Part shown: positions 1 through 63,947 of the stretch, piece by piece
Numbering within the stretch: the stretch's first letter is position 1
Layout of the letters: each line of letters opens with the position of its first letter
From: a virus
Direction: 5' to 3' (one strand)
IMG/VR virus record: IMGVR_UViG_3300045932_000268
Coordinates: 1-63,947 of that record
Length of the DNA stretch: 63,947 nucleotides
Program-made: the position numbers and the translations under genes
Notes under the pieces: model-generated
Database searches by the model: none
Told to the model about the DNA's origin: nothing
What the model saw: only the letters and a program-made list of their open reading frames with translations

Positions 1-53
1 CAACTGCCGCCAAAGCCCCGGAGGAGGCCCGCGAAAAAGCTGTTGCCTTCCAT
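1..53 (-). CDS. Duplicate 5' end of the 654-aa putative ejection protein (partial)
   Basis: This is the first 17 codons of the gene that is complete at 61909-63873, repeated here because the window ends overlap by 127 bases. The start codon is the complement of 51-53. It is not a separate gene. In the circular molecule it lies just downstream of the 249-aa gene ending at 66, which places that gene and this one in the same operon. Confidence 0.9.
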   Translation of the reverse strand, partial: MEGNSFFAGLLRGFGGS

Positions 54-127
54 CGTCGTGCGACTCTAGAAGCCGAGATGGAGGCTCTGCGTCTGCCACG
101 GGGGCGGATCCCAGATGCCGCCGCCCC
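1..127. repeat. Terminal direct repeat, copy 1 (circle junction)
   Basis: Bases 1-127 are identical to bases 63821-63947. An exact 127-base overlap at the two ends of a contig is the usual signature of a circular or circularly permuted molecule assembled with a k-mer of that size. It cuts the start of the 654-aa ejection-protein gene, which is whole only at the right end. It is probably an assembly overlap, not a packaged terminal repeat. Confidence 0.95.
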
Positions 128-815
128 AGCCCCCGCCGCCCCCGCCGCCCCCGCCGCCCTTCCGCCGGAGCAGGTCGAGGAGCGTCCCCGATCCCGGCGC
201 GAACAGGTTCGCCGCCATCATGCCGATTCCCACGCCGAGGTCGGTCCACATCTTCCGGCGGCTCTCCGCCTCCTGGAGCGCCCCCTGCGTGGTGACGCCG
301 AGGCCCCGCATGCCGGTCTCTCCTCGGTTCAGCCCGATCTGCGCCAGTTCCCCGACCGCACTCCGCCGCGCCAGCGAGCGCAGCATGGCGACGTCGCTCG
401 CCGCCTGCAACCGGCTCTGCGCCAGCGCCCCGGCCTGCCCGCCGCCCCGCGGGGCGAATTCGGAAATCGCCCGCCGCGCCGTGTCGTACTGTGTCAGCAC
501 GCTCTCGGTTTCCGGCAGCATCGCTTCATCGATCGCCTGCGCGTCCCCGCCGAGCAGCTTCAGCAGGTGCGCCAGTACCGGCTGCAGCGCCGTCTGACTC
601 TGGCGCAGCGCCTCCTGGCTCTCGCCCCCCATCAGTGCGAGCATGGCTTTGGGGTCGCTGTAGTTCACCCCGGGCGTCGTGGCAATCCCCGGTGAGGGCG
701 GCAGCACATAGCGGCCCGGCAAACCGGGCTGGCCCCCACCGCTTGACACCATCGGGGACCGACTCGGCTCCCGTTGGTACTGCGGCATCAGCAGCGCACT
801 GGTTGGCGGTGGCAT
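66..815 (-). CDS. Putative internal virion / ejection protein, 249 aa
   Basis: The start is taken at 815, where an AAAGGAG ribosome-binding site lies about 12 bases upstream; the longer reading to 1001 is an Arg-rich shadow. The protein is Ala/Leu-rich and mostly helical in appearance after a Pro-rich N-terminus. It ends in a run of about ten glycines followed by Trp/Pro-rich residues. It precedes a 654-aa protein and an 841-aa transglycosylase in one operon. That order and relative size match the ejection trio of podoviruses (T7 gp14-gp15-gp16; P22 gp7-gp20-gp16). The role is inferred from position; I recognise no sequence family. Confidence 0.6.
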   Translation of the reverse strand: MPPPTSALLMPQYQREPSRSPMVSSGGGQPGLPGRYVLPPSPGIATTPGVNYSDPKAMLALMGGESQEALRQSQTALQPVLAHLLKLLGGDAQAIDEAMLPETESVLTQYDTARRAISEFAPRGGGQAGALAQSRLQAASDVAMLRSLARRSAVGELAQIGLNRGETGMRGLGVTTQGALQEAESRRKMWTDLGVGIGMMAANLFAPGSGTLLDLLRRKGGGGGGGGGGWGGGIWDPPPWQTQSLHLGF

Positions 816-843
816 GGGCGCGAGTCTACTCCTTTCCGCACGG

Positions 844-1062
844 TCACGGCGCGGGGGTTCCAGCCGGACTCTCGTGCAGCGTACAGTCCTCGTCCCGCGC
901 GGCGTAGCTGGCCGTGGCGTCGAGCGCGTACTTCTGGGCGAGCTGCGTCCAGACGGCCTGGCGGCGCGTGCGCAGCGCCTCGACCCGCACCTGCGCCGCA
1001 TCGAGGTCGGCGGTGAGCGCGCGGAGCTGCCAGTAGTCGATCGGGTCGAGCGTGGTACTCAT
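844..1062 (-). CDS. Small tail-region protein, 72 aa
   Basis: No family recognised. The start ATG overlaps the stop of the preceding 113-aa gene in an ATGA arrangement (1059-1062), so it is translationally coupled. The N-terminal half is predicted helical with alternating Leu/Ala and charged residues (coiled-coil character, about residues 12-50); the end is Pro/Ala-rich. It sits between the large S74 tail protein and the ejection genes, so a minor virion or assembly role is likely. Confidence 0.7.
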   Translation of the reverse strand: MSTTLDPIDYWQLRALTADLDAAQVRVEALRTRRQAVWTQLAQKYALDATASYAARDEDCTLHESPAGTPAP

Positions 1063-1400
1063 GGCTGGGTGTCCAGGCCCGACAGGGCATTCCAGTAGGC
1101 GGAGACTTGCGAGAAGAGCGCCGCGTCGCTCACCGTGGTCACCGGACCCGAGTCTTCAAGCGTCACGGTGCCAATGACGTTTGGACCCCCGACGACCATG
1201 ACGGCCGACGACTGCGCCGCGCCGGACGGATTGTTGATCACCGTCGTGGCGTAGCTGGAGCGCTGCGTGTGGCCCGGCGTACTCGACGGCTCCTCCTTGA
1301 CCCCGCGCGCAACCTGCACGAGGACGTACTGCAGGCGTGTCTGGAAGTTGGCGTCCCGGGCGAGCGTCATCTGCAGGAAGCCTTCACTGAGCGGCGGCAT
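1059..1400 (-). CDS. Small tail-associated protein, 113 aa
   Basis: Start chosen at 1400 because a good AAAGGAG site lies five bases upstream. The gene starts inside the 3' end of the S74 tail gene (17-base overlap) and runs into the next gene by an ATGA overlap. The sequence has a helical N-terminal third followed by a Ser/Thr/Val-rich stretch. The family is not recognised. Its position directly after a chaperone-containing tail protein suggests an assembly partner, but this is inference only. Confidence 0.7.
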   Translation of the reverse strand: MPPLSEGFLQMTLARDANFQTRLQYVLVQVARGVKEEPSSTPGHTQRSSYATTVINNPSGAAQSSAVMVVGGPNVIGTVTLEDSGPVTTVSDAALFSQVSAYWNALSGLDTQP

Positions 1401-4400
1401 GAGCACTCCTTTCGAGGCGGTCGAGGCGGGCGTGCAGGTCTTGAATCGCGGCGATGAGCGGGGCGGTGAGATGCGCGTAGCACACTTCCTCAGGACGGCC
1501 ATCCGCGCCACACACCGCCAGCCGGGGATCAACCGCCGCCACGTCTTCAGCAAGCAGGCCGACGCGGCGGACGCCCGCCTCGCTGATGTGCTCGAAGCTG
1601 ACCGGCTGCAGCGCCAGTAACGGCCGCCAGTCAGCGAGCGGCGCAATGGCGCGCTTGTAGCGCCGCGACGAGGACGACCGGCGGAGCAGCCCGCTGTTGT
1701 CGATGACGACGTTCGCCGCCACCCCATACGTGTTGTTGTAGATGTCGGGCGCGACGATCTCGGCGATGTCGCTCTTGAGCACCAGCTTGCTCGCCGAGCG
1801 GACGCAGAGACAGGCGTTGACGTAGGTCGTCGAGATGAGCGTGGCGGCGGTGCCGATCCAGCCGGTAGCGGCGCTCGATGTCAGGAACGTCACGTAGCCA
1901 CCGTTGGCGGAGGTTGAGTTGAACTGCCCCATGACGAAGTTGGTGGTGTCGAAATTGAAGTTGCCGTCGCTGCCACGCAGGTAGAACCAGACGCGGCTGG
2001 CGTTGGAGTTGAAGATGCGGAAGTAGGCGCTGGCGTGGTTGGAGAGCAGCGCATTGATCGAGCCGGGATAGGAGGCATGTTGATTGCCGCAGACCCAGAA
2101 GTAGGCCGCGCGGTTGCCGTCGGCGCCGCTGCAGCCAGAGAGCAGGATGTGCCCGGAGTCCGCGCCGGCGGCGGTGTTCGCGAACAGCTGCCCCAACACG
2201 TTCATGTAGATCGTGTTGCCGCCCGGATTCAGCATGGAGATGTAGCCGCTGGACGAGCCCACATAGAGGACGCCCGTCACGTTGACGGTGCCCCCGCTCA
2301 TCGACACGTTGTTGTAGAAGGTCGTGGCCCCCGTGTTGTCCATGTACAGCGCCCAGTTGGCGTCCGCCCTGACGATGCCGAAGTAGGAGCCGGCGACGTT
2401 GCCCATCTCGATGCGGACGCTGCCGGGATAGGCGCTGGTGTTGCCGCCGACGAGCAGCCACGCCCCGGTCGCCCGGTCGGCGGTATAACTCCCGCACAGC
2501 GTCAGGAAGCTGGTGCTGTTGGGCGTCGAGATGTAATTGGACCCGGCGGCCTTGCTCAGGCGAATGTCGTAGTAGAAGGTCGCCAGCCCGGTCGCGCCGT
2601 CAATCGTCTGCGCGACGATGCCGTCCCCTCTGTACAACTGGATGGCGGACCCGGCGACGTTGCCGGCGATGATCTGCGCGACGCCGGCCGCAGCACCCTC
2701 GTTGCCGTAGACGCGCACGATCGCGCCGCGGTCGCGCGGTGAGCCGGCGGCCTGATAGCCGCCGCCATGGAGCGTGATCGAGGCGTTGTCGGCCCCGTCG
2801 AGCGTCTCGGGGTTGATGCTCACCGCGGTGCCGCTGAGGAGCAGGCGATCGGCGAGGCGCGTGATGCCCGCCGAAACGTAGAGCGCATAGTTGTTCACGC
2901 CGCCGGTCGGGGCGCCCGTGATGTTCAGCGACGCGGCGTTGGTCACCGCGGCCGCGCCTCCGGCGATCACGGGCGGGAGGATCAGAAGTCCCGCGACGTT
3001 CGGGTGCGTGCCACTCGCGGCCTTCGTGACGGTGATGTACGACGCGATGCCATACGCCGCCTGGCCGACGACCGGCGCAATCGTCTGATTCTGGTAGAAC
3101 CCGGTCGCGCCGTAGCCGCCGACGCCGTCCGGCGTGCTGTGCGTGCCGTTCATCCACAGGGCGATGTTGGGATTGCGCGCTGGCCCGATGGCGTGGTAGC
3201 CGGGCGCGAGGACCTGCAGGCTGCCGGTCGTGAGCAGGTCGGTCGTCTTGTCGAAGGTCAGCCCGCTGTCGCCGCCGAACGCCCCGCCGTCGTTGAACTG
3301 CACCTGCGTCGTGAGCCCGCCGGGCGTGCCGCCGCCACCACCCGGCGGGGCGGCAAACGTCCCGTCGGCGCGCAGGTAGGTCGTCGTGCCGCCCGGGTAG
3401 CCGCCGGTGTGCTTTAGGACGTTGCCGGAGAGGCGCGCGTCGGGAACTGTGCCGGTCGCCAGGTCGTTGGCGTCGAGGTTGGTGAGATTCGCGCCGGAGA
3501 CCGCCGGCAAGGTCGCCGGGAAGCGCGCATCGGGCAGCGTGCCGGAGGTGAGCACCGCGGCGCTGAGCGCATCGATCGGGTCGCTGCCCCCGGTCTCGTG
3601 CGTCGTGGCGTGCGCACCGCCGCTGCCGGCCGCCGCCCAGGTGCGATCGGCGCTGAGGAAGAGCGCCTCGCCGGTGCGCAGCGCCGGGGGGTAGCCGGCC
3701 AGCGCGGTGATGTCGACTTCGTCGATCGCGCCGTCGTAGTGCGTCGAGGCGTGCGGAGCCAGCGCACTGGTCCCGCCGCCCGCAAACTGCAGCGCCACCT
3801 CTTCGCCGTCGGCAATCGCCGCCCCGTTGGCGACCCAGACCACCGGGAAGGCAAAGTAGTCCCCGATCTCCGTGCCCTCCGCCGTCGTGCGGACCTTGGC
3901 GAAGCGGGTGGCGTCCGCGCGCTGCTGCACGTAGATCGTGGCACCGGCGGGTTGCGCGGCCAGGCCGGCGTGGACGTCGGTGCCCCCGCGCGTGTAGCGG
4001 CTGATCCACACCGTCGTGACGGCGGTATAGGGATGCCCCGCGTTGAAGCGAATCTCCTGCGCGGCCGGGGGCGCGGTGGTCGCCGCGTCGAAGTCGTAGC
4101 TGAAGATCGGCGAGCCGGTCGGCGGCAGCACCCACGCGCCCTCACCGTTCAGCATGTGCGCCGGGTTCCCGGACAGCTTCGGCAAAAACCCGTGGGCGTC
4201 GATCGTGGCGTTGTTGTCCTCGATGTCGAAGACCGCCAAGTGGGCGTCTTCCACCGGCGCGAATGCCGGCAGGGCCGCGCCGTTCAGATAGAGCGTCGGA
4301 TCGTTGGGACTCGGCGGCAGCGTGCCGACCGCGTCGGTGATCGTGACCGGCGCCACGCCGCCCGTGGAGAGCGCGCGGCTGATCGCCTGCACCTGCTGCT

Positions 4401-4560
4401 CGCTCGGGGGACTCGTGGTCGCGTGCTCCATCCGGTCCTCGAGCGCGGTGAGGCCGGCGGACACATGCTCGTGCGCGCGGCGCAGGAGCTCGACGGCGAC
4501 CGCCGCGTCGTGCGGCACCTGCCCGTGCAGCGTCGGCAGTTTCAGCGTCTGATGCGGCAT
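1384..4560 (-). CDS. Tail fibre/spike protein with C-terminal S74 intramolecular chaperone, 1058 aa
   Basis: A long Gly/Ser/Thr/Asn-rich beta-type protein, as expected for a trimeric receptor-binding fibre or spike. The last ~100 residues form a peptidase S74 (endosialidase-type) domain: the stretch SSSRRYKRAIAPL gives the expected Ser and Lys of the self-cleavage site, followed by residues such as VGLLAEDVAAVDPRL and a C-terminal helix. Such domains fold the trimer and then cut themselves off. Mid-protein repeats (GxLPDARFPATLP, TGTVPDARLSGNV) are typical of phage fibres. The start at 4560 (MPHQTLK) was chosen over the Arg-rich extension to 4647. It likely sets host range. Confidence 0.9.
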   Translation of the reverse strand: MPHQTLKLPTLHGQVPHDAAVAVELLRRAHEHVSAGLTALEDRMEHATTSPPSEQQVQAISRALSTGGVAPVTITDAVGTLPPSPNDPTLYLNGAALPAFAPVEDAHLAVFDIEDNNATIDAHGFLPKLSGNPAHMLNGEGAWVLPPTGSPIFSYDFDAATTAPPAAQEIRFNAGHPYTAVTTVWISRYTRGGTDVHAGLAAQPAGATIYVQQRADATRFAKVRTTAEGTEIGDYFAFPVVWVANGAAIADGEEVALQFAGGGTSALAPHASTHYDGAIDEVDITALAGYPPALRTGEALFLSADRTWAAAGSGGAHATTHETGGSDPIDALSAAVLTSGTLPDARFPATLPAVSGANLTNLDANDLATGTVPDARLSGNVLKHTGGYPGGTTTYLRADGTFAAPPGGGGGTPGGLTTQVQFNDGGAFGGDSGLTFDKTTDLLTTGSLQVLAPGYHAIGPARNPNIALWMNGTHSTPDGVGGYGATGFYQNQTIAPVVGQAAYGIASYITVTKAASGTHPNVAGLLILPPVIAGGAAAVTNAASLNITGAPTGGVNNYALYVSAGITRLADRLLLSGTAVSINPETLDGADNASITLHGGGYQAAGSPRDRGAIVRVYGNEGAAAGVAQIIAGNVAGSAIQLYRGDGIVAQTIDGATGLATFYYDIRLSKAAGSNYISTPNSTSFLTLCGSYTADRATGAWLLVGGNTSAYPGSVRIEMGNVAGSYFGIVRADANWALYMDNTGATTFYNNVSMSGGTVNVTGVLYVGSSSGYISMLNPGGNTIYMNVLGQLFANTAAGADSGHILLSGCSGADGNRAAYFWVCGNQHASYPGSINALLSNHASAYFRIFNSNASRVWFYLRGSDGNFNFDTTNFVMGQFNSTSANGGYVTFLTSSAATGWIGTAATLISTTYVNACLCVRSASKLVLKSDIAEIVAPDIYNNTYGVAANVVIDNSGLLRRSSSSRRYKRAIAPLADWRPLLALQPVSFEHISEAGVRRVGLLAEDVAAVDPRLAVCGADGRPEEVCYAHLTAPLIAAIQDLHARLDRLERSAHAAAQ

Positions 4561-4564
4561 GCCC

Positions 4565-4756
4565 TTAGTCCACGGTCTCCTCGTCCGGGTCGAGCGGGAC
4601 GCCCGCCCGCGACAACCGGGCCACAAACGAGGCCCACGCCCGTTCACTCAGCACGAGCGTGCCATTCAGCTTCCACGTCGCCTCGGCATTGGGCGCTTCG
4701 AACCAGCGCACGTGGTAGTGCGCCCCCGCGTGCCGATACAGTGCCTTGAATTCCAT
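4565..4756 (-). CDS. Small tail-region protein, 63 aa
   Basis: Starts at 4756 with an AGGA site nine bases upstream; the in-frame ATG at 4783 would overlap the end of the 1312-aa gene and has no site. Composition is aromatic-rich in the first half (LYRHAGAHYHVRWFEAP) and acidic at the end (DPDEETVD). No family recognised. It lies between the putative nozzle and the S74 fibre and may be a minor tail or fibre-attachment protein. Confidence 0.7.
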   Translation of the reverse strand: MEFKALYRHAGAHYHVRWFEAPNAEATWKLNGTLVLSERAWASFVARLSRAGVPLDPDEETVD

Positions 4757-4766
4757 CGCGCCGATC

Positions 4767-7700
4767 CTAAATCCGCGCGCCACCGAATTCCCGGCTCAGA
4801 TCCCCGAAGGGTCGCAGAATCTGATACGGCTCCGGATGCCCCCACGGCTTCGCCCGGACCTCGATGTCCTTGAGGAAGATCCGCATGCGCTCGCTACCAT
4901 CCACGCTGCGCAGCGCGTACTGGTAGACCTTGCCCTTGTTCGGGCGCTGCAGGATCTCCGTCTTGACAAACGCGTTGGCTGAGGACGCAATCCGGTAGCT
5001 CTCGGGCTTGCCGTCCGCCGTCACGATCAGATCGAAATCGACGAGGGACATGTGCGCAATCAGCACGCGTTCGACGTGCCCGTAACCGGGGAAGTCGTGC
5101 GTGGTCGGCTGCGTGATCCAGTAGGCGGCCAGCTCCGGCGACGGCTCCCACACCCAGCGGTGCCGATAGTAAATCCAGTCGGCATCGCCCTCCGGCACCA
5201 GCCGCAGCAGATGCGCGATGAAGGGGGTTGAGAAACTGTGCGCCGTCTGCAGTTGCTGATCCCCGCCATTCACCGTCATCGTGGCCCCGACCTGGCCCCC
5301 GTCGTACTCCACCCGGACCGTGCGCGGGTCCCCGTTGGTGTCGGCCTCGACGAGCACGCCCTGCATGAACTTGGCGCCGAAGTAGCCGGCGTCGTCCCAG
5401 TCGGTCGCCCGCTTCCCCGTGAGGTCGCCCTTGGGAATGATCGAGGCGCTCCACCAGTAGAACGACGGCACGACGACATCGGCCCCCTGGAGGTCAAGGC
5501 CGACGTTCTTGGCCATCTCGCCCTCGCCGTTGTCGAGGTCGAGCACGAAGGTCTCGCGGCCGATGGCCCCCGCCCCGACCACCTGCGCGGGCGCGGTGCG
5601 CGTGAAGTCGTCGAATCCGGCAATCACCGTCACGCCGTTTCCCCCGGCGGCATCGACCCCGAGTGCCAGATCCCCGACGAGCTTCTCCTTGCGCGGATCC
5701 CCGCCATCGGGCCGCGGCGTCTGGATGTGGTAGGCAATGGCCGCCCCGTCATCGCCGGTGCCGTGCGCGTAGTGGGCAATCACGCCGTCCGTGTGACCGA
5801 TCAGGACGTCGTGCACCCCGGTCCCCGGCTCGCCCACGTGCACGAGCGCCGCGTCCGGATAGCGGTCGAGGAACCACCGGTCGGCTTTCAGGTCGTAGAC
5901 GAGCGTGCGGTCGTTGCCCGTCCCCGCCGCCTGGTAATCGAAGTAGACATACCCGTCGGCATAGCCGAGCCGCAGGCCGGTGCGGTGGGTCATGTCGGGC
6001 GGCGGCACGCCGTTGACCGTCCGGCCCGGCTGGCCCTGGTGCGGGAAGAGCGCGTAGAGATCCTTGTCGGTCAGCGACACCGCCGGGGCGCCGGCGTTGG
6101 TCAGGTAGATGCCGTCCTTGGCGAGGAACACCGGCCCCTGCGGCGTCAGGCACCACGCCCACCGCGTCCACAGCCCGCGCCCGCACGGCAGCACGTTGGT
6201 CGTGAACAGGTTCGGGCGCCCGAAGTCCGGCAGGATGCGGTAGAGATCCTCGCTGCTCCAGACAAACGCAGCGTTGTCCCACACGAACCCGTTCAGGAGC
6301 GGGGTCGAGGGACTGGTGACGGAGAGGCTGTGCGTCTCGCGCGTCAGATCGGGGTTGTGCGCCACGGTCCACTGCAGCTCGCCGGGATTGACCGGATCCC
6401 CGACCGCGAAGTAGTAGCCTTCGAACGGCCCCCAGAGCGTCGGGAGCCACGTCCCCATCACCGTCGGCGACGGCAGTTCGACCGTCGTGCTGGCCACCGG
6501 CCGCATGCTGTCGACGACCTCGAGGAAGTCCGCCGAGGCGGGCTGCTTGTAGAGTTGCGTCGTGATGCCGTTGACGAGCACCACCGATCCGGGGGCCCAC
6601 GCCGGATTGAAGGCATCGCCGGAGAGCCGCCGCACGGCGGTGCCGACGACCTGCACGGTCGCCACCCGCGGCACATCGCCCAGGGGCCACGGCTGGAAGT
6701 CGGTGTAGTCCGGCAGGAGCGTCTTGTCGAGCGCCTGATCCGGAAAGTCGTCCAGGAAGGGCGCGGTCGTATTCGGGGTCGATCCCAGATACGCCCCCTT
6801 CGTAAGCGTGGCCCCGATCCGGAAGTAATCGATCGTATCGACCTGCGGATCCGGCGAGACCGGACAGGTCAGTTCGATCCGCTGCCGCCGCGGGAGCACG
6901 CCGCCGCGGCTCATCGGCCCCGGCCGACTGGTGGCGCCGGTGGCCTTGGAGCGATAGCGGGCCGCATAGATGTAGGGCGTCCCCAGGTCCCCGACATCCG
7001 CGCCGAAGCCCCCGCCGATCCACGCGCTGTCGTAGGCCACGGTGATCGCCCCGTACTTGGAGGTCGCATTCACCAGCACCTGCATGGCCTTGACGTGGCG
7101 CAGGCTGCGTGTCGGGTCGGTGCCGATCCGGATCATGTCCTTGACGCGCCAGCGCAGTTCAATCCACTGGTGGTTGCCGAGCGAGAGTTGCGTGGTCGTC
7201 TCCGGCCCCATCTGCCGCGGCCCCTCCCGCGGCACCGCCGTGCTCCGCCCGGCATCCACGACCGGCACCGTCGCCGTGCCCGTGAAGTCCCGGATCGCCG
7301 CGATGAGGTCGTTGGCTTCGAAGGCCGCGAAGTAGATGTTGCGGGTGAAATCGGTCACCGTGGCATCGCAGTCGAAGAGCACCCGGATCTCCTTCACCCC
7401 GTCGAGCCGGTCGATGTTGACCGAGACGTGCAGTTCATCGTCGGGCTGCGTCATCCGGTCCCCGATCTCGGAGAGGTCGTAGGTGGCGACGGCCGACTGC
7501 GCGCCGGCGGTGATGTCGACCTGCTTGTCGATCATGGTCGAGGTCGGCGTCAGCACGTGCTGAATAGCCTTGGACACGACCGTCTCGCCCGCACTGTGCG
7601 CGTCCTCGAGCCAGACGCGGCACGTCGGCACGCCGACCAGCGCCTCGCCCACGCTATGCACCGTCGTGGTCGCGCAGCGGAACGAGAGCAGCCCATCCTT

Positions 7701-8705
7701 GCCGCTGGCGATCGACAGGATGCGGACGTATTCGGTGTCGATCCGCACGAGGCCATCGACGACGAAGGCCTGCCGCGCCGTCACCGTCGCCACCGCCTCG
7801 GGATCGATACTGCTGCCGAGCGGCGGGGCCCCGCTCGGTTGCGTCACATAGCGGGCGTGGATGTACTGCCAGTCCACGGTCCGCACATGCGCGAGGAGAT
7901 TGCCGGCTGCTTGAATCGTGCAGAGGCCCGGCCCGACGCCATCATCGTAGAGAATGCCGTCGATCGTGGTGTCGGCGACCGCCAGCTTGACATCCTGGAC
8001 GAGCGTTTCTTCGGTGCCGATCGTCAGCAGCATGCCGATGCCGACGTTGACGGTGGAGGCGAGGGCCACCCCGGCATGGCCCGTCGTCCCCGCGTCGTAG
8101 ACCACCGCGGTCGCCGTGGTGTTGACGCGATTGATGACCGAGAGGGGCCCCGCCACGACGCCCATCGGGATCCAGGTAATGGGTCCTTCAAAGCTCTCGA
8201 TCACGCGTAGGCGCGGGGCTGCCAGCCGCACCGTCGGCGGATCGCGTGGCGGGGCAATGCCGGTCTCATAGAGGAGACCGAGAACGTTCAGTTTCCGCTG
8301 CCGCAGCCGGTCCGCCACGTAGAGCCAGGGCTGCGGGGTGCCGATGGGTTGCGCCGCCAACACCGTCAGCGGCTCGCCCGAATAGCCGCTATCGACGGCG
8401 GTCAGCGTGGCCCCGGCGGTGGTCGGCCCCACAAAGAGCTGATCCCCGGCGCCGGCGACGCGCCGGTTCGGGATGCCGCCGTTGAAGGGCGTGGCATCGT
8501 TGAGCCGGGCGATGGTGTGGACCTCGGTCTCCCCGGGCGTCGTCGCCACCGACACGGTGCCCGGCCGCACGTGCAGCGTGCCTTCGACGTAGCTGCGCAC
8601 GTTGAGCAGGAACGGATACTTCCCCTCCGGCAGCAGGTCGGGCGGCAGGACGAGCGACAGCCCGCGGCAGAGGAACCGCATGACTTGGTTGACAAACTCA
8701 GCCAC
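4767..8705 (-). CDS. Very large tail structural protein, putative nozzle/stabilisation protein, 1312 aa
   Basis: The N-terminus (about residues 14-60) reads as the usual opening of podovirus nozzle/stabilisation proteins, with a segment like LLNVRSYVEGTLHVRPG, followed by many repeated beta-strand stretches. Residues around 760-930 (segments such as FVWSSEDLYRILPDFG and VFLAKDGIYLTN) resemble the beta-propeller of P22 gp10-type proteins. The C-terminal 250 residues are another beta-rich module. It overlaps the preceding gene by 8 bases. At 1312 aa it is much longer than T7 gp12 (about 790 aa) or P22 gp10 (about 470 aa), so it may be a fusion with extra baseplate-like modules. The function is inferred from order and pattern. 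Confidence 0.7.
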   Translation of the reverse strand: MAEFVNQVMRFLCRGLSLVLPPDLLPEGKYPFLLNVRSYVEGTLHVRPGTVSVATTPGETEVHTIARLNDATPFNGGIPNRRVAGAGDQLFVGPTTAGATLTAVDSGYSGEPLTVLAAQPIGTPQPWLYVADRLRQRKLNVLGLLYETGIAPPRDPPTVRLAAPRLRVIESFEGPITWIPMGVVAGPLSVINRVNTTATAVVYDAGTTGHAGVALASTVNVGIGMLLTIGTEETLVQDVKLAVADTTIDGILYDDGVGPGLCTIQAAGNLLAHVRTVDWQYIHARYVTQPSGAPPLGSSIDPEAVATVTARQAFVVDGLVRIDTEYVRILSIASGKDGLLSFRCATTTVHSVGEALVGVPTCRVWLEDAHSAGETVVSKAIQHVLTPTSTMIDKQVDITAGAQSAVATYDLSEIGDRMTQPDDELHVSVNIDRLDGVKEIRVLFDCDATVTDFTRNIYFAAFEANDLIAAIRDFTGTATVPVVDAGRSTAVPREGPRQMGPETTTQLSLGNHQWIELRWRVKDMIRIGTDPTRSLRHVKAMQVLVNATSKYGAITVAYDSAWIGGGFGADVGDLGTPYIYAARYRSKATGATSRPGPMSRGGVLPRRQRIELTCPVSPDPQVDTIDYFRIGATLTKGAYLGSTPNTTAPFLDDFPDQALDKTLLPDYTDFQPWPLGDVPRVATVQVVGTAVRRLSGDAFNPAWAPGSVVLVNGITTQLYKQPASADFLEVVDSMRPVASTTVELPSPTVMGTWLPTLWGPFEGYYFAVGDPVNPGELQWTVAHNPDLTRETHSLSVTSPSTPLLNGFVWDNAAFVWSSEDLYRILPDFGRPNLFTTNVLPCGRGLWTRWAWCLTPQGPVFLAKDGIYLTNAGAPAVSLTDKDLYALFPHQGQPGRTVNGVPPPDMTHRTGLRLGYADGYVYFDYQAAGTGNDRTLVYDLKADRWFLDRYPDAALVHVGEPGTGVHDVLIGHTDGVIAHYAHGTGDDGAAIAYHIQTPRPDGGDPRKEKLVGDLALGVDAAGGNGVTVIAGFDDFTRTAPAQVVGAGAIGRETFVLDLDNGEGEMAKNVGLDLQGADVVVPSFYWWSASIIPKGDLTGKRATDWDDAGYFGAKFMQGVLVEADTNGDPRTVRVEYDGGQVGATMTVNGGDQQLQTAHSFSTPFIAHLLRLVPEGDADWIYYRHRWVWEPSPELAAYWITQPTTHDFPGYGHVERVLIAHMSLVDFDLIVTADGKPESYRIASSANAFVKTEILQRPNKGKVYQYALRSVDGSERMRIFLKDIEVRAKPWGHPEPYQILRPFGDLSREFGGARI

Positions 8706-10029
8706 GCGCCGGCTCCGTGAGGCGCGGCGTCTCCGCCTCGTCGCGCGCCGATTGACTCACCAGGTGCGGCCGCCGCGCCGTCTGGCCCCAGTCGAGCGCA
8801 TCGGTCACCCCCGCCATGCGCAGGAACCGCTCGAGCAGCGGCTGCGTACTCGTCACCCCGTCCGGGCCTTCCTTGAAGAGCGCCAGATGCTCGGCGTAGT
8901 CGTAGAGCATGTCGAGCAGCTCGGGCCCCACCTGCAGCGACTGGTCCGGGGTCGGGGGCATCGGGGCCCGCCGCACGACGTCGAGGGTCACACTGTAGTT
9001 GGTCGCGCCGGCATTGGGCACCGGCGTCAGCGCCACCAGATCGCCGGCGATCAGGACGAGCTCGGGAACGCCGGTGCCGGTCTGCCAGCGCGGGAGATAG
9101 CGGTCCGCTTCGGAGAGCGTATCGATCGGGACGACGACGTTGTTGATGCGCGCCGCCCACACCGTGGAGCGCGCCTTGGCTGCCGTCACGCCTTGCTGCC
9201 ACCGCGCCTCGCAGTAGGCCCCGCGCGTCACGTCGAGCGCCAGCCCGTCCTTGCCGAGCAGGTCCGCCAGCGCCCCGAACTTCACCACCCACGCCCAGTC
9301 ATCGGGCACGCCGAGCACGGTCAACGGCACCAGCGTCAGCTTCGGGCCGCGCGTCACCACGACCAGATCGAGGATCCCGGTATCGAGCGGCGGGGGCACC
9401 ACTTGGAGCACCAACGGCGGCGTCTCCCCAACCGAATAGGTCACCGGATCGGCGGGGGGCCGCATCGGGCGCTGTACCCAATCGGGCGCGTAATGGTTGG
9501 CGGTCCAGACATCCTCGCGCAGGAGCGGGATCACGGTGCCGTCGGTGCGCTGCCACGCCCCGCGCCGCACGGTCATGACCGCTTCGTCGAGCGGCACACG
9601 CCCGTCCGGTGGCGGCGCAATGGGATAGCGCACCCACTGCTGCACCAGTCCCGTCTCCAGCCGGAACTGATCGCGGCGCCGGAGGAGGGCACTGAGCACG
9701 TCGTCCAGCGTGAACTGATCCGTGCCGGTCCAGCTCAGGCCCGGCGGCTCGAGCAGGTGCCGCTGGATCTGCTGCACCACGTCCGCCACGGTGACCGATT
9801 GGCCGCAGAGCTGTGCCAGTGTCGTCGTCAGGTCGTAGAACGGCTGGCCCGCTGTGGTTTCGAAGGTGCCGTGATCGCGAAAGTGGCCGGTGAGCGCGTT
9901 CCACGTCCGGAGCGCCTCGCGCACGTAGTCGGTCACTTCGGCCTGGCTGAAGCGGACGAAGCCCGGATCGGCGAGCCGCGCCGCCACGTCCTGGACCGCC
10001 CGGGTCAGCGAGGTCGTCTGGTAGGCCAC
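8698..10029 (-). CDS. Putative neck/tail connector protein, 443 aa
   Basis: The N-terminal 45 residues (RLADPGFVRFSQAEVTDYVR) have the look of head-tail connector or tail-adaptor proteins: helical and acidic, with an aromatic patch. The rest alternates helices with beta stretches rich in Pro and Val. It sits upstream of the 1312-aa putative nozzle, which overlaps it by 8 bases. A second, adaptor-like gene is at 14931-15938, so this one may be a ring further down the tail. No motif is decisive. Confidence 0.6.
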   Translation of the reverse strand: MAYQTTSLTRAVQDVAARLADPGFVRFSQAEVTDYVREALRTWNALTGHFRDHGTFETTAGQPFYDLTTTLAQLCGQSVTVADVVQQIQRHLLEPPGLSWTGTDQFTLDDVLSALLRRRDQFRLETGLVQQWVRYPIAPPPDGRVPLDEAVMTVRRGAWQRTDGTVIPLLREDVWTANHYAPDWVQRPMRPPADPVTYSVGETPPLVLQVVPPPLDTGILDLVVVTRGPKLTLVPLTVLGVPDDWAWVVKFGALADLLGKDGLALDVTRGAYCEARWQQGVTAAKARSTVWAARINNVVVPIDTLSEADRYLPRWQTGTGVPELVLIAGDLVALTPVPNAGATNYSVTLDVVRRAPMPPTPDQSLQVGPELLDMLYDYAEHLALFKEGPDGVTSTQPLLERFLRMAGVTDALDWGQTARRPHLVSQSARDEAETPRLTEPARG

Positions 10030-10167
10030 TTACGCTCTCGTCTTGCCCCGGCCCCGCGCTTTGCCGCCACGCCGTTTCGGGAGCACCGGCACGGGCTTCT
10101 GTTCGAACGCCCGGCGGTGCGGACTCTTCCCGGCGGGATCGGCTGCCGCAAATTTCCGCGTCTTCAT
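10030..10167 (-). CDS. Highly basic microprotein, 45 aa
   Basis: A very strong GGAGGAGGAG site precedes the ATG at 10167, and the start overlaps the stop of the upstream gene (ATGA). The C-terminal 20 residues are almost only Lys, Arg, Gly and Pro (KRRGGKARGRGKTRA). A second microprotein with the same kind of basic Gly-rich tail is encoded at 19551-19643. Binding to DNA or to the acidic virion interior is possible; no family is recognised. Confidence 0.75.
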   Translation of the reverse strand: MKTRKFAAADPAGKSPHRRAFEQKPVPVLPKRRGGKARGRGKTRA

Positions 10168-10859
10168 CACTCCTCCTCCTGCGGCGTGGCCGCCATGACC
10201 GCCGCCGCCGCTTCCAGTTGCGCCACCGCCGCCTCGAGTGGCGGAATCCGGGGATCGAGCGGCACGGCATCGCCAATGGTGTAGGGCGTCAGAATGCCTC
10301 CGCCGGCAAACTGCACATCGACCGGCACCGGCACCAGATAGACACTGAAGTAGCCGTTCTCGTCGGCGAGGAACGGATTGAGATGGGGTGTCGAGGCTTG
10401 GTCCGCGAAGAGCTCGACCAGCGCGGTCGTGCCCGATTCGAGCACGGTGACGGTCGCGCCCGGGGCCAGCCCGAGCGGCGCGTTGGTCAGATTCGGCGTC
10501 AGGGGCCGGACGTAGGCGTAGCCGTAGTAGTGGATGTAGCCGACCACCGGACGCAGGATCACCCCCGGCATGCCCATCTGGAACGTCAGCGCCGGTGAGA
10601 TCTCGCCGCCCGGATTCTGCACCTTCACGCTGTACGTGCCGGGCGTCGCCACCAGCGGCTGCGTCGTCAGTACGCGCACCACGTCCGGGGTCACGCTGAG
10701 GATGTCGGCGTCGTGCAGGATGACCTCTTCGTTCGAGGGGATCGTCCACAGCACCCAGGCCCCCGGCTCGAAGTCGGACCCGAAGAGCGCGAAGGTCCAC
10801 GTCGGCGGGGACAGCGTGACGTTGACGAGCATGAGGCTCGACACAAGGGGCGTGGCCAT
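10167..10859 (-). CDS. Tail/appendage protein with Ig-like (IPT-type) domain, 230 aa
   Basis: Residues about 15-95 read as an IPT/TIG-like beta sandwich. A YIHYYGYAYVRP segment follows (about 107-118) and recurs in two other tail genes here. Residues about 130-215 form a second domain, NPFLADENGYFSVYLVP to a Leu-rich helix, which is paralogous to nearly the whole 100-aa protein of the neighbouring gene (10860-11162). The end is acidic (QEEE). A decoration of the tail or fibre is likely. Neighbouring genes are joined by 0-1 bases, so the set is co-translated. Confidence 0.7.
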   Translation of the reverse strand: MATPLVSSLMLVNVTLSPPTWTFALFGSDFEPGAWVLWTIPSNEEVILHDADILSVTPDVVRVLTTQPLVATPGTYSVKVQNPGGEISPALTFQMGMPGVILRPVVGYIHYYGYAYVRPLTPNLTNAPLGLAPGATVTVLESGTTALVELFADQASTPHLNPFLADENGYFSVYLVPVPVDVQFAGGGILTPYTIGDAVPLDPRIPPLEAAVAQLEAAAAVMAATPQEEE

Positions 10860-11162
10860 TTACGCGCCCTCCGCCGCGAGGAACAGCGCTGACACCCGCT
10901 GCTCGAGATCTGCGACGCGCGGATCGAGCACGAGCACGTCGGACAGCGTGTAGGTGCGGCCGTCGGCCTCCCGCACGACGAGATCGATCGCGGCGGGCAC
11001 CACATACAGGCTGTAATAGCCGTCGCGGTCGGCGACGAAGGGATTGCCGAGGGGTTGGCTGCTGTCGATTTTGACGCCCAGCATCTGGTGCTCAGGCTGC
11101 TGGTGCAGCCGGATGTCCAGCCGGGCACCGGGTGTCACCCCCAGCACCTCAGGAGTCGGCAT
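10860..11162 (-). CDS. Single-domain paralogue of the adjacent Ig-like protein's C-terminal half, 100 aa
   Basis: Residues about 45-92 (NPFVADRDGYYSLYVVP, then LDPRVADLEQRVSAL) match the C-terminal module of the next gene (NPFLADENGYFSVYLVP, LDPRIPPLEAAVAQL). The protein is thus a stand-alone copy of a module that is fused to an Ig-like domain next door, presumably by tandem duplication. A beta domain is followed by a short amphipathic helix that could mediate oligomerisation. Its start lies 14 bases inside the preceding gene. Exact role unknown. Confidence 0.7.
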   Translation of the reverse strand: MPTPEVLGVTPGARLDIRLHQQPEHQMLGVKIDSSQPLGNPFVADRDGYYSLYVVPAAIDLVVREADGRTYTLSDVLVLDPRVADLEQRVSALFLAAEGA

Positions 11163-12438
11163 CGGTCACCTCCACCTCGTCTGCGGGTCGTCGGACAGCA
11201 TACCCGTAATAGTGGATCTTGGGGCCAGAAACCGGGCGCCGGATGTCGATCGGCTCGATCGGCACCGCCAGCGGCGCCACGAGGATCTCCAGCGGGATCT
11301 GCGACAGGCGGACTTCGGGAATGAGCCGACGGATGATCTCGATCAGCACCTGGCTGACGCTGGCCACGCCCGGGTGCCCGCGCTTGTCGCGGGCCAGTTC
11401 GATGACGGCCTGCGTCGTGTCAATGGCGGAGTCGAGTTGCTGATGGGCGATCTCGAGCGGGGCCTGCGTAACAGTGAGGACGGAGGCCTGACGAGCGGCC
11501 AGCTCCAGGGACAGTTGCGTAGCCGAGACATCCTCCGAGGGGAGCGTCTCGCGGAGCACTTCGAGCGGAAGTTGCGAGAGCCGCGCGTCGACCGGTCCGA
11601 CCGGAACGAGGAGGAGCACTTCGATGGGGAGTTGCGAGAGCTGTGCGAGGATCGGGGCGGCACTGGACGAGTGCAGCACCTCGAGCGGCGCTTGCGACAC
11701 CCGCAGCGCAACTGGCTGGTCGGAGAGGACGAGCACCTCGAGCGGCGCTTGCGAGAGCTGTGCGGTGGTGACGACCGCCGTCGTGGCGAACGCCGCGAGC
11801 ACGGCCGACCACGGCCCACTCACGCTGTTCGTCCAGCTACCGCTGGTCGTCGTGCCGGAGGCGGACGTCAGGATTCGGCGGTCGGCTTCACCCGCGATCC
11901 GATCGTAGGGCAGTTCCTCGAACACCTCCGTCCAGGGGGGACTGACCGCAGCCACCGTGATCGCGGACTGTGCTGCCGACACGGCGTGCTGCACGACGAC
12001 GAAGACCTCGCTGGCGGTGAGCGCCGCCGTGCTGCCGGTCGCTGGGGCGGCGGAACTCCCGGTCGCGGACACGGTTGTGTCCGTCGCCAACGACCCGCCG
12101 CCGAGACCGCCGACCTCGATCGCCGCCCCGACCCAGAAGGGACCGCCGGTCAGCGACGAGATGGTGATCGTGAAGGTGCCCGCACTGGTAGCGACGAGCG
12201 GGCAGAGAAAGATGACGGCCTCGTTGACGCCACTCGTGTTGCTCGCGCGCACGACCTGGGCGTAGGCGGCATGGCCCTGGTTGTCGGTGCAGGTGAGCGA
12301 GCTTTCGAACGCGCCCCACTTGTTGATACAGACGAGGAGGGCATTGCCGATGGTGGGCAGGGTCGCGAAGGTGATCGTGAAGGTGCCGCTTTGGTTGCTG
12401 GTGTGCTTCGCGGTGGTCTGGACGTGGGTGAGCGCCAT
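11149..12438 (-). CDS. Tail/appendage protein with LSQxPLEVL tandem repeats, 429 aa
   Basis: Residues 1-220 form a Ser/Thr/Gly-rich beta domain of viral-appendage type. Residues about 227-388 are nine degenerate repeats of 14-21 residues (mostly 19-20) with the core LSQ-x-PLEVL (AQLSQAPLEVL, LRVSQAPLEVL, ARLSQLPLEVL, VRLSQIPLEIL). The protein ends with KIHYYGYAVRRP, a motif shared with two other genes in this cluster. The regular Gln and branched residues suggest a stacked beta fibre or solenoid. Each repeat is about 57-60 bases, so copy number could change by slippage or recombination. Host-surface contact is an inference. Confidence 0.75.
   Translation of the reverse strand: MALTHVQTTAKHTSNQSGTFTITFATLPTIGNALLVCINKWGAFESSLTCTDNQGHAAYAQVVRASNTSGVNEAVIFLCPLVATSAGTFTITISSLTGGPFWVGAAIEVGGLGGGSLATDTTVSATGSSAAPATGSTAALTASEVFVVVQHAVSAAQSAITVAAVSPPWTEVFEELPYDRIAGEADRRILTSASGTTTSGSWTNSVSGPWSAVLAAFATTAVVTTAQLSQAPLEVLVLSDQPVALRVSQAPLEVLHSSSAAPILAQLSQLPIEVLLLVPVGPVDARLSQLPLEVLRETLPSEDVSATQLSLELAARQASVLTVTQAPLEIAHQQLDSAIDTTQAVIELARDKRGHPGVASVSQVLIEIIRRLIPEVRLSQIPLEILVAPLAVPIEPIDIRRPVSGPKIHYYGYAVRRPADEVEVTDADS
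11275..11760 (-). repeat. Coding tandem repeat, about nine copies of a 19-20-residue unit
   Basis: Within the 429-aa appendage gene, LSQ/VSQ/VTQ cores occur at about residues 228, 248, 267, 287, 309, 323, 342, 361 and 378. The first four copies are the most alike and the rest have diverged. The DNA shows it too, for example repeated ACCTCGAGCGGCGCTTGCGA-like stretches. Confidence 0.75.
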
Positions 12439-12460
12439 CGCCGAATCCGACCCCGCCCGA

Positions 12461-13501
12461 TCAGGCGGTGACTTTCATCCCCGCTTCGAGCGCCGCGAGA
12501 TCGGCCGCCGTCCAAGCCACGCCGGTCGCCGGGTTGACCGCCCGCACCTCGGAGAAGTACCCGAAGGTCGTGCTGGGCGCGACGTTCGCCCCGTCGTAGT
12601 CGGTGCCACTGGCGCGCACGACCGCGCAGACCTGGCGGGTGGCGGCGTCCGACTTGGCGACGTAAAGGTTGGTCTGGATGCCGAGGATCGCGCCAGTGAG
12701 CGAGAGGGACGGGTAGTGGTAGGTGTCCTTGGCGCCGACGGTCGCCGAGCTGTTGTAGTCGGTGATATTCGGCGGGTTCTCATCGACCAGCGCGCCGTGG
12801 TCGGTGCCGGTCGAGGGCGTCAGGCCGAGGTTGGTGCCGTTGCCGGTCTGCGGCAGCAGCGTCTCCACTTTCACCGGACCGAGGAAGTCGTTGTTGGTCG
12901 AGCCGGAGGTATCGCAGACGTAGACGTCGTCAACTGCGGACTCGCCGCCACTCCCGCCCAGCAGGATTCGATCCCATTGCCCGGTCGCCCCCGCGTTGTT
13001 GGTATCCACCCCGCTGGCCGTGAGGCCGGGGACGGCGACGCCATCGACCCGCACCTCGTAGGTGCCGGTCGTGTCGTGAATCACGGTCTTCAGCTCCACG
13101 TATTGCCAGCTCGCGGTCACGATGGCCGGGCTGCTGCTGGTGGCGAGCGTCGTGGCCCCGCGCTTGACGATGAGGGTGCCGCCGCTCCCCACACTCAGCT
13201 CGATGTGGACGGTGGTCCCTTCGCGCACCTGGAAGAGCACGGCGCCGATCTGGATCGTGGTCGTGCGGAACGCCGCGCCTACGATGGCGCCTCCGGAGGC
13301 GGGCAGCACCTTGGTGATGGCGTGGTTCCCGCTGGAACTGCCCCCATTGACGAACCGGACCGCGCCGACGCCGGTCCGCGTAAACCAGGGATTGAGGAAC
13401 AGGGAGTTGGTGGTCTCGTACTTCGTGGCCAGCGCCGCGGAGTCGTTCGGCCCCTCGCGCGGCCCGCAGTGATCGAAGCCGTCCATGAAGCGCAGCGCCA
13501 T
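12461..13501 (-). CDS. Concanavalin A/LamG-like virion protein, copy A, 346 aa
   Basis: The opening MALRFMDGFDHC and the later beta-rich run (VHIELSVGSGGTLIVKRG, TYEVRVDGVAVPG, SAVDDVYVCDTSG) fit a jelly-roll lectin/glucanase fold like LamG. The C-terminal third (LGLTPSTGTDHGALVDENPP) is a second beta module shared with the next gene. It is paralogous to 13502-14530 (MALLFLDSFDHY opening, IDDVYILDGSG), and the two are separated by no bases. Such proteins occur on phage tails and bind sugars; the target here is unknown. Confidence 0.75.
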   Translation of the reverse strand: MALRFMDGFDHCGPREGPNDSAALATKYETTNSLFLNPWFTRTGVGAVRFVNGGSSSGNHAITKVLPASGGAIVGAAFRTTTIQIGAVLFQVREGTTVHIELSVGSGGTLIVKRGATTLATSSSPAIVTASWQYVELKTVIHDTTGTYEVRVDGVAVPGLTASGVDTNNAGATGQWDRILLGGSGGESAVDDVYVCDTSGSTNNDFLGPVKVETLLPQTGNGTNLGLTPSTGTDHGALVDENPPNITDYNSSATVGAKDTYHYPSLSLTGAILGIQTNLYVAKSDAATRQVCAVVRASGTDYDGANVAPSTTFGYFSEVRAVNPATGVAWTAADLAALEAGMKVTA

Positions 13502-14530
13502 CTACGCATCCCTCCTGACACCCGCCTGCAGCGCGTTGACGTTGGCATCGGTGAGCGGGTCGCCGTTCGGCATGGTCACGAAGCAGTCGCGGTTGCGGTA
13601 GAAGTAAGTCGAGGCGAGCGAGCGCGTGACGAGCGGCGTCGTCGTGCCGGCATGGCGCAGGAGCGGCGTCAGGGTGGCGTAGCCTTCCTCCGTGCGGCGG
13701 GCGTCGATCAAGAGCTGGGCGCCGATGATGCCGTTGTTCGTGTTGAGGTCTTCCATCTCGTAGAGGTCGGAGAGGCCCGCGGTCGCGGCGGTCACCTTCG
13801 TGGCCTCGTCATCGGGCGTCTGGTCGTTGACCGCGTCCCAGTTGGCCGCCGCGCCCGCCGGCGTCCACTGAGTGACCGCGCCGACGCCGTTCGGTCGAAT
13901 CACGCTGATCTCGACGTCCCCGAGCGGGGCGTTCCACGGTGCCGGGCCGGAGCCATCCAGGATGTAGACGTCATCGATCCCCGCCGCATTGGTCGCGCCG
14001 CCGATGACGACCTGCGTCCAGCCGTAGGGCGAGAGCCCATAGGGCGAGGCGGGGGTGGTTCCCAAGCCCGTCGGGATGTCGAGGACGAGCAGCCCATCGA
14101 TCCAGGCTCGCGCGCTGAGGACGGCGACACTGGCGGGCGGCACGGGCGCGACGAGGGTCTCGACTTCGAGATACACCCACTGACTGGTGTGCAGCGTGTC
14201 CACGGCGGAGAGATGCCCGACGCCATCCGGTCCAGTGATCCGGAGTCGGCCGGCGCCGATCGCGTCCACACCGTAATAGGTGCCGTGGATGTCGCCGAGC
14301 GCCAGGCCGGTGGCGCCGCCGAAGCCGCTGAAGTTGATCGCCATCCCGACGACGGCGGTGGAACTCGCGATATTCGGGAGTCCGATCACCCCGGTGCCGT
14401 TCATTCCGTTGCCGTGGCGGCCATAGAGACTGTGGATCGACAGGGCGTGGGTGGTGGTGTACTTCCGGTCGGCGCCCCCGAAGACCGCCGTGTCGTAGTG
14501 ATCGAAGCTGTCGAGGAAGAGCAGCGCCAT
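13502..14530 (-). CDS. Concanavalin A/LamG-like virion protein, copy B, 342 aa
   Basis: Start chosen at 14530 (MALLFLDSFDHY), matching the opening of its paralogue; the 13 residues upstream are Arg-rich and lie over the previous gene. The same order of modules is visible: N-terminal jelly roll, IDDVYILDGSG strand, then a C-terminal module with ANWDAVNDQTPDDEATKV. The pair diverged well beyond close identity, so the duplication is old. Position in the tail operon points to a virion surface role. Confidence 0.75.
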   Translation of the reverse strand: MALLFLDSFDHYDTAVFGGADRKYTTTHALSIHSLYGRHGNGMNGTGVIGLPNIASSTAVVGMAINFSGFGGATGLALGDIHGTYYGVDAIGAGRLRITGPDGVGHLSAVDTLHTSQWVYLEVETLVAPVPPASVAVLSARAWIDGLLVLDIPTGLGTTPASPYGLSPYGWTQVVIGGATNAAGIDDVYILDGSGPAPWNAPLGDVEISVIRPNGVGAVTQWTPAGAAANWDAVNDQTPDDEATKVTAATAGLSDLYEMEDLNTNNGIIGAQLLIDARRTEEGYATLTPLLRHAGTTTPLVTRSLASTYFYRNRDCFVTMPNGDPLTDANVNALQAGVRRDA

Positions 14531-14537
14531 CAGATCC

Positions 14538-14702
14538 TCACGTCGTGGTCGGCCGCACCGCGTAGCCATAGTGGTGGAGCGTGGTGCCCCACGCGCGCAC
14601 CGGCGCGGGAGCAGGCGCGGGAGCGTCCCGTGAGGCAGGCGGTGGGTCAGGTGCCTCCTTTGGGGGCGGTACCGCCGGAGGCGAGGAGAGCGCGTCCGTC
14701 AT
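14538..14702 (-). CDS. Pro/Ala-rich microprotein ending in LHHYGYAVRP, 54 aa
   Basis: Starts at 14702 with a GGAG about 13 bases upstream and stops at 14538, fitting exactly between two genes. The first 35 residues are Pro/Ala-rich (PAPAPAPVRA) and probably disordered. The end, TTLHHYGYAVRPTTT, carries the HYGYAxRP motif found at the C-terminus of the 429-aa repeat protein and inside the 230-aa Ig-like protein. A short linker-plus-docking peptide is a plausible reading. Confidence 0.6.
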   Translation of the reverse strand: MTDALSSPPAVPPPKEAPDPPPASRDAPAPAPAPVRAWGTTLHHYGYAVRPTTT

Positions 14703-14706
14703 CCGC

Positions 14707-14928
14707 TTACGCTTTCTCCGCCTTGGCCGGCGTCGGCTCCATGCTCGGCCCCTCCGGCATGGTGCCTTTGATCGACTCGTCAGTGAATTTGAGCGGCAGG
14801 CCGCCGTCCACGCCGGCCGGGCCGACGTTCGGATGCTTGGTGTAGGACCCGGGCGCCTCGGTATATGAGGTCACGGTCTTGAACGGGGTCAAGGGCGACT
14901 CAATGCGCCCTTTGCCTTTGTCTGGCAT
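14707..14928 (-). CDS. Small head-tail region protein, 73 aa
   Basis: The start at 14928 has a GGAGG site five bases away and follows the stop of the 335-aa gene by two bases. The longer reading from 14940 lacks a better site. The sequence is Lys/Pro/Gly-rich with little predicted structure. No family recognised; co-transcribed with connector and appendage genes. Confidence 0.7.
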   Translation of the reverse strand: MPDKGKGRIESPLTPFKTVTSYTEAPGSYTKHPNVGPAGVDGGLPLKFTDESIKGTMPEGPSMEPTPAKAEKA

Positions 14929-14930
14929 GA

Positions 14931-15938
14931 CTACCTCCACCAGTAGTATTCCGATCCCATGCTGTGACTTTGGAGAAATTTCGAATCGACCGGCCCGAAC
15001 GCCGGCCAGAGCCGTTTCGGTCCGACCATGCTCTGCAGATAGACGTTATCGTCCTGGAGCTTCGCCGCTTGCAGGTCCAACAAATAGTCGCCGCGCGCCT
15101 CGCGAATCAGATACTGCCAGTTGGTGCGCTGGAGCGCCGGGAACCGCCCCGCATTCGCCGCCGCCCATGGATACGCCGAGCGGTAGAGCGCCCGGTTGAG
15201 CAGCAGCCCATCGGGCAGCATCTGCGGCAGCGCCTGCGTCCCCTGCGTGAAGGGCAGGCCCTGCCGCTTGTAGAGACAGATGAAGGTCTGCCCGCCGGTC
15301 GGGTGCGGCCAGAATTCATAGCGCGGCACCCCGGTCACCGTCGGCGCGTAGTCCGCGATGTAGTACGCGAGATCGCCGGCCGCCCGTTGCGGGTCGCGCA
15401 CATCGAGCCACGCCTTGCTCCGGTCCAGCTTCAGCTCAATGCCGTTGATGGGATCGAGCACCGAGAGCCACCGGTTGAAGTCGAATTCCCCCGGCAGCGT
15501 GTTGACGAGCGCCTCCGCCGGCGGCAGGAAGTAGCACTGGAAGAGCCGATACCCGAGGCCGGTCCCGGAGGCCTCCACCACGGGGCGATCGAGGGTGAGC
15601 GGGCCGGTGGGCGTCGTCCAGCCCACGATGTTGTAAATCCCGCCCTCGGCGGCGACCCGAAACTGACGCTGCAGGAGACTCGCCTGGGGCACGGCGGCCC
15701 ACGCCGCGGCCGCCGTCGCATCGGGCACAACGGTGGGTGATCCCTGCGTGAGCGTGACCGTGCCCGCCGTGATCAGCGGCGGCGCCGTGACGGTGCCCTC
15801 GGCGACGAGGAAGGACCAGGTGCGTTTGTCGAGCAGGTCGCGCCAGGCGCGCGAGAGATCCCGCCGCGCCTTGAGCGCCGAGTAATCGGGGATCAGCCCG
15901 GTGATCTCGCTGACCAGTTCGTGGACGGTGAGCGGCAC
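14931..15938 (-). CDS. Putative head-to-tail adaptor (connector) protein, 335 aa
   Basis: The N-terminus (TVHELVSEITGLIPDYSALK, then RRDLSRAWRDLLDKRTWSFL) resembles phage adaptor proteins that sit under the portal (T7 gp11 / P22 gp4 class by position). A beta-rich middle follows, and a helical C-terminus with LLNRALYRSAYPWAAANAGR and QYLIREARGDYLLDLQ. It comes soon after the capsid gene and ahead of tail genes, the usual place for adaptors. I recognise the pattern but no diagnostic residue. Confidence 0.65.
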   Translation of the reverse strand: MPLTVHELVSEITGLIPDYSALKARRDLSRAWRDLLDKRTWSFLVAEGTVTAPPLITAGTVTLTQGSPTVVPDATAAAAWAAVPQASLLQRQFRVAAEGGIYNIVGWTTPTGPLTLDRPVVEASGTGLGYRLFQCYFLPPAEALVNTLPGEFDFNRWLSVLDPINGIELKLDRSKAWLDVRDPQRAAGDLAYYIADYAPTVTGVPRYEFWPHPTGGQTFICLYKRQGLPFTQGTQALPQMLPDGLLLNRALYRSAYPWAAANAGRFPALQRTNWQYLIREARGDYLLDLQAAKLQDDNVYLQSMVGPKRLWPAFGPVDSKFLQSHSMGSEYYWWR

Positions 15939-15944
15939 ACGCCC

Positions 15945-16289
15945 TTACTCCCCCAGCGCCAGCACACTGACCGTCGAGGCCGACAGGTCCGCGGAGGCGG
16001 CGGCTTCGGCGCCGGTCGCCACCACGATCCACTTCAGTTGCACGCTGGTGGCGGGGCCAACCGAGGAGAGCGTCGCCACGACGGAATGCGTCCCGTTGCT
16101 GCCCCCGTTCACGTAGTCGAGATACTTGAGGCCGAACGCGGCGGCCGACACCATCTGCCCCCCGGTCGTCGGATTCGACACCTGCGTGTAGGAGGCGGGG
16201 CCGCTGATCCCGTTCGGGGCCATGGCCACGCGCTTGCCCCCGACGCTGATCGGGTAGCCGACGAAATTCTGCACACCGGGATACGCCAT
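15945..16289 (-). CDS. Small virion protein, beta-rich, 114 aa
   Basis: No family recognised. Gly/Val/Ser/Ala-rich with regular beta strands in the second half (SVQLKWIVVATGAEAA). Lies between the 232-aa post-capsid protein and the adaptor; a head decoration or connector-stabilising protein would fit. The gap to the adaptor gene is six bases. Confidence 0.65.
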   Translation of the reverse strand: MAYPGVQNFVGYPISVGGKRVAMAPNGISGPASYTQVSNPTTGGQMVSAAAFGLKYLDYVNGGSNGTHSVVATLSSVGPATSVQLKWIVVATGAEAAASADLSASTVSVLALGE

Positions 16290-16319
16290 AACATCTGCTC
16301 CGTCGCCGGGGCGCCCGGC

Positions 16320-17018
16320 TTAGCGGTCCGTCTTGTTCCCCGCGCGGCCCGTCGCCTTCCGCTCCTCGCCCTTGTCCTCCGCCTCGGCCTCCTTCGCCTC
16401 CTTCGCGGTCTTGGCCGCCGTGGCCTCCTTCGCGTCCTTGGCGGCCTTGGCGGCCTTGGCCTTTTCCTTGGCGTCCGCCTCGGCCTCTTGGGCGACCTTG
16501 GCCTTTTCCTTGGCCTGCGCCTCGGCCTCCTGGGCTTCCCCGGCCTTCGCTTGGGCCAGCGCCTCCGCCTCTTGCGCGTCCTGGGCCTTGGCCTCGGCCT
16601 CGTCCTCCGGGGCCTTCATCAGCAGAGGCGTAATCGTGCCCGTCGGCGGCAGACTCGACGTCTGGATGAGCGTGTAGTTGCCCGGGGTCACGCTGGGCGT
16701 CAGGTTGGTGCCCGCGGCCGTCCCGGCGCCGGTCGTCACCTGATACAGGTGCCGCGACACGCTCGCGTCCCAGTTGAGCGTGGCCCCCGCCGCCGGGGAG
16801 CTCGCCCCCGGCGCGAGGCGCACGTACATGAACTTGCCCGGCCCGACTGGCGTCGAGGGCGTCTTGAGCTTGATCATCTGCTGGGTGAGTTCGACTTCCA
16901 TGCCGAGCTGCCCGGCGAATTTCGACAGCCCGGTCGGACTCGCCGTCCCGCCCCCGATGACCGCGTCGTTGACGTCGTCGACATAGCCGCTGGCAATGCG
17001 CAGAATCTGTGAGAGCAT
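16320..17018 (-). CDS. Post-capsid protein with long Ala/Lys/Glu helix, 232 aa
   Basis: Residues 1-135 form a globular Gly/Thr/Pro-rich beta domain. Residues about 136-232 are almost only Ala, Glu, Lys, Asp and Gln (KEKAKAAKAAKDAKEATAAK), which would form a long charged single helix or coiled coil. It follows the major capsid gene, so a capsid decoration or head-fibre protein with a projecting helix is possible. The repetitive codons make the tail prone to length change. Function inferred from position only. Confidence 0.7.
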   Translation of the reverse strand: MLSQILRIASGYVDDVNDAVIGGGTASPTGLSKFAGQLGMEVELTQQMIKLKTPSTPVGPGKFMYVRLAPGASSPAAGATLNWDASVSRHLYQVTTGAGTAAGTNLTPSVTPGNYTLIQTSSLPPTGTITPLLMKAPEDEAEAKAQDAQEAEALAQAKAGEAQEAEAQAKEKAKVAQEAEADAKEKAKAAKAAKDAKEATAAKTAKEAKEAEAEDKGEERKATGRAGNKTDR

Positions 17019-17076
17019 GATCGATCCTCAACCTGCGTGGTACATCATCCGTTGCGGTACCAAGTAACTGGTTAGG

Positions 17077-18231
17077 TCAACCCCCGAAACCGTATGCCTG
17101 CACGTTGGTCCGCGGCGAGGTGCACTGCAGTTGCTGCATCGCCTTCACCGTGCCGACGACCCGCGAATTGTCCTGCGCGGGAATGAACCCGCTGAAGCCG
17201 TAGCCGTAGACCGGGTTGTCCGCAATGCGGAAGAGCCAGTCGCTCATCCGGAACATGCCCAGCACTTCCGCCACCGTTACCGTAGTCCCGGAGGGCGGCA
17301 GATTGGACTGCGCCGACGCCGTCCCGCCGTTGGCGGTCGTGCCCGGCGAGGTGAACGTCCCGGTCAGGTAGTTGCCGAGGTCGGGATCGTTGACGCCAAA
17401 CTTCAAGGACGGGAAGTAATCGTCCTTGAGGAACATGGCGTTGTTGATCTTCATCCCGCTGGTGCCCCAGTAGGGATCCCGCTCTTGGGCAAACCGCTGC
17501 TGCGGCTGAATCTTCTCTTTGATGTAGGCGTACAGCGCCTTGTTGCAGGTGATCAGATCCGGCTCCTTGTTGCCGACGCTCGCCGTCTGATAGAGCTCCT
17601 CGACCACCGCGTAGGAGATCGGCGCGGCCGCCCCGGTCGTCGGGTTGCCGCCGAAGTAGGGAATCGAGTTGAGCGTCGAGCCCACGAAGCCGTTGCGCAC
17701 CTGCGTGCCGTAGCTCGTGAAGATCGAGCCGTCCCACCCGGGCGTCTTGCCGTCGTTGAGCGCCTCGGGCCAGCCGTTGAGGCTGTTGGGCCGGGTGCCG
17801 ATGACGCCGCCGCCGGCCGTCTGCCCGTGCCGCGCCAGATCCACCGCCACGATCGCCGTAATGGTGTTCATGGCGTTGGTGAGATCGGTGTTGACGAGCG
17901 AGAAGGCCGCCAGCTCGCCGACGTTCTCGACCAGGATCTGCTCGAGGTACTCGGGCACCGCCACCTCGTAGTACTTCGGATCGAAGAAGGTCGCCGTCAG
18001 CGTCTGCCGCTTGGTGATGTTCCAGGTGGCGCCGGGCGCGTAGGCGCCGCCGATCATCGGCCGCACGATGTGCGTGTTCTGCATGAAGGCGCCGCCGCTG
18101 AAGGGCGCCAGCGACTTCGCGCGCAGATACGCCGCAAACGGCGTGGCCTTGAAGAACTGGTCGAAGATGACGCGCGGCCAGATCTCCTTCAAGGTCGTAA
18201 CGTTAAGCTCATCCAACACGGGATCTGGCAT
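17077..18231 (-). CDS. Major capsid protein, 384 aa
   Basis: Placed directly after a scaffold-like gene and downstream of portal and terminase genes. The N-terminal 60 residues (EIWPRVIFDQFFKATPFAAYL) and the middle (FFDPKYYEVAVPEYLEQILVENVGEL) follow the pattern of HK97-fold capsid proteins of the large podovirus-like group: an N-arm, a long helix, and the strand SFTS-to-AMN region. Length 384 aa is normal. The C-terminus contains the beta-rich A-domain segment (YGYGFSGFIPAQDNSRVVGT). A virion shell role is the best call. Confidence 0.85.
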   Translation of the reverse strand: MPDPVLDELNVTTLKEIWPRVIFDQFFKATPFAAYLRAKSLAPFSGGAFMQNTHIVRPMIGGAYAPGATWNITKRQTLTATFFDPKYYEVAVPEYLEQILVENVGELAAFSLVNTDLTNAMNTITAIVAVDLARHGQTAGGGVIGTRPNSLNGWPEALNDGKTPGWDGSIFTSYGTQVRNGFVGSTLNSIPYFGGNPTTGAAAPISYAVVEELYQTASVGNKEPDLITCNKALYAYIKEKIQPQQRFAQERDPYWGTSGMKINNAMFLKDDYFPSLKFGVNDPDLGNYLTGTFTSPGTTANGGTASAQSNLPPSGTTVTVAEVLGMFRMSDWLFRIADNPVYGYGFSGFIPAQDNSRVVGTVKAMQQLQCTSPRTNVQAYGFGG

Positions 18232-18246
18232 GACGCACTCCTCGTC

Positions 18247-19155
18247 TTACGCCGGTTTCGCGTTCAACCGCCGCTGCCGGTAATCGCTGATGGCGGCGAG
18301 CACCCCTTCGGGCACCCCGGCGACATGCGCGGGCGTGTCCTTCGTCAACTGGGCGAGCACCGGGGATTGCACGAACGGGGGCGGCGCGGCGTTGTGCTGC
18401 GTGCCCAGCGCCGCCGCATCCGCCGCTTCCCGCTTGCCCCGTTCGTAGGCGTCGGTCTCGCGGCGCTTGATGTCGGCTTCCTGCAGCTCGCGCTGCTTGT
18501 CGACGACCTTGTATTCCTCCTGCCAGATCTCGCGCAGGGTCAGGTTGCCGTTGCCGGTGCGCTTGACGCGGTCCTGGAGGCGGTCGAGCAGGCCGAGCTG
18601 ATTCGGCAGCGGCGTGCCGAAAATCTTGGCGTGCTCGGTCGCGATGTCGTTGAGTTCGGCACCGCTGCGCAGGGCGTTCCACGCCTGGAGGCCGGCGGTG
18701 GCTAAAATGCGCTGGGCGTCCATCGGCGACTCCACGGGGGCGGGGCCGGCGGCGGGCACGGCGGGTTTGTGCGGCGGCGTGCCCGCCCCCGGCACCTCAA
18801 TGTCTTTGCTCCACGCCTCGGGATCGGCGCCGAAATCGGTGGCCATGCGGCGCAGGCGCTCCCGCGCCGTCGTCACCGCCGCGACGGCCTGCTCGACGCG
18901 GCGGTTGGCGGCCTCGAGCGTGGCGGCATCGCCCCCGCGCACCGAGTCGAGCGTCGCAAACTGGTCGTCGAGGTCCTTGCTCTTGCGCGCGAGGTCGGCC
19001 TTGAGCGGCGTGAGCGCCGCTTCGACCTGCGTGGTCATCAGCCCGGTCAGCTTGTCGCCGACGCCGGGGTTCTTGTCGAAGAGGCCGAAGAGCGTGGCCT
19101 GATCCTCGGGGCTGAGGCCGAGCTCGGCGGCGAATTGCTTGACGTCCAGCGCCAT
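18247..19155 (-). CDS. Scaffold protein, 302 aa
   Basis: The protein is charged, Ala-rich and mostly helical, with coiled-coil character over about residues 45-115 and a Pro/Ala/Gly linker at about 130-145. It is encoded immediately before the capsid gene (15-base gap). Acidic-basic helical scaffolds of this size precede the capsid gene in most podovirus-like genomes. The C-terminal part is helical and ends in basic residues (QRRLNAKPA), which would contact the capsid interior. Confidence 0.75.
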
Positions 19156-19166
19156 CCGTCACTCCG

Positions 19167-19547
19167 TCAATGAATCGTGGCTGGAGCCGGCGGCTCCGGG
19201 GCCTGCAGCGTCATGAGGATGGTGCGCACGATGTCCCCGACGCCCTTGTCGATCATCAGCATCAGTTGCTGGGTGCTCTGCGAGGCCCCGGGGAACTGAC
19301 TGACGAGGGCTTCCATCTGGCTCTGGAAGGTGGCTTTGGCCTGGCTGACCAGTTCGACGGCGCCGCGCGCCTGCGCGCGGGGATCCGCCTGAGGCAGCGT
19401 CCCGGGTGTGCCCGCCGGGGGACCGACCATCGCGCCCGGCGGCGGCGGCGCGCCCTGCGTCGGGTCCACCCCAGGCGGCGGACCGCCCATCATGCCCGGC
19501 TGCAGCAGCATCCCGGCCGGGTCCCCGGCCATCATCGGCAACGGCAT
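19167..19547 (-). CDS. Pro/Gly/Met-rich head-region protein, 126 aa
   Basis: Residues 1-55 are Pro, Gly and Met-rich ([20 protein letters not shown]), probably disordered. Residues 60-115 look helical ([40 protein letters not shown]). The gene is sandwiched between the basic 30-aa microprotein and the scaffold gene. It may be a scaffold partner or minor head protein. No family recognised. Confidence 0.65.
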
Positions 19548-19550
19548 CGC

Positions 19551-19643
19551 TTACGCCCGCTTCTTGCCGCGCCCCTTGCCGCGCCCCTTGATGAAGGGCG
19601 TGTAGGTGGTCTTGATCGTGGTTTTCTTCCCGCCCTTGGCCAT
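19551..19643 (-). CDS. Highly basic microprotein, 30 aa
   Basis: A GGAGG site lies about seven bases before the ATG at 19643, and the stop at 19551 is three bases before the next start. Sequence MAKGGKKTTIKTT then KGRGKGRGKKRA: nearly half Lys/Arg, Gly-rich. It resembles the tail of the 45-aa basic protein at 10030-10167. It is the first gene after the minus-strand terminator at 19661-19712. Possible DNA-binding or head-interior peptide. Confidence 0.65.
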   Translation of the reverse strand: MAKGGKKTTIKTTYTPFIKGRGKGRGKKRA

Positions 19644-19660
19644 GTGCTGCCTCCACGGGT

Positions 19661-19712
19661 ACAAAACAAAAGGCCCGATCACCGATCCCCACGTTGGAAT
19701 CGGGTCGGGCCT
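19661..19712 (-). terminator. Intrinsic terminator inside the late operon
   Basis: On the minus strand the arms AGGCCCGA (19712-19705) and TCGGGCCT (19678-19671) pair over 8 bp, with an inner CCGAT/ATCGG stem. They are followed by TTTTGTTTTGT (19671-19661). This splits the late block between the portal/terminase module and the scaffold-capsid module. A TTGACA at 19803-19798 (minus strand) lies just before it, but no convincing -10 box follows. Confidence 0.8.
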
Positions 19713-19810
19713 CTGCGGTCCCTGAGCCTCCCCCCGGATCTCAGGTCGCCTGATTGGCCGTACTGGTGGGACAGTCTGCGGCCGAGGTGCCCCCGGTTGT
19801 CAAGCGTTTT

Positions 19811-20125
19811 TTACGGGGCGGGGCCCGGCGGGCCTCCATCGAAGATGGCATCCTGCCCCTTGCGCCAGCAATCACCGCACAGTTCCGCCCCTTTCAACGG
19901 TCCCTCCCACCGATACCCGCACCCACTGCACCGATGCATCAGAGGAACGGCGGATCCCAATCCCTGCGCCTCGAGAATGACGCGAGCAAACGTCTGAAGA
20001 TTGAATTCCACGGTTTCCTGAGTTGTCCACAGTCGATCATCCGCCGCCCAGAGCGTGATCGCCTTCAACTGTTCCGCGTTCAACGGGATTGGACCTCCCA
20101 TCGTCGGTAGATCGTCAGTCGCCAT
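19811..20125 (-). CDS. Zinc-ribbon protein, 104 aa
   Basis: CSGC at about residues 66-69 and CGDC at about 83-86 form a four-cysteine zinc ribbon (HRCSGCGYRWEGP, ELCGDCWRKGQ). The N-terminal part is helical. It is one of four zinc-type small proteins encoded between the terminase and capsid genes. In this position such proteins are usually regulators or late-stage factors. It ends just before the terminator, so it is the last gene of that transcript. Confidence 0.75.
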   Translation of the reverse strand: MATDDLPTMGGPIPLNAEQLKAITLWAADDRLWTTQETVEFNLQTFARVILEAQGLGSAVPLMHRCSGCGYRWEGPLKGAELCGDCWRKGQDAIFDGGPPGPAP

Positions 20126-20137
20126 CGTGGACCCCTC

Positions 20138-20233
20138 TCAGGCGTGGCGCGGCGGTCGTTTCGGCTCCTTCCACCCGCAGGCCGCGCACTGCTTTTCGTT
20201 CCAGACGTGACCGCACATCGGGCAATTCGCCAT
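20138..20233 (-). CDS. Zinc-knuckle microprotein, 31 aa
   Basis: Reads MANCPMCGHVW then QCAACGWKE, two CxxC pairs 12 residues apart, which is a complete minimal zinc ribbon in 31 residues, with a basic end (PKRPPRHA). Start at 20233 with AGG seven bases upstream; stop at 20138-20140, 12 bases before the next ATG. The four Cys in a short frame make chance unlikely. Confidence 0.65.
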   Translation of the reverse strand: MANCPMCGHVWNEKQCAACGWKEPKRPPRHA

Positions 20234-20246
20234 CAGGCGCCTCAGA

Positions 20247-20303
20247 AGTCTGAAGGAAACTGTCCCGAGTCTGAAGGAAACTTTTCAGCGCGGGGACAGT
20301 TCC
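20247..20303. repeat. 21-bp-period direct repeat with overlapping inverted repeat
   Basis: AGTCTGAAGGAAACT occurs at 20247-20261 and 20268-20282, exactly 21 bp (two helical turns) apart. In addition GGAAACTGTCCC (20255-20266) pairs with GGGACAGTTCC (20293-20303) with a one-base bulge, spanning the stop codon of the next gene. It sits in the intergenic gap 20234-20284. Protein binding, or an RNA hairpin that tunes coupling, could explain it. Confidence 0.6.
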
Positions 20304-20488
20304 TCGCGCACCATTTGGTGGATCGCCTCAGAGACATCGGCGAGGGCCCGCCAGCGGTCACTGGACGGATCGAGCGGCATGCGCTCGTCCACGAGCCAGG
20401 CCGACAACCGGTTGAGAATCAACACGTGCGCCTGCGCCCACGCGAGGTCGTTCGGCGGTTCCGCAACGATGTGCTGCTCAGTCGTCAT
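20285..20488 (-). CDS. Small hypothetical protein, 67 aa
   Basis: Helical protein (LAWAQAHVLILNRLSAWLVD, RWRALADVSEAIHQMVREEL) with no family recognised. Its ATG shares a base with the preceding stop (TAATG at 20486-20490). Its end overlaps one arm of the inverted repeat at 20247-20303. Part of the minus-strand late transcript downstream of the portal. Confidence 0.7.
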   Translation of the reverse strand: MTTEQHIVAEPPNDLAWAQAHVLILNRLSAWLVDERMPLDPSSDRWRALADVSEAIHQMVREELSPR

Positions 20489-20985
20489 TACTGGGTGTTC
20501 CGCGCGATGAATTCTTTCATGGCTTGGACCATGTCCTCGCGCCGGGCGCTGCTGATGTAGAACAGCGAGCCGGCCTTGCCTTCCTTCGCTAACCCCGTTT
20601 GCCCGTAGCTGAAGATCAGGAGCGTAAAGCCGAAGCCGCTCGGCACCTGCGGCTTGATCTGGCCGGCCAGGTCACGGAGCGTCGCTTCCACGTCGGCACT
20701 GCGCACGTTGTAGCCGTGTTGCTCCACCACCGGCGGCGCCGCAGCGGGCACCTCACGGCCCTGCTGCCGAATGTAGGCCTCGCACTCCGCCTTGAGCGCA
20801 TCCAGGAAGGCCACGCCCTCCTCCTCCGGCGTGTCCTCCTCGATCGAGGTGGCCACGTTCATGAGCATGCTGTAGGAACCGGCGTAGAACGCCCGCTCGC
20901 ATTCCTGCACCTGCACCGCCGAGGCATCGTCCGGGATCACCACCCGGCGGTAACTCGCAAAGGCCTCCGCGACAGTCGGCATCAT
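20488..20985 (-). CDS. Hypothetical phage protein, 165 aa
   Basis: N-terminal 100 residues are helical and contain an acidic stretch (SIEEDTPEEEGVAFLDALK). The C-terminal 50 residues (FGFTLLIFSYGQTGLAKEGK, AGSLFYISSARREDMVQAMK) are a module commonly seen in phage proteins of unknown function. No catalytic motif. Co-transcribed with portal-adjacent genes, coupled to the 67-aa gene by TAATG. Confidence 0.7.
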   Translation of the reverse strand: MMPTVAEAFASYRRVVIPDDASAVQVQECERAFYAGSYSMLMNVATSIEEDTPEEEGVAFLDALKAECEAYIRQQGREVPAAAPPVVEQHGYNVRSADVEATLRDLAGQIKPQVPSGFGFTLLIFSYGQTGLAKEGKAGSLFYISSARREDMVQAMKEFIARNTQ

Positions 20986-20991
20986 CGCTCC

Positions 20992-21234
20992 TCAGTTGGG
21001 CCGGCGCTGATCGCGCACCGTGCTCGGGCCAATCAACGTGGCCATCTGCTGCTCCATCTCTGCTTCCGTCTCGCCTGCGAAGATCATGATCCGCAGGCCG
21101 GCCGGCACGGTCAGGCCATGCGTGTCCTGCGACAGGTCAATCGGCTGGCCCGCTTCGAGCCGCTCCCGATTCGCCCGCGAGAGGCCAATGATGAGCAGTT
21201 CCCCCACTTCAATGGTCGCCCGGGCCAGAAACAT
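20992..21234 (-). CDS. Hypothetical protein, 80 aa
   Basis: The sequence has two parts: an aliphatic beta-rich stretch (ATIEVGELLIIGL) and a later one (GLTVPAGLRIMIFAGETEAE), separated by a charged helix. No family recognised. Seven bases separate it from the following gene and nine from the 2-TM protein upstream. Confidence 0.65.
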   Translation of the reverse strand: MFLARATIEVGELLIIGLSRANRERLEAGQPIDLSQDTHGLTVPAGLRIMIFAGETEAEMEQQMATLIGPSTVRDQRRPN

Positions 21235-21243
21235 ACGACCTCC

Positions 21244-21426
21244 TCAGCGCAGGCGCGGCAACGGAATGTCGCCGACGAACAGTTGCAGCAGCCACAGGAT
21301 CAGCACCAGCACGATGACCACCCGCAACACCAGCTTGATCGGCGGGGACATCGGCACATAAGTCTCGATGAGGTACAGCACGAGGCCGACGATGACCAGG
21401 ACGACGATGAGGGTAATCAAGCCCAT
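21244..21426 (-). CDS. Two-TM membrane protein, Thivi_2564-like, copy A, 60 aa
   Basis: Two hydrophobic helices at about residues 2-20 and 30-50 flank a short polar loop containing PMSPPIK. This matches the small Thivi_2564-type membrane protein family as I know it (two TM, TYxPM loop). A diverged paralogue lies at 40456-40629 in the replication block. Being beside the portal in a late operon, it might act as a holin-like protein, but this family has no established lysis role. Confidence 0.75.
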   Translation of the reverse strand: MGLITLIVVLVIVGLVLYLIETYVPMSPPIKLVLRVVIVLVLILWLLQLFVGDIPLPRLR

Positions 21427-21442
21427 CGCGAGGCTCCTCCCG

Positions 21443-21706
21443 TCAGCAGACGTCCCGCGTCTCTTCCCAGGTGATCCAGACCTCCTGGCCTTGGGAATAA
21501 TCGACCAGCAGGCGTCCGGATTTGCCGTAGCGGTGGATCCACCGTTCGAGCTCCGTCCAGCAGCGGGCCGGCAACCGCACCGTCACCCGCTCCGCCACCG
21601 TCTGCCCGAACGACCACGCAATGCGTTCGATGCTCTCGGTGCGATAGAACGTGGGCACCCCGTCGTCAGCCTGGGGGTGGGCGCCGTGGCCGTTGGTACT
21701 GCTCAT
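21443..21706 (-). CDS. Hypothetical protein, 87 aa
   Basis: Start at 21706, whose ATG overlaps the stop of the portal gene (ATGA). The C-terminal part (RVTVRLPARCWTELERWIHR, then SQGQEVWITWEETRDVC) alternates beta and helix. No motif recognised. It is the first gene downstream of the portal and may be a small late protein. Confidence 0.65.
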   Translation of the reverse strand: MSSTNGHGAHPQADDGVPTFYRTESIERIAWSFGQTVAERVTVRLPARCWTELERWIHRYGKSGRLLVDYSQGQEVWITWEETRDVC

Positions 21707-23754
21707 GAGGTGGCAATCGTGCTGCGTGTCCCGCCGTCCTTCTGCTGAATGTGCGGCGTCCGTTGATAGGTCGGCGGGCGCCCGCGGGGAGCGCCGGTAG
21801 ACACGCCGCCGCCGTTGGACGGAGCGCCCGTCGTCGGCCCCATCTGCTGCTGCGCCTCCGCCGCGAGGTCGGCCAGCAGGTGCTGCCACGCCACCCACCG
21901 CTCGATGATGTTGTTGGCGCCCTTGGGCGGCGGGCCGAAGTTGTCGATCTCGTAGAGCTCGGCTTTCGTCCACGGATCCATCGGGAAGCCGGTCTTCTCC
22001 AGTTGGAGCAGCAACAGTTTCTGGCTCATCGTCTGCAGCCGCGCCATCGAGTTCGGCACGACGTAGTACTCGAAATTGGCGGCGTGGCGGCGGGCCCGTT
22101 CGACCAGCGTGTAGCGGGACGGCCCCTGCTCGGCGTTTTCCCCCGGCAGGTGCGACGGCACGAGCGTCCCCGGATCCCAGTCGAAATCTTCCTCAACGGC
22201 GCCGTCGGGGCCGAGAATCTCCATGCGCTTGCGCAGCGGCCGAAACTGCAGGTTGAGGTAGCGGCGGAGTTCGCCGAGATCCCGCATGCCGCGCTCCATG
22301 CTGCGCGTCATGTCCTGCGCGAGCGGCCCGGCCATCTCCAGAATCTTCTCGATGGTGCCTTCCGAGGGGATCTGCCGCGCCTTGGCCATCGCCACCAGAT
22401 CGCGCACGCCCATCATGTGGTCCTGGCGCTCCTCCATCTGCTGCACCCAGACCGGAATGTAGGCGGGGAGGTCGGCGTAGTTGACCGGCAGGATCGGCCG
22501 GATCGGCTCGCCCATCTGCATGTTGAGCCGGTACATCTGGCGCGGCTGCCGCGGGTTCCACCGCCCCGCGAGCCGTTCGCTGACGAGGTTTTCGTCGGCC
22601 GCCATCGGCGGCGCGAGGCGAATCATGGCGGCGTCGGTGATCCCGCGCATCAGGGCGTTGTTGTCCTCTTCGATCGCCTTCACGTCGTGGATGAGCGAGA
22701 AGCCGAGCGCCTCCCACGGCCAGTCATCGAAGCGGAAGCGGGTGAGCGGCACCAGGCCGTGCCACCACGGCGAGCTGTCATCCTCGAGGAGCACGCGCGA
22801 GGTCGCCACCATGCGCCGGCGCAGCGGATAGAGCCGCGCATCGTCGAAGGTTGCCTTGCGGTAGAGCGGCACCCCCTCCCAGCCGAAGGTCCCGGTCGGA
22901 ATGTCGCTTCCGAGCGAGGGGACCGTATACGCCCACGACGTGCCCGGCTTGCCCATCAGGACGTCGTGCCCGGTCGTGTTGATCGACTGGTCAAAGATGT
23001 AGGCCTCATAGACGTCGCAGGTGGGGAAGATGTCGTCGCGCCCCTCGCGCTCAGCCGTCACCCCGGAGAGCGCCCGCAGCGGGGAGGTCATGAACGACTG
23101 CACGTAATCGAGCCCCTTGCGCGTCCACGCCTTGGCCCCGTGATCGGGCGCCACCTCCGCCGCCCGCGTCGGATACTTCGCCCAGATCAGGTGAATCGGC
23201 ACCCGCGACAGCGTGATCACCGCGTAGCAGCGTTGCAGGTCGTGATCACGCGGCGGGTTGATGAGATAGACCTCGCGCGCCCCCCACACATCGGTACGAA
23301 TGTCGCCCCGGCCCGGCCCGTGGAAGTCCGGATCCCACACGTGGCCGATGTAGCCAGTCCCGGTGACGGCCGTCTCCTGAAACCCCTCACGAAACGACCG
23401 GTCGGCAAACGTGTTGTACCACCACCACTTGTCCAACTTGTTGAGGATGACCGCCTGGTTGTAGAAGTCCGGGTTGTCGGTCTTGTTGGCGGCGGTCGGG
23501 CGCAGGTTGGAGAGAATCGACACCAGTTCGCGGATCTGGCGCTTGCTGCGCGGCACGCGCACGCGCGACATGTCTTCGGGAATGGCTTCGGTGGTGGGGG
23601 AGAGGATGAGATCGAGCGCCTCGTCGATCGAGCCATACGGGCGCTGCTGTTTCAGCCACTGCTCGCCCTGGCTGATGATCTCGCGCAGCCACCCGACCTT
23701 GGTGTCCTCGCTCGACGCCGCCATCGGGGCCCGGTAGTCGCTCAGTCCGGTCAT
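21703..23754 (-). CDS. Portal protein, 683 aa
   Basis: The large portal protein forms the DNA-entry vertex of the head and precedes the capsid genes in order. The N-terminus (GWLREIISQGEQWLKQQRPY) begins a helical wing; the central clip/stem zone contains YGSIDEALDLI and TAVTGTGYIGHVWDPDFHG, a typical podovirus portal pattern. Long helices near residues 390-480 and 560-620 fit the stem and crown. At 683 aa it is close to P22 gp1 (725 aa). It is encoded downstream of the large terminase gene, with the toxin-antitoxin and zinc-ribbon genes between. Confidence 0.8.
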   Translation of the reverse strand: MTGLSDYRAPMAASSEDTKVGWLREIISQGEQWLKQQRPYGSIDEALDLILSPTTEAIPEDMSRVRVPRSKRQIRELVSILSNLRPTAANKTDNPDFYNQAVILNKLDKWWWYNTFADRSFREGFQETAVTGTGYIGHVWDPDFHGPGRGDIRTDVWGAREVYLINPPRDHDLQRCYAVITLSRVPIHLIWAKYPTRAAEVAPDHGAKAWTRKGLDYVQSFMTSPLRALSGVTAEREGRDDIFPTCDVYEAYIFDQSINTTGHDVLMGKPGTSWAYTVPSLGSDIPTGTFGWEGVPLYRKATFDDARLYPLRRRMVATSRVLLEDDSSPWWHGLVPLTRFRFDDWPWEALGFSLIHDVKAIEEDNNALMRGITDAAMIRLAPPMAADENLVSERLAGRWNPRQPRQMYRLNMQMGEPIRPILPVNYADLPAYIPVWVQQMEERQDHMMGVRDLVAMAKARQIPSEGTIEKILEMAGPLAQDMTRSMERGMRDLGELRRYLNLQFRPLRKRMEILGPDGAVEEDFDWDPGTLVPSHLPGENAEQGPSRYTLVERARRHAANFEYYVVPNSMARLQTMSQKLLLLQLEKTGFPMDPWTKAELYEIDNFGPPPKGANNIIERWVAWQHLLADLAAEAQQQMGPTTGAPSNGGGVSTGAPRGRPPTYQRTPHIQQKDGGTRSTIATS

Positions 23755-23963
23755 GACCGTCCGTCCTTCCGCTGCATGCGCACGATGACGGCACGCTGAG
23801 CGCGCACGTCAGGGCAGATCTGCCGGTGGAGCTCCGCACACGTTCGGCAAAAGTGGAGCATCGGCACATCAAGGCCGGCACAACAGTGCGTGGCCGGGGC
23901 GAGGCAGACTTCGCAGCCCGTCCATCGCCTAGCTCCGGCGGCGCTGCCACTTCGTGCGCGCAT
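23751..23963 (-). CDS. Zinc-finger-like protein, 70 aa
   Basis: Cys pairs CEVC (about residues 17-20) and CRTC (about 39-42) with a Cys-Cys and a His between make a zinc ribbon (THCCAG, HFCRTCAELH). The start at 23963 lies 35 bases inside the preceding gene; GAGG is nine bases upstream. No ATG or GTG closer to the first CxxC pair is in frame. Portal start overlaps its stop (ATGA). Confidence 0.6.
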   Translation of the reverse strand: MRARSGSAAGARRWTGCEVCLAPATHCCAGLDVPMLHFCRTCAELHRQICPDVRAQRAVIVRMQRKDGRS

Positions 23964-24489
23964 CCCGGTAGGCCTCGCGGTTGCTCGCATCGTTTTCAAA
24001 CGGCTCGACGTAGAAGCCGGCCTCCCCGCTGGTCGGTCGCCGCTGATTATGCTGAGCCAGGGCCACTTCCGCAAACGCCCGCCCGGCGGGGGACATCTGC
24101 GCCATCGCCGCCCGGAGGTCACTGCGGTTCTTCGCTTCGACCGTTTCCAGCCATGCGCACTCGCGTTCGACCTGTTGGCGGATCTTGCTGTTTTCCGCCG
24201 CGTTGACCCGCGCCTGAAAGCGCCGGACCTCGCCGATCGTGCGCAGTTCGCGCCGTTCGTAGCCCACCGGTACCGGGGCGTCGGTCGCGCCGGGGAAGCG
24301 CACCTCCCCTTTGGCGTTGACGTGGTAGACGACGGGGTCGAAGTGTTGCGCGGCCTGCTCGTAGACGGCACCGTGCGGGCAGAAGGGCCACTCGGCGATT
24401 CCGTAGTGCGTGTGACACCGGGGGCATTCGACGGTCGGTGGCTCCGGACCGAGCTGCAGATCGGCGGTGAGGGTGTCAAGGTCTTTCAT
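23929..24489 (-). CDS. Zinc-ribbon protein with shared DLQLGPEPPTV start, 186 aa
   Basis: Start at 24489 (MKDLDTLTADLQ), with GAGG five bases upstream. CPRCHTHYGIAEWPFCPHG at about residues 21-40 is a C-x2-C...C-x2-H zinc site. The rest is helical and basic (VNAAENSKIRQQVERECAWL). An 11-residue stretch DLQLGPEPPTV is shared exactly with the neighbouring gene at 24486-24866. Function unknown. Confidence 0.7.
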   Translation of the reverse strand: MKDLDTLTADLQLGPEPPTVECPRCHTHYGIAEWPFCPHGAVYEQAAQHFDPVVYHVNAKGEVRFPGATDAPVPVGYERRELRTIGEVRRFQARVNAAENSKIRQQVERECAWLETVEAKNRSDLRAAMAQMSPAGRAFAEVALAQHNQRRPTSGEAGFYVEPFENDASNREAYRDARTKWQRRRS

Positions 24490-24866
24490 GAGGTCCTCAC
24501 GCGCGGCTCGAGGGCGGTCCGACATGTAACGCAGATCCACATCTTGAACCGGCGGGACCGACGCAACGAGAACGGACTCCCGCAGCCGCACCGGGCCCCC
24601 AGCGGTGCCACATTCGGATCGCCGTCGAGCGCCCGCTGCTGCCACAGCGCGACGGCGCGGACAATCATCGCTTCGAGTGATTCACCGGTTCGGCGCCGGG
24701 CCCGAACGGCCGCCCAGTTGTGCGCCGGGCCAGAACCAGCCAAGGCGATGCTGCGCGAGCCAATTCGAACGTGGAGTCTGGGGTGGCGCTCAAGGTAGGC
24801 GAGCGCCGCAGTAATGGTGACGGTCGGCGGCTCCGGACCGAGCTGGAGATCAGGCTCAGCGGTCAT
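24486..24866 (-). CDS. Zinc-ribbon protein with shared DLQLGPEPPTV start, 126 aa
   Basis: Starts at 24866 (MTAEPDLQLGPEPPTVTITA). The end has CGCG and CVTC pairs (RCGCGSPFSLRRS, WICVTCRTALE), a second zinc ribbon in this cluster. The middle is helical (ALAYLERHPRLHVRIGSRSI). The shared DLQLGPEPPTV stretch at both genes' starts looks like a duplicated segment. Coupled to the next gene by ATGA. Confidence 0.65.
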   Translation of the reverse strand: MTAEPDLQLGPEPPTVTITAALAYLERHPRLHVRIGSRSIALAGSGPAHNWAAVRARRRTGESLEAMIVRAVALWQQRALDGDPNVAPLGARCGCGSPFSLRRSRRFKMWICVTCRTALEPRVRTS

Positions 24867-25062
24867 GGAGCCGTTCCAGCAGATGGCGGCGCCAGCCGTC
24901 GAAGGCGATGTCGGCGGACACCTCACCCACGGCCCCCGCGAATTGGGTCGCGCTGAGCCGCGCCTCGGTCAGCACCCCCTCGACGCGGAGGTCAAACTCA
25001 TGCCGCGCGGCGGTAATCATCGCCCGCATGTCGATCAGTTCCGGCGTCTCATTCCTGCTCAT
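24856..25062 (-). CDS. Hypothetical protein, 68 aa
   Basis: Charged, mostly helical protein (DMRAMITAARHEFDLRVEGV). No family recognised. It is the minus-strand gene closest to the plus-strand toxin-antitoxin pair; only 53 bases separate the two divergent starts, so their promoters may overlap. Confidence 0.65.
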   Translation of the reverse strand: MSRNETPELIDMRAMITAARHEFDLRVEGVLTEARLSATQFAGAVGEVSADIAFDGWRRHLLERLHDR

Positions 25063-25081
25063 GCACGCCTCATCTGACGGT

Positions 25082-25109
25082 ATGACCGCCGGTCATCCGA
25101 TGGTAGACT
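25082..25109 (+). promoter_or_regulatory. Antitoxin promoter with palindromic operator
   Basis: A 15-bp inverted repeat ATGACC-GCC-GGTCAT (25082-25096) overlaps a -35-like ATGACC, and TAGACT (25104-25109) stands 16 bases downstream. The antitoxin ATG follows after six bases (25116), so the transcript would be leaderless. RHH antitoxins commonly autoregulate through short palindromes of this type. Inferred from sequence alone. Confidence 0.55.
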
Positions 25110-25115
25110 GGCGGT

Positions 25116-25355
25116 ATGAAAACGGCCATCTCGCTCCCCGATCCCCTCTTTGCGCGAGTTACGCGGCTCGCGCGCCAGACCCGGCGCACGCGCAGCGCCG
25201 TGGTCGCGGCGGCGCTGGAAGAATATGTCGCGCGCCATGCCCCCGACGAAATCACCGAGAGCATCAATCGCGTCATCGCCGCGCTCGGCGGCGACACCGT
25301 CGATCCGGTCCTCCAAGCGGCGGCCGATGAGATGCTGCGGACGGTCGAATGGTAA
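25116..25355 (+). CDS. RHH antitoxin of a MazEF-type pair, 79 aa
   Basis: The first 45 residues (MKTAISLPDPLFARVTRLAR) are a ribbon-helix-helix: a short beta strand then two helices, as in CopG/MazE antitoxins. The acidic C-terminus (about residues 50-79) would mask the toxin. It is coupled to the toxin by a TAATG overlap and preceded by its own promoter. It is on the plus strand inside the minus-strand late block, so it is likely a moron gene expressed in the lysogen. Confidence 0.85.
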   Translation: MKTAISLPDPLFARVTRLARQTRRTRSAVVAAALEEYVARHAPDEITESINRVIAALGGDTVDPVLQAAADEMLRTVEW

Positions 25356-25702
25356 TGACCCAGGGCGACATCTGGTGGGCCGAGTTGCCCGCCCCGGCCG
25401 GATCGACGGCGGGCTTTCGGCGACCGGTCATCGTCGTGCAGAGCGACAGCTTCAACCGCAGTCAGATCGGCACGATCGTCTGCGTCCCCTTGACCAGTCA
25501 ACTGCGCTGGGCCGACGCGGCCGGGAACATCCGCCTGACACCGCGCCAGACGGCCTTGCCAAAGGAGTCGGTGGCTCAGGCGACCTTGATCCTCGCGGTT
25601 GATCGCCGCCGCTTGACCGAACGCGTCGGTCGGCTGTCCGGCCCGACGCTCGCGCTGGTGCTCGCGGGCGTGGATCTGGTGCTCGGACGCACGCGCGGGT
25701 AG
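25355..25702 (+). CDS. MazF/PemK-type mRNA interferase toxin, 115 aa
   Basis: GDIWWAELPAPAGSTAGFRR, then RRPVIVVQSDSFNRSQIGTI, IVCVPLTSQ and ALPKESVAQATLILAVDRRR are the classic MazF blocks. MazF toxins cleave specific RNA sequences and stop translation. The ATG at 25355 shares its A with the antitoxin stop (TAATG); an in-frame ATG at 25349 is also possible. Only 20 bases separate its end from the convergent terminase gene. Probable stabilisation of the prophage, or an anti-competitor role. Confidence 0.9.
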   Translation: MTQGDIWWAELPAPAGSTAGFRRPVIVVQSDSFNRSQIGTIVCVPLTSQLRWADAAGNIRLTPRQTALPKESVAQATLILAVDRRRLTERVGRLSGPTLALVLAGVDLVLGRTRG

Positions 25703-25722
25703 CGCCCCGATCGCCATGCCGT

Positions 25723-27885
25723 TCACGCTCCCCGCCGCCACCGGCGCCGCGCCTCGCGCGCCACCTGCGCGTAGACGGCATCAAACCGCGGCGGCATCCC
25801 GTGCGGACTCACGTCCCGCCCCTGCCACCCCGGATCCCACACCGGATCCTCGCGCGCCAGCGTCGTCCGCCGGTCCGTTGCGGTCTGCCGCGGCCCGCGT
25901 GTCTCGTTCACATACCAGGAGAAGAGCAGCATGCCGGCGGCGACGATCCGATCATCGTGCCCGCCGTAGGCGGCCCGCGCCGATTGCGCCGCTTCGTCCT
26001 TTTCGAGCGATTCCATCTCCGCCACGAACATCGGCGAGGCCAGATCGATCCAGCCGTTGTTGATGTAGGTCTGCACCATGTCGAGCATCCAGGCGCGGGC
26101 CCACTGGTTGGAGAAGAAGCCGATCTTGTTGCTGCGCGTCCGCTGCATGCGTTGGTCGTAGCGTTGCCAGACGTGGAAGTTCCACCAGCCGCGCTTCTTC
26201 ATTTCGTACTGGACGGCTTCCCCCGAGCGCAGACAGTCGATCGACACCCGCGGTTGCCGCCGTTCCCCGTCGATCTCGGTCGCAAACAGGCTCCCGAGCG
26301 CATACGCCCACGGCCAGAAGCCCTGGCTGTTGATGTAGGGCGAGCACATCTCGACCACCTGCCCGTCGATCCGCGTCAGGCTCCCTTTGCGCAGGCCTTC
26401 GATCACCGAGGCGTCCAGCCCGATGCCGTCGCCGGTATCGACGCCGAAGCCGTACTCCTCGTCGGGCGCCGGCCACTCCCAGACGAAGATTTTGCCGTCG
26501 GTCGAGGCCCCGTAGCCGTCGTAGCGCACCGGCACCAGCTCGTAGCGCAGGTCGTGCGCGCCCCACTGCGCCCGAATCGGGATCGGGGGCAACCGGCTCT
26601 CGGTTTCCACCGACGTCGGCCGGTGTTCGATCGGCACATCCTCGCGCGCCGGCCCGAACCCCTGCAGTTTGTAGACGCCGATCGGCTCTTTCACCTGCTC
26701 GCGGCAGCGCGTGACGACCTCGACGCTGAACACCGAGTGATTCGTCGACTGAAACGCCTCGAAATCGTCCGCCGGACACTCCTGCAGGAAGCGATTGAGC
26801 TCGTTGCTCTGCTTGTACTCGTCGCGCGTGACCTCGTACCACCAGAGTTGCTCGCGCGGCAGCACCCAGCCCCGGCCGAGGTGCTGGCGGAGGCGCGGAT
26901 TGGCCTCCACGTAGGCGGCGGCCCGCGCCGCATACAGCTGGAGCGGCTCATCCGCACGCCAGTCGGGCGGGATCGGGTGTTTCCGCAACCACCCCTCGTC
27001 GGGATAGATGTCCCGGCCCACATACCACGGCAGGAAGATGGGGCAGAGGCGGGCCCGGCCGCGCGCCCAGCCCTCTTTGGAGAGCCGCCACTTGGCGTGC
27101 CACCAGTTATCGCGCCCGAGCGCCGTCGATTCGAGGATCGCGAACACGTAGGGCGTCTCGTGCACGGCGTTGAGGAAGCTGGCGTCGATGTCCTCGGCGG
27201 GATTGCTCCATTCGCACAGCTCGGAGAAGTGCGCGACGTTCGGGGTCGAGCCACGGCTGACGCCGCTGAACTGGTTCCCCGACTGCGAACAGTCGAGCGC
27301 CGAATTGTGGCCGCCGAATTCGGCCGGCATCAGCTTGGACACCTTGGTGACGCGCGGCATCAGCCACCACGGCGTGTGCTCCCACACCGTGCGGATCATC
27401 TTGGAGAGCTTTTCGGTCTTGATCGGCGTCGAGGAGGCGACGACCGCATCGACATCCGCCCAGAACTGCACGCGGTGCGCGACGGCGAGCTCGGTCAGCG
27501 TGGAGACGCCCAACTGGCGAGCCTTCAGTTGGATCATCATGATCGCCCACCGCTTGGCGTCCATCTCCGCCCAGAGATCGAGCACGATCTCCTGCGCCGC
27601 ATTCGGCCGGAAGGGCGTCAGGACCTTTTCGAAGCTGACGATCTTGGCGTAGCGCGTCGCCCAATAGCGGAAGTCGTGCGTGCAGATCAGGCGCTCGTGA
27701 TCGATGAAGGCGATCTCGTCGGGGGTCAAGCCGCGCGTGAGGTCTTTCGTCTCGGGATCCCACGCGTCGGCGAGGATCCCGGTCATGTGGGCGACGTCGG
27801 CCGCCTCCAAGTAGGTCGGATCGAAGCTGGGGGTGGCGCGGGCCTGCGCCGCAAGGAAGCGCCGTGTCGTGGCCGGGTCATACAT
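25723..27885 (-). CDS. Terminase large subunit, 720 aa
   Basis: ATPase and nuclease that packages DNA at the portal. Walker A-like KARQLGVST is at residues 121-129, Walker B VAHFSE at 217-222, and the coupling motif LESTA at 251-255. The C-terminal RNase H-like nuclease shows GVDTGDG (Asp 483), SIDC (Asp 550) and GHDDR (Asp 644-645). Length 720 aa is long for the family but normal for many podovirus-like terminases. The candidate small terminase is upstream at 28129-28764. Confidence 0.95.
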   Translation of the reverse strand: MYDPATTRRFLAAQARATPSFDPTYLEAADVAHMTGILADAWDPETKDLTRGLTPDEIAFIDHERLICTHDFRYWATRYAKIVSFEKVLTPFRPNAAQEIVLDLWAEMDAKRWAIMMIQLKARQLGVSTLTELAVAHRVQFWADVDAVVASSTPIKTEKLSKMIRTVWEHTPWWLMPRVTKVSKLMPAEFGGHNSALDCSQSGNQFSGVSRGSTPNVAHFSELCEWSNPAEDIDASFLNAVHETPYVFAILESTALGRDNWWHAKWRLSKEGWARGRARLCPIFLPWYVGRDIYPDEGWLRKHPIPPDWRADEPLQLYAARAAAYVEANPRLRQHLGRGWVLPREQLWWYEVTRDEYKQSNELNRFLQECPADDFEAFQSTNHSVFSVEVVTRCREQVKEPIGVYKLQGFGPAREDVPIEHRPTSVETESRLPPIPIRAQWGAHDLRYELVPVRYDGYGASTDGKIFVWEWPAPDEEYGFGVDTGDGIGLDASVIEGLRKGSLTRIDGQVVEMCSPYINSQGFWPWAYALGSLFATEIDGERRQPRVSIDCLRSGEAVQYEMKKRGWWNFHVWQRYDQRMQRTRSNKIGFFSNQWARAWMLDMVQTYINNGWIDLASPMFVAEMESLEKDEAAQSARAAYGGHDDRIVAAGMLLFSWYVNETRGPRQTATDRRTTLAREDPVWDPGWQGRDVSPHGMPPRFDAVYAQVAREARRRWRRGA

Positions 27886-27891
27886 GGGCGA

Positions 27892-28095
27892 TCAGGCCTC
27901 GCCTTCCTCGTCATCCCACGGAAAGACATCCGGCTCCCATTCCGCTGCCGGGAGGGCGGCCGTCCTGTGCGTCTCTGCGTCAGGTGGCCGGGCATGGACA
28001 GCGCAGTAGGGTGAGTGCTCGAGCGCCTCCGCCACACAGCGCAGCAGATGGCTGCCATCGATCGCCATGATCTGCATGCACAGGCGTCTCGGCAT
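27892..28095 (-). CDS. Small hypothetical protein, 67 aa
   Basis: Start at 28095 (MPRRLCMQIMAIDG) with AAGGAG six bases upstream; the longer reading to 28125 has none. It contains two short helices (SHLLRCVAEALEHS) and ends acidic (FPWDDEEGEA). The gap to the terminase start is six bases. No family recognised. Confidence 0.65.
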   Translation of the reverse strand: MPRRLCMQIMAIDGSHLLRCVAEALEHSPYCAVHARPPDAETHRTAALPAAEWEPDVFPWDDEEGEA

Positions 28096-28128
28096 GGCAG
28101 CTCCTTCGCGCGGCCTCGCGGGCATCCG

Positions 28129-28764
28129 CTACTCGCCTGGCAGGGTCCGCACGACCTGGCGCGCGGTCCGGTCAAAGGAGGCCGGGCGCCCCGGCTCCGG
28201 CGGCCGATCATCGGGCAGCGCCGTCGCGTGATTGACAATCCCGACCTGAATCCCCTTCGCCGTCGGCAGATACCCGGTGGCCTGGAAGTGCATCTTCCGT
28301 TCGTCGGTCGCCTCCGCTTCGAGCGCCCGCTTCACCGACGCCTTCATCAGCTTCGGGTAGTGCATCGCCGCGATCGTCTTGCCCATCGCAATGTTGAAGT
28401 CGAACGCGCAGCGACTGACCATCCCGACAAAGTCGCGCGCCTGCATCTGGGCTTCCTGCAGCACCTCGGCGATGGCGACGTCGCCCCCGACCTCGTGGGA
28501 CAAGCGGCGGTGGACGGCGACAAAGTGCTGCGCCTCGGGATCGGTCGTCGACAACTGCAGCAAGCGCAACACGGCACGCATCCCCCCGGGAATCTGCCGT
28601 ACCGTCCACGCCAGCGGGTCCCCCTGAATCCCGCCGTAGGCCCGCACCAGTCCGCGGATGCTGACCGGCATCGTCTGCAGCGCCGGCTTCTCGTCGACCG
28701 GCTCTGCCGGCACGAGGGGCCGCACGTCGGTTACCACTGATCCCGGTGGTCGTCTTTTTCCCAT
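28129..28764 (-). CDS. Candidate terminase small subunit / DNA-recognition protein, 211 aa
   Basis: Start at 28764 (MGKRRPPGSVVTDV). The middle is helical and basic (VAIAEVLQEAQMQARDFVGM, MHYPKLMKASVKRALEAEAT). The segment HFQATGYLPTAKGIQVGIVN looks like the end of small-terminase-like proteins. It overlaps the next gene upstream by 34 bases and lies one gene before the large terminase, the expected place. The call rests on position and pattern only. Confidence 0.55.
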   Translation of the reverse strand: MGKRRPPGSVVTDVRPLVPAEPVDEKPALQTMPVSIRGLVRAYGGIQGDPLAWTVRQIPGGMRAVLRLLQLSTTDPEAQHFVAVHRRLSHEVGGDVAIAEVLQEAQMQARDFVGMVSRCAFDFNIAMGKTIAAMHYPKLMKASVKRALEAEATDERKMHFQATGYLPTAKGIQVGIVNHATALPDDRPPEPGRPASFDRTARQVVRTLPGE

Positions 28765-28922
28765 TGCGCCAGGTCCTCCAGACGCGGCCGCGTCAAGGCC
28801 CGCTCGCCGGCGGGCGTCACCGTCGTGGGATCCGGCCGGGGCGGATAGACGCGCTCGGCGACCGTCGCCAGCCGATCGAGCGCCTGGGCGATCGCGCGGA
28901 GCGCCTCGGCCTCGTCGCTCAC
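28731..28922 (-). CDS. Small helical protein, 63 aa
   Basis: The N-terminal 28 residues (SDEAEALRAIAQALDRLATV) are an amphipathic helix; the C-terminal part is charged (RLEDLAQWEKDDHRDQW). The start overlaps the preceding gene (28919) by four bases. Probably coiled-coil or DNA-packaging accessory; not recognised. Confidence 0.65.
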   Translation of the reverse strand: MSDEAEALRAIAQALDRLATVAERVYPPRPDPTTVTPAGERALTRPRLEDLAQWEKDDHRDQW

Positions 28923-29071
28923 AGCCGCCGCTTCGCCCGCCGCTTGGCCGGCGCCCCGGAGGCGATCGCGCCGAAAAAGCGCCGCTGCTTCTCACTCAGC
29001 GGGTGCCCCTGCACCGTCTTATCCGAGAGGATCTGCCGGGCCTTGACCCGGCTCACCGGTCGTTTGGCCAT
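28919..29071 (-). CDS. Basic small phage protein, 50 aa
   Basis: Start at 29071 with a strong GGAGG site; ATG at 29104 is out of register with that site. MAKRPVSRVKARQILSDKTV, then GHPLSEKQRRFFGAIASG, is a pattern I know from small conserved phage proteins (K/R-rich, HPLxxxQRxxFGAIA). Such proteins usually lie near terminase or head genes, as here. Role unknown. Confidence 0.7.
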   Translation of the reverse strand: MAKRPVSRVKARQILSDKTVQGHPLSEKQRRFFGAIASGAPAKRRAKRRL

Positions 29072-29108
29072 AGGCCCTCCTCGCGCAGCCCGATCCCGCT
29101 GCACACAC

Positions 29109-29618
29109 TCAGGTCGCGCACGCCGTGACCGTCGACAGCGCCGACGCCGGGAGCCGGCCGGTGGCCTGCGGGTGGAGCACCCGCACCGCCCAGCGGTGCG
29201 CGTGGGCGTCCGGCAGGCGAAACCCTAACGAGGTGCGTGTCCCATTTTCGCGAATGTCGTAGTACCGGCTGTCCTGCAGCGCCTGCAGATGCCGCTTCGC
29301 AAACAGGAAGACGGTGTCGTAATTGCCGATCACATAGAGCCACGTGTTGTCGTCCCGCCGGATGCCGGAGGCGACGTAGTTCCCGTCGCGGGGATGGGCC
29401 TTTTCGGCAATCTCAATCCACAGGTGCCCGGTGTCGGCGTACTTCTGATCCAACTTGATCTCGACGCCGGTGCGCGATTCCCCGACCGTGTGTTGATAGA
29501 GCCGGCTGCTGTAGGGCACGACGACGAGGCCGAGCGGGTACAGGAGATCCGCGATGAAGTCCTGATACTGCAGCCCCGCCTCCGTCGTGGCGACCCGATA
29601 GGCGGCGTAGTCCGTCAT
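29109..29618 (-). CDS. Putative PD-(D/E)XK-type protein, 169 aa
   Basis: Start at 29618 (MTDYAAYRVATTEAG), overlapping the methyltransferase stop (ATGA). Residues about 45-75 read GESRTGVEIKLDQKYADTGH then LWIEIAEKA, which fit a restriction-like nuclease core with ExK residues. I cannot place the catalytic Asp with certainty. It lies directly after an adenine methyltransferase, so it could be its endonuclease partner. Confidence 0.45.
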   Translation of the reverse strand: MTDYAAYRVATTEAGLQYQDFIADLLYPLGLVVVPYSSRLYQHTVGESRTGVEIKLDQKYADTGHLWIEIAEKAHPRDGNYVASGIRRDDNTWLYVIGNYDTVFLFAKRHLQALQDSRYYDIRENGTRTSLGFRLPDAHAHRWAVRVLHPQATGRLPASALSTVTACAT

Positions 29619-30664
29619 GCGGACGCCTCGGCCACCTGATCGCCCCACGTCGCCCAGCCGTCCGCCGGCGCACGCGCAAACAGTTCCAGCCGCGGGCCGT
29701 CATAGAGCTGTTCGATCAAGGCGCGGAATTCCGGCGGCTTCTGGCTGTGGACCGGCGATCGCGGAATCGTCTGGACCGAATCTGGCATCGGCGTCGGCCG
29801 GTCCGGCAGACAGGACCCGCGCGTGCCGATCAACAGCAGCTCATGCCGGACGGAGACGTAATGCCCGAAGTTGTGCGCGACCTTGTCCCAGATGATCGAC
29901 GCCTTGTAGGTGAAGCCCCAGGCCTCGAACACCGGCCAGCATTCCGCCAGCAGCGGCGAGGTCACCCACAGGAACAGCACGGCATCGTCCCTCGCATGCG
30001 GCTGCACCGGCAGCGCGCACAGATCCGCGATGGACAGCGTGGCGTAATGCCGGTCCGCGCGCCCGTAGCCATCGGCGTCGTTGATGACGCCGTGGTTGTC
30101 GTACGCCCACGGCGGGTCGGCATAGATCACGCGGTACTGCCCGGCGATCGGCGCCGGGGCCTGCACGGGGCGCCGCTTGAGCTGCCGGTCCCCTTCGCGC
30201 AACAGATGCACGGTGACCCGTTCGTGTTCTTCGAGCACGCGCACGCGCCATTCGTCCACGATCTGTTCAAATGCCGGCGCCGGGATGGCCGCCAGCTTCC
30301 GCGCCCGGTCCGCCAGATGCTTGTCGATGTCGGCTTCAGTCAGTGTGGCCATAGAAACTGGGTCCACATCGGACCCGGTTTTCTTCGGTCGTCCGCCTTT
30401 TGCGAGGCCGATCCTGTCCCGCTGCGCCGCGATCAGTTCCCCGACGCGCCGTTCCGCCCGGAACCGGATCTCCGCCGCATCGACCTCGAGCTCGCGGTTC
30501 TTCGCCGACTTCGCCCACGCCCGCCAGGCGTCCGCGTGGGCCGCCGCCGCGCGCGCGCCGCCGACGGTGGACACGGTCACGAGGTCCCGCCGCAGCCGCG
30601 TGATCGCCTGACACGCCGCCGCATAGTGCGCGAGCGCCCGTGGCAGCAGGTCAGGCCGCGGCAT
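29615..30664 (-). CDS. MT-A70-type DNA adenine methyltransferase, 349 aa
   Basis: The MT-A70 signature DPPW is at residues 183-186 (YADPPWAYDN), and a target segment follows (TPMPDSVQTIPRSPVHSQKP). N-terminal helices (residues 20-170) resemble a ParB-like or coiled-coil region. It would transfer a methyl group to adenine N6 in phage or host DNA. It overlaps the PD-(D/E)XK-like gene by four bases and shares its stop/start with 30664-31485. Protection from host restriction is the usual role. Confidence 0.9.
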   Translation of the reverse strand: MPRPDLLPRALAHYAAACQAITRLRRDLVTVSTVGGARAAAAHADAWRAWAKSAKNRELEVDAAEIRFRAERRVGELIAAQRDRIGLAKGGRPKKTGSDVDPVSMATLTEADIDKHLADRARKLAAIPAPAFEQIVDEWRVRVLEEHERVTVHLLREGDRQLKRRPVQAPAPIAGQYRVIYADPPWAYDNHGVINDADGYGRADRHYATLSIADLCALPVQPHARDDAVLFLWVTSPLLAECWPVFEAWGFTYKASIIWDKVAHNFGHYVSVRHELLLIGTRGSCLPDRPTPMPDSVQTIPRSPVHSQKPPEFRALIEQLYDGPRLELFARAPADGWATWGDQVAEASA

Positions 30665-31485
30665 CAGAAACTCCCGGCCGGCAAATCGACAATCCCGCCG
30701 GCCGTCTGCTGCATCTGCGGCACCGGCAACCCCGCCTCCCGCCGCACCGCATCGGGCGGCCCCACCCCGCCCTCCGTCAACGGCGGATGCGCCATGCCGT
30801 AGGTGGCGACCCGCGTCGCGGCCTCCGCCGTCTGCACCACCCCGACCGAGGAGCCGCTCCCGTAACTGTCAGCCAGCCCCGCCCCCGGCGACGGCCGCGC
30901 GCCACCGGTAATCGGCAAGCCCGTCCCGGTGTGCATCGCCACATCGGGGTGCTGCGCCGCCGGCGGCAGCGCCCCCTCCGGCTCGACCACCGCGGCGGGC
31001 GGCCGCGCCCCCTGCGTCTCCAGTACCCGCGTGATCAGCGCCTCCAACCGTCCGAGTCGGTCTTCCACCGCCGCCGGGAGGGATACCGCCGCACGGGGTC
31101 GCTCCACCGCCGCTGGCCCCAGGGCCGAGCCGCGAAACGGTTCCGCGGGACGCACGACCTCCGGCGGCCGCCCCAGCCCCCGCGGATCCGCCAGCACGAC
31201 GTCCCCGCGCGCCGCCCCCAGATCCGTCCCGCCCGCCAGCGTCACCCGCCCCGCCGTCTCGACCTTGAGCGGCCCCTCCGTCGTCGGCCCGACCACCCCA
31301 CTCGGCGGATGCGCCTGCAGCTCCAAGCTCCAGGCCCACGTCACGACGGGAAAGACGAGATGCCCCGCCAGCCGCGTGTCCCCGTCCAGCTTCTGCTGCA
31401 CCTCCTGCAGAATCCGCGTCCGAATCTCCGCCCCGTTCAACCCGTGAAAGGCCCGCGTCGTCGGCGGCACCCCCGGCATCGTCAT
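30664..31485 (-). CDS. Hypothetical late protein, 273 aa
   Basis: N-terminal 45 residues are helical/aliphatic (AEIRTRILQEVQQKLDGDTR; AGHLVFPVVTWAWSLELQAH), followed by a long Pro/Gly/Ala-rich low-complexity part with one helix (AVEDRLGRLEALITRVLETQ). The N-terminal block looks like an annotated-unknown late phage module. Start overlaps the metalloprotease-like gene's stop (31482-31485). Confidence 0.6.
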   Translation of the reverse strand: MTMPGVPPTTRAFHGLNGAEIRTRILQEVQQKLDGDTRLAGHLVFPVVTWAWSLELQAHPPSGVVGPTTEGPLKVETAGRVTLAGGTDLGAARGDVVLADPRGLGRPPEVVRPAEPFRGSALGPAAVERPRAAVSLPAAVEDRLGRLEALITRVLETQGARPPAAVVEPEGALPPAAQHPDVAMHTGTGLPITGGARPSPGAGLADSYGSGSSVGVVQTAEAATRVATYGMAHPPLTEGGVGPPDAVRREAGLPVPQMQQTAGGIVDLPAGSF

Positions 31486-32114
31486 CGTGTCCTCCGTCTC
31501 GTCGCCGCCTTCACCGGCGGTTGGTTGAACGCGTCATACCCATGGATGGGCTGCGGCGGCGTCACATCCCCGACCCGCCGCCGATACAACTCCTCGGTGT
31601 AGTCCCGGTCGACCGCGTAGGCCTCGTCCTCCATCGCCCGGTGCAGCCGGGGATCGAGCGTCTGCCAGAACGTCCAGCCCGCCTCGCCCATCCGCCGATA
31701 CTGATCCTGATGCTGCGCCTCGTGCCGCAAGGTCTCGTCGAACGCATACGACGGCGGATGAAGCGCCAGACTGTCCTCCATCATCGCGTCGTGCTGCAGC
31801 GGATCGACCACCACGGTGCCCCGCGGGTACTCCAGCGAGGTTTGCCCCAAGACGTCCGGCTGCAACGTCCGCAGCAGAATCTGCCGCAGCAACGCCGCCT
31901 CCCGCGGCGCATACTTCAACAACCGCTGATACGCCCGATCCACCCCCGGATGCCCCGCCACCACCGGCACGTCGAGCCGCGGCGACGCCGGCAACCGCGG
32001 CTGCCCCGCCAACAGCAAAATCAACTGCCCGAGCCACCCCTGCAACGCCGGCCCCGCCGCCGGCGCCCCCCCCGCCGCCTTGGCCAACGCCCCCGCCGCC
32101 GCCCCGGTCGCCAC
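31482..32114 (-). CDS. Putative HEXXH zinc metalloprotein, 210 aa
   Basis: GTG start at 32114. Residues 131-135 are HEAQH (LRHEAQHQDQYRRM), the zinc-protease motif HExxH, with acidic residues 27-30 further on (MEDEAY, Glu 162 and 164) that could be the third ligand. The N-terminal 40 residues are Ala/Gly-rich and partly hydrophobic (LQGWLGQLILLLAG), perhaps a membrane or signal segment. A head-maturation protease or a lysis/surface enzyme are both possible. Confidence 0.5.
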   Translation of the reverse strand: MATGAAAGALAKAAGGAPAAGPALQGWLGQLILLLAGQPRLPASPRLDVPVVAGHPGVDRAYQRLLKYAPREAALLRQILLRTLQPDVLGQTSLEYPRGTVVVDPLQHDAMMEDSLALHPPSYAFDETLRHEAQHQDQYRRMGEAGWTFWQTLDPRLHRAMEDEAYAVDRDYTEELYRRRVGDVTPPQPIHGYDAFNQPPVKAATRRRTR

Positions 32115-32118
32115 CGCC

Positions 32119-32331
32119 CTACCCCCGCCCCCCCACCGCGACCGCCCGCTCCTCCCCCTCCGCCGCCTCCTCCTCCGTCCCCCGCGCCGCGGCCGACACC
32201 GCCGCCTGCCGCCGCACCGCCCACCCCACCCAGGTCTGCAACGTCACCCCCTCCTGCGCCGCACACACCTTCGCCACCCGCCAATCCCCCTCCCGCATCC
32301 GCACCGGCCGCGTCGTCTGCGCCCTCGTCAC
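32119..32331 (-). CDS. RHH/HTH-like DNA-binding protein, 70 aa
   Basis: A GTG start at 32331 has a purine-rich site (GGGAAGGGGGG). The first 45 residues (TTRPVRMREGDWRVAKVCAA, EGVTLQTWVGWAVRRQAAVS) have the strand-helix-helix spacing of CopG-like proteins; the C-terminus is acidic. The longer Gly/Arg-rich reading upstream is a shadow. It is the first gene of the late block, just after the candidate late promoter at 32376-32405. Confidence 0.5.
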   Translation of the reverse strand: MTRAQTTRPVRMREGDWRVAKVCAAQEGVTLQTWVGWAVRRQAAVSAAARGTEEEAAEGEERAVAVGGRG

Positions 32332-32375
32332 CCCCCCGCCCCCCTTCCCTGCCGCTACTTCGCTACCGGCCCCAG

Positions 32376-32405
32376 ACCCTACCCCCAACCCTGCCGCACT
32401 GTCAA
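32376..32405 (-). promoter_or_regulatory. Candidate late-block promoter
   Basis: Minus strand: TTGACA (32405-32400), an 18-base spacer, then TAGGGT (32381-32376). The start codon of the first late gene lies 45 bases downstream at 32331. The -10 box is weak (three of six), so a phage-encoded activator may be needed. It shares the 32332-32565 intergenic space with the divergent plus-strand promoter. Confidence 0.4.
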
Positions 32406-32553
32406 ACCCCTCGTCTCCCGCCGTCTCCCCCGTCCGGCCCACTGACCGCCCGCGGCCGCCCGAGACCTCCCCCCTCCGCCCACAGGACAAAACTTGCGGT
32501 TTCCGTCTATGGACGCCACGCCCCAGGTGTGCTAGGCCCCCCCCCGCACGCCG

Positions 32554-32559
32554 TATACT
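32554..32559 (+). promoter_or_regulatory. -10 box of early plus-strand promoter (CCGTATACT core)
   Basis: TATACT preceded by CCG, the same CCGTATACT core found upstream of 33172 and 34841. The ATG of the next gene follows after six bases (32566), so a leaderless transcript would result. No good -35 hexamer is present in the C-rich sequence upstream, so an activator could be involved. Confidence 0.5.
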
Positions 32560-32565
32560 CCCCCC

Positions 32566-32826
32566 ATGACCGTCTCCGACCTCCTCGCCGAACTCCAGCG
32601 CCTCGTCGCCGCCGGCTACGGCACCCGCCTCGTCCGCATGGGTGACCCCACCACCTCCGACTACGCCGAAGTCACCGGCCTCTGGATCCCCACCGACGAA
32701 CCCGTCATCGACCTCGAAGCCGCTGAGTGGACCCCCGCCCCAGACGCCCGCCTCCCGCCTCGTCGTAGCCCCCCCCGCCTCCGACGCCCCGCCCCGTCCC
32801 AAAGAGCCAGACCACCCACCCCGTAG
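32566..32826 (+). CDS. Small early protein, 86 aa
   Basis: The first 50 residues (MTVSDLLAELQRLVAAGYGT, LVRMGDPTTSDYAEVTGLWI, TDEPVIDLEA) match a common small phage protein pattern: helix, strand, then a short Ile/Val beta pair. The C-terminal 30 residues are Pro/Arg-rich and probably disordered. First gene of the early plus block; leaderless start at 32566 as judged from the -10 box. Confidence 0.6.
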   Translation: MTVSDLLAELQRLVAAGYGTRLVRMGDPTTSDYAEVTGLWIPTDEPVIDLEAAEWTPAPDARLPPRRSPPRLRRPAPSQRARPPTP

Positions 32827-33136
32827 GCTCCCGTGAGGCTCGGTGCTCCCCCCAGGCCCGGGAACCGCCGGGCCCACACCCCCACCCCACAAAAAACACC
32901 CACCAAAAAAAGACGGGTCCGGTCAAGCGCCTGCGCTCGCCGCGGGGGGCGGACCCCGTGACAATGCCGGCCTACTCGGTCGCCTTGGCCACGGCTCGAG
33001 CTCGGCACTCGAGCTCGTTGCGCGGTCTCGAGCTCGTTGCGGGGGGGACTCGAGCTCGTTGCGCTCGAGCTCGTTGCGGACCGTGGGCCCGTGTCGCCCG
33101 GCGGCCGCCTAATCCTGCCGTGCGACACAGTCAGAC
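32827..33136. other. 310-bp non-coding region with hairpins and GAGCTC repeats
   Basis: No convincing gene. GGCCCGG...CCGGGCC and ACGGGTCCG...CGGACCCCGT inverted repeats (about 32858-32970) are followed by A/C-rich runs. The five CTCGAGCTCG copies (32995-33073) are listed separately. This gap lies between the first early gene and the strongest promoter in the window (33137-33164). Confidence 0.6.
32995..33078. repeat. Five CTCGAGCTCG elements, four followed by TTGCG
   Basis: CTCGAGCTCG occurs at 32995-33004, 33008-33017, 33027-33036, 33049-33058 and 33064-33073. The last four are each followed directly by TTGCG. Spacing is 13, 19, 22 and 15 bases. Two further similar elements are near 33855 and 33882. 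The palindromic core CGAGCTCG suggests a protein-binding or iteron-like cluster, 60 bp upstream of a strong promoter. Confidence 0.75.
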
Positions 33137-33164
33137 TTGACTTTCCCGCAACATACCGTATACT
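33137..33164 (+). promoter_or_regulatory. Strong sigma-70-type early promoter
   Basis: TTGACT (33137-33142), a 16-base spacer, then TATACT (33159-33164) preceded by ACCG. This is the best promoter match in the window. Predicted transcription starts near 33171-33172, next to the ATG at 33172, so the first message is leaderless or nearly so. It would drive the plus-strand block from 33.2 kb to at least the terminator at 34728. Confidence 0.8.
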
Positions 33165-33171
33165 TCACCAT

Positions 33172-33366
33172 ATGCGTATCCCTCCCGCGGCCGCGGCGCG
33201 TTCACTGCTCCAATCTGCGGATTTGCTCATGAATGTTCGTGCGGGTGCGCAACCGTCCGCGTTCGAGCTCGGCTCCCGCGTGGGTGAGCTCGATTTATCG
33301 CGCCCGTGCCTGGCGAGACCGGCCACGGGCCCAAACGAGCTCGATTCGGACTCTCTCTCTCGATAG
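33172..33366 (+). CDS. Possible leaderless small protein, 64 aa
   Basis: ATG lies seven bases after the -10 box, so it is probably at the 5' end of the mRNA. The first 20 residues are helical (MRIPPAAAARSLLQSADLLM); later residues are encoded through several GAGCTC words. No similarity recognised. It may instead be an untranslated leader carrying CGAGCTCG sites. Confidence 0.35.
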   Translation: MRIPPAAAARSLLQSADLLMNVRAGAQPSAFELGSRVGELDLSRPCLARPATGPNELDSDSLSR

Positions 33367-33399
33367 TTCGGTCTCTAGCGTCTCTTGCGAGGTAACCCT

Positions 33400-33846
33400 A
33401 TGTCACTAGTAACAGTTGAGCTTTCGCAGGATCCCGTGCTAAAGCGGGTCGTACTTGCCGCATTTCCCAACTACCGCAAACGCCGGGCGTTTGTGTCCCC
33501 GTTCGGCGACCGTGGCCAGAGCATTAACAGCTATTGGGACGGTGGATCGCGCGATGTGCACGCGATCGTGGAGCTGTCCACCTTGCGGCAGAAAAGCCTC
33601 CCGACGTCGACACATCCGTACTTTGACGTCGCGCGACAGGGCTTAGCGAACGTCGCCGATCCCTACGTCACGATCGATCGGGTCGGCAACGTGACACTCC
33701 GCGCCATACCGCCGGGTTTTGTGCTCGTAACGGCGGGTACGTTCTGCGGGAAACCGGCGACCGCCCACCTACATTTTCATCCGGCCGATCTGCCGCGGTA
33801 TCTGCCGGCGGCCGCGGACCGTCCCGCGTTGACGTCGGGCCAGTAA
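33400..33846 (+). CDS. Hypothetical early protein, 148 aa
   Basis: ATG at 33400 with GAGG-N7-ATG spacing and the shared ACCCTATG context of this block. The protein has a basic N-terminus (YRKRRAFVSPFGDRGQSINS) and a beta-rich C-terminus (AGTFCGKPATAHLHFHPADL) with His residues, perhaps a metal site. No family recognised. The TTG at 33385 could start a 5-residue longer form. Confidence 0.7.
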   Translation: MSLVTVELSQDPVLKRVVLAAFPNYRKRRAFVSPFGDRGQSINSYWDGGSRDVHAIVELSTLRQKSLPTSTHPYFDVARQGLANVADPYVTIDRVGNVTLRAIPPGFVLVTAGTFCGKPATAHLHFHPADLPRYLPAAADRPALTSGQ

Positions 33847-33916
33847 CACGCGGACTCGAGCTCGGTTGCCCGCAATGGGTGCCGAGCTCGTTTCCCTTTT
33901 CCTAATGGAGCTCCCT

Positions 33917-34132
33917 ATGCGCGGATTACTGGCGGATGTGAAAGCCCGTGGTTTTGACCGATCGCGACTCTATAACTCCCGGTCGGTTACGGTTGCCTGC
34001 AGTCAATGCGAAGCGATCGTCATTTGTGGCGTTCCCACGCATGAGACCGGCTGCCCGAATGCTCTTCATGAGTGCCACGGTTGCAACGCGTTGATCCCGG
34101 TCCGGCAACGGTACTGTGGGGAATGTGAGTAA
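33917..34132 (+). CDS. Zinc-finger early protein, 71 aa
   Basis: Cys pairs CSQC, C-x2-C (CGVPTHETGC), CHGC and CGEC give a two-site zinc module (ALHECHGCNALIP, RQRYCGEC). Start at 33917 with GGAG about seven bases upstream, in the CCCTATG context; in-frame ATGs at 33875 and 33905 are alternatives. Likely a regulator or nucleic-acid-binding protein. Not recognised by family. Confidence 0.7.
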   Translation: MRGLLADVKARGFDRSRLYNSRSVTVACSQCEAIVICGVPTHETGCPNALHECHGCNALIPVRQRYCGECE

Positions 34133-34136
34133 CCGT

Positions 34137-34328
34137 ATGCGGTCCCGACGTCGCATCAACGAATACCTCATTCCCGATCGGCATTTCATCGCGACTGTGA
34201 CGTTCGCGGACGGTCGCAAGATTACCGCGAGCTTGTACGGTCGCAACTGCAGCGAAGCGGAGCTCCGCTATTCCCGGGAACATCCGGACGTGCGATCGAT
34301 CGTTGTCCATCAAGAGTGCTGGCGCTAG
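34137..34328 (+). CDS. Small basic protein, 63 aa
   Basis: Start at 34137 (MRSRRRINEYLIPDRHFIAT); upstream GTG codons at 34116 and 34125 are alternatives. The protein has a basic N-terminus and a beta-strand pair (ATVTFADGRKITASLYGRNC). No family recognised. Only four bases lie between the previous stop and this ATG, so coupling is likely. Confidence 0.6.
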   Translation: MRSRRRINEYLIPDRHFIATVTFADGRKITASLYGRNCSEAELRYSREHPDVRSIVVHQECWR

Positions 34329-34353
34329 ACCGTTTTGCCTTAGGGGACACCTA

Positions 34354-34698
34354 ATGACGAAAGCACAGGAAACCGCATTATTGGCCCGAACGATTGAAAC
34401 GTTCGGGCCGAGCTCATACCTGGGCCCGTGGCTCGCTGAATACCGGGCCGAGCTCGAGACCACGATCGCGCAAGACTTGCCACCGGCCGCCATGTTACCC
34501 GCGGCCGCCTATGCCGAGGCCCGGGCCATCCTCGAGACCGCCCGGCAGGATGCCGAGCGGATCCGGACCGAAGCACGAACCGCGGCCGCGGCCGAGCTCG
34601 AGCGCGCACGGGTGGAAGCACGCCGCTTGATTGATGAGACGTTCGCCACGATCGGCCGTGCCCAATCGACACTCGAGCGGTTACTAGACCATATGTGA
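34354..34698 (+). CDS. Ala/Glu/Arg-rich coiled-coil protein, 114 aa
   Basis: Residues about 30-110 are a continuous helix of Ala, Glu, Arg and Leu (AEARAILETARQDAERIRTE, TAAAAELERARVEARRLIDE), consistent with coiled coil. Start at 34354, with AGGGG-N5-CTAATG spacing. It is the last gene before the terminator at 34728, closing the first early transcript. Confidence 0.7.
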   Translation: MTKAQETALLARTIETFGPSSYLGPWLAEYRAELETTIAQDLPPAAMLPAAAYAEARAILETARQDAERIRTEARTAAAAELERARVEARRLIDETFATIGRAQSTLERLLDHM

Positions 34699-34727
34699 AT
34701 CTGCCGCACGTGTGCGACGTTCGCCCG

Positions 34728-34759
34728 ACGGCGCCCAACTCCATGGGCGCCGTTTTTTT
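34728..34759 (+). terminator. Intrinsic terminator, plus strand
   Basis: Perfect 9-bp stem ACGGCGCCC (34728-34736) and GGGCGCCGT (34745-34753), 8-base loop, then seven T (34753-34759). It ends the transcript that starts at 33137. A new promoter core follows at 34781-34807. Confidence 0.9.
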
Positions 34760-34780
34760 GGCGTAACGTCTCTTTTGCTC

Positions 34781-34807
34781 TTGCGTTCCCACACTATACC
34801 GTATACT
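34781..34807 (+). promoter_or_regulatory. Early promoter with CCGTATACT core
   Basis: TTGCGT (34781-34786), 15-base spacer, TATACT (34802-34807) preceded by ACCG. The next gene has a Shine-Dalgarno at GGAG and starts 34 bases downstream at 34841, so this transcript is not leaderless. It follows the terminator immediately. Confidence 0.65.
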
Positions 34808-34840
34808 GTTACATATACGTTTTGACTTGGAGCATACCCT

Positions 34841-35182
34841 ATGCAGATCCGCATTGCCCCCACGATCGATCATGCGAGCAATCCGCCCGGCAAATTGGCG
34901 GACGCTGAGCTTTGGTTTACGGACGGTCCGTTAGCTGGACTCAAGTTAATCGGCTTTTCTGTTTGGGAACGTCGCACAGGGAACGGCCGAAATGTGACGT
35001 TTCCCGCTCGGCAGTATGCCGTGAATGGTGAGCGGCGAACCTTCGCGTTACTGCGCCCGAACGGGACCACCGGCGACGTCGACGGACAGGATCGGGTACG
35101 CGCGTTGATCTTGGAAGCCTTCGACGCGTTCGAAGCCTACACGGGACCGGTCAACGGTCCGTTTGCATACGCGATCGCGTAA
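34841..35182 (+). CDS. Conserved early protein, SpoVG-like in pattern, 113 aa
   Basis: The block ELWFTDGPLAGLKLIGFSVW, then GRNVTFPARQYAVNGERRTF and YLLRPNGTTG recalls a small conserved phage protein and, loosely, SpoVG (short beta-strand, FPAR, then helix). Start at 34841 with GGAG nine bases upstream and the ACCCTATG context. SpoVG binds nucleic acid in bacteria; the phage role is unknown. Confidence 0.55.
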   Translation: MQIRIAPTIDHASNPPGKLADAELWFTDGPLAGLKLIGFSVWERRTGNGRNVTFPARQYAVNGERRTFALLRPNGTTGDVDGQDRVRALILEAFDAFEAYTGPVNGPFAYAIA

Positions 35183-35187
35183 GTGTC

Positions 35188-35222
35188 CGCCCGTGTCCAG
35201 GATGCCAGCCCGGACACGGGCG
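35188..35222 (+). other. Perfect 11-bp intercistronic hairpin without U-tract
   Basis: CGCCCGTGTCC (35188-35198) pairs with GGACACGGGCG (35212-35222), loop 13 bases, six bases after the stop at 35182. No T-run follows, so it is not a standard intrinsic terminator. It may protect the 3' end or tune expression of the clamp-like gene downstream. Confidence 0.6.
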
Positions 35223-35265
35223 TAACCTCTAACCCGGCCGTTACCCACGATTCGAGGTTTACCCT

Positions 35266-36006
35266 ATGTTACTCAAACGTGAGCTCTTGTCGACGGTCCG
35301 CCCGGCCGTAACCGATGCGGACACGCGGTATACCCTCAGCTCGATTCAAATTAACCCGAATGGCGCCGTGGTCGCCACAAACGGGCACATTCTGATCAAG
35401 GCAACCGAGCTCCACCCGATCCCGAACGCTGATTTTCCCGTTGTCCCGGGCGTTCCGGAGTGCGTAACCGACCCGACGGCGCCGATCCTTCTGCCGGCGG
35501 ACCTTGCCGATCGGCTGATCAAGGCCATGCCGAAACGGTCTAGCCTGCCTGCGCTGTATACGGTGTCCGTTACCGTTAACGGCGACGGGAGCGCGTATGC
35601 GGCCGCCACCGATCTTCAGGCGCCCACGGTGGCGAAATTGACGCCGGAAGAGGGGCAAACCTTCCCCGCGTACGATCGCGTGTTTCCGGACAAGGATCGC
35701 CCGGTCGTTTCGATCCTCCTCGGGATCCCCGTGCTGGAAGTACTGATCAAGAGCGCCAAAGCTGCCGGCGCGAAAGGGATCAAGCTGGCTCTGCCGACCC
35801 AGGCGAAGTATCAGGAAACGGACACTGACGGGAAGGATCACGCGTTTAACCCGGTCGACTACCGCGATCGGGATCATTGCAACGTGTGCGGCGAATCGCG
35901 CAAGGCGCACGAACGCCCAACCGGTCTGATCTCGAGCCAGATCACGGCGACCTATCGCGGATCGGACGTCGACGCGATCGCGGTAGTAATGCCGATGCGC
36001 GAGTAA
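35266..36006 (+). CDS. DNA polymerase III beta (sliding-clamp)-like protein, 246 aa
   Basis: The N-terminal part (MLLKRELLSTVRPAVTDADT, VVATNGHILIKATELHPIPN) and the segment FPAYDRVFPDKDRP fit the beta-clamp-like proteins found in some phages; beta clamps contain such ATNGH and FPxYxxVxP elements. A Cys/His group near the end (HCNVCGESRKAHE) is unusual. Length 246 aa is shorter than bacterial DnaN (about 370), so it would lack part of one domain. It might help the host polymerase on phage DNA. Moderate confidence. Confidence 0.65.
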   Translation: MLLKRELLSTVRPAVTDADTRYTLSSIQINPNGAVVATNGHILIKATELHPIPNADFPVVPGVPECVTDPTAPILLPADLADRLIKAMPKRSSLPALYTVSVTVNGDGSAYAAATDLQAPTVAKLTPEEGQTFPAYDRVFPDKDRPVVSILLGIPVLEVLIKSAKAAGAKGIKLALPTQAKYQETDTDGKDHAFNPVDYRDRDHCNVCGESRKAHERPTGLISSQITATYRGSDVDAIAVVMPMRE

Positions 36007-36026
36007 TCCCCCCCCGCGGGCCGAGC

Positions 36027-36054
36027 TCGAGACGTCGTCGCCCGGACGTCTCGA
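36027..36054 (+). other. Perfect 10-bp hairpin after the clamp-like gene
   Basis: TCGAGACGTC (36027-36036) and GACGTCTCGA (36045-36054), 8-base loop, 20 bases after the stop at 36006. No U-tract. It overlaps a GAGCTC element (CCGAGCTCGA, 36021-36030). Confidence 0.55.
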
Positions 36055-36086
36055 GACGCCCCGCCCATCCTGGAGCGCAAAAAGCC

Positions 36087-36338
36087 ATGCATGAGTTAAC
36101 GGTAATCGCCTTGCGCGATCTACTGCTCCGCGCCGCGGCCGAGCTCGCCACACATCCGCAAGCCGGCATGTCGTGGTGTCGATCGCTTCGGGCCGAGCTC
36201 GAAGCGGCCGCCGATCTGGCAAATGCCGTGATCCACGCGTCGCACATGGGAACCGCGGCGCACGAGCCGATCTTGATGTCGCCTGGTGTCGTCGACAACT
36301 CGCCTTCTGTCGTCGACAACTCGCTTGACATTACATAA
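36087..36338 (+). CDS. Helical early protein, 83 aa
   Basis: Start at 36087 (MHELTVIALRDLLLRAAAEL), GGAG about 12 bases upstream. Mostly helical, with several Glu-Leu pairs written GAGCTC. The last 52 bases of the gene carry the 21-bp repeats of the next promoter. No family recognised. Confidence 0.6.
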   Translation: MHELTVIALRDLLLRAAAELATHPQAGMSWCRSLRAELEAAADLANAVIHASHMGTAAHEPILMSPGVVDNSPSVVDNSLDIT

Positions 36339-36356
36339 TGCCTGGTATTATGATTG
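36287..36356 (+). promoter_or_regulatory. Repeat-controlled promoter of the 57-aa Cys-rich gene
   Basis: TGTCGTCGACAACTCGC occurs at 36287-36303 and 36308-36324, 21 bp apart. TTGACA (36325-36330) follows directly, then a 15-base spacer and TATTAT (36346-36351) with an extended TG. A CATAAT...ATTATG palindrome (36335-36353) covers the -10 region. This combination is what an operator overlapping a promoter would look like. Confidence 0.6.
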
Positions 36357-36361
36357 GCATT

Positions 36362-36535
36362 ATGAACGAACGAGACAGGCAGACCGGACGCTATACGGAC
36401 ACCCGCTTAACGAAACTGTGTGTCTGTGGCCATGCGCTCGGCCAGCACACAGCAGACAAACAAGGGCCGGTCCAGCCGTGCTTAGCGCCAGAGTGCGAGT
36501 GCGAATGCTTCACGACGCCCAAGAAACGAGCCTAG
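36362..36535 (+). CDS. Cys-rich small protein, 57 aa
   Basis: Residues 20-50 contain CVCGH, H29, C40, CECEC (KLCVCGHALGQH, QPCLAPECECECF), a compact zinc site seen in small phage proteins (CxCxxH...C...CxC). ATG at 36362 chosen because the promoter's -10 box ends ten bases upstream; ATGs at 36338 and 36350 lie inside the promoter. Lys/Arg-rich end. Confidence 0.65.
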   Translation: MNERDRQTGRYTDTRLTKLCVCGHALGQHTADKQGPVQPCLAPECECECFTTPKKRA

Positions 36536-36570
36536 TAAATCCCACCCGAACCCCCACGAGGATCCCGATC

Positions 36571-37515
36571 ATGAGTGCCGACATTCACCCGTTTCCCACA
36601 CCCGCAGAGCCTGCCGAGCCGGCGCCGACCCTAACGCCGGCGGACCGCTGGCGCATTGGCGAAGCCAAAGCCAAAGCGATCGAAGCCACCCGCCCCGCCT
36701 GGGCGCAAGCCGTGATCGTCGCCGAGCTCGAGGAGAGCCGTTGCGACTCCATGAGCGACTATTTCAACTCCGAAACCATGCGCCGCGTGGTGCTCGCCTG
36801 GTCAAAGCACAAGCGCGATCTGTTTCCGGAGCTCCGCGCGGCCGCGGCCACGTTCGAAGAGACCGCCGACCTCGGCCCGGGCTGCGACATCTACCGCGCC
36901 CGAATCGTGCTCGGCGCCGACGTCGTAACGCACGGTACCTATTACTCAAAGGGCCAGCATTCACCCTGGCATACGGAACCGTTCGCGGACGATGAGAAGT
37001 ACGGCCGCGGCAAACGGTTTACCACCCGAGCAGCCGCGGACGCGTTTGTGAGCGCGAACGCGGCCGCCGCGCACCCGATCGAAATGCAGACGGCCGCCGG
37101 TCCCGTCGTCGTCCCGTTCGAATGGCAGATCACCCACGAATCGATCGAACACCGTGAGAAGTACTCGATGGGACACGGGTACTACCTAAGCGCCGGCGGG
37201 CGGTACTCCGGCTGGCAGGTGCGCAAGACCTGGACCGTCGACGGGCATCCGAACCTCGAGAGCCGGATCGGCGCCTCGGCGCCGGCCCCCGCGGCCGCCC
37301 CGGTCGCCGGCGCCGTTGACGGGATCACCGTGAGCCGAAACGCCGAGCGGAGCGGCCTCGAGATCCGCTTTCCGTCCAAGCCCGACGACGCCACCCGCGA
37401 TCGCCTCAAGGCCGCCGGCTGGCGGTGGTCGCGGTTTTCTTCCTGCTGGTATACGCGCGACTCGGCCGCGGCGCGGACGTTTGCCGCCGAGCTCACGGGC
37501 AGAGCGATCGAATAA
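36571..37515 (+). CDS. Hypothetical early protein with C-terminal RW-motif module, 314 aa
   Basis: Start at 36571 (MSADIHPFPTPAEPAEPAPT). Central domain is helical/beta mixed with aromatic residues (REKYSMGHGYYLSAGGRYSG). The C-terminal 55 residues (GLEIRFPSKPDDATRDRLKA, GWRWSRFSSCWYTRDSAA) are a module I know from phage and plasmid proteins that carry DUF3560/anti-restriction-like domains. Function unknown. Confidence 0.6.
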   Translation: MSADIHPFPTPAEPAEPAPTLTPADRWRIGEAKAKAIEATRPAWAQAVIVAELEESRCDSMSDYFNSETMRRVVLAWSKHKRDLFPELRAAAATFEETADLGPGCDIYRARIVLGADVVTHGTYYSKGQHSPWHTEPFADDEKYGRGKRFTTRAAADAFVSANAAAAHPIEMQTAAGPVVVPFEWQITHESIEHREKYSMGHGYYLSAGGRYSGWQVRKTWTVDGHPNLESRIGASAPAPAAAPVAGAVDGITVSRNAERSGLEIRFPSKPDDATRDRLKAAGWRWSRFSSCWYTRDSAAARTFAAELTGRAIE

Positions 37516-37574
37516 CCCCCGGGCCGGCGTGCACGTGGGCGCCGGCCCCCGTTGCCCCTTTCGAGGAGGGCGCC

Positions 37575-37781
37575 ATGCCGACCCGTTACGACCGGATGAA
37601 GACCGAAGACTTCGATCGGCTGCTCGCCGAAGAGATGGATCGCGCCAATGCCAAAGCAAGCGATCTCCTGACGATCCCCGGGATCTACGACATCGTCAGC
37701 GAGTACTACAACAACGCGGTGCTCGAAGCCTGGGATCTCGAGCAGGAACGCGACGAGGAGGAAACCCGCGATGAGGCCTGA
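37575..37781 (+). CDS. Acidic small protein, 68 aa
   Basis: Start at 37575 with GAGGAGG. Helical and very acidic at the end (LEAWDLEQERDEEETRDEA); a short YDRMKTEDFDRLLAEEMDRA segment precedes it. It overlaps the next gene by 11 bases. No family recognised; acidic small early phage proteins often act as DNA mimics, but nothing here shows that directly. Confidence 0.6.
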   Translation: MPTRYDRMKTEDFDRLLAEEMDRANAKASDLLTIPGIYDIVSEYYNNAVLEAWDLEQERDEEETRDEA

Positions 37782-38025
37782 TCCCCTGGTCGTGCTGCTC
37801 GGCGCCGAGGGGGTGTCCGAGCTCGAGGGCCAGTCCTGGTTGCGGGAGGCGTCCGCCGACGAAACGGCCGCCTTTGTCGCCGGGCTCGGCCTGGCGCCCG
37901 AGGCCAATCCGTTTCTCGATCGGCTCGGCCGCCCGTACTGGGCCATGGTCCTGATGCCGGACGCGCCCGAACCGCTGCGCGCGAAAGCTCGACGGTATCA
38001 GCGCCTCGTACGGCTCACGGACTAG
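37771..38025 (+). CDS. Small early protein, 84 aa
   Basis: Overlaps the preceding gene and starts ATG at 37771 in another frame. Aliphatic N-terminus (LVVLLGAEGVSELEGQSWLR), Pro/Arg end. No recognised family. A GGAG site upstream (GAGGAGGAAA) supports the start. Confidence 0.6.
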   Translation: MRPDPLVVLLGAEGVSELEGQSWLREASADETAAFVAGLGLAPEANPFLDRLGRPYWAMVLMPDAPEPLRAKARRYQRLVRLTD

Positions 38026-38116
38026 CGGGAGGGCTCCCTAGCCTTGCCCCCGCGACGATCGCATCACCTGGGCGTCGGCATGGCCCGCCGGCGCCCATTT
38101 CATAGGAGATGGCCCA

Positions 38117-38293
38117 ATGGACGACCACGAACGCGAATTAGCACGCAAGCTGTACGACCTGCACTTGGAATTGTTCACCCAGCAAGGCGAGGAAATAGCC
38201 GCCTTGCGGCAGGCCATCGCGGCACTCGCCCGCAGTCACGACACCTTAGGCGAAGTGTTCAAGATCGTCGGCCAACTGGTACGCCCGAGCTAA
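38117..38293 (+). CDS. Coiled-coil microprotein, 58 aa
   Basis: MDDHERELARKLYDLHLELF, TQQGEEIAALRQAIAALARS: heptad-like helix of about 45 residues. Start at 38117 with AGGAG eight bases upstream; a nearer ATG at 38109 is out of frame. Probably a small oligomer or partner-binding protein. Confidence 0.65.
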   Translation: MDDHERELARKLYDLHLELFTQQGEEIAALRQAIAALARSHDTLGEVFKIVGQLVRPS

Positions 38294-38320
38294 CCCCAAC
38301 CCCAAGGAGACCCCGCCGCC

Positions 38321-38932
38321 ATGAGCTACCGAGACCGCCGTTTACGCCGCGCCGCGCGCCTCCGTGATTGGGCCGAGCGCCGGCAGAACAAAGCCGCGGC
38401 CGCCTTCGCGACCGCCAAACAGACCGCCGACGGGATCCCGTTCGGGCAACCGATCCTGGTCGGGCACCATTCCGAGCGCCACGCGCGCCGCGATCAAGAC
38501 CGCATCCACCGCAACATGACCGCCGGCCTCGAGCACGAACGCAAGGCCGCGGACATGAGCCGCCGCGCCGACGAAATCGAGCGCCAGGCTGACGCCGCCA
38601 TCTACGACGACGACCCCGACGCGATCGATCGCCTGAAAGCCCGCATTGCCGAGCTCGAGGCCGAGCGCGCCCGCTGTAAAGCCATTAACGCCATGCTGCG
38701 CAAGCACGGCCCCGCGGCGTTGACCGCCGGCACCCACCTCGATCCGCCGCTGACCGCCGCGGAGCGAGACGAGATCCTCATGATTGCGCGCGTGCAGCCC
38801 TGGACGGATGCGATCCGTAAGGGCTTCCCGCCGTATCACCTGCAAAACCTTGGCGGGACCATCAACCGGCAGAAAAAGCGCCTGGCCGCGCTCGAGGCCC
38901 AGCCCGCCCCGACGCCTAGTGACGAGAATTAG
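38321..38932 (+). CDS. DUF3560 protein, 203 aa
   Basis: Contains the DUF3560 signature region (DGIPFGQPILVGHHSERHAR, RDQDRIHRNMTAGLEHERKA). The ends are charged and helical (AELEAERARCKAINAMLRK; LAALEAQPAPTPSDEN). DUF3560 proteins are found in plasmids and phages, sometimes near anti-restriction genes. Clear start at ATG 38321 following AAGGAG. Confidence 0.85.
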   Translation: MSYRDRRLRRAARLRDWAERRQNKAAAAFATAKQTADGIPFGQPILVGHHSERHARRDQDRIHRNMTAGLEHERKAADMSRRADEIERQADAAIYDDDPDAIDRLKARIAELEAERARCKAINAMLRKHGPAALTAGTHLDPPLTAAERDEILMIARVQPWTDAIRKGFPPYHLQNLGGTINRQKKRLAALEAQPAPTPSDEN

Positions 38933-38941
38933 GTTTTACCG

Positions 38942-38947
38942 TATAAT
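38942..38947 (+). promoter_or_regulatory. -10 box with CCGTATAAT core
   Basis: TATAAT preceded by TTTTACCG, the same core as at 33159 and 34802 but with the consensus -10 box. The -35 region GTGACG is weak. The next ATG is at 38962 with GAGGAC nine bases before it, so this transcript has a short leader. Confidence 0.6.
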
Positions 38948-38961
38948 GTGAGAGAGGACCC

Positions 38962-39228
38962 ATGCCCGCTCCGATCAACATGGCGTTGTATCGCGTGCTG
39001 ATCCAGACAGGTGCCTCCGAGGCGGACGCCGAACAAGCGGCCCGCCTCGAGGCCGGCGATCTCGTCACCAAAGCCGATCTGTTGGCCACGGGGGCCGATC
39101 TGCGAGCCGAGATCCTGAGCCTAGAAGCGCGACTGTCGAAGCACATTACACAAAGTTTGATCTGGCTCACCGCCATTTACGCCGGGCTGACGACGATGAT
39201 TCTGGCGCTGTTTCAGTGGGCCCGATGA
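38962..39228 (+). CDS. Coiled-coil membrane protein, 88 aa
   Basis: Helix with heptads at about residues 30-60 (LVTKADLLATGADLRAEILS), then one TM helix at about 66-87 (TQSLIWLTAIYAGLTTMILA). A protein of the same architecture is encoded at 58854-59093 in the accessory block. It resembles DUF1640-like coiled-coil-TM proteins. Surface or membrane partner role is likely. Confidence 0.65.
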   Translation: MPAPINMALYRVLIQTGASEADAEQAARLEAGDLVTKADLLATGADLRAEILSLEARLSKHITQSLIWLTAIYAGLTTMILALFQWAR

Positions 39229-39239
39229 GGACACCGTAA

Positions 39240-39413
39240 ATGCCACACCCGAAGATGTCGCCCGAAAAAATGACGTACCTGTGGGAAGACGTCCCCCGCG
39301 AGCTCATGCAGAAGGCCAAAGCCAAGGGCCGCGCGCAGGATCCGCCCGTCAGCGTGAAATGGGTGCTCGTCAAGCTGCTGCAACAGTGGGTCGACGGATC
39401 CCGCCGGCTGTAA
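39240..39413 (+). CDS. Small helical protein, 57 aa
   Basis: MPHPKMSPEKMTYLWEDVPR, then MQKAKAKGRAQDPPVSVKWV, VKLLQQWVDG: helix-strand-helix with basic middle, as in RHH-like DNA-binding proteins. Eleven bases after the previous stop. No family proven. ATG at 39240. Confidence 0.55.
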   Translation: MPHPKMSPEKMTYLWEDVPRELMQKAKAKGRAQDPPVSVKWVLVKLLQQWVDGSRRL

Positions 39414-39420
39414 GGACGTC

Positions 39421-39516
39421 ATGACCGAGCACACGTGGAACCTCTCATTAGCCGTGCTGCAGGTGCTCGTGGCCCTGGCACTGCTCCTCGTGGCGCTCTA
39501 CCAGTGGATGCGCTAA
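39421..39516 (+). CDS. Single-TM microprotein, 31 aa
   Basis: MTEHTWNLSLAVLQVLVALA, then LLLVALYQWMR: one TM helix from about residue 8 to 28 with a short polar start. Follows the previous stop by seven bases. Its compact, in-phase stop and TM spacing support it; function unknown. Confidence 0.5.
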   Translation: MTEHTWNLSLAVLQVLVALALLLVALYQWMR

Positions 39517-39576
39517 CGCTCAAGCGGCTCCTGCGGGAGAACCGCCCATGATCTGTCGCGTGTCGCCGCTCGTCGC

Positions 39577-40131
39577 GTGCCCCTCGATCGGTTAACCGCT
39601 GAGCGGCTCGCGTTGGTGTACGCCCTGATGATGGAGTCTGATCCCACGGCGCTTCGTACCGCCCGCCAACTACTCGCCCGGGCCGAGGGGTTATTGACCC
39701 GCAGTGCCCAGGCCCACCAAGAAGCCCAAGACACTGTCTCGGCGCTCCGCGCCCAGATCCCCCAGGCGGCCATGCGCCGCCCACCCGTTACGACGACACG
39801 AGGAGTACCACCCATGACCGATGCCCCGAGTTGTCCCCCCACCGATCCGCTGCCGCCGGCAGAACTCCTGACCTTACTGGAGCAAACGGCGAGCAGCGTA
39901 CGCGACGTCACGATCGAACTCCTCCACGGGGAGGAACCTTATAAGGACACCGCCGCCGCGCTCCGGGAGTTGATCGCCGGCCTCCATGCGACCTTCACGA
40001 GCCACGATCAGCGCATGGCCATCGCTCGCCAAGCGATCCTCGTGCTGAATGAAATGCACGCGCGTCTGCTTCAGGTCATTCCGACGACCGAAGAGCCGGC
40101 CGCGACGCCTGATCCTGCGTCCGACCGCTAA
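39577..40131 (+). CDS. Hypothetical early protein, 184 aa
   Basis: GTG start at 39577; a strong GAGGAG site upstream of an internal ATG at 39814 (MTDAPSCPPTDPLPPAELLT) suggests a shorter 105-aa product may also be made. The whole chain is helical and Ala/Leu-rich. It is the last gene of the plus early block and its end overlaps the convergent LuxR-type gene by four bases (40128-40131). Confidence 0.55.
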   Translation: MPLDRLTAERLALVYALMMESDPTALRTARQLLARAEGLLTRSAQAHQEAQDTVSALRAQIPQAAMRRPPVTTTRGVPPMTDAPSCPPTDPLPPAELLTLLEQTASSVRDVTIELLHGEEPYKDTAAALRELIAGLHATFTSHDQRMAIARQAILVLNEMHARLLQVIPTTEEPAATPDPASDR

Positions 40132-40430
40132 CCCGCCCAGCCACCGACCGGCGTCCGACGGAGATGTTCGTTAGACCGGCGCGCATCTTCGATCGGCGCC
40201 TGGGCCCCGACGTGGAGCAACCGATGCTCCACCGCAAACAGCGTCGCGGCCGCCCGGCTCGACACCCCGATCTTGTCGTAAATGTGCTGGATGTGGTGGC
40301 CCACGGTTTTGGGCGTAATGCCGAGCGCCGCGGCCATCGCGCGGTTGGACCCGCCCCGCACGAGCAGCCGTAAGACCTCGAGCTCACGACCGGTGAGCCG
40401 CCGCGGCACGCTGGACGTCCCTACTGCCAT
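40128..40430 (-). CDS. LuxR/GerE-type HTH regulator, 100 aa
   Basis: Residues about 11-70 are a GerE domain (RRLTGRELEVLRLLVRGGSN, AALGITPKTVGHHIQHIYDK, IGVSSRAAATLFAVEHRLLH). It lacks the receiver domain of response regulators, so it is a stand-alone DNA-binding regulator. Start at 40430; the -10 box TATAAT (40442-40447) lies 11 bases upstream. It may control the divergent early or the replication block. Confidence 0.85.
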   Translation of the reverse strand: MAVGTSSVPRRLTGRELEVLRLLVRGGSNRAMAAALGITPKTVGHHIQHIYDKIGVSSRAAATLFAVEHRLLHVGAQAPIEDARRSNEHLRRTPVGGWAG

Positions 40431-40441
40431 TGCCGCACGGC

Positions 40442-40447
40442 ATTATA
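40442..40447 (-). promoter_or_regulatory. -10 box of the LuxR-type gene (CCGTATAAT core)
   Basis: Minus strand ACCGTATAATG: TATAAT at 40447-40442, the same core as the early promoters. The start codon at 40430 is 11 bases downstream, so the leader is very short and lacks a Shine-Dalgarno. No strong -35. Confidence 0.5.
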
Positions 40448-40455
40448 CGGTCGAC

Positions 40456-40629
40456 TTAGGACAACCGAATGTCCCCGAGGAGCCCGCGCGCCAGCCAGAG
40501 CAGCAGGATCACGAGCACGGCGCCCTGGACCCGGCGCTTGATCGGCCGCTCCGCGATCGGATCGGTCTGAACGAGGTAAAGCACCACGCCCACCACGACA
40601 AGCGCCATCAGCAATTCGAGCAGGCCCAT
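40456..40629 (-). CDS. Two-TM membrane protein, Thivi_2564-like, copy B, 57 aa
   Basis: MGLLELLMALVVVGVVLYLV and GAVLVILLLWLARGLLGDIR are two TM helices around TDPIAERPIK. It parallels the copy at 21244-21426 in length, opening (MGL) and ending (GDI). AAAGGAG is about nine bases before the ATG at 40629. A second copy in the replication block argues for a role outside the virion, possibly lysis timing or membrane sensing. Confidence 0.75.
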   Translation of the reverse strand: MGLLELLMALVVVGVVLYLVQTDPIAERPIKRRVQGAVLVILLLWLARGLLGDIRLS

Positions 40630-40643
40630 TCCCTCGGCTCCTT

Positions 40644-41063
40644 TCAGTGCCACCGGTCCGCGTCGACGACGCGCGCCGCCAGCGCCGCCCACTCCTCGTA
40701 GAGGCGCCGCGTCGCCGCCTGATCCTCGAGCGACCGGCAGCGCAGCGGCCGCCAATACCGCAGGTAGTGCCACAGGTCCCGTAACAACTCTTGGGCGTCG
40801 CCGACCTCGGGCACGCTGACCGAGTAGTAGCGACCGTACAAATCGCGCCCGTTGCGCTTCCGCTCGAGCCGCACCTGCGGCACGAACAAGAGCCGGACGT
40901 ACCCAAACTGGCGATGGGCGAGGGCCAACCGCTCCTCGTTGATACGCTGGCTCTCCGCGGCCTTGGCCGCCATCCGCCGCTCATGGTTGCGCTTCGCGAT
41001 CGCTTTGACCCGGGCCCACCCGGCGGCGTCCAGCGTTCTCTTCGGTCGGCCCGCGGTGGCCAT
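40644..41063 (-). CDS. Hypothetical basic protein, 139 aa
   Basis: N-terminal half is basic and helical (GWARVKAIAKRNHERRMAAK), C-terminal half has a helix with SVSVPEVGDAQELLRDLWHY, and ends DADRWH. It follows the GTGACA-rich region by about 75 bases downstream of its copies, so it may be the first gene of a transcript from 41290. No family recognised. Confidence 0.6.
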   Translation of the reverse strand: MATAGRPKRTLDAAGWARVKAIAKRNHERRMAAKAAESQRINEERLALAHRQFGYVRLLFVPQVRLERKRNGRDLYGRYYSVSVPEVGDAQELLRDLWHYLRYWRPLRCRSLEDQAATRRLYEEWAALAARVVDADRWH

Positions 41064-41137
41064 ACGGCCGTCTCCTTCTCCTGATCGCGATAATGGATCA
41101 GCTTCTAGTACTTCTTCTTCTTACCCGGTTACACCGG

Positions 41138-41379
41138 GTGACACAGTGACAGGGGGATCTAAAGATCCCCCCCTGTCATGTCACCTGTCACGTGACAAGA
41201 GATCATGACATCGCGTGACAAAGTGTCACGATGTACCGAAGTCCTTGCCGGTGTACCACTTCCGGCGAGAATACCCGTTGAAAATTCGTATACGGTTCAT
41301 GGGGTGTCACGCTCGGATCCCGTGCCTGAGCTTACACGACGCCCGAGACCGTCTCAGACTGTGTCACGCGCGGTGTCAC
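41138..41379. repeat. Ten GTGACA/TGTCAC hexamers, origin or operator candidate
   Basis: GTGACA or TGTCAC occurs at 41138, 41146, 41179, 41186, 41192, 41215, 41224, 41305, 41362 and 41374. TGTCACGTGACA (41186-41197) is a perfect 12-bp palindrome, and GTGACA-AAG-TGTCAC (41215-41229) a second. A 13-bp hairpin TGACAGGGGGATC...GATC(C7)TGTCA (41147-41178) sits in between with two extra C. Most lie in the 268-bp gap 41064-41331, next to the primase-helicase gene. Confidence 0.7.
41287..41295 (-). promoter_or_regulatory. CCGTATACG core on the minus strand
   Basis: Minus strand CCGTATACG (41295-41287) shares the CCGTATA core of the early promoters. Downstream is the GTGACA repeat region and the 139-aa gene at 40644-41063; the transcript would have a leader of about 220 bases containing the hairpin at 41147-41178. 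No clear -35. Confidence 0.35.
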
Positions 41380-43383
41380 GAGCCGGACCCGGGTCACCTT
41401 GTCGGGGCCCTGGAACCGTTCGAACACCCCGCGGCGCCGTCGGGTGATCTGGATCACGGTGTTCGGTTTCGCGCCGAGCTCCTCCGCCAGGCTGGGGACC
41501 GACATCGCGCCCTGCGTCCGTAACAGCGTCTGCATCCGGTGCCACAACGGCAGGCCGGCGGCCAAGTCGGCCACCGCCTCGACGGCTTGCGGCGTGACCT
41601 GGGTCCGGCGGCCGTCGAAGTCAAAGGTAAATCCCGCCGGCGGGAGCAGGGGGCCCAGATTCGCCTTCCGGTTGAAGAGGCCGATCGTCATCCGGTCCGC
41701 CACGTCCTCGTCAGATCGCTGCACGAACCACGTGGCCCGCGCGAGGTTGTGCCAGAAACTCGAGCCGAAGGGTTTGCGGTCGGCCTGCTCGCTGCGGTTG
41801 GTGTGCGCCAAGTGCAACGAGCCGACGCCGAAACTGCGAATCGCCCGGAAGTAGGCCGTGGTCACTTCGGCGGCTTCCGGCGGCCCGTCACACGCCACGG
41901 CCACCGAATCCACAATCAGGTAGGTAATCCGCTCGCTGCGGATGATCTTGAGCAGCCGGTCCGCCTCGGCGACCAGGGGCCGCTCGCAGGTCACATACCA
42001 AATCGGCGGCTTCTGGGAGCCGAAGAGGCGTGTGAGTCGATCAACGTGCTCGTCCGGCAGGAGTTCCCAATCGGCATAGAGCACCCGCTGGCCTTGTTGC
42101 GCGAGGCGGCCCGCGAGGTAGAGGCTGAGATAACTTTTCGCGCTCCCGCCGTCCCCGAACAGGATCACCGGGTGATGGCAGAGCAGCGCGAGACCCTCGA
42201 TCCGGATCGCGCTGTGGTCGGCCTCGACGTGCGCCGTGGTATCGAGGCGAATCGCCGGTGCCCCAAGGCGCTCCGCTTCGAACACCCGTTCGCAGAATTC
42301 CTCGAGCGCCCCCATCCAATCGATCTCGTCACCGGTCTTGGCTCGCTGGGCGAGCAGTTTGGCGCGCTCGGTCCGCGCCCGGGCGGAGGAGAGATTGAAT
42401 TCCGCCGTCAGCAAGGCCCCGCCCGGCGTCCGACTGGTGCCGGCCACGTCGCAGCGCACCGTCAGCTCGCCGGTCAATTCGTGGTGGTCACGCCGCACCC
42501 GACCCAGTTCGAAGGTAATCCCGGGCGGCAGCCGCGCCCAGAGATAGCCGGTGCCGTCGTCGGTGCGACGAAATGTCGTCAGCGCCGTGTCGGCGACAAC
42601 CGGATCCGGCGGGGCGGCACTTGTCGGCGTCCACCGCGTGGCGGCCCGCGCCAGGGCCAGCACATCCACGGCGGTATGCCCCGCCGCCAGATACACGCTG
42701 AGGTCACCCTTCGGGGGCACACCGGGCAGCACGACGATCCGCGCCTCGAGGCCCGCGCTGTGCACGCTGGCGGCCACCTGTTCGGCATGTGCGCGGCCGG
42801 GCACATCGTTGTCCGGAATGATCGCCACGCGCCGCACCCCCGCGGCGACGAGCTGCGCGGTCAGGTCCTGCGTCCATTTGCCGCAGCCGCCGGCGTTGGT
42901 GGTGGCCGGCAAGCCCACGCTCCACGCCCGGTCGACGTCCTTCTCGCCTTCGAGGGCAAAGATCGCCGTCCGGCCCTTGAGCTCCGGGAGGCGATAGCAG
43001 ACGCGGCGCACGCCGCTCAGGTTGTAGATCCACCCGCCGGCCCCGTCCGGGCGCCGTTGGCGGAAGTCTTTCGGCACGAGCCGGACCGCTTGAGAGAGGA
43101 GGGTGCCCTGCTCGTCGCGATAGTCGTACAGGTCGGTGATCGCCGCTTTGGGCGTGCCGTTCGGCGGGAACAAGGTCGATACGTCCAAGCTGAGGGCGCT
43201 GACAATCGCCTCCGGCGTACACCCCGCATGACAGTGCACGAGCACCCGCCCGTCGTCCCCCTCCCGGACCGCCAGCGAGGCGTGGCGGTCGTCATGGGCG
43301 GGGCACCGGGCCAGCCACTGGCCGCCACTCGGTTTCGCCGTCGACAGGTGCCTCAAGAACGCGTGCAGGGTCTCGCTGGACAT
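41332..43383 (-). CDS. Primase-helicase fusion with C-terminal winged helix, 683 aa
   Basis: Four regions are visible. CHC2-like zinc region: C27, H30, C51 and C55 (ARCPAHDDRHAS, VHCHAGC). Toprim: EGEKD at 145-149 and PDNDVPG at 190-196, acidic metal-binding residues. RecA-like helicase: Walker A GDGGSAKS at 410-417 and Walker B LIVDSV at 489-494. A C-terminal winged helix around 615-665 (PSLAEELGAKPNTVIQITRR). It resembles the phage primase-polymerase-less helicase class that pairs primase and RepA-type helicase. The start overlaps an HNH gene by 92 bases. Confidence 0.85.
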   Translation of the reverse strand: MSSETLHAFLRHLSTAKPSGGQWLARCPAHDDRHASLAVREGDDGRVLVHCHAGCTPEAIVSALSLDVSTLFPPNGTPKAAITDLYDYRDEQGTLLSQAVRLVPKDFRQRRPDGAGGWIYNLSGVRRVCYRLPELKGRTAIFALEGEKDVDRAWSVGLPATTNAGGCGKWTQDLTAQLVAAGVRRVAIIPDNDVPGRAHAEQVAASVHSAGLEARIVVLPGVPPKGDLSVYLAAGHTAVDVLALARAATRWTPTSAAPPDPVVADTALTTFRRTDDGTGYLWARLPPGITFELGRVRRDHHELTGELTVRCDVAGTSRTPGGALLTAEFNLSSARARTERAKLLAQRAKTGDEIDWMGALEEFCERVFEAERLGAPAIRLDTTAHVEADHSAIRIEGLALLCHHPVILFGDGGSAKSYLSLYLAGRLAQQGQRVLYADWELLPDEHVDRLTRLFGSQKPPIWYVTCERPLVAEADRLLKIIRSERITYLIVDSVAVACDGPPEAAEVTTAYFRAIRSFGVGSLHLAHTNRSEQADRKPFGSSFWHNLARATWFVQRSDEDVADRMTIGLFNRKANLGPLLPPAGFTFDFDGRRTQVTPQAVEAVADLAAGLPLWHRMQTLLRTQGAMSVPSLAEELGAKPNTVIQITRRRRGVFERFQGPDKVTRVRLVTPRVTQSETVSGVV

Positions 43384-43705
43384 GCGGCCGCCACCTCACG
43401 ACGTCCCGCTGTGCGGGCGGCAATGTAACGCGAATCGGTAAGGCCACGTGCCCACTTCCCAGCGGCGTGACGGTCCACCGCACGGCCTCGTCCGCGTTCC
43501 CCGCGGCCGTCACCCAGCGGCGATCATGCAACCACGTGTGGTGCTCGTGACAGAGCCCGAGAACATTGGTCGGGTCGGTGCGCCGCGCCGGGGCGCGCGA
43601 GCGGAAGACGACATGGTGATGGTCGGTGATCGGCCGGGCACAGAGCGGAAAGCGGCAGGTGCCGTCCCGGCGATCCACGAGCGCATAGCAGCGGGCGAGC
43701 GTCAT
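43292..43705 (-). CDS. HNH endonuclease, 137 aa
   Basis: The HNH core is DHHHVVFRSRAPARRTDPTN, then LGLCHEHHTWLH at residues about 28-60, with Cys 17 and 22 (CRFPLCARP) forming a zinc pair. The C-terminal 60 residues run over the first 31 codons of the primase-helicase in another frame. HNH enzymes nick or cut DNA and often assist packaging or homing. The overlap is unusual and may couple the two. Confidence 0.85.
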   Translation of the reverse strand: MTLARCYALVDRRDGTCRFPLCARPITDHHHVVFRSRAPARRTDPTNVLGLCHEHHTWLHDRRWVTAAGNADEAVRWTVTPLGSGHVALPIRVTLPPAQRDVVRWRPHVQRDPARVLEAPVDGETEWRPVAGPVPRP

Positions 43706-43708
43706 GGC

Positions 43709-44011
43709 TCAGTGCCGGGTACTCGCGGCGTCGGGGTCGATCATCCGTTCGGCGAGCTGCTCCAACAAGTCGCGCAACTGTGCGAGCTCCGGGAGCGGCC
43801 GGCGCGCGTGGTATTCCAGATCCTGGGTCAGCCAGTGCAAGAGGGGGACGAGCACGAGGATGGCGTCCTGTCGGTTGCGCGGCAACAGGTCGATGATCTC
43901 GAGCAGCGCCTCCGCGAGACCATGGTTCCAGACCAGCAGCAGGGCCAGTCGACACGCCTCCGGGGGCGGCGGGGACGGGGACAGGACCGGGGTCCGGCGG
44001 CGGCGGCTCAT
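43709..44011 (-). CDS. Helical replication-block protein, 100 aa
   Basis: Start at 44011 (MSRRRRTPVLSPSPPPPEAC). Residues 22-95 are helical, Leu-rich (LALLLVWNHGLAEALLEIID). Its stop lies three bases before the HNH start, and its ATG overlaps the upstream stop (ATGA). No family recognised; may be a small accessory of replication or recombination. Confidence 0.65.
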   Translation of the reverse strand: MSRRRRTPVLSPSPPPPEACRLALLLVWNHGLAEALLEIIDLLPRNRQDAILVLVPLLHWLTQDLEYHARRPLPELAQLRDLLEQLAERMIDPDAASTRH

Positions 44012-44706
44012 GGCACCTCGACCGGTGCCTCGACCGGGTAGAGCGCCTTGAGGGCCACCAGGCGCCGCCGCAGCTCCGCTCGGGCCTCCACGGGGTCCAG
44101 GTCCTGATCGCACAACGCCTCGAGCGCCGGCAGCCCGCCGGCCACGCTGGCCTCGATCTCCGCGCGGGTCGCCGGTCGGCCCGCGGCATACCACGCGACA
44201 CGGTGCGGCGGCCCCATTTCGACCAGCCGCCCGCCGTTGCCGTTGCCCCCCGCGTCCGCCACAAAGACCTGATAGCTCGTCGTGACCCAGACGAGCGTCA
44301 CGCCCGGATTGCGCCGCAGGCCGAAGCCGGCCATCTCCTTCGTCGACTCCGCATTGACCGTCGCATCCTCGCGCCGCACCATGTGCGGGCGGGAGAGGAA
44401 GGGGCAGTTGATCGCCGCCCACGTCGCACAGTCCCGGTGACTGGGCGGTTCGCTCGACGTGCGGTTGACGCCGCACATCGGCCCCACGACGAAGGCCAGA
44501 AACCGTCCGAGCGGCCCGCCGCAGATCCAGCACCGCCGATCCCGGACCGCCAGACTCCACTTAACAACGTCCATGCCCCGGAATTCCGGCGTCCCGTCAG
44601 CCAGCCACGGCACGAACCACGGCACCGGGTAGCCGCGCGCCTCGATCGGGAGCGTGGCGATCCGCTTCGGCAGCGGCCGGGTCAGTTCCGGGCGTAAGCT
44701 CGGCAT
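44008..44706 (-). CDS. Conserved hypothetical with CxxC and HxxC, 232 aa
   Basis: CWICGGPLGRFLAFVVGPMC followed by SEPPSHRDCATWAAINCPFL is a conserved block I know from phage proteins of unknown role. C, C, C and H residues likely bind a metal. The C-terminus is helical (ATRAEIEASVAGGLPALEAL). Part of the replication operon. Confidence 0.75.
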   Translation of the reverse strand: MPSLRPELTRPLPKRIATLPIEARGYPVPWFVPWLADGTPEFRGMDVVKWSLAVRDRRCWICGGPLGRFLAFVVGPMCGVNRTSSEPPSHRDCATWAAINCPFLSRPHMVRREDATVNAESTKEMAGFGLRRNPGVTLVWVTTSYQVFVADAGGNGNGGRLVEMGPPHRVAWYAAGRPATRAEIEASVAGGLPALEALCDQDLDPVEARAELRRRLVALKALYPVEAPVEVP

Positions 44707-44718
44707 CAGGTCGTTCTC

Positions 44719-44817
44719 CTATGGCCAGGCGGCCGAATAGTGCACCACGAGGCGGACGCACCGCCAGAACACCCAGCCGGCGAGCAGCCACGCGCCCACG
44801 CGGAGCAGGACGCGCAC
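44719..44817 (-). CDS. Single-TM microprotein, 32 aa
   Basis: GTG start at 44817 with GTGAGG eight bases upstream (overlapping the previous stop). MRVLLRVGAWLLAGWVFWRC, VRLVVHYSAAWP: one TM helix (about residues 3-20) with positive flanks. Just fits between the 207-aa and 232-aa genes. Function unknown. Confidence 0.5.
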   Translation of the reverse strand: MRVLLRVGAWLLAGWVFWRCVRLVVHYSAAWP

Positions 44818-44827
44818 CGGGTGCGCC

Positions 44828-45451
44828 TCACAGCACCCGGTCGTCGACCCAGCCGCCCGGCACTTGGCGGTAGATGACCAGCCGCCCGTCGTCCAGCAGG
44901 TTCAACTGCCGGGTGCCGTTGATCGACAGCAGCTTATCGGTCGGCAGGGGCTGCGCGCCGCCGCCGCCCGCCTCCCCGGTGCTGCCCTTGAGCGCGACAT
45001 GCGGCTCGTAATAGTTGGTCGTGATGCGCCAGCATCGGATCATGTTCGCGTCGTCGTCAGTGTCGGGGCGCTGCAAGAAGATCTCGACGCAGCCGCCGTC
45101 GTGGCCGAGCGTGTCGTCGTCCTCGCGGTAGAGGATGAGCACCTTCTCCCGCTGCACGTTGCTGCTGTCGACGCGGCCGGCGGACTGCGACCCGTAGATC
45201 GTGTGGGTGCCGGTCACGCCCTGCCGCAGCTTGGTCGGGTCGTCGATGGTCGAAATGAGGCTGACTTCATTCACGCCGCGACTGATGTAGCCGCCGTCCA
45301 AGTACTCGACCTGACCAGTGGTGCTGTAGGGCACGGGCGCGGCGGTCGGCGTGGCCGTCGCCACCGGGAGCGGCAGGGTGCCCTGCCCGACCATCAGGCG
45401 CAGGCCGCGGGCGCCCAGGTCCCGCTTCAAATCCGCGAGTGAATAGGGCAT
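44828..45451 (-). CDS. Hypothetical replication-block protein, 207 aa
   Basis: Start at 45451 with GGGAGG. N-terminal helix (YSLADLKRDLGARGLRLMVG) then Pro/Ala linker, followed by a beta-rich domain (VEYLDGGYISRGVNEVSLIS, EKVLILYREDDDTLGHDGGC). It sits beside a Rad50-like ATPase and a RecT protein. No family recognised. Confidence 0.65.
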   Translation of the reverse strand: MPYSLADLKRDLGARGLRLMVGQGTLPLPVATATPTAAPVPYSTTGQVEYLDGGYISRGVNEVSLISTIDDPTKLRQGVTGTHTIYGSQSAGRVDSSNVQREKVLILYREDDDTLGHDGGCVEIFLQRPDTDDDANMIRCWRITTNYYEPHVALKGSTGEAGGGGAQPLPTDKLLSINGTRQLNLLDDGRLVIYRQVPGGWVDDRVL

Positions 45452-45470
45452 CGCTGTCCTCCCGTTCCGT

Positions 45471-47273
45471 TTACGCCGCGACCGCCGCCCCGCTCTGTTC
45501 GAGCACGACGGTTCGCCCGCCGTGTTGCCCCAGCCGGTAGGCAATCACCCCCGGCGTCTTCGGCAACGGCGTCCCGGCTTCGCGCGTCCCGAGCACGATC
45601 ACCTGTTCGAGCGGCGACTGCAGCACCATCTGGGTCACGATCCCCCGGTTGGCCACGTCGAGCATGTCGAGCTCGTCGATGACGGCGAAGTGGAGGCCCG
45701 ACAGGGTGGCAATGGCCAACTGCACCGCAATCCCGATCCGGAACTGCTCGGAGCGCGAATAGGTTTCGACCGGCCGGTCATTGACCACCACGCCCCACGG
45801 GTCGAGCACGAACCGCACGGTCCAGCCGAACTGGCTCGTCGACAGGTTGACCAGGGTTTCAAACCGCCCGATCGCCTCCTGCAGCGCCTGCACGCGCACG
45901 CCGTTCGGCCCGAGGGTCGTGCACAGCGTTTCGAGCCGCTCGACCTCCTGCCGCCGCTCGCTGCGCTGGCGCTCCTGCTCCTCGTAGGCGGCGACCGCCG
46001 TCCAGTGCGCCTGCGCCTGCCGCAGGATCGTCTCGCCCTTCTGAATGCGAGACCGCAAGGTGGCAATCTGCGCATCCTGGGCGCTCGTGTCGGGCAAGGT
46101 GGCGAGCTCGGCTTCGACGGCGGCGAGGTCCGCCTGGCGGCGGGTGTCCCCCTGCTGCCACGCCTGCAGTGCCGCCAATTGCTGCGTCTGCTGGGCGAGC
46201 ATCTGCCGCACGGCCGTCAACGGGGACGCCGGGGACGCCGGCACCGCGTCGTCGGCCCGCAGACTGATCTCCGCTTTGATCTGCTTCGCCGCCTGCTTGA
46301 ACTCGGTTGCCGGCGTCTTGCATGGCACGCTGGGATCCAGCACACACCCCTTGGGCGGCTTGTGCGCCGCCAGGGCCTCGGCCCGGTGCCGCAGCAGCAT
46401 GACCGGCTGCGCCGTGTCGCCCGCCGGCGCGGGGGGCAAGGCGTCCCCCGCTTCCGTCTCCATGATCGCCAGCCGCTCCTCGAGGTCCCCGATCTGGACG
46501 ATCAACTCGTCCTCGCCGCGGGGCGTCGGCCGCGGCGCGGCCCCCCGCAGGCTCTCCCGCCGGGACTCGAGCAGCCCCCGCCGGCCGGTGGTTTCCCCGA
46601 TGGCGGTGCGCGCGGCCTCCATCTGCGCCCGCAGCTTCCGCAACTGTTCGTCGACGGCGGCGACGGTGGGCTGGGGCTCCTCCGAGGGCTTCTGCGCCGT
46701 GCCGAGCGCCGCCAGCACCTTCTTGGCGATCTTCCGGTCCTCGAAGGCCTGCTGATAGAGGCTATCGAGCTCCGTCAGGGAGTAGGTCGGGCTGTCCGGC
46801 GCCTCGCCCAAGGTAATGTGAACGTTGAGCAGCCCCAGCACCAGTGCCTTGGCGTCGGCATGGTGCAGGTCGAGGAACGCCCGCGTGTCGAGCACCGCGT
46901 CCAGTAGCCCCGCCTGCGTGCCCAGCTTGGCGTACAGCGCGAGTTGTTGCGTCTGGCTAGTGCCGGTGAACCCGGCCACCGTGAGGCCCCCAGAGCCGTT
47001 GGTGGCGCTCCTGGCGACCCGTCCCACTCCGGCCACCGTCGCCGCCGCTTCGACGGCGGACGATCCCGGTGGGACCAGCACCTCGGTGCCGTGGCCCTTG
47101 CCGTCGAGCCCCTGGCAGCGCCCGGTCAGGATCCACTTGAGCGCCTCCCGGATGGTGGTCTTGCCCGTCCCGTTCACGCCCGCCACGAGCACCCGGCTCG
47201 CCGGCAGGGCCAAGCTCACGTTGACGAACGAGCGAAAGGCCGTCAGGTCGAGTGATTCGATCCGCACCGTCAT
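45471..47273 (-). CDS. Rad50/SMC-like AAA ATPase, 600 aa
   Basis: Walker A GVNGTGKTT is at about residues 32-40 (VLVAGVNGTGKTTIREALKW), and the C-terminal Walker B is IATLSGLHFAVIDELDMLD (Asp-Glu pair at about residues 551-552). Between lie coiled-coil halves around KTPATEFKQAAKQIKAEISL, and a CVLDPSVPC pair in the middle that could be a zinc hook (CxxxxxxxC, not CxxC). Such proteins hold DNA ends and guide nucleases; two RecB-like nucleases and a RecT are near by. Start at 47273 preferred; GTG at 47309 is possible. Confidence 0.8.
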   Translation of the reverse strand: MTVRIESLDLTAFRSFVNVSLALPASRVLVAGVNGTGKTTIREALKWILTGRCQGLDGKGHGTEVLVPPGSSAVEAAATVAGVGRVARSATNGSGGLTVAGFTGTSQTQQLALYAKLGTQAGLLDAVLDTRAFLDLHHADAKALVLGLLNVHITLGEAPDSPTYSLTELDSLYQQAFEDRKIAKKVLAALGTAQKPSEEPQPTVAAVDEQLRKLRAQMEAARTAIGETTGRRGLLESRRESLRGAAPRPTPRGEDELIVQIGDLEERLAIMETEAGDALPPAPAGDTAQPVMLLRHRAEALAAHKPPKGCVLDPSVPCKTPATEFKQAAKQIKAEISLRADDAVPASPASPLTAVRQMLAQQTQQLAALQAWQQGDTRRQADLAAVEAELATLPDTSAQDAQIATLRSRIQKGETILRQAQAHWTAVAAYEEQERQRSERRQEVERLETLCTTLGPNGVRVQALQEAIGRFETLVNLSTSQFGWTVRFVLDPWGVVVNDRPVETYSRSEQFRIGIAVQLAIATLSGLHFAVIDELDMLDVANRGIVTQMVLQSPLEQVIVLGTREAGTPLPKTPGVIAYRLGQHGGRTVVLEQSGAAVAA

Positions 47274-47424
47274 CTCCCTTGGTGGCCCAGCCACCGGTTG
47301 TGCTTCCACACCGCCGACATTCCAGATAAATCCCGCCGGGGCTGTAGTGGTGGAGCCACTGATGCCCCGCCCAGCCGCACCAGGTGCGGTGCAGCCGCAC
47401 CGCGTAGTCGAGCATCGTGGCCAT
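46957..47424 (-). CDS. Zinc-ribbon protein whose frame runs into the ATPase gene, 155 aa as read
   Basis: Residues 1-50 (ATMLDYAVRLHRTWCGWAGH, GGIYLECRRCGSTTGGWATK) make a typical ribbon: C16, H21, C36 and C39. The rest of the frame (47274 to 46957) overlaps the ATPase gene in another frame and reads like shadow sequence, Gly/Arg-rich. A stop after the ribbon would be expected; it is missing. Real gene likely, its end uncertain. Confidence 0.45.
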   Translation of the reverse strand: MATMLDYAVRLHRTWCGWAGHQWLHHYSPGGIYLECRRCGSTTGGWATKGDDGADRITRPDGLSLVRQRELGPAGEPGARGGRERDGQDHHPGGAQVDPDRALPGARRQGPRHRGAGPTGIVRRRSGGDGGRSGTGRQERHQRLWGPHGGRVHRH

Positions 47425-47427
47425 GGC

Positions 47428-48558
47428 TCAGGCCTCGTCCTCCTCGTCCTCGCCGCCCGGCTTCTGCGCCGAAAACCGCCACGTTTCCTTTTCCTGCACG
47501 ATGCTGGCGAGGTCGTCCTCGAGCGCCGGAAACTGCTTGAAGAGCGGCGCCAGCGCCGAATGGCTGATCGTCAGCCCGCGCTGCGTGGCCTCGTCGAACG
47601 CCCCGAAGATGCTCCGGCGTTTCAGGATGTCCAGCACCTGATCGATCGGATACCGCCGCTCCACCCGCGGCCGGTTCGCCCAGACGACGCCCTTGATGCT
47701 GATCGGCCCGTGCGAGGCGCAGTAGGTCTTGAGCGCCTTCTTGGCGACCCGCACCATCTGCTCGCCGGCGAGGATCCAGCCCCCGAGCTGCTCGGCGTGC
47801 GCCTGCGTCAGCAACCGCTTCGGCAGGTTCACCGGCTGGTCGACCGCCGGGCAGCGGAGCTCGCAGTAGCCGCAGGCCGGCCCCGGCGTGGCGGGCCACT
47901 CGCCCGAGGTTTCCGCTTCGCTGATCGCCGCCTGCACCGCCGCCACCTGGCGACTGAGCACCGGCAGCATGTCGGGCGTGTAGGGAATGGAGAGCGTCGT
48001 GCCGAGCCGCACGAACGCGAACGTGAAGCGGTACTGCGGAAAGCCGGGCCACTCGATCATGGCGTTCCGCAGATACCACTGCGCCTGAAAGTCCGCCTTG
48101 GCCTGCGCCTCGGTCAGCCCGTGCCAGAAGGTCTTGAAGTCGATGATCTCCAGACAGTCCGGGCGCGCGTAGACCAAGTCCGGCGTGAACGCCTGATCGC
48201 TGCGCTCCTGCCGCTCCTCGGCGGCGAGGAACCACGGCAACTCCAGTTCGAAGTGCTCGGCCCAGCGGTCGAAGAGCTCGCGCACCTCGGTGACGAGCCG
48301 CCCCGGCACGCGCCCGACCGAGGCAATCCCCTCGAGGAAGGCCGTCTCCGCCTCCTCCGCGTCGGCGGGGAGCTGCGCTTCGACCAGCCGCAGGATGTAG
48401 CGGTGCGCGCAGGCATGAAAGGCAATGCCGCGCAGGGCGTAGTCCGACATGTCATCGACGCCCTCGACCCAGATCTTCCGGTAGCGGTACAGACAGTGGC
48501 CGGCCGCCTCGATGGCGGACCGGCGCAGGATCGGGAGCGCGGTGGGGGAGGTCGCCAT
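47428..48558 (-). CDS. RecB/Cas4-like PD-(D/E)XK nuclease, 376 aa
   Basis: The nuclease core reads SDQAFTPDLVYARPDCLEII, then DFKT (Asp-x-Lys) at about residues 140-144; a Cys cluster follows (CGYCELRC, about 229-236) as in Cas4-type exonucleases with a 4Fe-4S site. N-terminal helix EAAGHCLYRYRKIWVEG begins the family fold. It sits with RecT and the Rad50-like ATPase, so processing of DNA ends for annealing is likely. Confidence 0.85.
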   Translation of the reverse strand: MATSPTALPILRRSAIEAAGHCLYRYRKIWVEGVDDMSDYALRGIAFHACAHRYILRLVEAQLPADAEEAETAFLEGIASVGRVPGRLVTEVRELFDRWAEHFELELPWFLAAEERQERSDQAFTPDLVYARPDCLEIIDFKTFWHGLTEAQAKADFQAQWYLRNAMIEWPGFPQYRFTFAFVRLGTTLSIPYTPDMLPVLSRQVAAVQAAISEAETSGEWPATPGPACGYCELRCPAVDQPVNLPKRLLTQAHAEQLGGWILAGEQMVRVAKKALKTYCASHGPISIKGVVWANRPRVERRYPIDQVLDILKRRSIFGAFDEATQRGLTISHSALAPLFKQFPALEDDLASIVQEKETWRFSAQKPGGEDEEDEA

Positions 48559-48559
48559 G

Positions 48560-49651
48560 TCAGAAGAGGTCTCCGGAATCGGGCACCGTGGCGGCCGGGG
48601 GCACCGTGGGGGCCGGGGCGGGCGCCGGAACGGCCGGCGGCGGCGGAACCGGGGGCGACGGCGTCGGCGGCTCCGGTGAGATCACCGGCACCGGAGTCGA
48701 CTCCGCGACCGGCGTCGGCGGGGCCGTGGCGGGCCCCAGGGTGCCCTTCGCCTTGTCGTTGGTCGGTTTCGCCTTCGCCCGCGGCATCCCGGTCTTCCGC
48801 TTCGCAAACTCGTCCCGGCACCAGTCGAGCAGTTGCGCGGCCCCCGCGGCCGGATCGACGCCGTCGCCACCCAGATACTCGTGCAGCTTGGCAATGCGGA
48901 GCCCCGGCGCCAGGTTCAGCGTCGCAAACGCTTTCTCGATCTGGTCCCGCACCGCCTCCGGCAACGCCTCGAATGCACTCGACGAGGGCGGCGAGCCGAC
49001 CGACACCGACACGCTAGTGTCGAGGTCCATGGCCTCCTCGGCGAGGATCAGCCCGAGCAGCCGGTCGGCGGCCGCGTCGCGCAGCGCAAACCCGCGCGCC
49101 CGCATCTGCAGCATGCGCGACGGGTAGGTGATCCACGGCGTCGGCTGGCCATCCCGGCCCGTCTTGCCCCAGAGCCGGGCGACCTTCGCATCGGCAATCG
49201 AAAACGTGCGCCGGATCTCGTCGGGGAAGCCCTTGCGCTTGACAATGCAGACGGCGGTGTAGGCGTCGGTGTTGGGCTGGCCTTCGAAAAACTCGTGGCA
49301 CCGTTCGAGCACGCCGCCGCCCTGCACCAGCGCCAGCGCCGCATCGCCCCAGATCGCCGGGCGCCCGTTGATGACCGCAATGTTCTGCAGCGCCTGCATC
49401 GGGGAGAGCCCGACATCGGCCCCCATCTGAATCGCGATCACGACGTTGGCCGGCTTGCCCCGGTAGTCCTTGGGCGCGAATTCCGATTCCGCGATCAGCT
49501 TGGCAATCTCCATCGCCTCGCCGAAGGTGTTCGGCAACAGGCTCCAGTTCCGGGGCGCGCGGGTGATCGTACGCATGGGCATCAGCCCTTGGGTGTCGGG
49601 GAGCTCAGGGGTCAGCGTGGGCATTTCCAGTACCTTGGCGCGGTCCTGCAT
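48560..49651 (-). CDS. recT: RecT-type single-strand annealing protein with SSB-like tip, 363 aa
   Basis: FAPKDYRGKPANVVIAIQMG, then GLSPMQALQNIAVINGRPAI and WGDAALALVQ are RecT signature blocks. Residues about 300-356 are Pro/Ala/Val-rich and the protein ends VPDSGDLF, an acidic-Phe tip like SSB C-termini. RecT coats single strands and promotes annealing. Start at 49651 (GGAGG six bases away); 49693 is also open. The SSB-like tip is unusual. Confidence 0.9.
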   Translation of the reverse strand: MQDRAKVLEMPTLTPELPDTQGLMPMRTITRAPRNWSLLPNTFGEAMEIAKLIAESEFAPKDYRGKPANVVIAIQMGADVGLSPMQALQNIAVINGRPAIWGDAALALVQGGGVLERCHEFFEGQPNTDAYTAVCIVKRKGFPDEIRRTFSIADAKVARLWGKTGRDGQPTPWITYPSRMLQMRARGFALRDAAADRLLGLILAEEAMDLDTSVSVSVGSPPSSSAFEALPEAVRDQIEKAFATLNLAPGLRIAKLHEYLGGDGVDPAAGAAQLLDWCRDEFAKRKTGMPRAKAKPTNDKAKGTLGPATAPPTPVAESTPVPVISPEPPTPSPPVPPPPAVPAPAPAPTVPPAATVPDSGDLF

Positions 49652-49677
49652 GGGATCCTCCGGGGTCGGCTCAGGGG

Positions 49678-50091
49678 TCACGGGTTGGCCCACTCGTCCT
49701 GGCTCAAGCCGTCGGGCGTCCAGTAGCCGAGGACGCCCACAATGAAGTTCTGCACGAGCGCATCCGGATCGAGGTCCGGGTACTTGCCGTGCAGCGTCGA
49801 GGCGCGGTAGGCATAGCGGGCCGCCAGCCGCAGCAGCCCCGCCAGCTCCTCGCGCGTGTAGGTGCGCGGTTCATCGTCCGCGAACCGGATCTCGACGGTC
49901 TTGTCCGTGCCCAGCCGCAGCCCCATCGGCGGCGGTTCGAACTGCCCGTCGTCCTGGAGCGCCCAGTGATCCGGCGGCAGCGGAAAGGTGCCCAGCATGA
50001 AACTGGAGCCGTCATCGAGCACGGGGCCGCGCTCCTCGACCTGGCCCCCGAGGTCCTTGATCAACTTCTCGACGTCGTCATGGGAGGGCAT
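49678..50091 (-). CDS. Hypothetical acidic protein, 137 aa
   Basis: Start at 50091 (MPSHDDVEKLIKDLGGQVEE) with GAGG seven bases upstream. Beta-rich first half (FMLGTFPLPPDHWALQDDGQ) and helical C-terminus (ALVQNFIVGVLGYWTPDGLS). Lies between RecT and the second RecB-like nuclease. No family recognised. Confidence 0.65.
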   Translation of the reverse strand: MPSHDDVEKLIKDLGGQVEERGPVLDDGSSFMLGTFPLPPDHWALQDDGQFEPPPMGLRLGTDKTVEIRFADDEPRTYTREELAGLLRLAARYAYRASTLHGKYPDLDPDALVQNFIVGVLGYWTPDGLSQDEWANP

Positions 50092-50102
50092 ACGCTCACC
50101 TC

Positions 50103-50744
50103 TCAGAACAGCACGGTCTCCGCGTGCTGCGTCTCCGCCGTCTCCGGCGTGAACCGATCCGGACACGCGGCAATGTCACACCACGCGCATTCCCGTTCAC
50201 TCGGCACGGTCGGCGGCGCCGTGGTCGCCGTCGCCAGCCCGCGAATCAACGTGAAGAGGCGATCCTTGACGGTGGTTGCGGCCTCCTCCTGTGTGACTGG
50301 GACGGTGTGGGTCTTGTAAACCAGCTCGCCCTCGACCAGCAGGCCCGTGCGCTTCCACGCCAGCGGCAGCGCCAGCAGGTAGGTCGCCACCTGCACGAGG
50401 TCCTTGTGATTCGGTTGTCCGGTCTTGCAGTCGACGACCCGGAGCCGCCCCTCTTTGCGCGCCACGATGTCCGGCTTGCCGGCGAGCACCGCCGTCTGCC
50501 CCGTGAGGCGGAAGCCGTTCTGATCCTCGAGGGTGGTCGTCCACCCGTCGGCCTGCAGGGCCTGCGCCGTGGCGCGCACCAGATCGGTGTGCTCCAGTTG
50601 CCACGCGGCGAGGTCCTTGGGCAGCTTGTCGTAGGTGTGGTGCCCCTTGAACCACGCGGCGTAGTGGCACTGGGCTTCGCCGGCGATCAGCGACACCAAC
50701 CAGGTAACCCAAAAATATACGGTGGGACGTGGAGTGGTGCCCAT
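50103..50744 (-). CDS. Second RecB/Cas4-like PD-(D/E)XK nuclease, 213 aa
   Basis: AVLAGKPDIVARKEGRLRVV, then DCKTGQP gives the PD...DxK core at about residues 88-113. A Cys group near the end (ECAWCDIAACPDRF) fits the Cas4-type cluster. It overlaps nothing but lies one gene from RecT. Start at 50744; GTG at 50753 possible. A CCGTATA at 50713-50722 lies inside the coding part and is not taken as a promoter. Confidence 0.8.
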   Translation of the reverse strand: MGTTPRPTVYFWVTWLVSLIAGEAQCHYAAWFKGHHTYDKLPKDLAAWQLEHTDLVRATAQALQADGWTTTLEDQNGFRLTGQTAVLAGKPDIVARKEGRLRVVDCKTGQPNHKDLVQVATYLLALPLAWKRTGLLVEGELVYKTHTVPVTQEEAATTVKDRLFTLIRGLATATTAPPTVPSERECAWCDIAACPDRFTPETAETQHAETVLF

Positions 50745-50749
50745 GTCGC

Positions 50750-50932
50750 TCACCCGTGCACGCGGTGGCGTTCGATCAGCAGCGACGGCACCCGGTCACA
50801 CGCCCAGTGGTCCACCGCCACCTGCTCCCACAGACCCCCGTAACTCGTCATCACGCTCTCGGCCTCGGTCCGGGCCCGCGCCAAGGTGCGGCACGCCCCG
50901 AGCACCACGTCGTTCATCCGGAGCAGAAACAC
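50750..50932 (-). CDS. Small hypothetical protein, 60 aa
   Basis: GTG start at 50932 with a GAGGG site; ATG 50917 is an alternative. VVLGACRTLARARTEAESVM, then YGGLWEQVAVDHWACDRVPS: helical. Fifteen bases downstream of the RuvC-like gene's stop. No family recognised. Confidence 0.55.
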   Translation of the reverse strand: MFLLRMNDVVLGACRTLARARTEAESVMTSYGGLWEQVAVDHWACDRVPSLLIERHRVHG

Positions 50933-50946
50933 CTCATCGCCCTCGC

Positions 50947-51441
50947 TCAAAAGACGTCCACCGCCACGGGCGCCCCCCTCGTGTCGAGGAACGTCACCGC
51001 CAAAGCCAAGGCGGCCCACTGATGGCTCGTGATCCGGTAGAGCGGCCCCGGTGCCTTCTTGGTGCCAATCGCCTGCGCCGTCGTCGGCCCGTAGCGGTCG
51101 ATCAGCGCCTGCCGCACGTTCGCATCGGTTGCCCGGCTGCTGTGACACAGGTGCACCTTGACCGTGCGGCGCGGCAGCCGCTCCGTGTGGTGCGGCCACC
51201 ACGCTTCGACACAGCGGCCCGAGAAGAACACCGTCTCCAGCACTTCCCGGCCCACCGGCATCCCGTAGTGCTCGATCTGCTCCAGCACCAACGGGCCGTC
51301 CGCCAACGGGGCCGCCGTCCGCAGCCACGCCAGCAGCGACTCGTTGGGCAGCAGGTCGTGCCGGATGACCGTCCCCGTCAGGCTCAGGCACACCACGGCG
51401 CTCTGCTCGTAGCCGGGATCCACCGCCGTAATCGCGGGCAC
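50947..51441 (-). CDS. RuvC-like Holliday-junction resolvase, 164 aa
   Basis: ITAVDPGYEQSAVVCLSL gives the first Asp (residue 8), VLEQIEHYG the second acidic position (Glu 54 or 57), and ITSHQWAALALAV the C-terminal position (His 140). Fold and spacing fit the RuvC family; a final Asp is not placed with certainty. It would resolve branched DNA made by RecT-based recombination or replication. Start at 51441. Confidence 0.75.
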   Translation of the reverse strand: MPAITAVDPGYEQSAVVCLSLTGTVIRHDLLPNESLLAWLRTAAPLADGPLVLEQIEHYGMPVGREVLETVFFSGRCVEAWWPHHTERLPRRTVKVHLCHSSRATDANVRQALIDRYGPTTAQAIGTKKAPGPLYRITSHQWAALALAVTFLDTRGAPVAVDVF

Positions 51442-51444
51442 CCA

Positions 51445-51693
51445 TTACCCCCGGCGCCGCCGGTCCTCCTCAGGCACGACTTCCGCCCGCGACACCGCCG
51501 CCTCGAGGTCCTCTTCCAGAAACCGCAACGACCGCCCCAGCCGATAGGGCCGGATGCCAAGTTTGGGATACGCACAGATGAAGGCGTGGAGCGTCGCGTA
51601 CCCGAGGAACCGCTGCGCCTCGCGCGAATTGAGATACCGCTTGTCGAGGCCCCCGGGCCGCACGGTAAAGCGACTGATCGTGCTTTTCGTCAT
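51445..51693 (-). CDS. Excisionase/AlpA-like HTH protein, 82 aa
   Basis: LNSREAQRFLGYATLHAFIC, then GRSLRFLEEDLEAAVSRAEV has the strand-turn-helix pattern of AlpA/Xis proteins. It overlaps the 71-aa HTH gene by four bases. With the integrase at 52818-53936 it could steer excision. Its place at the start of the replication operon would link excision to lytic genes. Confidence 0.65.
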   Translation of the reverse strand: MTKSTISRFTVRPGGLDKRYLNSREAQRFLGYATLHAFICAYPKLGIRPYRLGRSLRFLEEDLEAAVSRAEVVPEEDRRRRG

Positions 51694-51905
51694 GGTTGCC
51701 TCTTGCGGCTCGATCGCCGCCGCCGCCCGTGCCGCACGATGAACCGCTGAATCTTGGCGCGGGTCGTGGCGTGCATGGTCGCCTGCGGATAGCGAAAGAG
51801 CCGGAACAAATTGCGCCGGGAAATGCCAATGCGCAGGGCCAAGGCATCGAACGTCCAGTTCTGCGCCAGCCGGATCCGGTGCAGGTCGAACACCTCATGG
51901 TTCAT
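51690..51905 (-). CDS. Cro-like HTH protein, 71 aa
   Basis: LAQNWTFDALALRIGISRRN, LFRLFRYPQATMHATTRAKI: a five-helix HTH pattern of the Cro/CI class with a basic C-terminus (RRRRSSRKRQP). First gene of the leftward block. It is divergent from the repressor-like gene at 52090-52674, with the promoter region 51906-52089 between. Cro- or CII-like role is possible. Confidence 0.65.
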   Translation of the reverse strand: MNHEVFDLHRIRLAQNWTFDALALRIGISRRNLFRLFRYPQATMHATTRAKIQRFIVRHGRRRRSSRKRQP

Positions 51906-51932
51906 GGGGAGCCTAGGGTTGTGTCCTGCAGC

Positions 51933-51961
51933 ACAGTAGACCGAACGTGCGGCAGTGTCAA
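51933..51961 (-). promoter_or_regulatory. Leftward promoter of the lysogeny switch region
   Basis: Minus strand TTGACA (51961-51956), 17-base spacer, TACTGT (51938-51933). It drives the HTH, excisionase-like and replication genes. The spacer and flanks contain GTGCGGC...GCCGCAC and a repeated TGCAGCAC (51926 and 52015 areas), possible operator arms. A plus-strand promoter for 52090 is not clear. Confidence 0.65.
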
Positions 51962-52089
51962 GTTGGATTTGGCACTAAATTGCACTCGCCGCACAGTGCC
52001 AGATCGTGCTACCGTGCAGCACCGTCGTTAACATGAGCGTGCGGTAAGAGCAGTAGAGCAGTAGATCAGACAAGGCCAGCGACGTCTCT

Positions 52090-52674
52090 ATGAGTACACC
52101 ACCCACACTCGCGGAGATCATTCGCATGGGCACGTTGAAGTTTGGATCCAAGAGCGCCCTGGCCCAGGCCATGGGCATCAATTCCACGCGCCTGAGTCGA
52201 CTCGCCCGCCACACCGATCAGCATTCCCTCGGTACCGCGAACTGTCTCCGACTCGCCAAACATACCGATCATCCTGCGTCGGACGTGTTGCGCGCCGCCG
52301 GCAAAGCCGACGTCGCCGATCTCATTGAATCGCTCTACGGCGAGGATCGCACGCATGAAAGATCAGCGCACGGTCGTCTCGGGACGCTTCTCACGGACCT
52401 GCGCGCCGAAATGCGCGAGATCGCGTCCGCCACGCTCCTGCTCCAAGTCGAGCTCAGCACTCATCTCCAGCAATTCAACGCCCTCTACGTCAAGGTCGAA
52501 GCCATTACCGACATCATCCGGGAGTACGTCCCCGATGAGCACGACACCGACGACGACGGCGATCACCAGTCAGCCGACCCCGTTTCACCCGATGCGCGCC
52601 GGACGCCAGAGCGATCACCCCGACGAGCGCCGACGGACGTTCGGCGACAAGCTCCACGCACTGGCACTGATTGA
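52090..52674 (+). CDS. Repressor-like HTH protein, 194 aa
   Basis: N-terminal 60 residues (LAEIIRMGTLKFGSKSALAQ, AMGINSTRLSRLARHTDQHS) look like an HTH; the middle is helical coiled coil (LLTDLRAEMREIASATLLLQ) and the end is Asp/Arg-rich. Divergent from the Cro-like gene and followed by the integrase, the place of a lysogeny repressor. No peptidase domain is seen, so it would not be a RecA-cleaved CI. Confidence 0.55.
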   Translation: MSTPPTLAEIIRMGTLKFGSKSALAQAMGINSTRLSRLARHTDQHSLGTANCLRLAKHTDHPASDVLRAAGKADVADLIESLYGEDRTHERSAHGRLGTLLTDLRAEMREIASATLLLQVELSTHLQQFNALYVKVEAITDIIREYVPDEHDTDDDGDHQSADPVSPDARRTPERSPRRAPTDVRRQAPRTGTD

Positions 52675-52810
52675 TCCGACCTGGGTGCGCCAGTTGGAAT
52701 TGCAAGTGGACCGGCGCCTCGCGGAACTGGCGTGCGCCCACGCGCCGATGCTCAAAGCCACGACCTTGCCCTCACGTACGACGTTCTACGCCCCACCAGC
52801 CCGACGGTGA
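52535..52810 (+). CDS. Small overlapping protein, 91 aa
   Basis: ATG at 52535, 140 bases inside the repressor-like gene in another frame. The N-terminus is Thr/Pro-rich; the end is helical (FGDKLHALALIDPTWVRQLE, VDRRLAELACAHAPM). Its stop is seven bases before the integrase start. Plausible because of position, but unproven. Confidence 0.4.
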   Translation: MSTTPTTTAITSQPTPFHPMRAGRQSDHPDERRRTFGDKLHALALIDPTWVRQLELQVDRRLAELACAHAPMLKATTLPSRTTFYAPPARR

Positions 52811-52817
52811 CCCACCG

Positions 52818-53936
52818 ATGAGCCTCTTTCAACGTCCGCACAGCCCCTTTTGGTGGATGTACCTGGCCCGGCCCGGCCGCGCCGGCCTGCGCAAGAGCAC
52901 CGGCGTGCGCATCGACGCCGCCACGCCCGGCCAGCGCCGCGATCAGAAACTGCTCGCCCAGCAGATCTGCGACACCGAACAAGCCACACTCGCCGCCACG
53001 CAGTACCAGGAGCTCGCCACCCGCAAGCCGGTGATCACGTTCGCGGAGTACGCCGAGTGGTACACCGCGCATGTGATCCCGACCCACGCCCGCCGCGGGC
53101 AGGCCAAGGATCGATCCCGGCTCCGCGTGCTCGTCGCCTATTTCACGGACACCCCGCTGCATCTGATCGATGCGGCGGGGACGCAGGAATTCATCACGTG
53201 GCGGCGGCAGCAGGGCCTCTCCAACAATTCGATCAACCGGGAGCTCGATGACCTCAAGGTGCTGCTCACGCGGGCCGTGCCCATGTATCTGGCGGCGAGT
53301 CCGCTCGTCGGCTTCCGCCGGCTGCGCCCGCAGGAGTTCGAGGCGCGGGTGCTGACCCGGGAGGAATTCGATCGCCTGCTGGCGGCGTGCGCCACGACCG
53401 AAGAGGTGGCGCTGCTCGAGACGGCGGTCAATACCTTGCTGCGGCTCAGTAGTCTCGTCACGCTGAAACCCGAGCATGACAAGCGCACCTACTTCGTGAC
53501 GCTCAACGCCAAGGTCCGCCAGGCCGGGGCGCCGATTCCGCCGGTGCTGCGCGAGGCGCTCGACGCCATGCCGCCGCCGACCGGGCCGTATCTCTTCTTC
53601 AATCACATCGGGCGCCGCGGTGGCGGTGAGACAGCCCGCGAGAACGCCATCATCCGCTGGTTTGCGAAACTCTGCGCTAAGGCGTCCGTGCCGCACGGCC
53701 GTCACGTCGAGGGGGTCACCTTCCACGGACTGCGCCACACCGGGGCCACGTGGGCGCTGCGGCGGGGCACCCCGCTACCGGACGTCCTCAAGCTCGGCGG
53801 CTGGCGCACCGTGCCGCAATGCCTCCGCTATGCGGCCCACACGAATGTCGCCGCCGTCCACGCAGCGGCGGCCAACATCCGGGGCACGCACCCGCGCCTG
53901 CTGAAACTGCAGGAGCGTCGTCGAGGGTCCCGATGA
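52818..53936 (+). CDS. Tyrosine integrase, 372 aa
   Basis: Catalytic residues: Arg 209 (LLRLSSLVTL), Lys about 232, HGLR with His 303 and Arg 306, Trp 329 in LGGWR where His/Trp is expected, and Tyr 338 (CLRYAAHT). Residues 1-65 are an arm-type DNA-binding domain (MSLFQRPHSPFWWMYLARPG), which is repeated as a separate protein at 58385-58789. It inserts the phage into the host genome. No attP is evident next to it. Confidence 0.95.
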   Translation: MSLFQRPHSPFWWMYLARPGRAGLRKSTGVRIDAATPGQRRDQKLLAQQICDTEQATLAATQYQELATRKPVITFAEYAEWYTAHVIPTHARRGQAKDRSRLRVLVAYFTDTPLHLIDAAGTQEFITWRRQQGLSNNSINRELDDLKVLLTRAVPMYLAASPLVGFRRLRPQEFEARVLTREEFDRLLAACATTEEVALLETAVNTLLRLSSLVTLKPEHDKRTYFVTLNAKVRQAGAPIPPVLREALDAMPPPTGPYLFFNHIGRRGGGETARENAIIRWFAKLCAKASVPHGRHVEGVTFHGLRHTGATWALRRGTPLPDVLKLGGWRTVPQCLRYAAHTNVAAVHAAAANIRGTHPRLLKLQERRRGSR

Positions 53937-54190
53937 CGCGACGCAGCAGACAGCCCAAGACTCCGCCCAAGGAACACACCACCATTGGAACACTCCACGA
54001 ACTGGCGCTCATCCTGTTGGAAAAGTTCGACCTCGACGATACAGATCCGGTCGTCCTCAACGGCATCGAAAAGATGCTGTCTGATCTCTTGCGGACAAGA
54101 AAAGACTTCGAATTCGGCAAGGAAGACATATGGTGTCTCATTGACGTCTACGTTGCCCGTGAACGAGGAATGAAGCCACCGGTCCAGTGA
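53933..54190 (+). CDS. Small acidic-basic protein after integrase, 85 aa
   Basis: ATG overlaps the integrase stop (ATGA). GTLHELALILLEKFDLDDTD, then GIEKMLSDLLRTRKDFEFGK, is helical. No family recognised. It is cotranslated with the integrase and could be an accessory of integration or excision. Confidence 0.6.
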   Translation: MTRRSRQPKTPPKEHTTIGTLHELALILLEKFDLDDTDPVVLNGIEKMLSDLLRTRKDFEFGKEDIWCLIDVYVARERGMKPPVQ

Positions 54191-54218
54191 TCGACACCTC
54201 ACGACGCACAGGGTGGAC

Positions 54219-55094
54219 ATGACAATGAGCGTCACCGACATCGCGGTGGATCGGCAGTACGACCTACTCACCACAATCCGCAACGCCCCGTTGAACCCAG
54301 ATGCGATCCGGATCGCCAGCAGATTGCCGAAGCTGTTACAAGACGCCGTCCCCTGTTACTGGAGTTGGCCAGCCGTCCGTGTGGCCGTGGCAGACGCCAA
54401 GACGTACCCGCTCGAGGCGCACGTCATGCGGGCCGATCTCATTGCACCCGTGCAGTGGTGGTACTTCGATAATCCCGCGCTGCCGCTCGTGGCGCTGCGC
54501 GCGGAAGCCGAAATCGCGGAAGCTGTACTGGTCGTCGATGGAACCCGCCTCCACAGCAGCTACGCCAACCATCTCATCGCGTTCTTCTTCGTGCGCGTCA
54601 AGCTCAATGACAACAAGGAGCCGTATCGTGTCCCGCTGCCCGCCTGGGTGGCGTACGTACCCTTCCACGCGCCCTGGAGCAGTGCCTGCACTTTCGATTC
54701 GATCCTCACCAGCCATCCGATGGACGAGCACGAGATCGAACAAGCCTCAGCCGTCATGATGTTCGTCGTGTCCGCGATCTGCTGGTTGCGATCCACGGTG
54801 CCCCAGCGCGAGCGCACGATCGTGTCGCGTGGAACACGGCGGCGGTTGGGCCTCAGCACGGACCATCCCTCTGCCAGCACGCACGTCATCACGTTGCGCG
54901 CGAGCGAACACACCGCCCCCGCCACCGCCCATCACGAGGTGGAGTGGTCCTGCCGCTGGAGCGTGCGATCACACTGGCGCAAGCAAGCCGTCAAAGACGG
55001 CCATCGCCTGACCCTGATCCCAAGTTACGTCAAAGGCCCAGAGGGCAAACCCTTCCGCCCACCGGGCGATATTCGGTACAAGATCGACCGCTGA
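54219..55094 (+). CDS. Accessory protein, 291 aa
   Basis: Helical and beta mix with an aromatic middle (VQWWYFDNPALPLVALRAEA). The end, SVRSHWRKQAVKDGHRLTLI and VKGPEGKPFRPPGD, recalls a C-terminal block of hypothetical proteins in high-GC bacteria. GTG at 54213 is possible. It starts the accessory block and may be host-derived. Confidence 0.6.
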   Translation: MTMSVTDIAVDRQYDLLTTIRNAPLNPDAIRIASRLPKLLQDAVPCYWSWPAVRVAVADAKTYPLEAHVMRADLIAPVQWWYFDNPALPLVALRAEAEIAEAVLVVDGTRLHSSYANHLIAFFFVRVKLNDNKEPYRVPLPAWVAYVPFHAPWSSACTFDSILTSHPMDEHEIEQASAVMMFVVSAICWLRSTVPQRERTIVSRGTRRRLGLSTDHPSASTHVITLRASEHTAPATAHHEVEWSCRWSVRSHWRKQAVKDGHRLTLIPSYVKGPEGKPFRPPGDIRYKIDR

Positions 55095-55117
55095 CCAGTC
55101 TCCTGCGGCAGGAAGCG

Positions 55118-55873
55118 ATGACACAGAAGCCGGATCCCCTCGCACACGCCGCCCGGAAGTATGAGTTTCGCCCTCGTGGACCCTTCGAAGGGGCGCAGCA
55201 GTACAAGGCGGCGCTGATCGCCCACGTCGCAGACCGCGACCTGGCCGCCGCCGAGGAGCTCCGCCTCGGGCGACCGCAAGCGGAGTGGACGCCAGCCGAG
55301 GTGACGGCCTTTCGCGAGCACCTGTTCGCCATCCACCGCGGCCCGCGCGAGCAGTTGCCCCCAGGCACACCGATTCCGATGATCGATGGCGGACAACATC
55401 CGGTCAGCGAAGACAGCCTGCTGACCCTGGCGGCGCGCGGCGTCGCGGCATTCGTGGAGAAGCGGCAGGTGGACGCCACGCAACCGCTGTTCATCATGGC
55501 GAACGTCCTACTCACGACCGGCCACGTGTGGATCGCGCCCATCGTCGAGCGCGGTGATCGCGTGGCGGTGATCAAGACCCTCGCGCAGGAGATGCCGGTG
55601 TTTGGATTCTTCGTGGTCTTCGATGCGTTCCTGCATCGTATCTCCGCTGCCGGGCAACCCACCCAGCGCGCGGAGAAGATCGACACGATCCTGGCGCATG
55701 TGGGCACGCGTGATCTGCGGCGCCTGATCACGCGGCCGTATCGAATCGTGCGCGGGCGGGCGATCTTCGACGACCCGCCGCCGGCCGATCTCGACAAACG
55801 CGGGCCTGAAACTAAGTTCGATCCCTACGCCAGCATCTTCGTGTCGGTGCCGCCGTCGGCGAAGCCACAGTAA
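55118..55873 (+). CDS. Hypothetical accessory protein, 251 aa
   Basis: Start at 55118 with AGGA eight bases away. Helices and a central aliphatic segment (MANVLLTTGHVWIAPIVERG, DRVAVIKTLAQEMPVFGFFV). No family recognised. Next to genes with host-like codon use. Confidence 0.55.
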   Translation: MTQKPDPLAHAARKYEFRPRGPFEGAQQYKAALIAHVADRDLAAAEELRLGRPQAEWTPAEVTAFREHLFAIHRGPREQLPPGTPIPMIDGGQHPVSEDSLLTLAARGVAAFVEKRQVDATQPLFIMANVLLTTGHVWIAPIVERGDRVAVIKTLAQEMPVFGFFVVFDAFLHRISAAGQPTQRAEKIDTILAHVGTRDLRRLITRPYRIVRGRAIFDDPPPADLDKRGPETKFDPYASIFVSVPPSAKPQ

Positions 55874-55898
55874 GGTATTGACGAGCACGCCGGAGACG

Positions 55899-56393
55899 AT
55901 GACGATGCCCTACTACGACACCATCGAAGAAGACCTCGCGCGGGCGAAGGCGATTCTGGACAAAGTGAACGCGACGCGGCGACGGGTGGAGGGCGGAGCG
56001 ATCAGCGTCGAGGATGTCTCCGCCGCCTACCAACTGCTGGAGCGCTTCGTCGCGGAGATTGAGCGGCTGCGCGAAGAACGCGATGCCGCGATCAACATCA
56101 GCAACATGGCAGTGACCGCACGGCGGGAGTTGGAGCGCGAGGTGAGCGCGGCTGAAGAAGGGGGAGAGTCGATCACTGACGACCCGGACGACGCGCTACG
56201 AAGGTGGGAACAGTGGTGGAAGCTCGACGCCGTGATGGACACGTTCACCGCCGACGACTTCGCCCGCGTCACGACCAAGTTCTTCGCCGGGCTGCTGGCC
56301 TTGCAGAAGGGCTTTGCGACGCGCTACCCCGACGAGTGGCGCCGCTGGGAACGTGAATACTACGGTGACAACGACGACGAGGAAGGACGTTAA
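55899..56393 (+). CDS. Acidic coiled-coil protein, 164 aa
   Basis: ATG at 55899; a TTG at 55878 gives a longer form. Helical with heptads (EEDLARAKAILDKVNATRRR), ends DNDDEEGR. No family recognised. Possibly a structural or partner-binding protein. Confidence 0.6.
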   Translation: MTMPYYDTIEEDLARAKAILDKVNATRRRVEGGAISVEDVSAAYQLLERFVAEIERLREERDAAINISNMAVTARRELEREVSAAEEGGESITDDPDDALRRWEQWWKLDAVMDTFTADDFARVTTKFFAGLLALQKGFATRYPDEWRRWEREYYGDNDDEEGR

Positions 56394-56406
56394 CGGAATC
56401 ACGGTT

Positions 56407-56613
56407 ATGCGATCCTGCAACGTCGAGTATTCGCCTCATGTGCGGTGCGTGCTTCCCGAGGGGCATTCCGGGGAGCACCTGACGAAGGGCAATCTTCGAT
56501 TCACTGTGCCAGAACACCGCTGCGGCGTGCGAGGCTTCGCGGAGAGCGGGGACCGCTGCCCCGCGTGTGTGTGGCACAACCGCTTCGCGAAGCGTGACGG
56601 GCACCCCCGATGA
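56407..56613 (+). CDS. Zinc-knuckle-like protein, 68 aa
   Basis: Residues 4-28 (CNVEYSPHVRCVLPEGHSGE) have the CxxxxxxxxxC...GHSGxH pattern of small phage/actinobacterial proteins. Ends FAKRDGHPR, the same ending as the next gene. Start at 56407. Confidence 0.65.
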   Translation: MRSCNVEYSPHVRCVLPEGHSGEHLTKGNLRFTVPEHRCGVRGFAESGDRCPACVWHNRFAKRDGHPR

Positions 56614-56617
56614 CCGC
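56589..56617. repeat. 29-bp gene-junction repeat, copy 1
   Basis: GAAGCGTGACGGGCACCCCC continuing to GATGACCGC; identical to 56943-56971. It spans the end of one gene (KRDGHPR, TGA overlap) and the start of the next (MTAP). This suggests a duplicated junction, as in gene-cassette growth. Confidence 0.85.
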
Positions 56618-56966
56618 CCCTGACCGCCCCATGAACTACATCCTTGACGAGCACGGCAACCCGCAGCCGTGCGACGACCTGATGACGTGGGCGCGCTGGT
56701 TTAAGACGGCCGACCGCACCGTGAGCAACGACTACGACGAGGGCGACGAGGGCAAGACGATCCGCGTCTCGACGGTGTTTCTCGGACTCGACCACAACTT
56801 CATCGGCAGCGGCCCGCCGATTCTCTACGAGACGATGGTGTTCGGCGGCGTGCTCGACGGCGAGATGGACCGCTACGCCACGCGCGAGGAAGCGATGATC
56901 GGACATCAGGAGATGTGCCGGCGTGTCTGCGAGACGCTGGAGAAGCGTGACGGGCACCCCCGATGA
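56610..56966 (+). CDS. Hypothetical protein, 118 aa
   Basis: MTAPDRPMNYILDEHGNPQP, then LMTWARWFKTADRTVSNDYD and MVFGGVLDGEMDRYATREEA match a small conserved protein of unknown function seen in phages and high-GC bacteria (LDExGxPxP, WARWFE). The end KRDGHPR is carried by the 29-bp repeat. Confidence 0.7.
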   Translation: MTAPDRPMNYILDEHGNPQPCDDLMTWARWFKTADRTVSNDYDEGDEGKTIRVSTVFLGLDHNFIGSGPPILYETMVFGGVLDGEMDRYATREEAMIGHQEMCRRVCETLEKRDGHPR

Positions 56967-56971
56967 CCGCA
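56943..56971. repeat. 29-bp gene-junction repeat, copy 2
   Basis: Identical to 56589-56617; covers the end of the 118-aa gene and the ATG of the 132-aa gene at 56963. The next six bases are also alike except one. Confidence 0.85.
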
Positions 56972-57361
56972 CCTGAGCCTGGACCGCAGCCCTACGTGAT
57001 CTGGTCGTTCGAACACGACGCGTGGTGGCGCCCCGGACGCATGGGCTACACGCCCGTGTTCGCTGAGGCCGGGCACTACGACGCGGCCGAGGCCCAGCAC
57101 ATCGTTCTGAACGCGAACCGCTACGCGAAAGACGTCCACGAGCAGGCGCTGCCGCTCGACGTCGCCAAGACCTACGAGGCGCTCGGGTGGCACCGCCTGG
57201 CGCCCGGCGCCTATGACGACCAGGACGGTGGTCTGCACCTCGTCGTGAGCGAAATGCTCGCCGGCTATGGGTATCCCGACACGCCGGAGAACCGGGCCAC
57301 GCTGATCAAGGCGGCGCACGTCGTCGCCGGGGATCGCCCGATCGTCAGCGTCTTGGACTAG
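56963..57361 (+). CDS. Hypothetical protein, 132 aa
   Basis: MTAPEPGPQPYVIWSFEHDA, WWRPGRMGYTPVFAEAGHYD, AAEAQHIVLNANRY is a block I know from small host-like phage proteins (YVIWSFEHDAWWRPGRxGY). Function unknown. The last gene before the large non-coding stretch. Confidence 0.7.
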   Translation: MTAPEPGPQPYVIWSFEHDAWWRPGRMGYTPVFAEAGHYDAAEAQHIVLNANRYAKDVHEQALPLDVAKTYEALGWHRLAPGAYDDQDGGLHLVVSEMLAGYGYPDTPENRATLIKAAHVVAGDRPIVSVLD

Positions 57362-57996
57362 GGTCTGCTCGTCGCAGGCGGTCATACCGAAGCGCCGATT
57401 TTCTGCACACTACACGACACACTCTGGGCGATCCGCGCGAATCTGTTCGGGAATTGACGTGAAGAATCCCGGTGGGGACGCCACTACCATTTGGGCGATC
57501 TGCGGGTTTTCCTGAGCAAATCCGCGTGGTTTCGGTCATTCAGGCGAAAGGAGCGAGGTCTCAAAAAGTCTAAGGAAATCGCCGATCGTCATTTTTTGTC
57601 TGCACATTCCATCGCACACTGCCCCCCACTGTGCACACGGCCTCGAGGAACGGGATTCGTCAGCGTCGAAAACTCTCGATGATTGTTGATCGAATTACGT
57701 GCGCGCCGGACTTTCGTTTCCCGTTCGTATGGGGGTGGCCGTGCAAACAGGCTAGCTTACTCAGCATTCTGCGCGGCTTGATCCGTTGCCGCACAAGTGT
57801 GCGATGCGAATCCTGGTTCGAGCCCTTGTGGTCTAGGTGCTGGCACCGTCACACCGCCGTGGGCGGATCGAGGACGCAATGGCGAGCACAATCGAACCAC
57901 GCTCCGTCTCGTCTCTCACCCACCCTGTGCAGGGTGGGCCTCCCGGAGGCCCACCTGAAACACGACGATATCTTGCCTATTTGCCACATTCTGTGG
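57362..57996. other. 635-bp non-coding region with palindromes and a tRNA-like fragment
   Basis: No convincing gene. CGCACA-AG-TGTGCG (57790-57803) is a hairpin. CCCACCCT/AGGGTGGG (57919-57938) and GGGCCTCC/GGAGGCCC (57936-57952) are two stems that share bases 57936-57938, so only one can form. Repeats GGGCGATCCGCG/GGGCGATCTGCG lie near 57427 and 57493. TCCTGGTTCGAGCCC (about 57811-57825) resembles part of a tRNA T-arm. Confidence 0.6.
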
Positions 57997-58026
57997 TTGA
58001 CACCCCGCAGTCGGCTTCTGTACTGT
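57997..58026 (+). promoter_or_regulatory. Promoter of the 111-aa gene
   Basis: TTGACA (57997-58002), 18-base spacer, TACTGT (58021-58026). The ATG at 58033 is seven bases from the -10 box, so the message would be leaderless. Same -10 box as the leftward promoter at 51933. Confidence 0.7.
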
Positions 58027-58032
58027 TGAGGT

Positions 58033-58368
58033 ATGCCATACACCGATCCCATCAAACAGAACGAAGCCAAGCAACGATCCCGCGCCCGTGAGATCACCGC
58101 CGGGCGCTGCATCCGTTGCCCACGCAAGAATGACCATCCTGAGATCAACGCCCGACTCTGCTCAGAGTGTCGGAAGAAAAGCTCTGCCGAGAAAAGAATC
58201 GCCCGGGTCACCCGCGCTGAGGAACTCTTGGAAGCCCGTCTTGAACTTGCCTCGTTGCGTGCACAAGTCCTTCGCAAGGCTGCGTATTCCTCGACGACCG
58301 TCCGCAGCCGCGAGATCCTCGGCACACCACCGCGTCCACATCTGAGTACCGCGAACAAGCAACGGTGA
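58033..58368 (+). CDS. Zinc-binding basic protein, 111 aa
   Basis: TAGRCIRCPRKNDHPEINAR, then LCSECRKKSSAEKR gives two CxxC pairs 16 residues apart, with basic flanks, as in small HNH-like or DNA-binding proteins. The C-terminal half is helical (EELLEARLELASLRAQVLRK). Leaderless start. It precedes the integrase-domain paralogue by 16 bases and could be its partner. Confidence 0.6.
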   Translation: MPYTDPIKQNEAKQRSRAREITAGRCIRCPRKNDHPEINARLCSECRKKSSAEKRIARVTRAEELLEARLELASLRAQVLRKAAYSSTTVRSREILGTPPRPHLSTANKQR

Positions 58369-58384
58369 CTCCACTCACTCCAAA

Positions 58385-58789
58385 ATGGGTATCTACATTC
58401 GTCCCAAATCGCCCTACTACTGGATGTATCTCTCATGCCCTGGACAGCGCAGCCTTCGCCGCTCCACGGGCATTCTCATCGACGCTCTGACTCAGGCGGA
58501 TCGACAGCAGCAACGACGCATCGCCGTGGAGGTCTACCGTCGCACCGTCAATCAGTTCTCAACCCAACAGGAGCCACCTCCCATGACCCTCCAGGACGTG
58601 CTCAGCCAGCTCTCGGCGGCCCAGCAGGCCCTGCGCCATTCCTCCGCCGCCTTCGACACCGCTATCGCAGGCCTGCGGCAGACGCTCGACGCCGTGGCCC
58701 ACGCCAATCACGCACAAGGCGAAGCGATGGATGCCGTCATCCTCGCGACCGAGGAGGCGTTGCGGCTGTATCACGCCAAGGAACAGTGA
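58385..58789 (+). CDS. Stand-alone integrase arm-domain paralogue with coiled-coil tail, 134 aa
   Basis: Residues 1-40 match the integrase N-terminus at 21 of 40 positions without gaps (RPKSPYYWMYLSCPG versus RPHSPFWWMYLARPG; LRRSTG versus LRKSTG). After residue 65 the similarity stops; a helical tail (LQDVLSQLSAAQQALRHSSA) follows. There is no catalytic domain. It might bind the integrase arm sites to regulate or block recombination. Confidence 0.7.
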   Translation: MGIYIRPKSPYYWMYLSCPGQRSLRRSTGILIDALTQADRQQQRRIAVEVYRRTVNQFSTQQEPPPMTLQDVLSQLSAAQQALRHSSAAFDTAIAGLRQTLDAVAHANHAQGEAMDAVILATEEALRLYHAKEQ

Positions 58790-58853
58790 CCGAAGATGTT
58801 GATCGCAATCAAACCGGCCACCGGACCCGGTCCGCTACGCTACCCGTATCCTG

Positions 58854-59093
58854 ATGAGTGTCTATACGGACCTCGTGAAGCTCGGTGTCACTGAAGACAC
58901 CGCCCGCGCCCTTGCGGAAGTGGTTGCTCGCCCGCAGCCGGTCACCACGGACTATCTCGACAAGCGCCTCGCGGAACTGGAAGCGCGGCTGCTGCGCCAC
59001 ACGACGACGGTGCTGCTCGGCGTCACCGGCATCTTTGCGTTCTTTGTCGTCGCTAGTAGCGCGTGGCTTGGCTGGCTGATCGCCACGCGCTAA
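58854..59093 (+). CDS. Coiled-coil membrane protein, 79 aa
   Basis: DYLDKRLAELEARLLRHTTT coiled coil, then a TM helix (VLLGVTGIFAFFVVASSAWL). The order matches the 88-aa protein at 38962-39228 (coiled coil then TM). DUF1640-like architecture. ATG at 58854. Confidence 0.65.
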   Translation: MSVYTDLVKLGVTEDTARALAEVVARPQPVTTDYLDKRLAELEARLLRHTTTVLLGVTGIFAFFVVASSAWLGWLIATR

Positions 59094-59130
59094 CCCATTA
59101 CCCATCAGGACGAACTCTCAAGGAGTCCGC

Positions 59131-59370
59131 ATGCCCACACCCACCCCTGCGACATCGAAACTGTTTCCGGATCCGCCGCCCCTGCAGTACCACTGGGGCT
59201 GGGACTACTACGAAGACGATGGCAGCCTCGCGGGCAAATTCCACCCCGGCTACCTGACGATGATCTGCTACTGGATCTTTATCGGGTTGCCCGGTCTGCT
59301 CTTCGTCGCCGGGGTGCTGATCTACACGCTGATCTTCTGGGGATCGCTGTTCTGGCGATTGGGATCGTAA
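59131..59370 (+). CDS. Membrane protein, 79 aa, holin candidate
   Basis: N-terminal half is polar/aromatic (LQYHWGWDYYEDDGSLAGKF); the C-terminal 38 residues are hydrophobic (MICYWIFIGLPGLLFVAGVL, then IYTLIFWGSLFWRLGS), one long or two TM helices split at GLPG. Convergent with the transglycosylase gene, eight bases apart. A holin or membrane-anchored factor is possible but unproven. Confidence 0.55.
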   Translation: MPTPTPATSKLFPDPPPLQYHWGWDYYEDDGSLAGKFHPGYLTMICYWIFIGLPGLLFVAGVLIYTLIFWGSLFWRLGS

Positions 59371-59378
59371 GCGACCGG

Positions 59379-61904
59379 TTACGGAGGCGTGGCTGGTGCA
59401 CCGAGCGGCGCCGGCTGCGCCTGCACGCGAGGGACGACGGGTGGCGTCTCACGCTGCGCTTCAATCTCGTTCAGGTCTCGCGTCAGTTGCAGCCCCAACG
59501 TCATGGCCAATGGGCGGTTGCCCCGTGACACCGCGCCGGCAAACCGCCGCCAGGTTTTGAATCCCTCCGGATGCGTCATGAGCTGGGACAGCGCCCAGAA
59601 GCTCCCGCCCGTGCCCGCACTGTAGGGCCAACTGATCCAGTTCCCCAGCGGCCCGAGAAATGGGGCCATGATCGTGCCATTGACGCCCGCCGCCATCAGT
59701 CCCTGCGTGATCGTGGCGCCCTGCGCCGGGGCAATCAGTTTGCCTTCGGCCACGACCTGCATCAGATCATCGAAGGCCTGCGGTCCGAACAGCGTGTCGA
59801 TCTTTTCGCGGCCGAGGCGCTCTAAGGCTTTCTCAAAGGCGTTGACTTGGAGATGCGGCGTAATGGCGGGCCGGAGGGTGCCATGCGTGGCCAGCCGCGA
59901 GGCGACTTGTGACCCGCTCAGCATCTCCCCACGTGTGGACTCCTCGAAGAGATCCTGCATGATGCGCGCTTGCACGGCTTGCCATTGTTGGGGTTGCAAC
60001 AACCCACGGACGGAGCTGATCTCCGCAATATCCATCCCCCGGATCATGTCCGGCACTCGTTCCGCCCCGGCGGTCTCGACCAGTTTCTTGATGAAGGCCT
60101 CGTTGAACACTTCCGCATCGGCGCGGAAGGCATTGGCGGCGCGCACGTCGGCCTCGAGTCCGGGAATGCCTGAGCTCCGGGCCGCCTCGATCATGGCGTT
60201 GTCGGTTTCCTCGACGAGTTGCTTGGCAATGCCCGCCGCCTTGCCCGGCAACAGATCTCCGTGCGAGCGCACGATCTTCAACAGGTCACTGCGGGCATCC
60301 TGATAGACCCCGAAGGGCAACCGCTTCGGGGATCGAATGATAGTTTCCAGGAGATCCGCGGATCGTTTCAGTTCGGTCGGTGAGATCAGTTGCGCTTCGT
60401 CCCGGATCCGGCGTAGCAGCCCAATAGCGACTTTCTTGAGCGGCGTGCTCGAGGCAAACGCCGGCCCAACGGTCTGTGTGACGAGCTTCCGCACGGGCAC
60501 CGTCAGCGGTTGCCCTTGCGGTCCCACCAGCAGTGACGGCTGCTGCGTGACCTGTGGTACCCGAATGCGGTGCGTTTGCACCTGCTGATCAATGGCGCCA
60601 TACATCGCGCGCAGCGTGGCCTGCACCTGATCCCGCGCTTGCGTCAACCCCCGTTCGACGAGCATCCCGATGTCGCGCGACGGCAACGCGCCACCCTGGT
60701 TGAGGCGCTGCACGATCCGGTCACCCATGCCCTGCAAGGCCTGCTGCTGGATCATCCTGAATTGCTGGAATCGGCTGGACCCGGTGACGGTGCGCTCTGT
60801 CAGGCGCTCGAGGAACCGCATCGGGGTCGAGCCGGTGCGTTCTCCATAGGTCTTAGGTACCCCCACAATCGTCCGTTGGGACGGCAGAAACTTGAAGGCC
60901 TTGAGCAGATTCGGCCCGAAGGTGCCGGTCAGTTCCCCGGTGGCCGTGGACCAGTCGCCGCTCTGCTGGCCTTTCTCGATGATCTCCGCGGCGGCGGGGC
61001 CCAGAAACGGGATCACCGTGCCCGCGCCGTGCAGGATCACATCGCCCCAGCGCCCCTCGTCGTAGGCCTGCTTCGCCTGGACGGCTTGATTCCAGTGCGC
61101 TTGGAGGCCTCCCTTGAGCAGCTCCGCCGCCATGGGAGCGAGCGGGCCACCGGGGAGGCTCCGGGCCACTCGTTCCTGCGGCGTCAGTCGGGCGAGCGCC
61201 TCCGGGCGGTTCTCCTCGATCAGCCGCTGCCCCATGGCGAGGACGCCCTGCGCGGGCTCGACTACGCCCGTGCGCCACGCGCCTTCGGCGAAGCCGCTGA
61301 CGAGTCCCGTCGCTGGTTCTGGCTCGAGGCCGGTCGGTGGCTTGTAGCGCGCGTAGTCCACCGGGGGCCCTTGGCCACGGCCGGGGATCCGGTACGGGGC
61401 GAAGCCCGGCCCCGGTCCCGCCCCCGTCCCGCGGCCCCGGGCAGGGGGCACAAGGTCCGTCTCCTGACTCGGGAAGCGCGTCAGGTACTGCCGATAGAGA
61501 CGCATGACGGCCGGGACATAGGCCTGCGTTTCGGCAAACGGCGGAATGCCACCGTGCTTGTCCACGGCCCCCTCCCCGGCGTTGTAGGCGGCGAGGGTCT
61601 TCTCCCAGTCGTTCTGATAGCGGTCCAGCAGAAAGCGGAGATGCGCCACGCCGGCTTGGACGTTCTGCACGATGTCGGTGGGATCTTTCCCGTAACGCCG
61701 GGCGGTGTCCGGCATGAGCTGCATCAGTCCGATGGCGCCCTTCGGGGACCGGGCATTGACATCGAACTTGGATTCCCGATCCGTCACCGCCAGCGCGAGG
61801 GCGATCGGCACCTTGACTTTGGTGGCTTCGCTGCCGATCAGCTCTTCGTACGTGACGGGCGTCGGTGCGGTCGGCTCGGGCGCCGGTCCGGTCTGGCGCG
61901 GCAT
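59379..61904 (-). CDS. Virion-associated lytic transglycosylase / ejection protein, 841 aa
   Basis: The SLT domain is at about residues 18-135: catalytic Glu 44 in RESKFDVNARSPKG, GLMQLMP at 59-65, and AYNAGEGAVDKHGG. The remaining 700 residues are helical with hydrophobic patches (GTFGPNLLKAFKFLPSQRTI). It is the last gene of the late block, after the 654-aa protein, like T7 gp16 or other virion transglycosylases that open the wall during DNA entry. Confidence 0.9.
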   Translation of the reverse strand: MPRQTGPAPEPTAPTPVTYEELIGSEATKVKVPIALALAVTDRESKFDVNARSPKGAIGLMQLMPDTARRYGKDPTDIVQNVQAGVAHLRFLLDRYQNDWEKTLAAYNAGEGAVDKHGGIPPFAETQAYVPAVMRLYRQYLTRFPSQETDLVPPARGRGTGAGPGPGFAPYRIPGRGQGPPVDYARYKPPTGLEPEPATGLVSGFAEGAWRTGVVEPAQGVLAMGQRLIEENRPEALARLTPQERVARSLPGGPLAPMAAELLKGGLQAHWNQAVQAKQAYDEGRWGDVILHGAGTVIPFLGPAAAEIIEKGQQSGDWSTATGELTGTFGPNLLKAFKFLPSQRTIVGVPKTYGERTGSTPMRFLERLTERTVTGSSRFQQFRMIQQQALQGMGDRIVQRLNQGGALPSRDIGMLVERGLTQARDQVQATLRAMYGAIDQQVQTHRIRVPQVTQQPSLLVGPQGQPLTVPVRKLVTQTVGPAFASSTPLKKVAIGLLRRIRDEAQLISPTELKRSADLLETIIRSPKRLPFGVYQDARSDLLKIVRSHGDLLPGKAAGIAKQLVEETDNAMIEAARSSGIPGLEADVRAANAFRADAEVFNEAFIKKLVETAGAERVPDMIRGMDIAEISSVRGLLQPQQWQAVQARIMQDLFEESTRGEMLSGSQVASRLATHGTLRPAITPHLQVNAFEKALERLGREKIDTLFGPQAFDDLMQVVAEGKLIAPAQGATITQGLMAAGVNGTIMAPFLGPLGNWISWPYSAGTGGSFWALSQLMTHPEGFKTWRRFAGAVSRGNRPLAMTLGLQLTRDLNEIEAQRETPPVVPRVQAQPAPLGAPATPP

Positions 61905-61908
61905 CGTC

Positions 61909-63873
61909 TCACCTCGGCACGGTCACGATGTTGCCGTTGGCGTCCCGGGTGAGGCCGGGGACCACGCCCTGCGATCCAGTGCCCCCGCCGCCTGGCGTCG
62001 TGGTGTTGGGCGTCTGCGGCGGCGCTGGTGTCTCGTAGAGCGTGATCGGGCGCGTCACGAAGTTGACGTTCAGTCCGTACTCCTTCGCGAAGTCCTCGAA
62101 CTCCTGCCGAATGCCGGCCGCTGACGCAATCTGATTCTGCGCGAAGCCCTCAGCCAGATTGACGTATTGCTCCAGCACCTCGTCCGGCACCGATAGCCCG
62201 CCCTGACTGATCTTCGTCCACAACCCTTCCAGTTGCTGGCGCAGGGCCAAGCCGTACTCCGACCGGGCGAATTCCGACACCATCACGACGGAATACGGGT
62301 CCAGGATCTTGTTGAACGTGGTAATCAACGCAATCCCGCCGGGCGCCCGCGCCCCCTTCTTCAACGCATCAAACGCGGTCTTCATGTTCAGGAACTGCGT
62401 CTTGACCGTCTGCGCCGCTTGCGTCTCCCGGTTGAAGTCATTGCGCAACAGGCGGCTCTGGGTCACGACTTGGTTCGCGTTCAGCTCCCCCTTCCGCGAT
62501 TCGGCGCGTTGCCGCTCGGCTTCCAATTCCTTGGCGGCGAAGATGTAGGCCTGCGCTTTCTGCTCCTTGGTCGCTTGGGTGGGATCACCGCCGCCCCGAG
62601 CCAGGATCTCCTGCGCCCGGGCTTCCAACGCCGGCGCCGCGTTCGGATCTTGCGCGATCCGCGTGAGCCGCGTGTGATCCTCCAAGGCCTTGTCCATCAG
62701 CGTCCGTTGTTCGGTGGGATCGGGATCACGGCCGTTGGTCTGACGAAAGTTCGCCAGATCCGTTTCGTAGAGGGACCGCGCACTGAGGGTGCGCTCCGCC
62801 TCGGTGGGCGCCGGGAACCCGGCGAGCCGCTTGGCTTCCTCCATCGTCTTGGCTTGACCGGTTTCCAAGAACTGCTGCGCAGCCGCCATCCGGCCCGCCA
62901 ACGTGGCCTGCGTCGTCGCCGCCGTCTCTTGCGCTTGCGTTTGCAGGCGGCGCTGTTGCCGCTGGGCCGCCGTCGTCCACAGCCGCGGGCGCGGTGTCAC
63001 CGCTGCCAGCGGGGGGAACGTGGCCTGCGTAGCGGGGGCGGCCGTGCCCGGTTCGAGTCCCCGTGGAAATTCCGGGAAGAGATCGAGCTGCGCTTCCCCG
63101 GGGCCGGCAAAGGGCGATTGACCGGCGGCGAGGCGCTGCTGGGCAAAGGCGCTGGCCTTGTCGGCAATGGCTTTCGGGATCGGCTGATCGTCCGGCAGAT
63201 TCAGGAGCGTCTGCACGTCCTCGGCGGTCAGCGTCGGCACCAGGGTCGGGATCTCGGTTTCCCCCTGACCGAAATCGACGCCGATGGACAGTTCGCTCGA
63301 CACCCCACCATCGGGGCGGCGCAGGGCACCCAAAAAGCCTTCGCCCTTCGGCGTGCCATCGGCGCGGACGCCCCATGGCGTGGCGGGTGCCGGCGCAGCG
63401 GGTTGGGCCGACGCCTGATCGGCGGCCTGAGCCGGGGCCATGTTGGGGCGCGGGACGAGGTGGCCAGCCGACCACTGTGACATCACGTCCGGTTCTGCTT
63501 GGCGCTTGCCACCGTATCCGCTGAACGCCCGGTGTGCTCCTTGGAGCAGGGGCGCAAGATTCTCCGGATCCCCTAACGCATCCATGACCGACTGCGTGGC
63601 GGCACTACGGGCTGGGCGTCGTCCTCCGCGCGTTTTCCGTGGGGCGAAGAGGCCTTCCGGATCCGTGAGCATCCGGGAAATCAGCACGTTGCCGTAATCC
63701 GGATCGAGCGTCTGATTTTCGACGCCCTGCACCAGGAAATTGAAGAGTTGTTTCTGGCCCTCCATTTCCTGTTGTTCGCCCAGCAAGGCTTCGCGGCGTT
63801 GCTGCTGCTGCTGCTCAAGCCAACTGCCGCCAAAGCCCCGGAGGAGGCCCGCGAAAAAGCTGTTGCCTTCCAT
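61909..63873 (-). CDS. Putative ejection protein, 654 aa
   Basis: Start at 63873 (MEGNSFFAGLLRGFGGSWLE). Early helices rich in Gln (QQQQQRREALLGEQQEMEGQ); residues about 175-250 (FLGALRRPDGGVSSELSIGV, TEIPTLVPTLTAEDVQTLLN) form a module found in other phage internal proteins; long helices follow. It lies between the 249-aa and 841-aa proteins, so it is the middle member of the ejection set (T7 gp15-like by position). Confidence 0.65.
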   Translation of the reverse strand: MEGNSFFAGLLRGFGGSWLEQQQQQRREALLGEQQEMEGQKQLFNFLVQGVENQTLDPDYGNVLISRMLTDPEGLFAPRKTRGGRRPARSAATQSVMDALGDPENLAPLLQGAHRAFSGYGGKRQAEPDVMSQWSAGHLVPRPNMAPAQAADQASAQPAAPAPATPWGVRADGTPKGEGFLGALRRPDGGVSSELSIGVDFGQGETEIPTLVPTLTAEDVQTLLNLPDDQPIPKAIADKASAFAQQRLAAGQSPFAGPGEAQLDLFPEFPRGLEPGTAAPATQATFPPLAAVTPRPRLWTTAAQRQQRRLQTQAQETAATTQATLAGRMAAAQQFLETGQAKTMEEAKRLAGFPAPTEAERTLSARSLYETDLANFRQTNGRDPDPTEQRTLMDKALEDHTRLTRIAQDPNAAPALEARAQEILARGGGDPTQATKEQKAQAYIFAAKELEAERQRAESRKGELNANQVVTQSRLLRNDFNRETQAAQTVKTQFLNMKTAFDALKKGARAPGGIALITTFNKILDPYSVVMVSEFARSEYGLALRQQLEGLWTKISQGGLSVPDEVLEQYVNLAEGFAQNQIASAAGIRQEFEDFAKEYGLNVNFVTRPITLYETPAPPQTPNTTTPGGGGTGSQGVVPGLTRDANGNIVTVPR

Positions 63874-63947
63874 CGTCGTGCGACTCTAGAAGCCGAGATG
63901 GAGGCTCTGCGTCTGCCACGGGGGCGGATCCCAGATGCCGCCGCCCC
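63821..63947. repeat. Terminal direct repeat, copy 2 (circle junction)
   Basis: Identical to bases 1-127. See copy 1. It contains the whole start of the 654-aa gene and the end of the 249-aa gene's downstream spacer. The unique circular length is therefore about 63,820 bp. Confidence 0.95.

Follow-up and report, generated by a model that had tools for sequence, protein, structure and literature searches.

Does a phage ever use the DNA-binding arm of its integrase as a protein in its own right? In lambda, whether the phage integrates or excises is decided by arm binding through the N-terminal domain of the integrase, together with Xis (PMC4880445). A natural protein with nothing but the arm domain could tilt such a choice by simple means, and it would offer a direct way to ask to what extent direction is set by arm occupancy alone. 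The window analyzed here, the whole of IMG/VR record IMGVR_UViG_3300045932_000268 (63,947 nucleotides), contains an open reading frame (ORF) that raises this question. An exact 127-base terminal repeat (1-127 and 63821-63947) marks the record as a closed phage genome, about 63.8 kb (about 63,820 bp) in length. Its terminase large subunit (25723-27885, minus strand) is 33% identical to those of the Tunturiibacter (Acidobacteriota) phages Tunturi_1 and Tunturi_2, a similarity that suggests an Acidobacteriota host. Elsewhere in this genome, two adjacent minus-strand genes (12461-13501 and 13502-14569) belong to the same unknown family, PHROG 2448. The integrase and the ORF are as follows.

52818-53936, plus strand: tyrosine integrase, 372 aa, with the arm-binding (AB) domain that is copied; R209, H303, R306, and Y338 are conserved.
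58385-58789, plus strand: 134-aa ORF with an AB domain (residues 1-58), a linker, and a predicted helical tail (67-134), delimited by the ORF list, alignment, genome search, and AlphaFold.
58385-58558, plus strand: AB-domain part of the ORF, with predicted beta strands at residues 3-5, 11-16, and 24-31 and a helix at 37-60; basic, pI 10.6 (AlphaFold, composition).

The ORF is an uninterrupted frame with an ATG start, and its resemblance to the integrase begins at the same methionine in both proteins. An ungapped alignment of residues 1 to 50 of each has 23 of 50 positions identical, and the sequence-only reading's count of 21 matches over the first 40 residues was reproduced exactly. Chance similarity is ruled out by the BLOSUM62 score of 136, compared with a mean of 32 and a maximum of 56 for 1,000 shuffles. 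When the whole 64-kb genome was searched with the ORF, the sole non-self match was the integrase N terminus (E 5.8e-13). The beta-sheet part, which is basic (+6.5), is better conserved than the helix (19/34 identical in residues 1-34 versus 4/24 in residues 35-58), and all six residues that are invariant among related arms are present in the ORF (R6, S9, P10, W13, S27, and T28).

The likeness ends there. Past residue 50, integrase homology is absent in any frame, Pfam detects no core-binding domain in the ORF, and the catalytic domain, with its RKHRH pentad and tyrosine, is missing. As the sequence-only reading had stated, no catalytic part follows the arm: core or catalytic integrase sequence was absent from every frame between 57.3 and 59.5 kb. 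The copied part stops at a domain boundary, and the ORF contains neither a stop nor a frameshift. In the integrase itself, the Pfam matches (Phage_integrase and SAM-like) all fall after residue 78, with none before. The ORF starts 4,449 bp past the integrase stop codon, in agreement with the 4.4 kb first reported.

Structure prediction, which had been proposed as a check, gave for the full-length ORF a beta-beta-beta-alpha arrangement with the shape of an arm-binding domain, at a pLDDT of about 78 to 92 for residues 1-50. Integrase AB domains share this layout of three strands and one helix (PMC8138268). The model of residues 1-60 alone was poor, so that the prediction of a three-stranded, one-helix, arm-binding type for the N-terminal domain draws on homology and on the model of the whole protein. 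Residues 67-134 are predicted to be helical, as the description of a helical tail had it, at low confidence and without informative structural matches. In a PDB fold comparison (VIA-align), the rows fit the helical tail and none displays an arm domain. The best arm-like row from Foldseek, among whose rows there was no solved arm-binding domain, was 1gcc (E 3, not significant), an AP2/ERF DNA-binding domain composed of a three-stranded sheet and a helix. The separate, arm-domain-only protein of the sequence-only reading is real, and what the analysis shows of it is its homology, predicted shape, missing catalytic parts, position, and rate of change. It resembles the AB domains of Tn916 Int and lambda Int in its predicted three strands and helix, N-terminal position, and basic charge (PMC8138268, PMC4880445), but it differs from these complex tyrosine recombinases in lacking core-binding and catalytic domains and in carrying an acidic helical tail.

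Arm domains, which occupy the N-terminal 50 to 60 residues, are found in many integrases. Of 396 Acidobacteriota genomes, 78 gave a profile match, and almost all matching frames were 330 to 500 aa long. Inspection of eleven short or fairly short frames (70 to 294 aa) revealed that most are frameshifted integrases with the core in an adjacent, different frame, while some are truncated, internally deleted, or contig-end fragments. The broken integrases L058, L061, L062, L064, and L066 are like the ORF in having an AB domain without a complete in-frame integrase; however, most retain out-of-frame core or catalytic sequence alongside, whereas the ORF has none and ends at a domain boundary. In L058, a 184-aa frame (939-1490) fuses the integrase arm straight to the integrase C terminus through an internal deletion.

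Neither a second stand-alone arm protein with a sound frame nor a credible integrase/arm pair, for which a search had been advised, was found in the 396 Acidobacteriota genomes and 21 whole viral records. The viral records comprised 13 whole IMG/VR records with related integrases and eight that share the att core described below, and none carried a credible second arm. Weak second matches in the relatives G397 and G399 were dismissed as noise within another gene (one of the two was inspected). Single-sequence scans of IMG/VR yielded no close relatives of the ORF, integrase, or terminase. Within the searches made, the arm-only gene occurs in one genome only, and the earlier remark that such a mechanism had not been seen in other phages holds within the 21 whole viral records (arm profile) and the phage and plasmid collections (single-sequence searches). 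With the terms tried, no publication describing an integrase arm as a protein by itself turned up in the literature. A "split integrase" of a Microcystis phage ("DNA-binding protein" plus "XerD") was rejected, the match being, in another frame, the true N terminus of an ordinary integrase that was annotated with too late a start and that overlaps an HTH_17 gene. In L069 (PP496355.1, 5980-7044), the integrase as deposited starts too late, and the true start lies inside an upstream HTH_17 gene in another frame.

The region upstream of the ORF contains the likely attachment site.

57361-58032, no strand: apparently non-coding region containing the putative attP core; GC about 0.58.
57464-57483, plus strand: putative attP core GAATCCCGGTGGGGACGCCA, identical to the 3' end of tRNA-Glu(TTC) (search against Acidobacteriota genomes).
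57425-57437, plus strand: candidate arm or accessory site TGGGCGATCCGCG; weak, not above shuffles.
57492-57504, plus strand: candidate arm or accessory site TGGGCGATCTGCG; weak, not above shuffles.

In comparisons with Acidobacteriota genomes, 20 to 22 bases of region 57361-58032 match tRNA-Glu(TTC) 3' ends in four genomes. The 20-mer at 57464-57483, a 20-bp exact tRNA-Glu copy with a single occurrence in the window (0.01 expected by chance, three mismatches allowed), is taken as the attP core. From the end of the integrase to this core is 3.5 kb, and from the core to the ORF start 0.9 kb, a possible setting for a recombination modulator. This position and the arm-domain-only protein itself partly support the suggestion in the sequence-only reading that the protein might occupy arm sites to block integration or aid excision. 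In an integrated prophage, the ORF and the integrase would be at opposite ends. A repeat search for arm sites in 57300-57900 returned one 13-mer pair flanking the core, with counts not above shuffles. A tRNA-like stretch at 57780-57860 was dropped, as its fold was no better than shuffles. The 20-mer recurs in eight IMG/VR contigs (L184-L191), of which six have an integrase gene within the part covered; differing integrase types use this one tRNA-Glu att site. In L189, whose arm is of the same type as that of the ORF, the tRNA-Glu att site is 5.7 kb from int.

The ORF is gene two in a four-gene run (58033-59370), and two further features bear on its interpretation.

58033-58368, plus strand: 111-aa protein with CxxC pairs, first gene of the run; its stop codon is 16 nt before the ORF ATG.
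58854-59093, plus strand: 79-aa protein with a helix and a hydrophobic C-terminal segment, third gene of the run (by eye).
59131-59370, plus strand: 79-aa hydrophobic protein, fourth gene of the run (by eye).
58583-58789, plus strand: possible internally started, 68-aa acidic helical protein; its ATG is preceded by AGGAG.
51445-51693, minus strand: 82-aa HTH_17-like protein, candidate ordinary excisionase (E 0.0075, below the Pfam cut-off).

We propose, at a probability of roughly 0.4, that the product of the ORF is a separate arm-binding protein of integrase origin that competes with the integrase and thereby biases recombination. Residues 1-58 would retain the AB-domain architecture of the integrase, a basic sheet of three strands and a helix, and the helical tail, probably a self-association element, would substitute for the core-binding and catalytic domains. 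Encoded beside attP, such a protein would sit on some arm sites that the integrase has to link with the core, and damping of integration or re-integration would be a likelier outcome than catalysis of any kind. A more specific version, in which a catalysis-free copy of the integrase arm beside attP is dedicated, as a competitor or a cofactor, to controlling when or in which direction site-specific recombination proceeds, is doubtful; so too is its corollary that directionality control is here made from the integrase itself and not from an excisionase family.

About equally likely is that the arm is inert, a 5' fragment of another, related integrase that was left beside attP and fused in frame with a small helical gene having its own ribosome-binding site. 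Recombination between tandem prophages that shared one tRNA-Glu gene could, for instance, have produced such a remnant. Consistent with this, a Shine-Dalgarno sequence is lacking before ATG 58385, while the internal ATG 58583, just past the arm, has a good one (ribosome duplex energies of +0.7 and -6.6 kcal/mol, respectively). Nevertheless, weak ribosome-binding sites are common in the gene block around the ORF, the integrase included, and translation may start at 58385. Third-position GC also differs between the arm part (0.67) and the tail (0.85). Moreover, broken integrases are frequent, making up most of the 11 short-frame matches in the 396 Acidobacteriota genomes; L189 combines the same arm type with a tRNA-Glu att site; and genes adjoining att sites are often captured. 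A remnant, if that is all it is, would show that integrase pieces collect beside shared tRNA att sites. Yet the frame is free of stops and frameshifts, the cut falls at a domain boundary, nothing is left of the remaining integrase sequence, and the invariant residues are kept. In favor of the arm-site competitor are its conserved sheet, its basic charge, the domain-exact cut, and its place beside attP.

Evolutionary rates are compatible with both. In a tree built with integrases of the same arm type (L070, L071, and L074, from a multi-sequence search of IMG/VR), the ORF pairs with its own integrase (support 89/71) as sister to L070, although support is moderate and the rows are short. The ORF has the longer protein branch (1.34, versus 0.49 for the integrase). 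In a relative-rate test over 53 codons, differences at the three codon positions numbered 23/21/32 for ORF-integrase, 23/21/34 for ORF-L070, and 22/20/34 for integrase-L070. These counts are nearly equal and alike in codon-position pattern, so the ORF arm has not been decaying free of constraint for long; it drifted no faster than the arms of the two integrases. Equal rates do not discriminate between a long-standing functional copy and a second integrase that was cut recently.

Two other roles would give the arm domain a function outside competition. Considerably less probable than the readings above is a transcription regulator, in which the arm domain, dimerized by the tail, binds 57361-58032 and controls its own operon or integrase expression instead of recombination. 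The operon-like run with attP in its upstream region fits this idea, as does the appearance of the AP2/ERF domain 1gcc, albeit not significant, in the Foldseek list, and in prophage KplE1 the integrase gene is reportedly repressed by the integrase and its directionality factor. However, no operator was found, and a sigma-70 promoter scan of 57361-58032 passed none. Least probable, and very much so, is a phage recombination directionality factor, or excisionase, despite the small size, the basic and probably DNA-binding N-terminal domain, and the gene's position near attP. HTH_17-type excisionases of D3-like phages are likewise small and may similarly act at att sites, but the ORF matches no helix-turn-helix family or other excisionase family (Pfam, NCBIfam, and PHROGs) and is built from the integrase's own domain. 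In Pseudomonas phage D3 and the Microcystis phage, both with related integrases, int overlaps a separate gene for an excisionase or an HTH_17 protein. The ORF is a less likely excisionase than regulator because the gene at 51445-51693, which weakly matches HTH_17, is the better candidate, though a weak one.

Finally, a 35-nt repeat (56589-56623 and 56942-56976; 97% identical) is present upstream of the non-coding region, and each copy spans the end of one gene and the start of the next in two successive genes.
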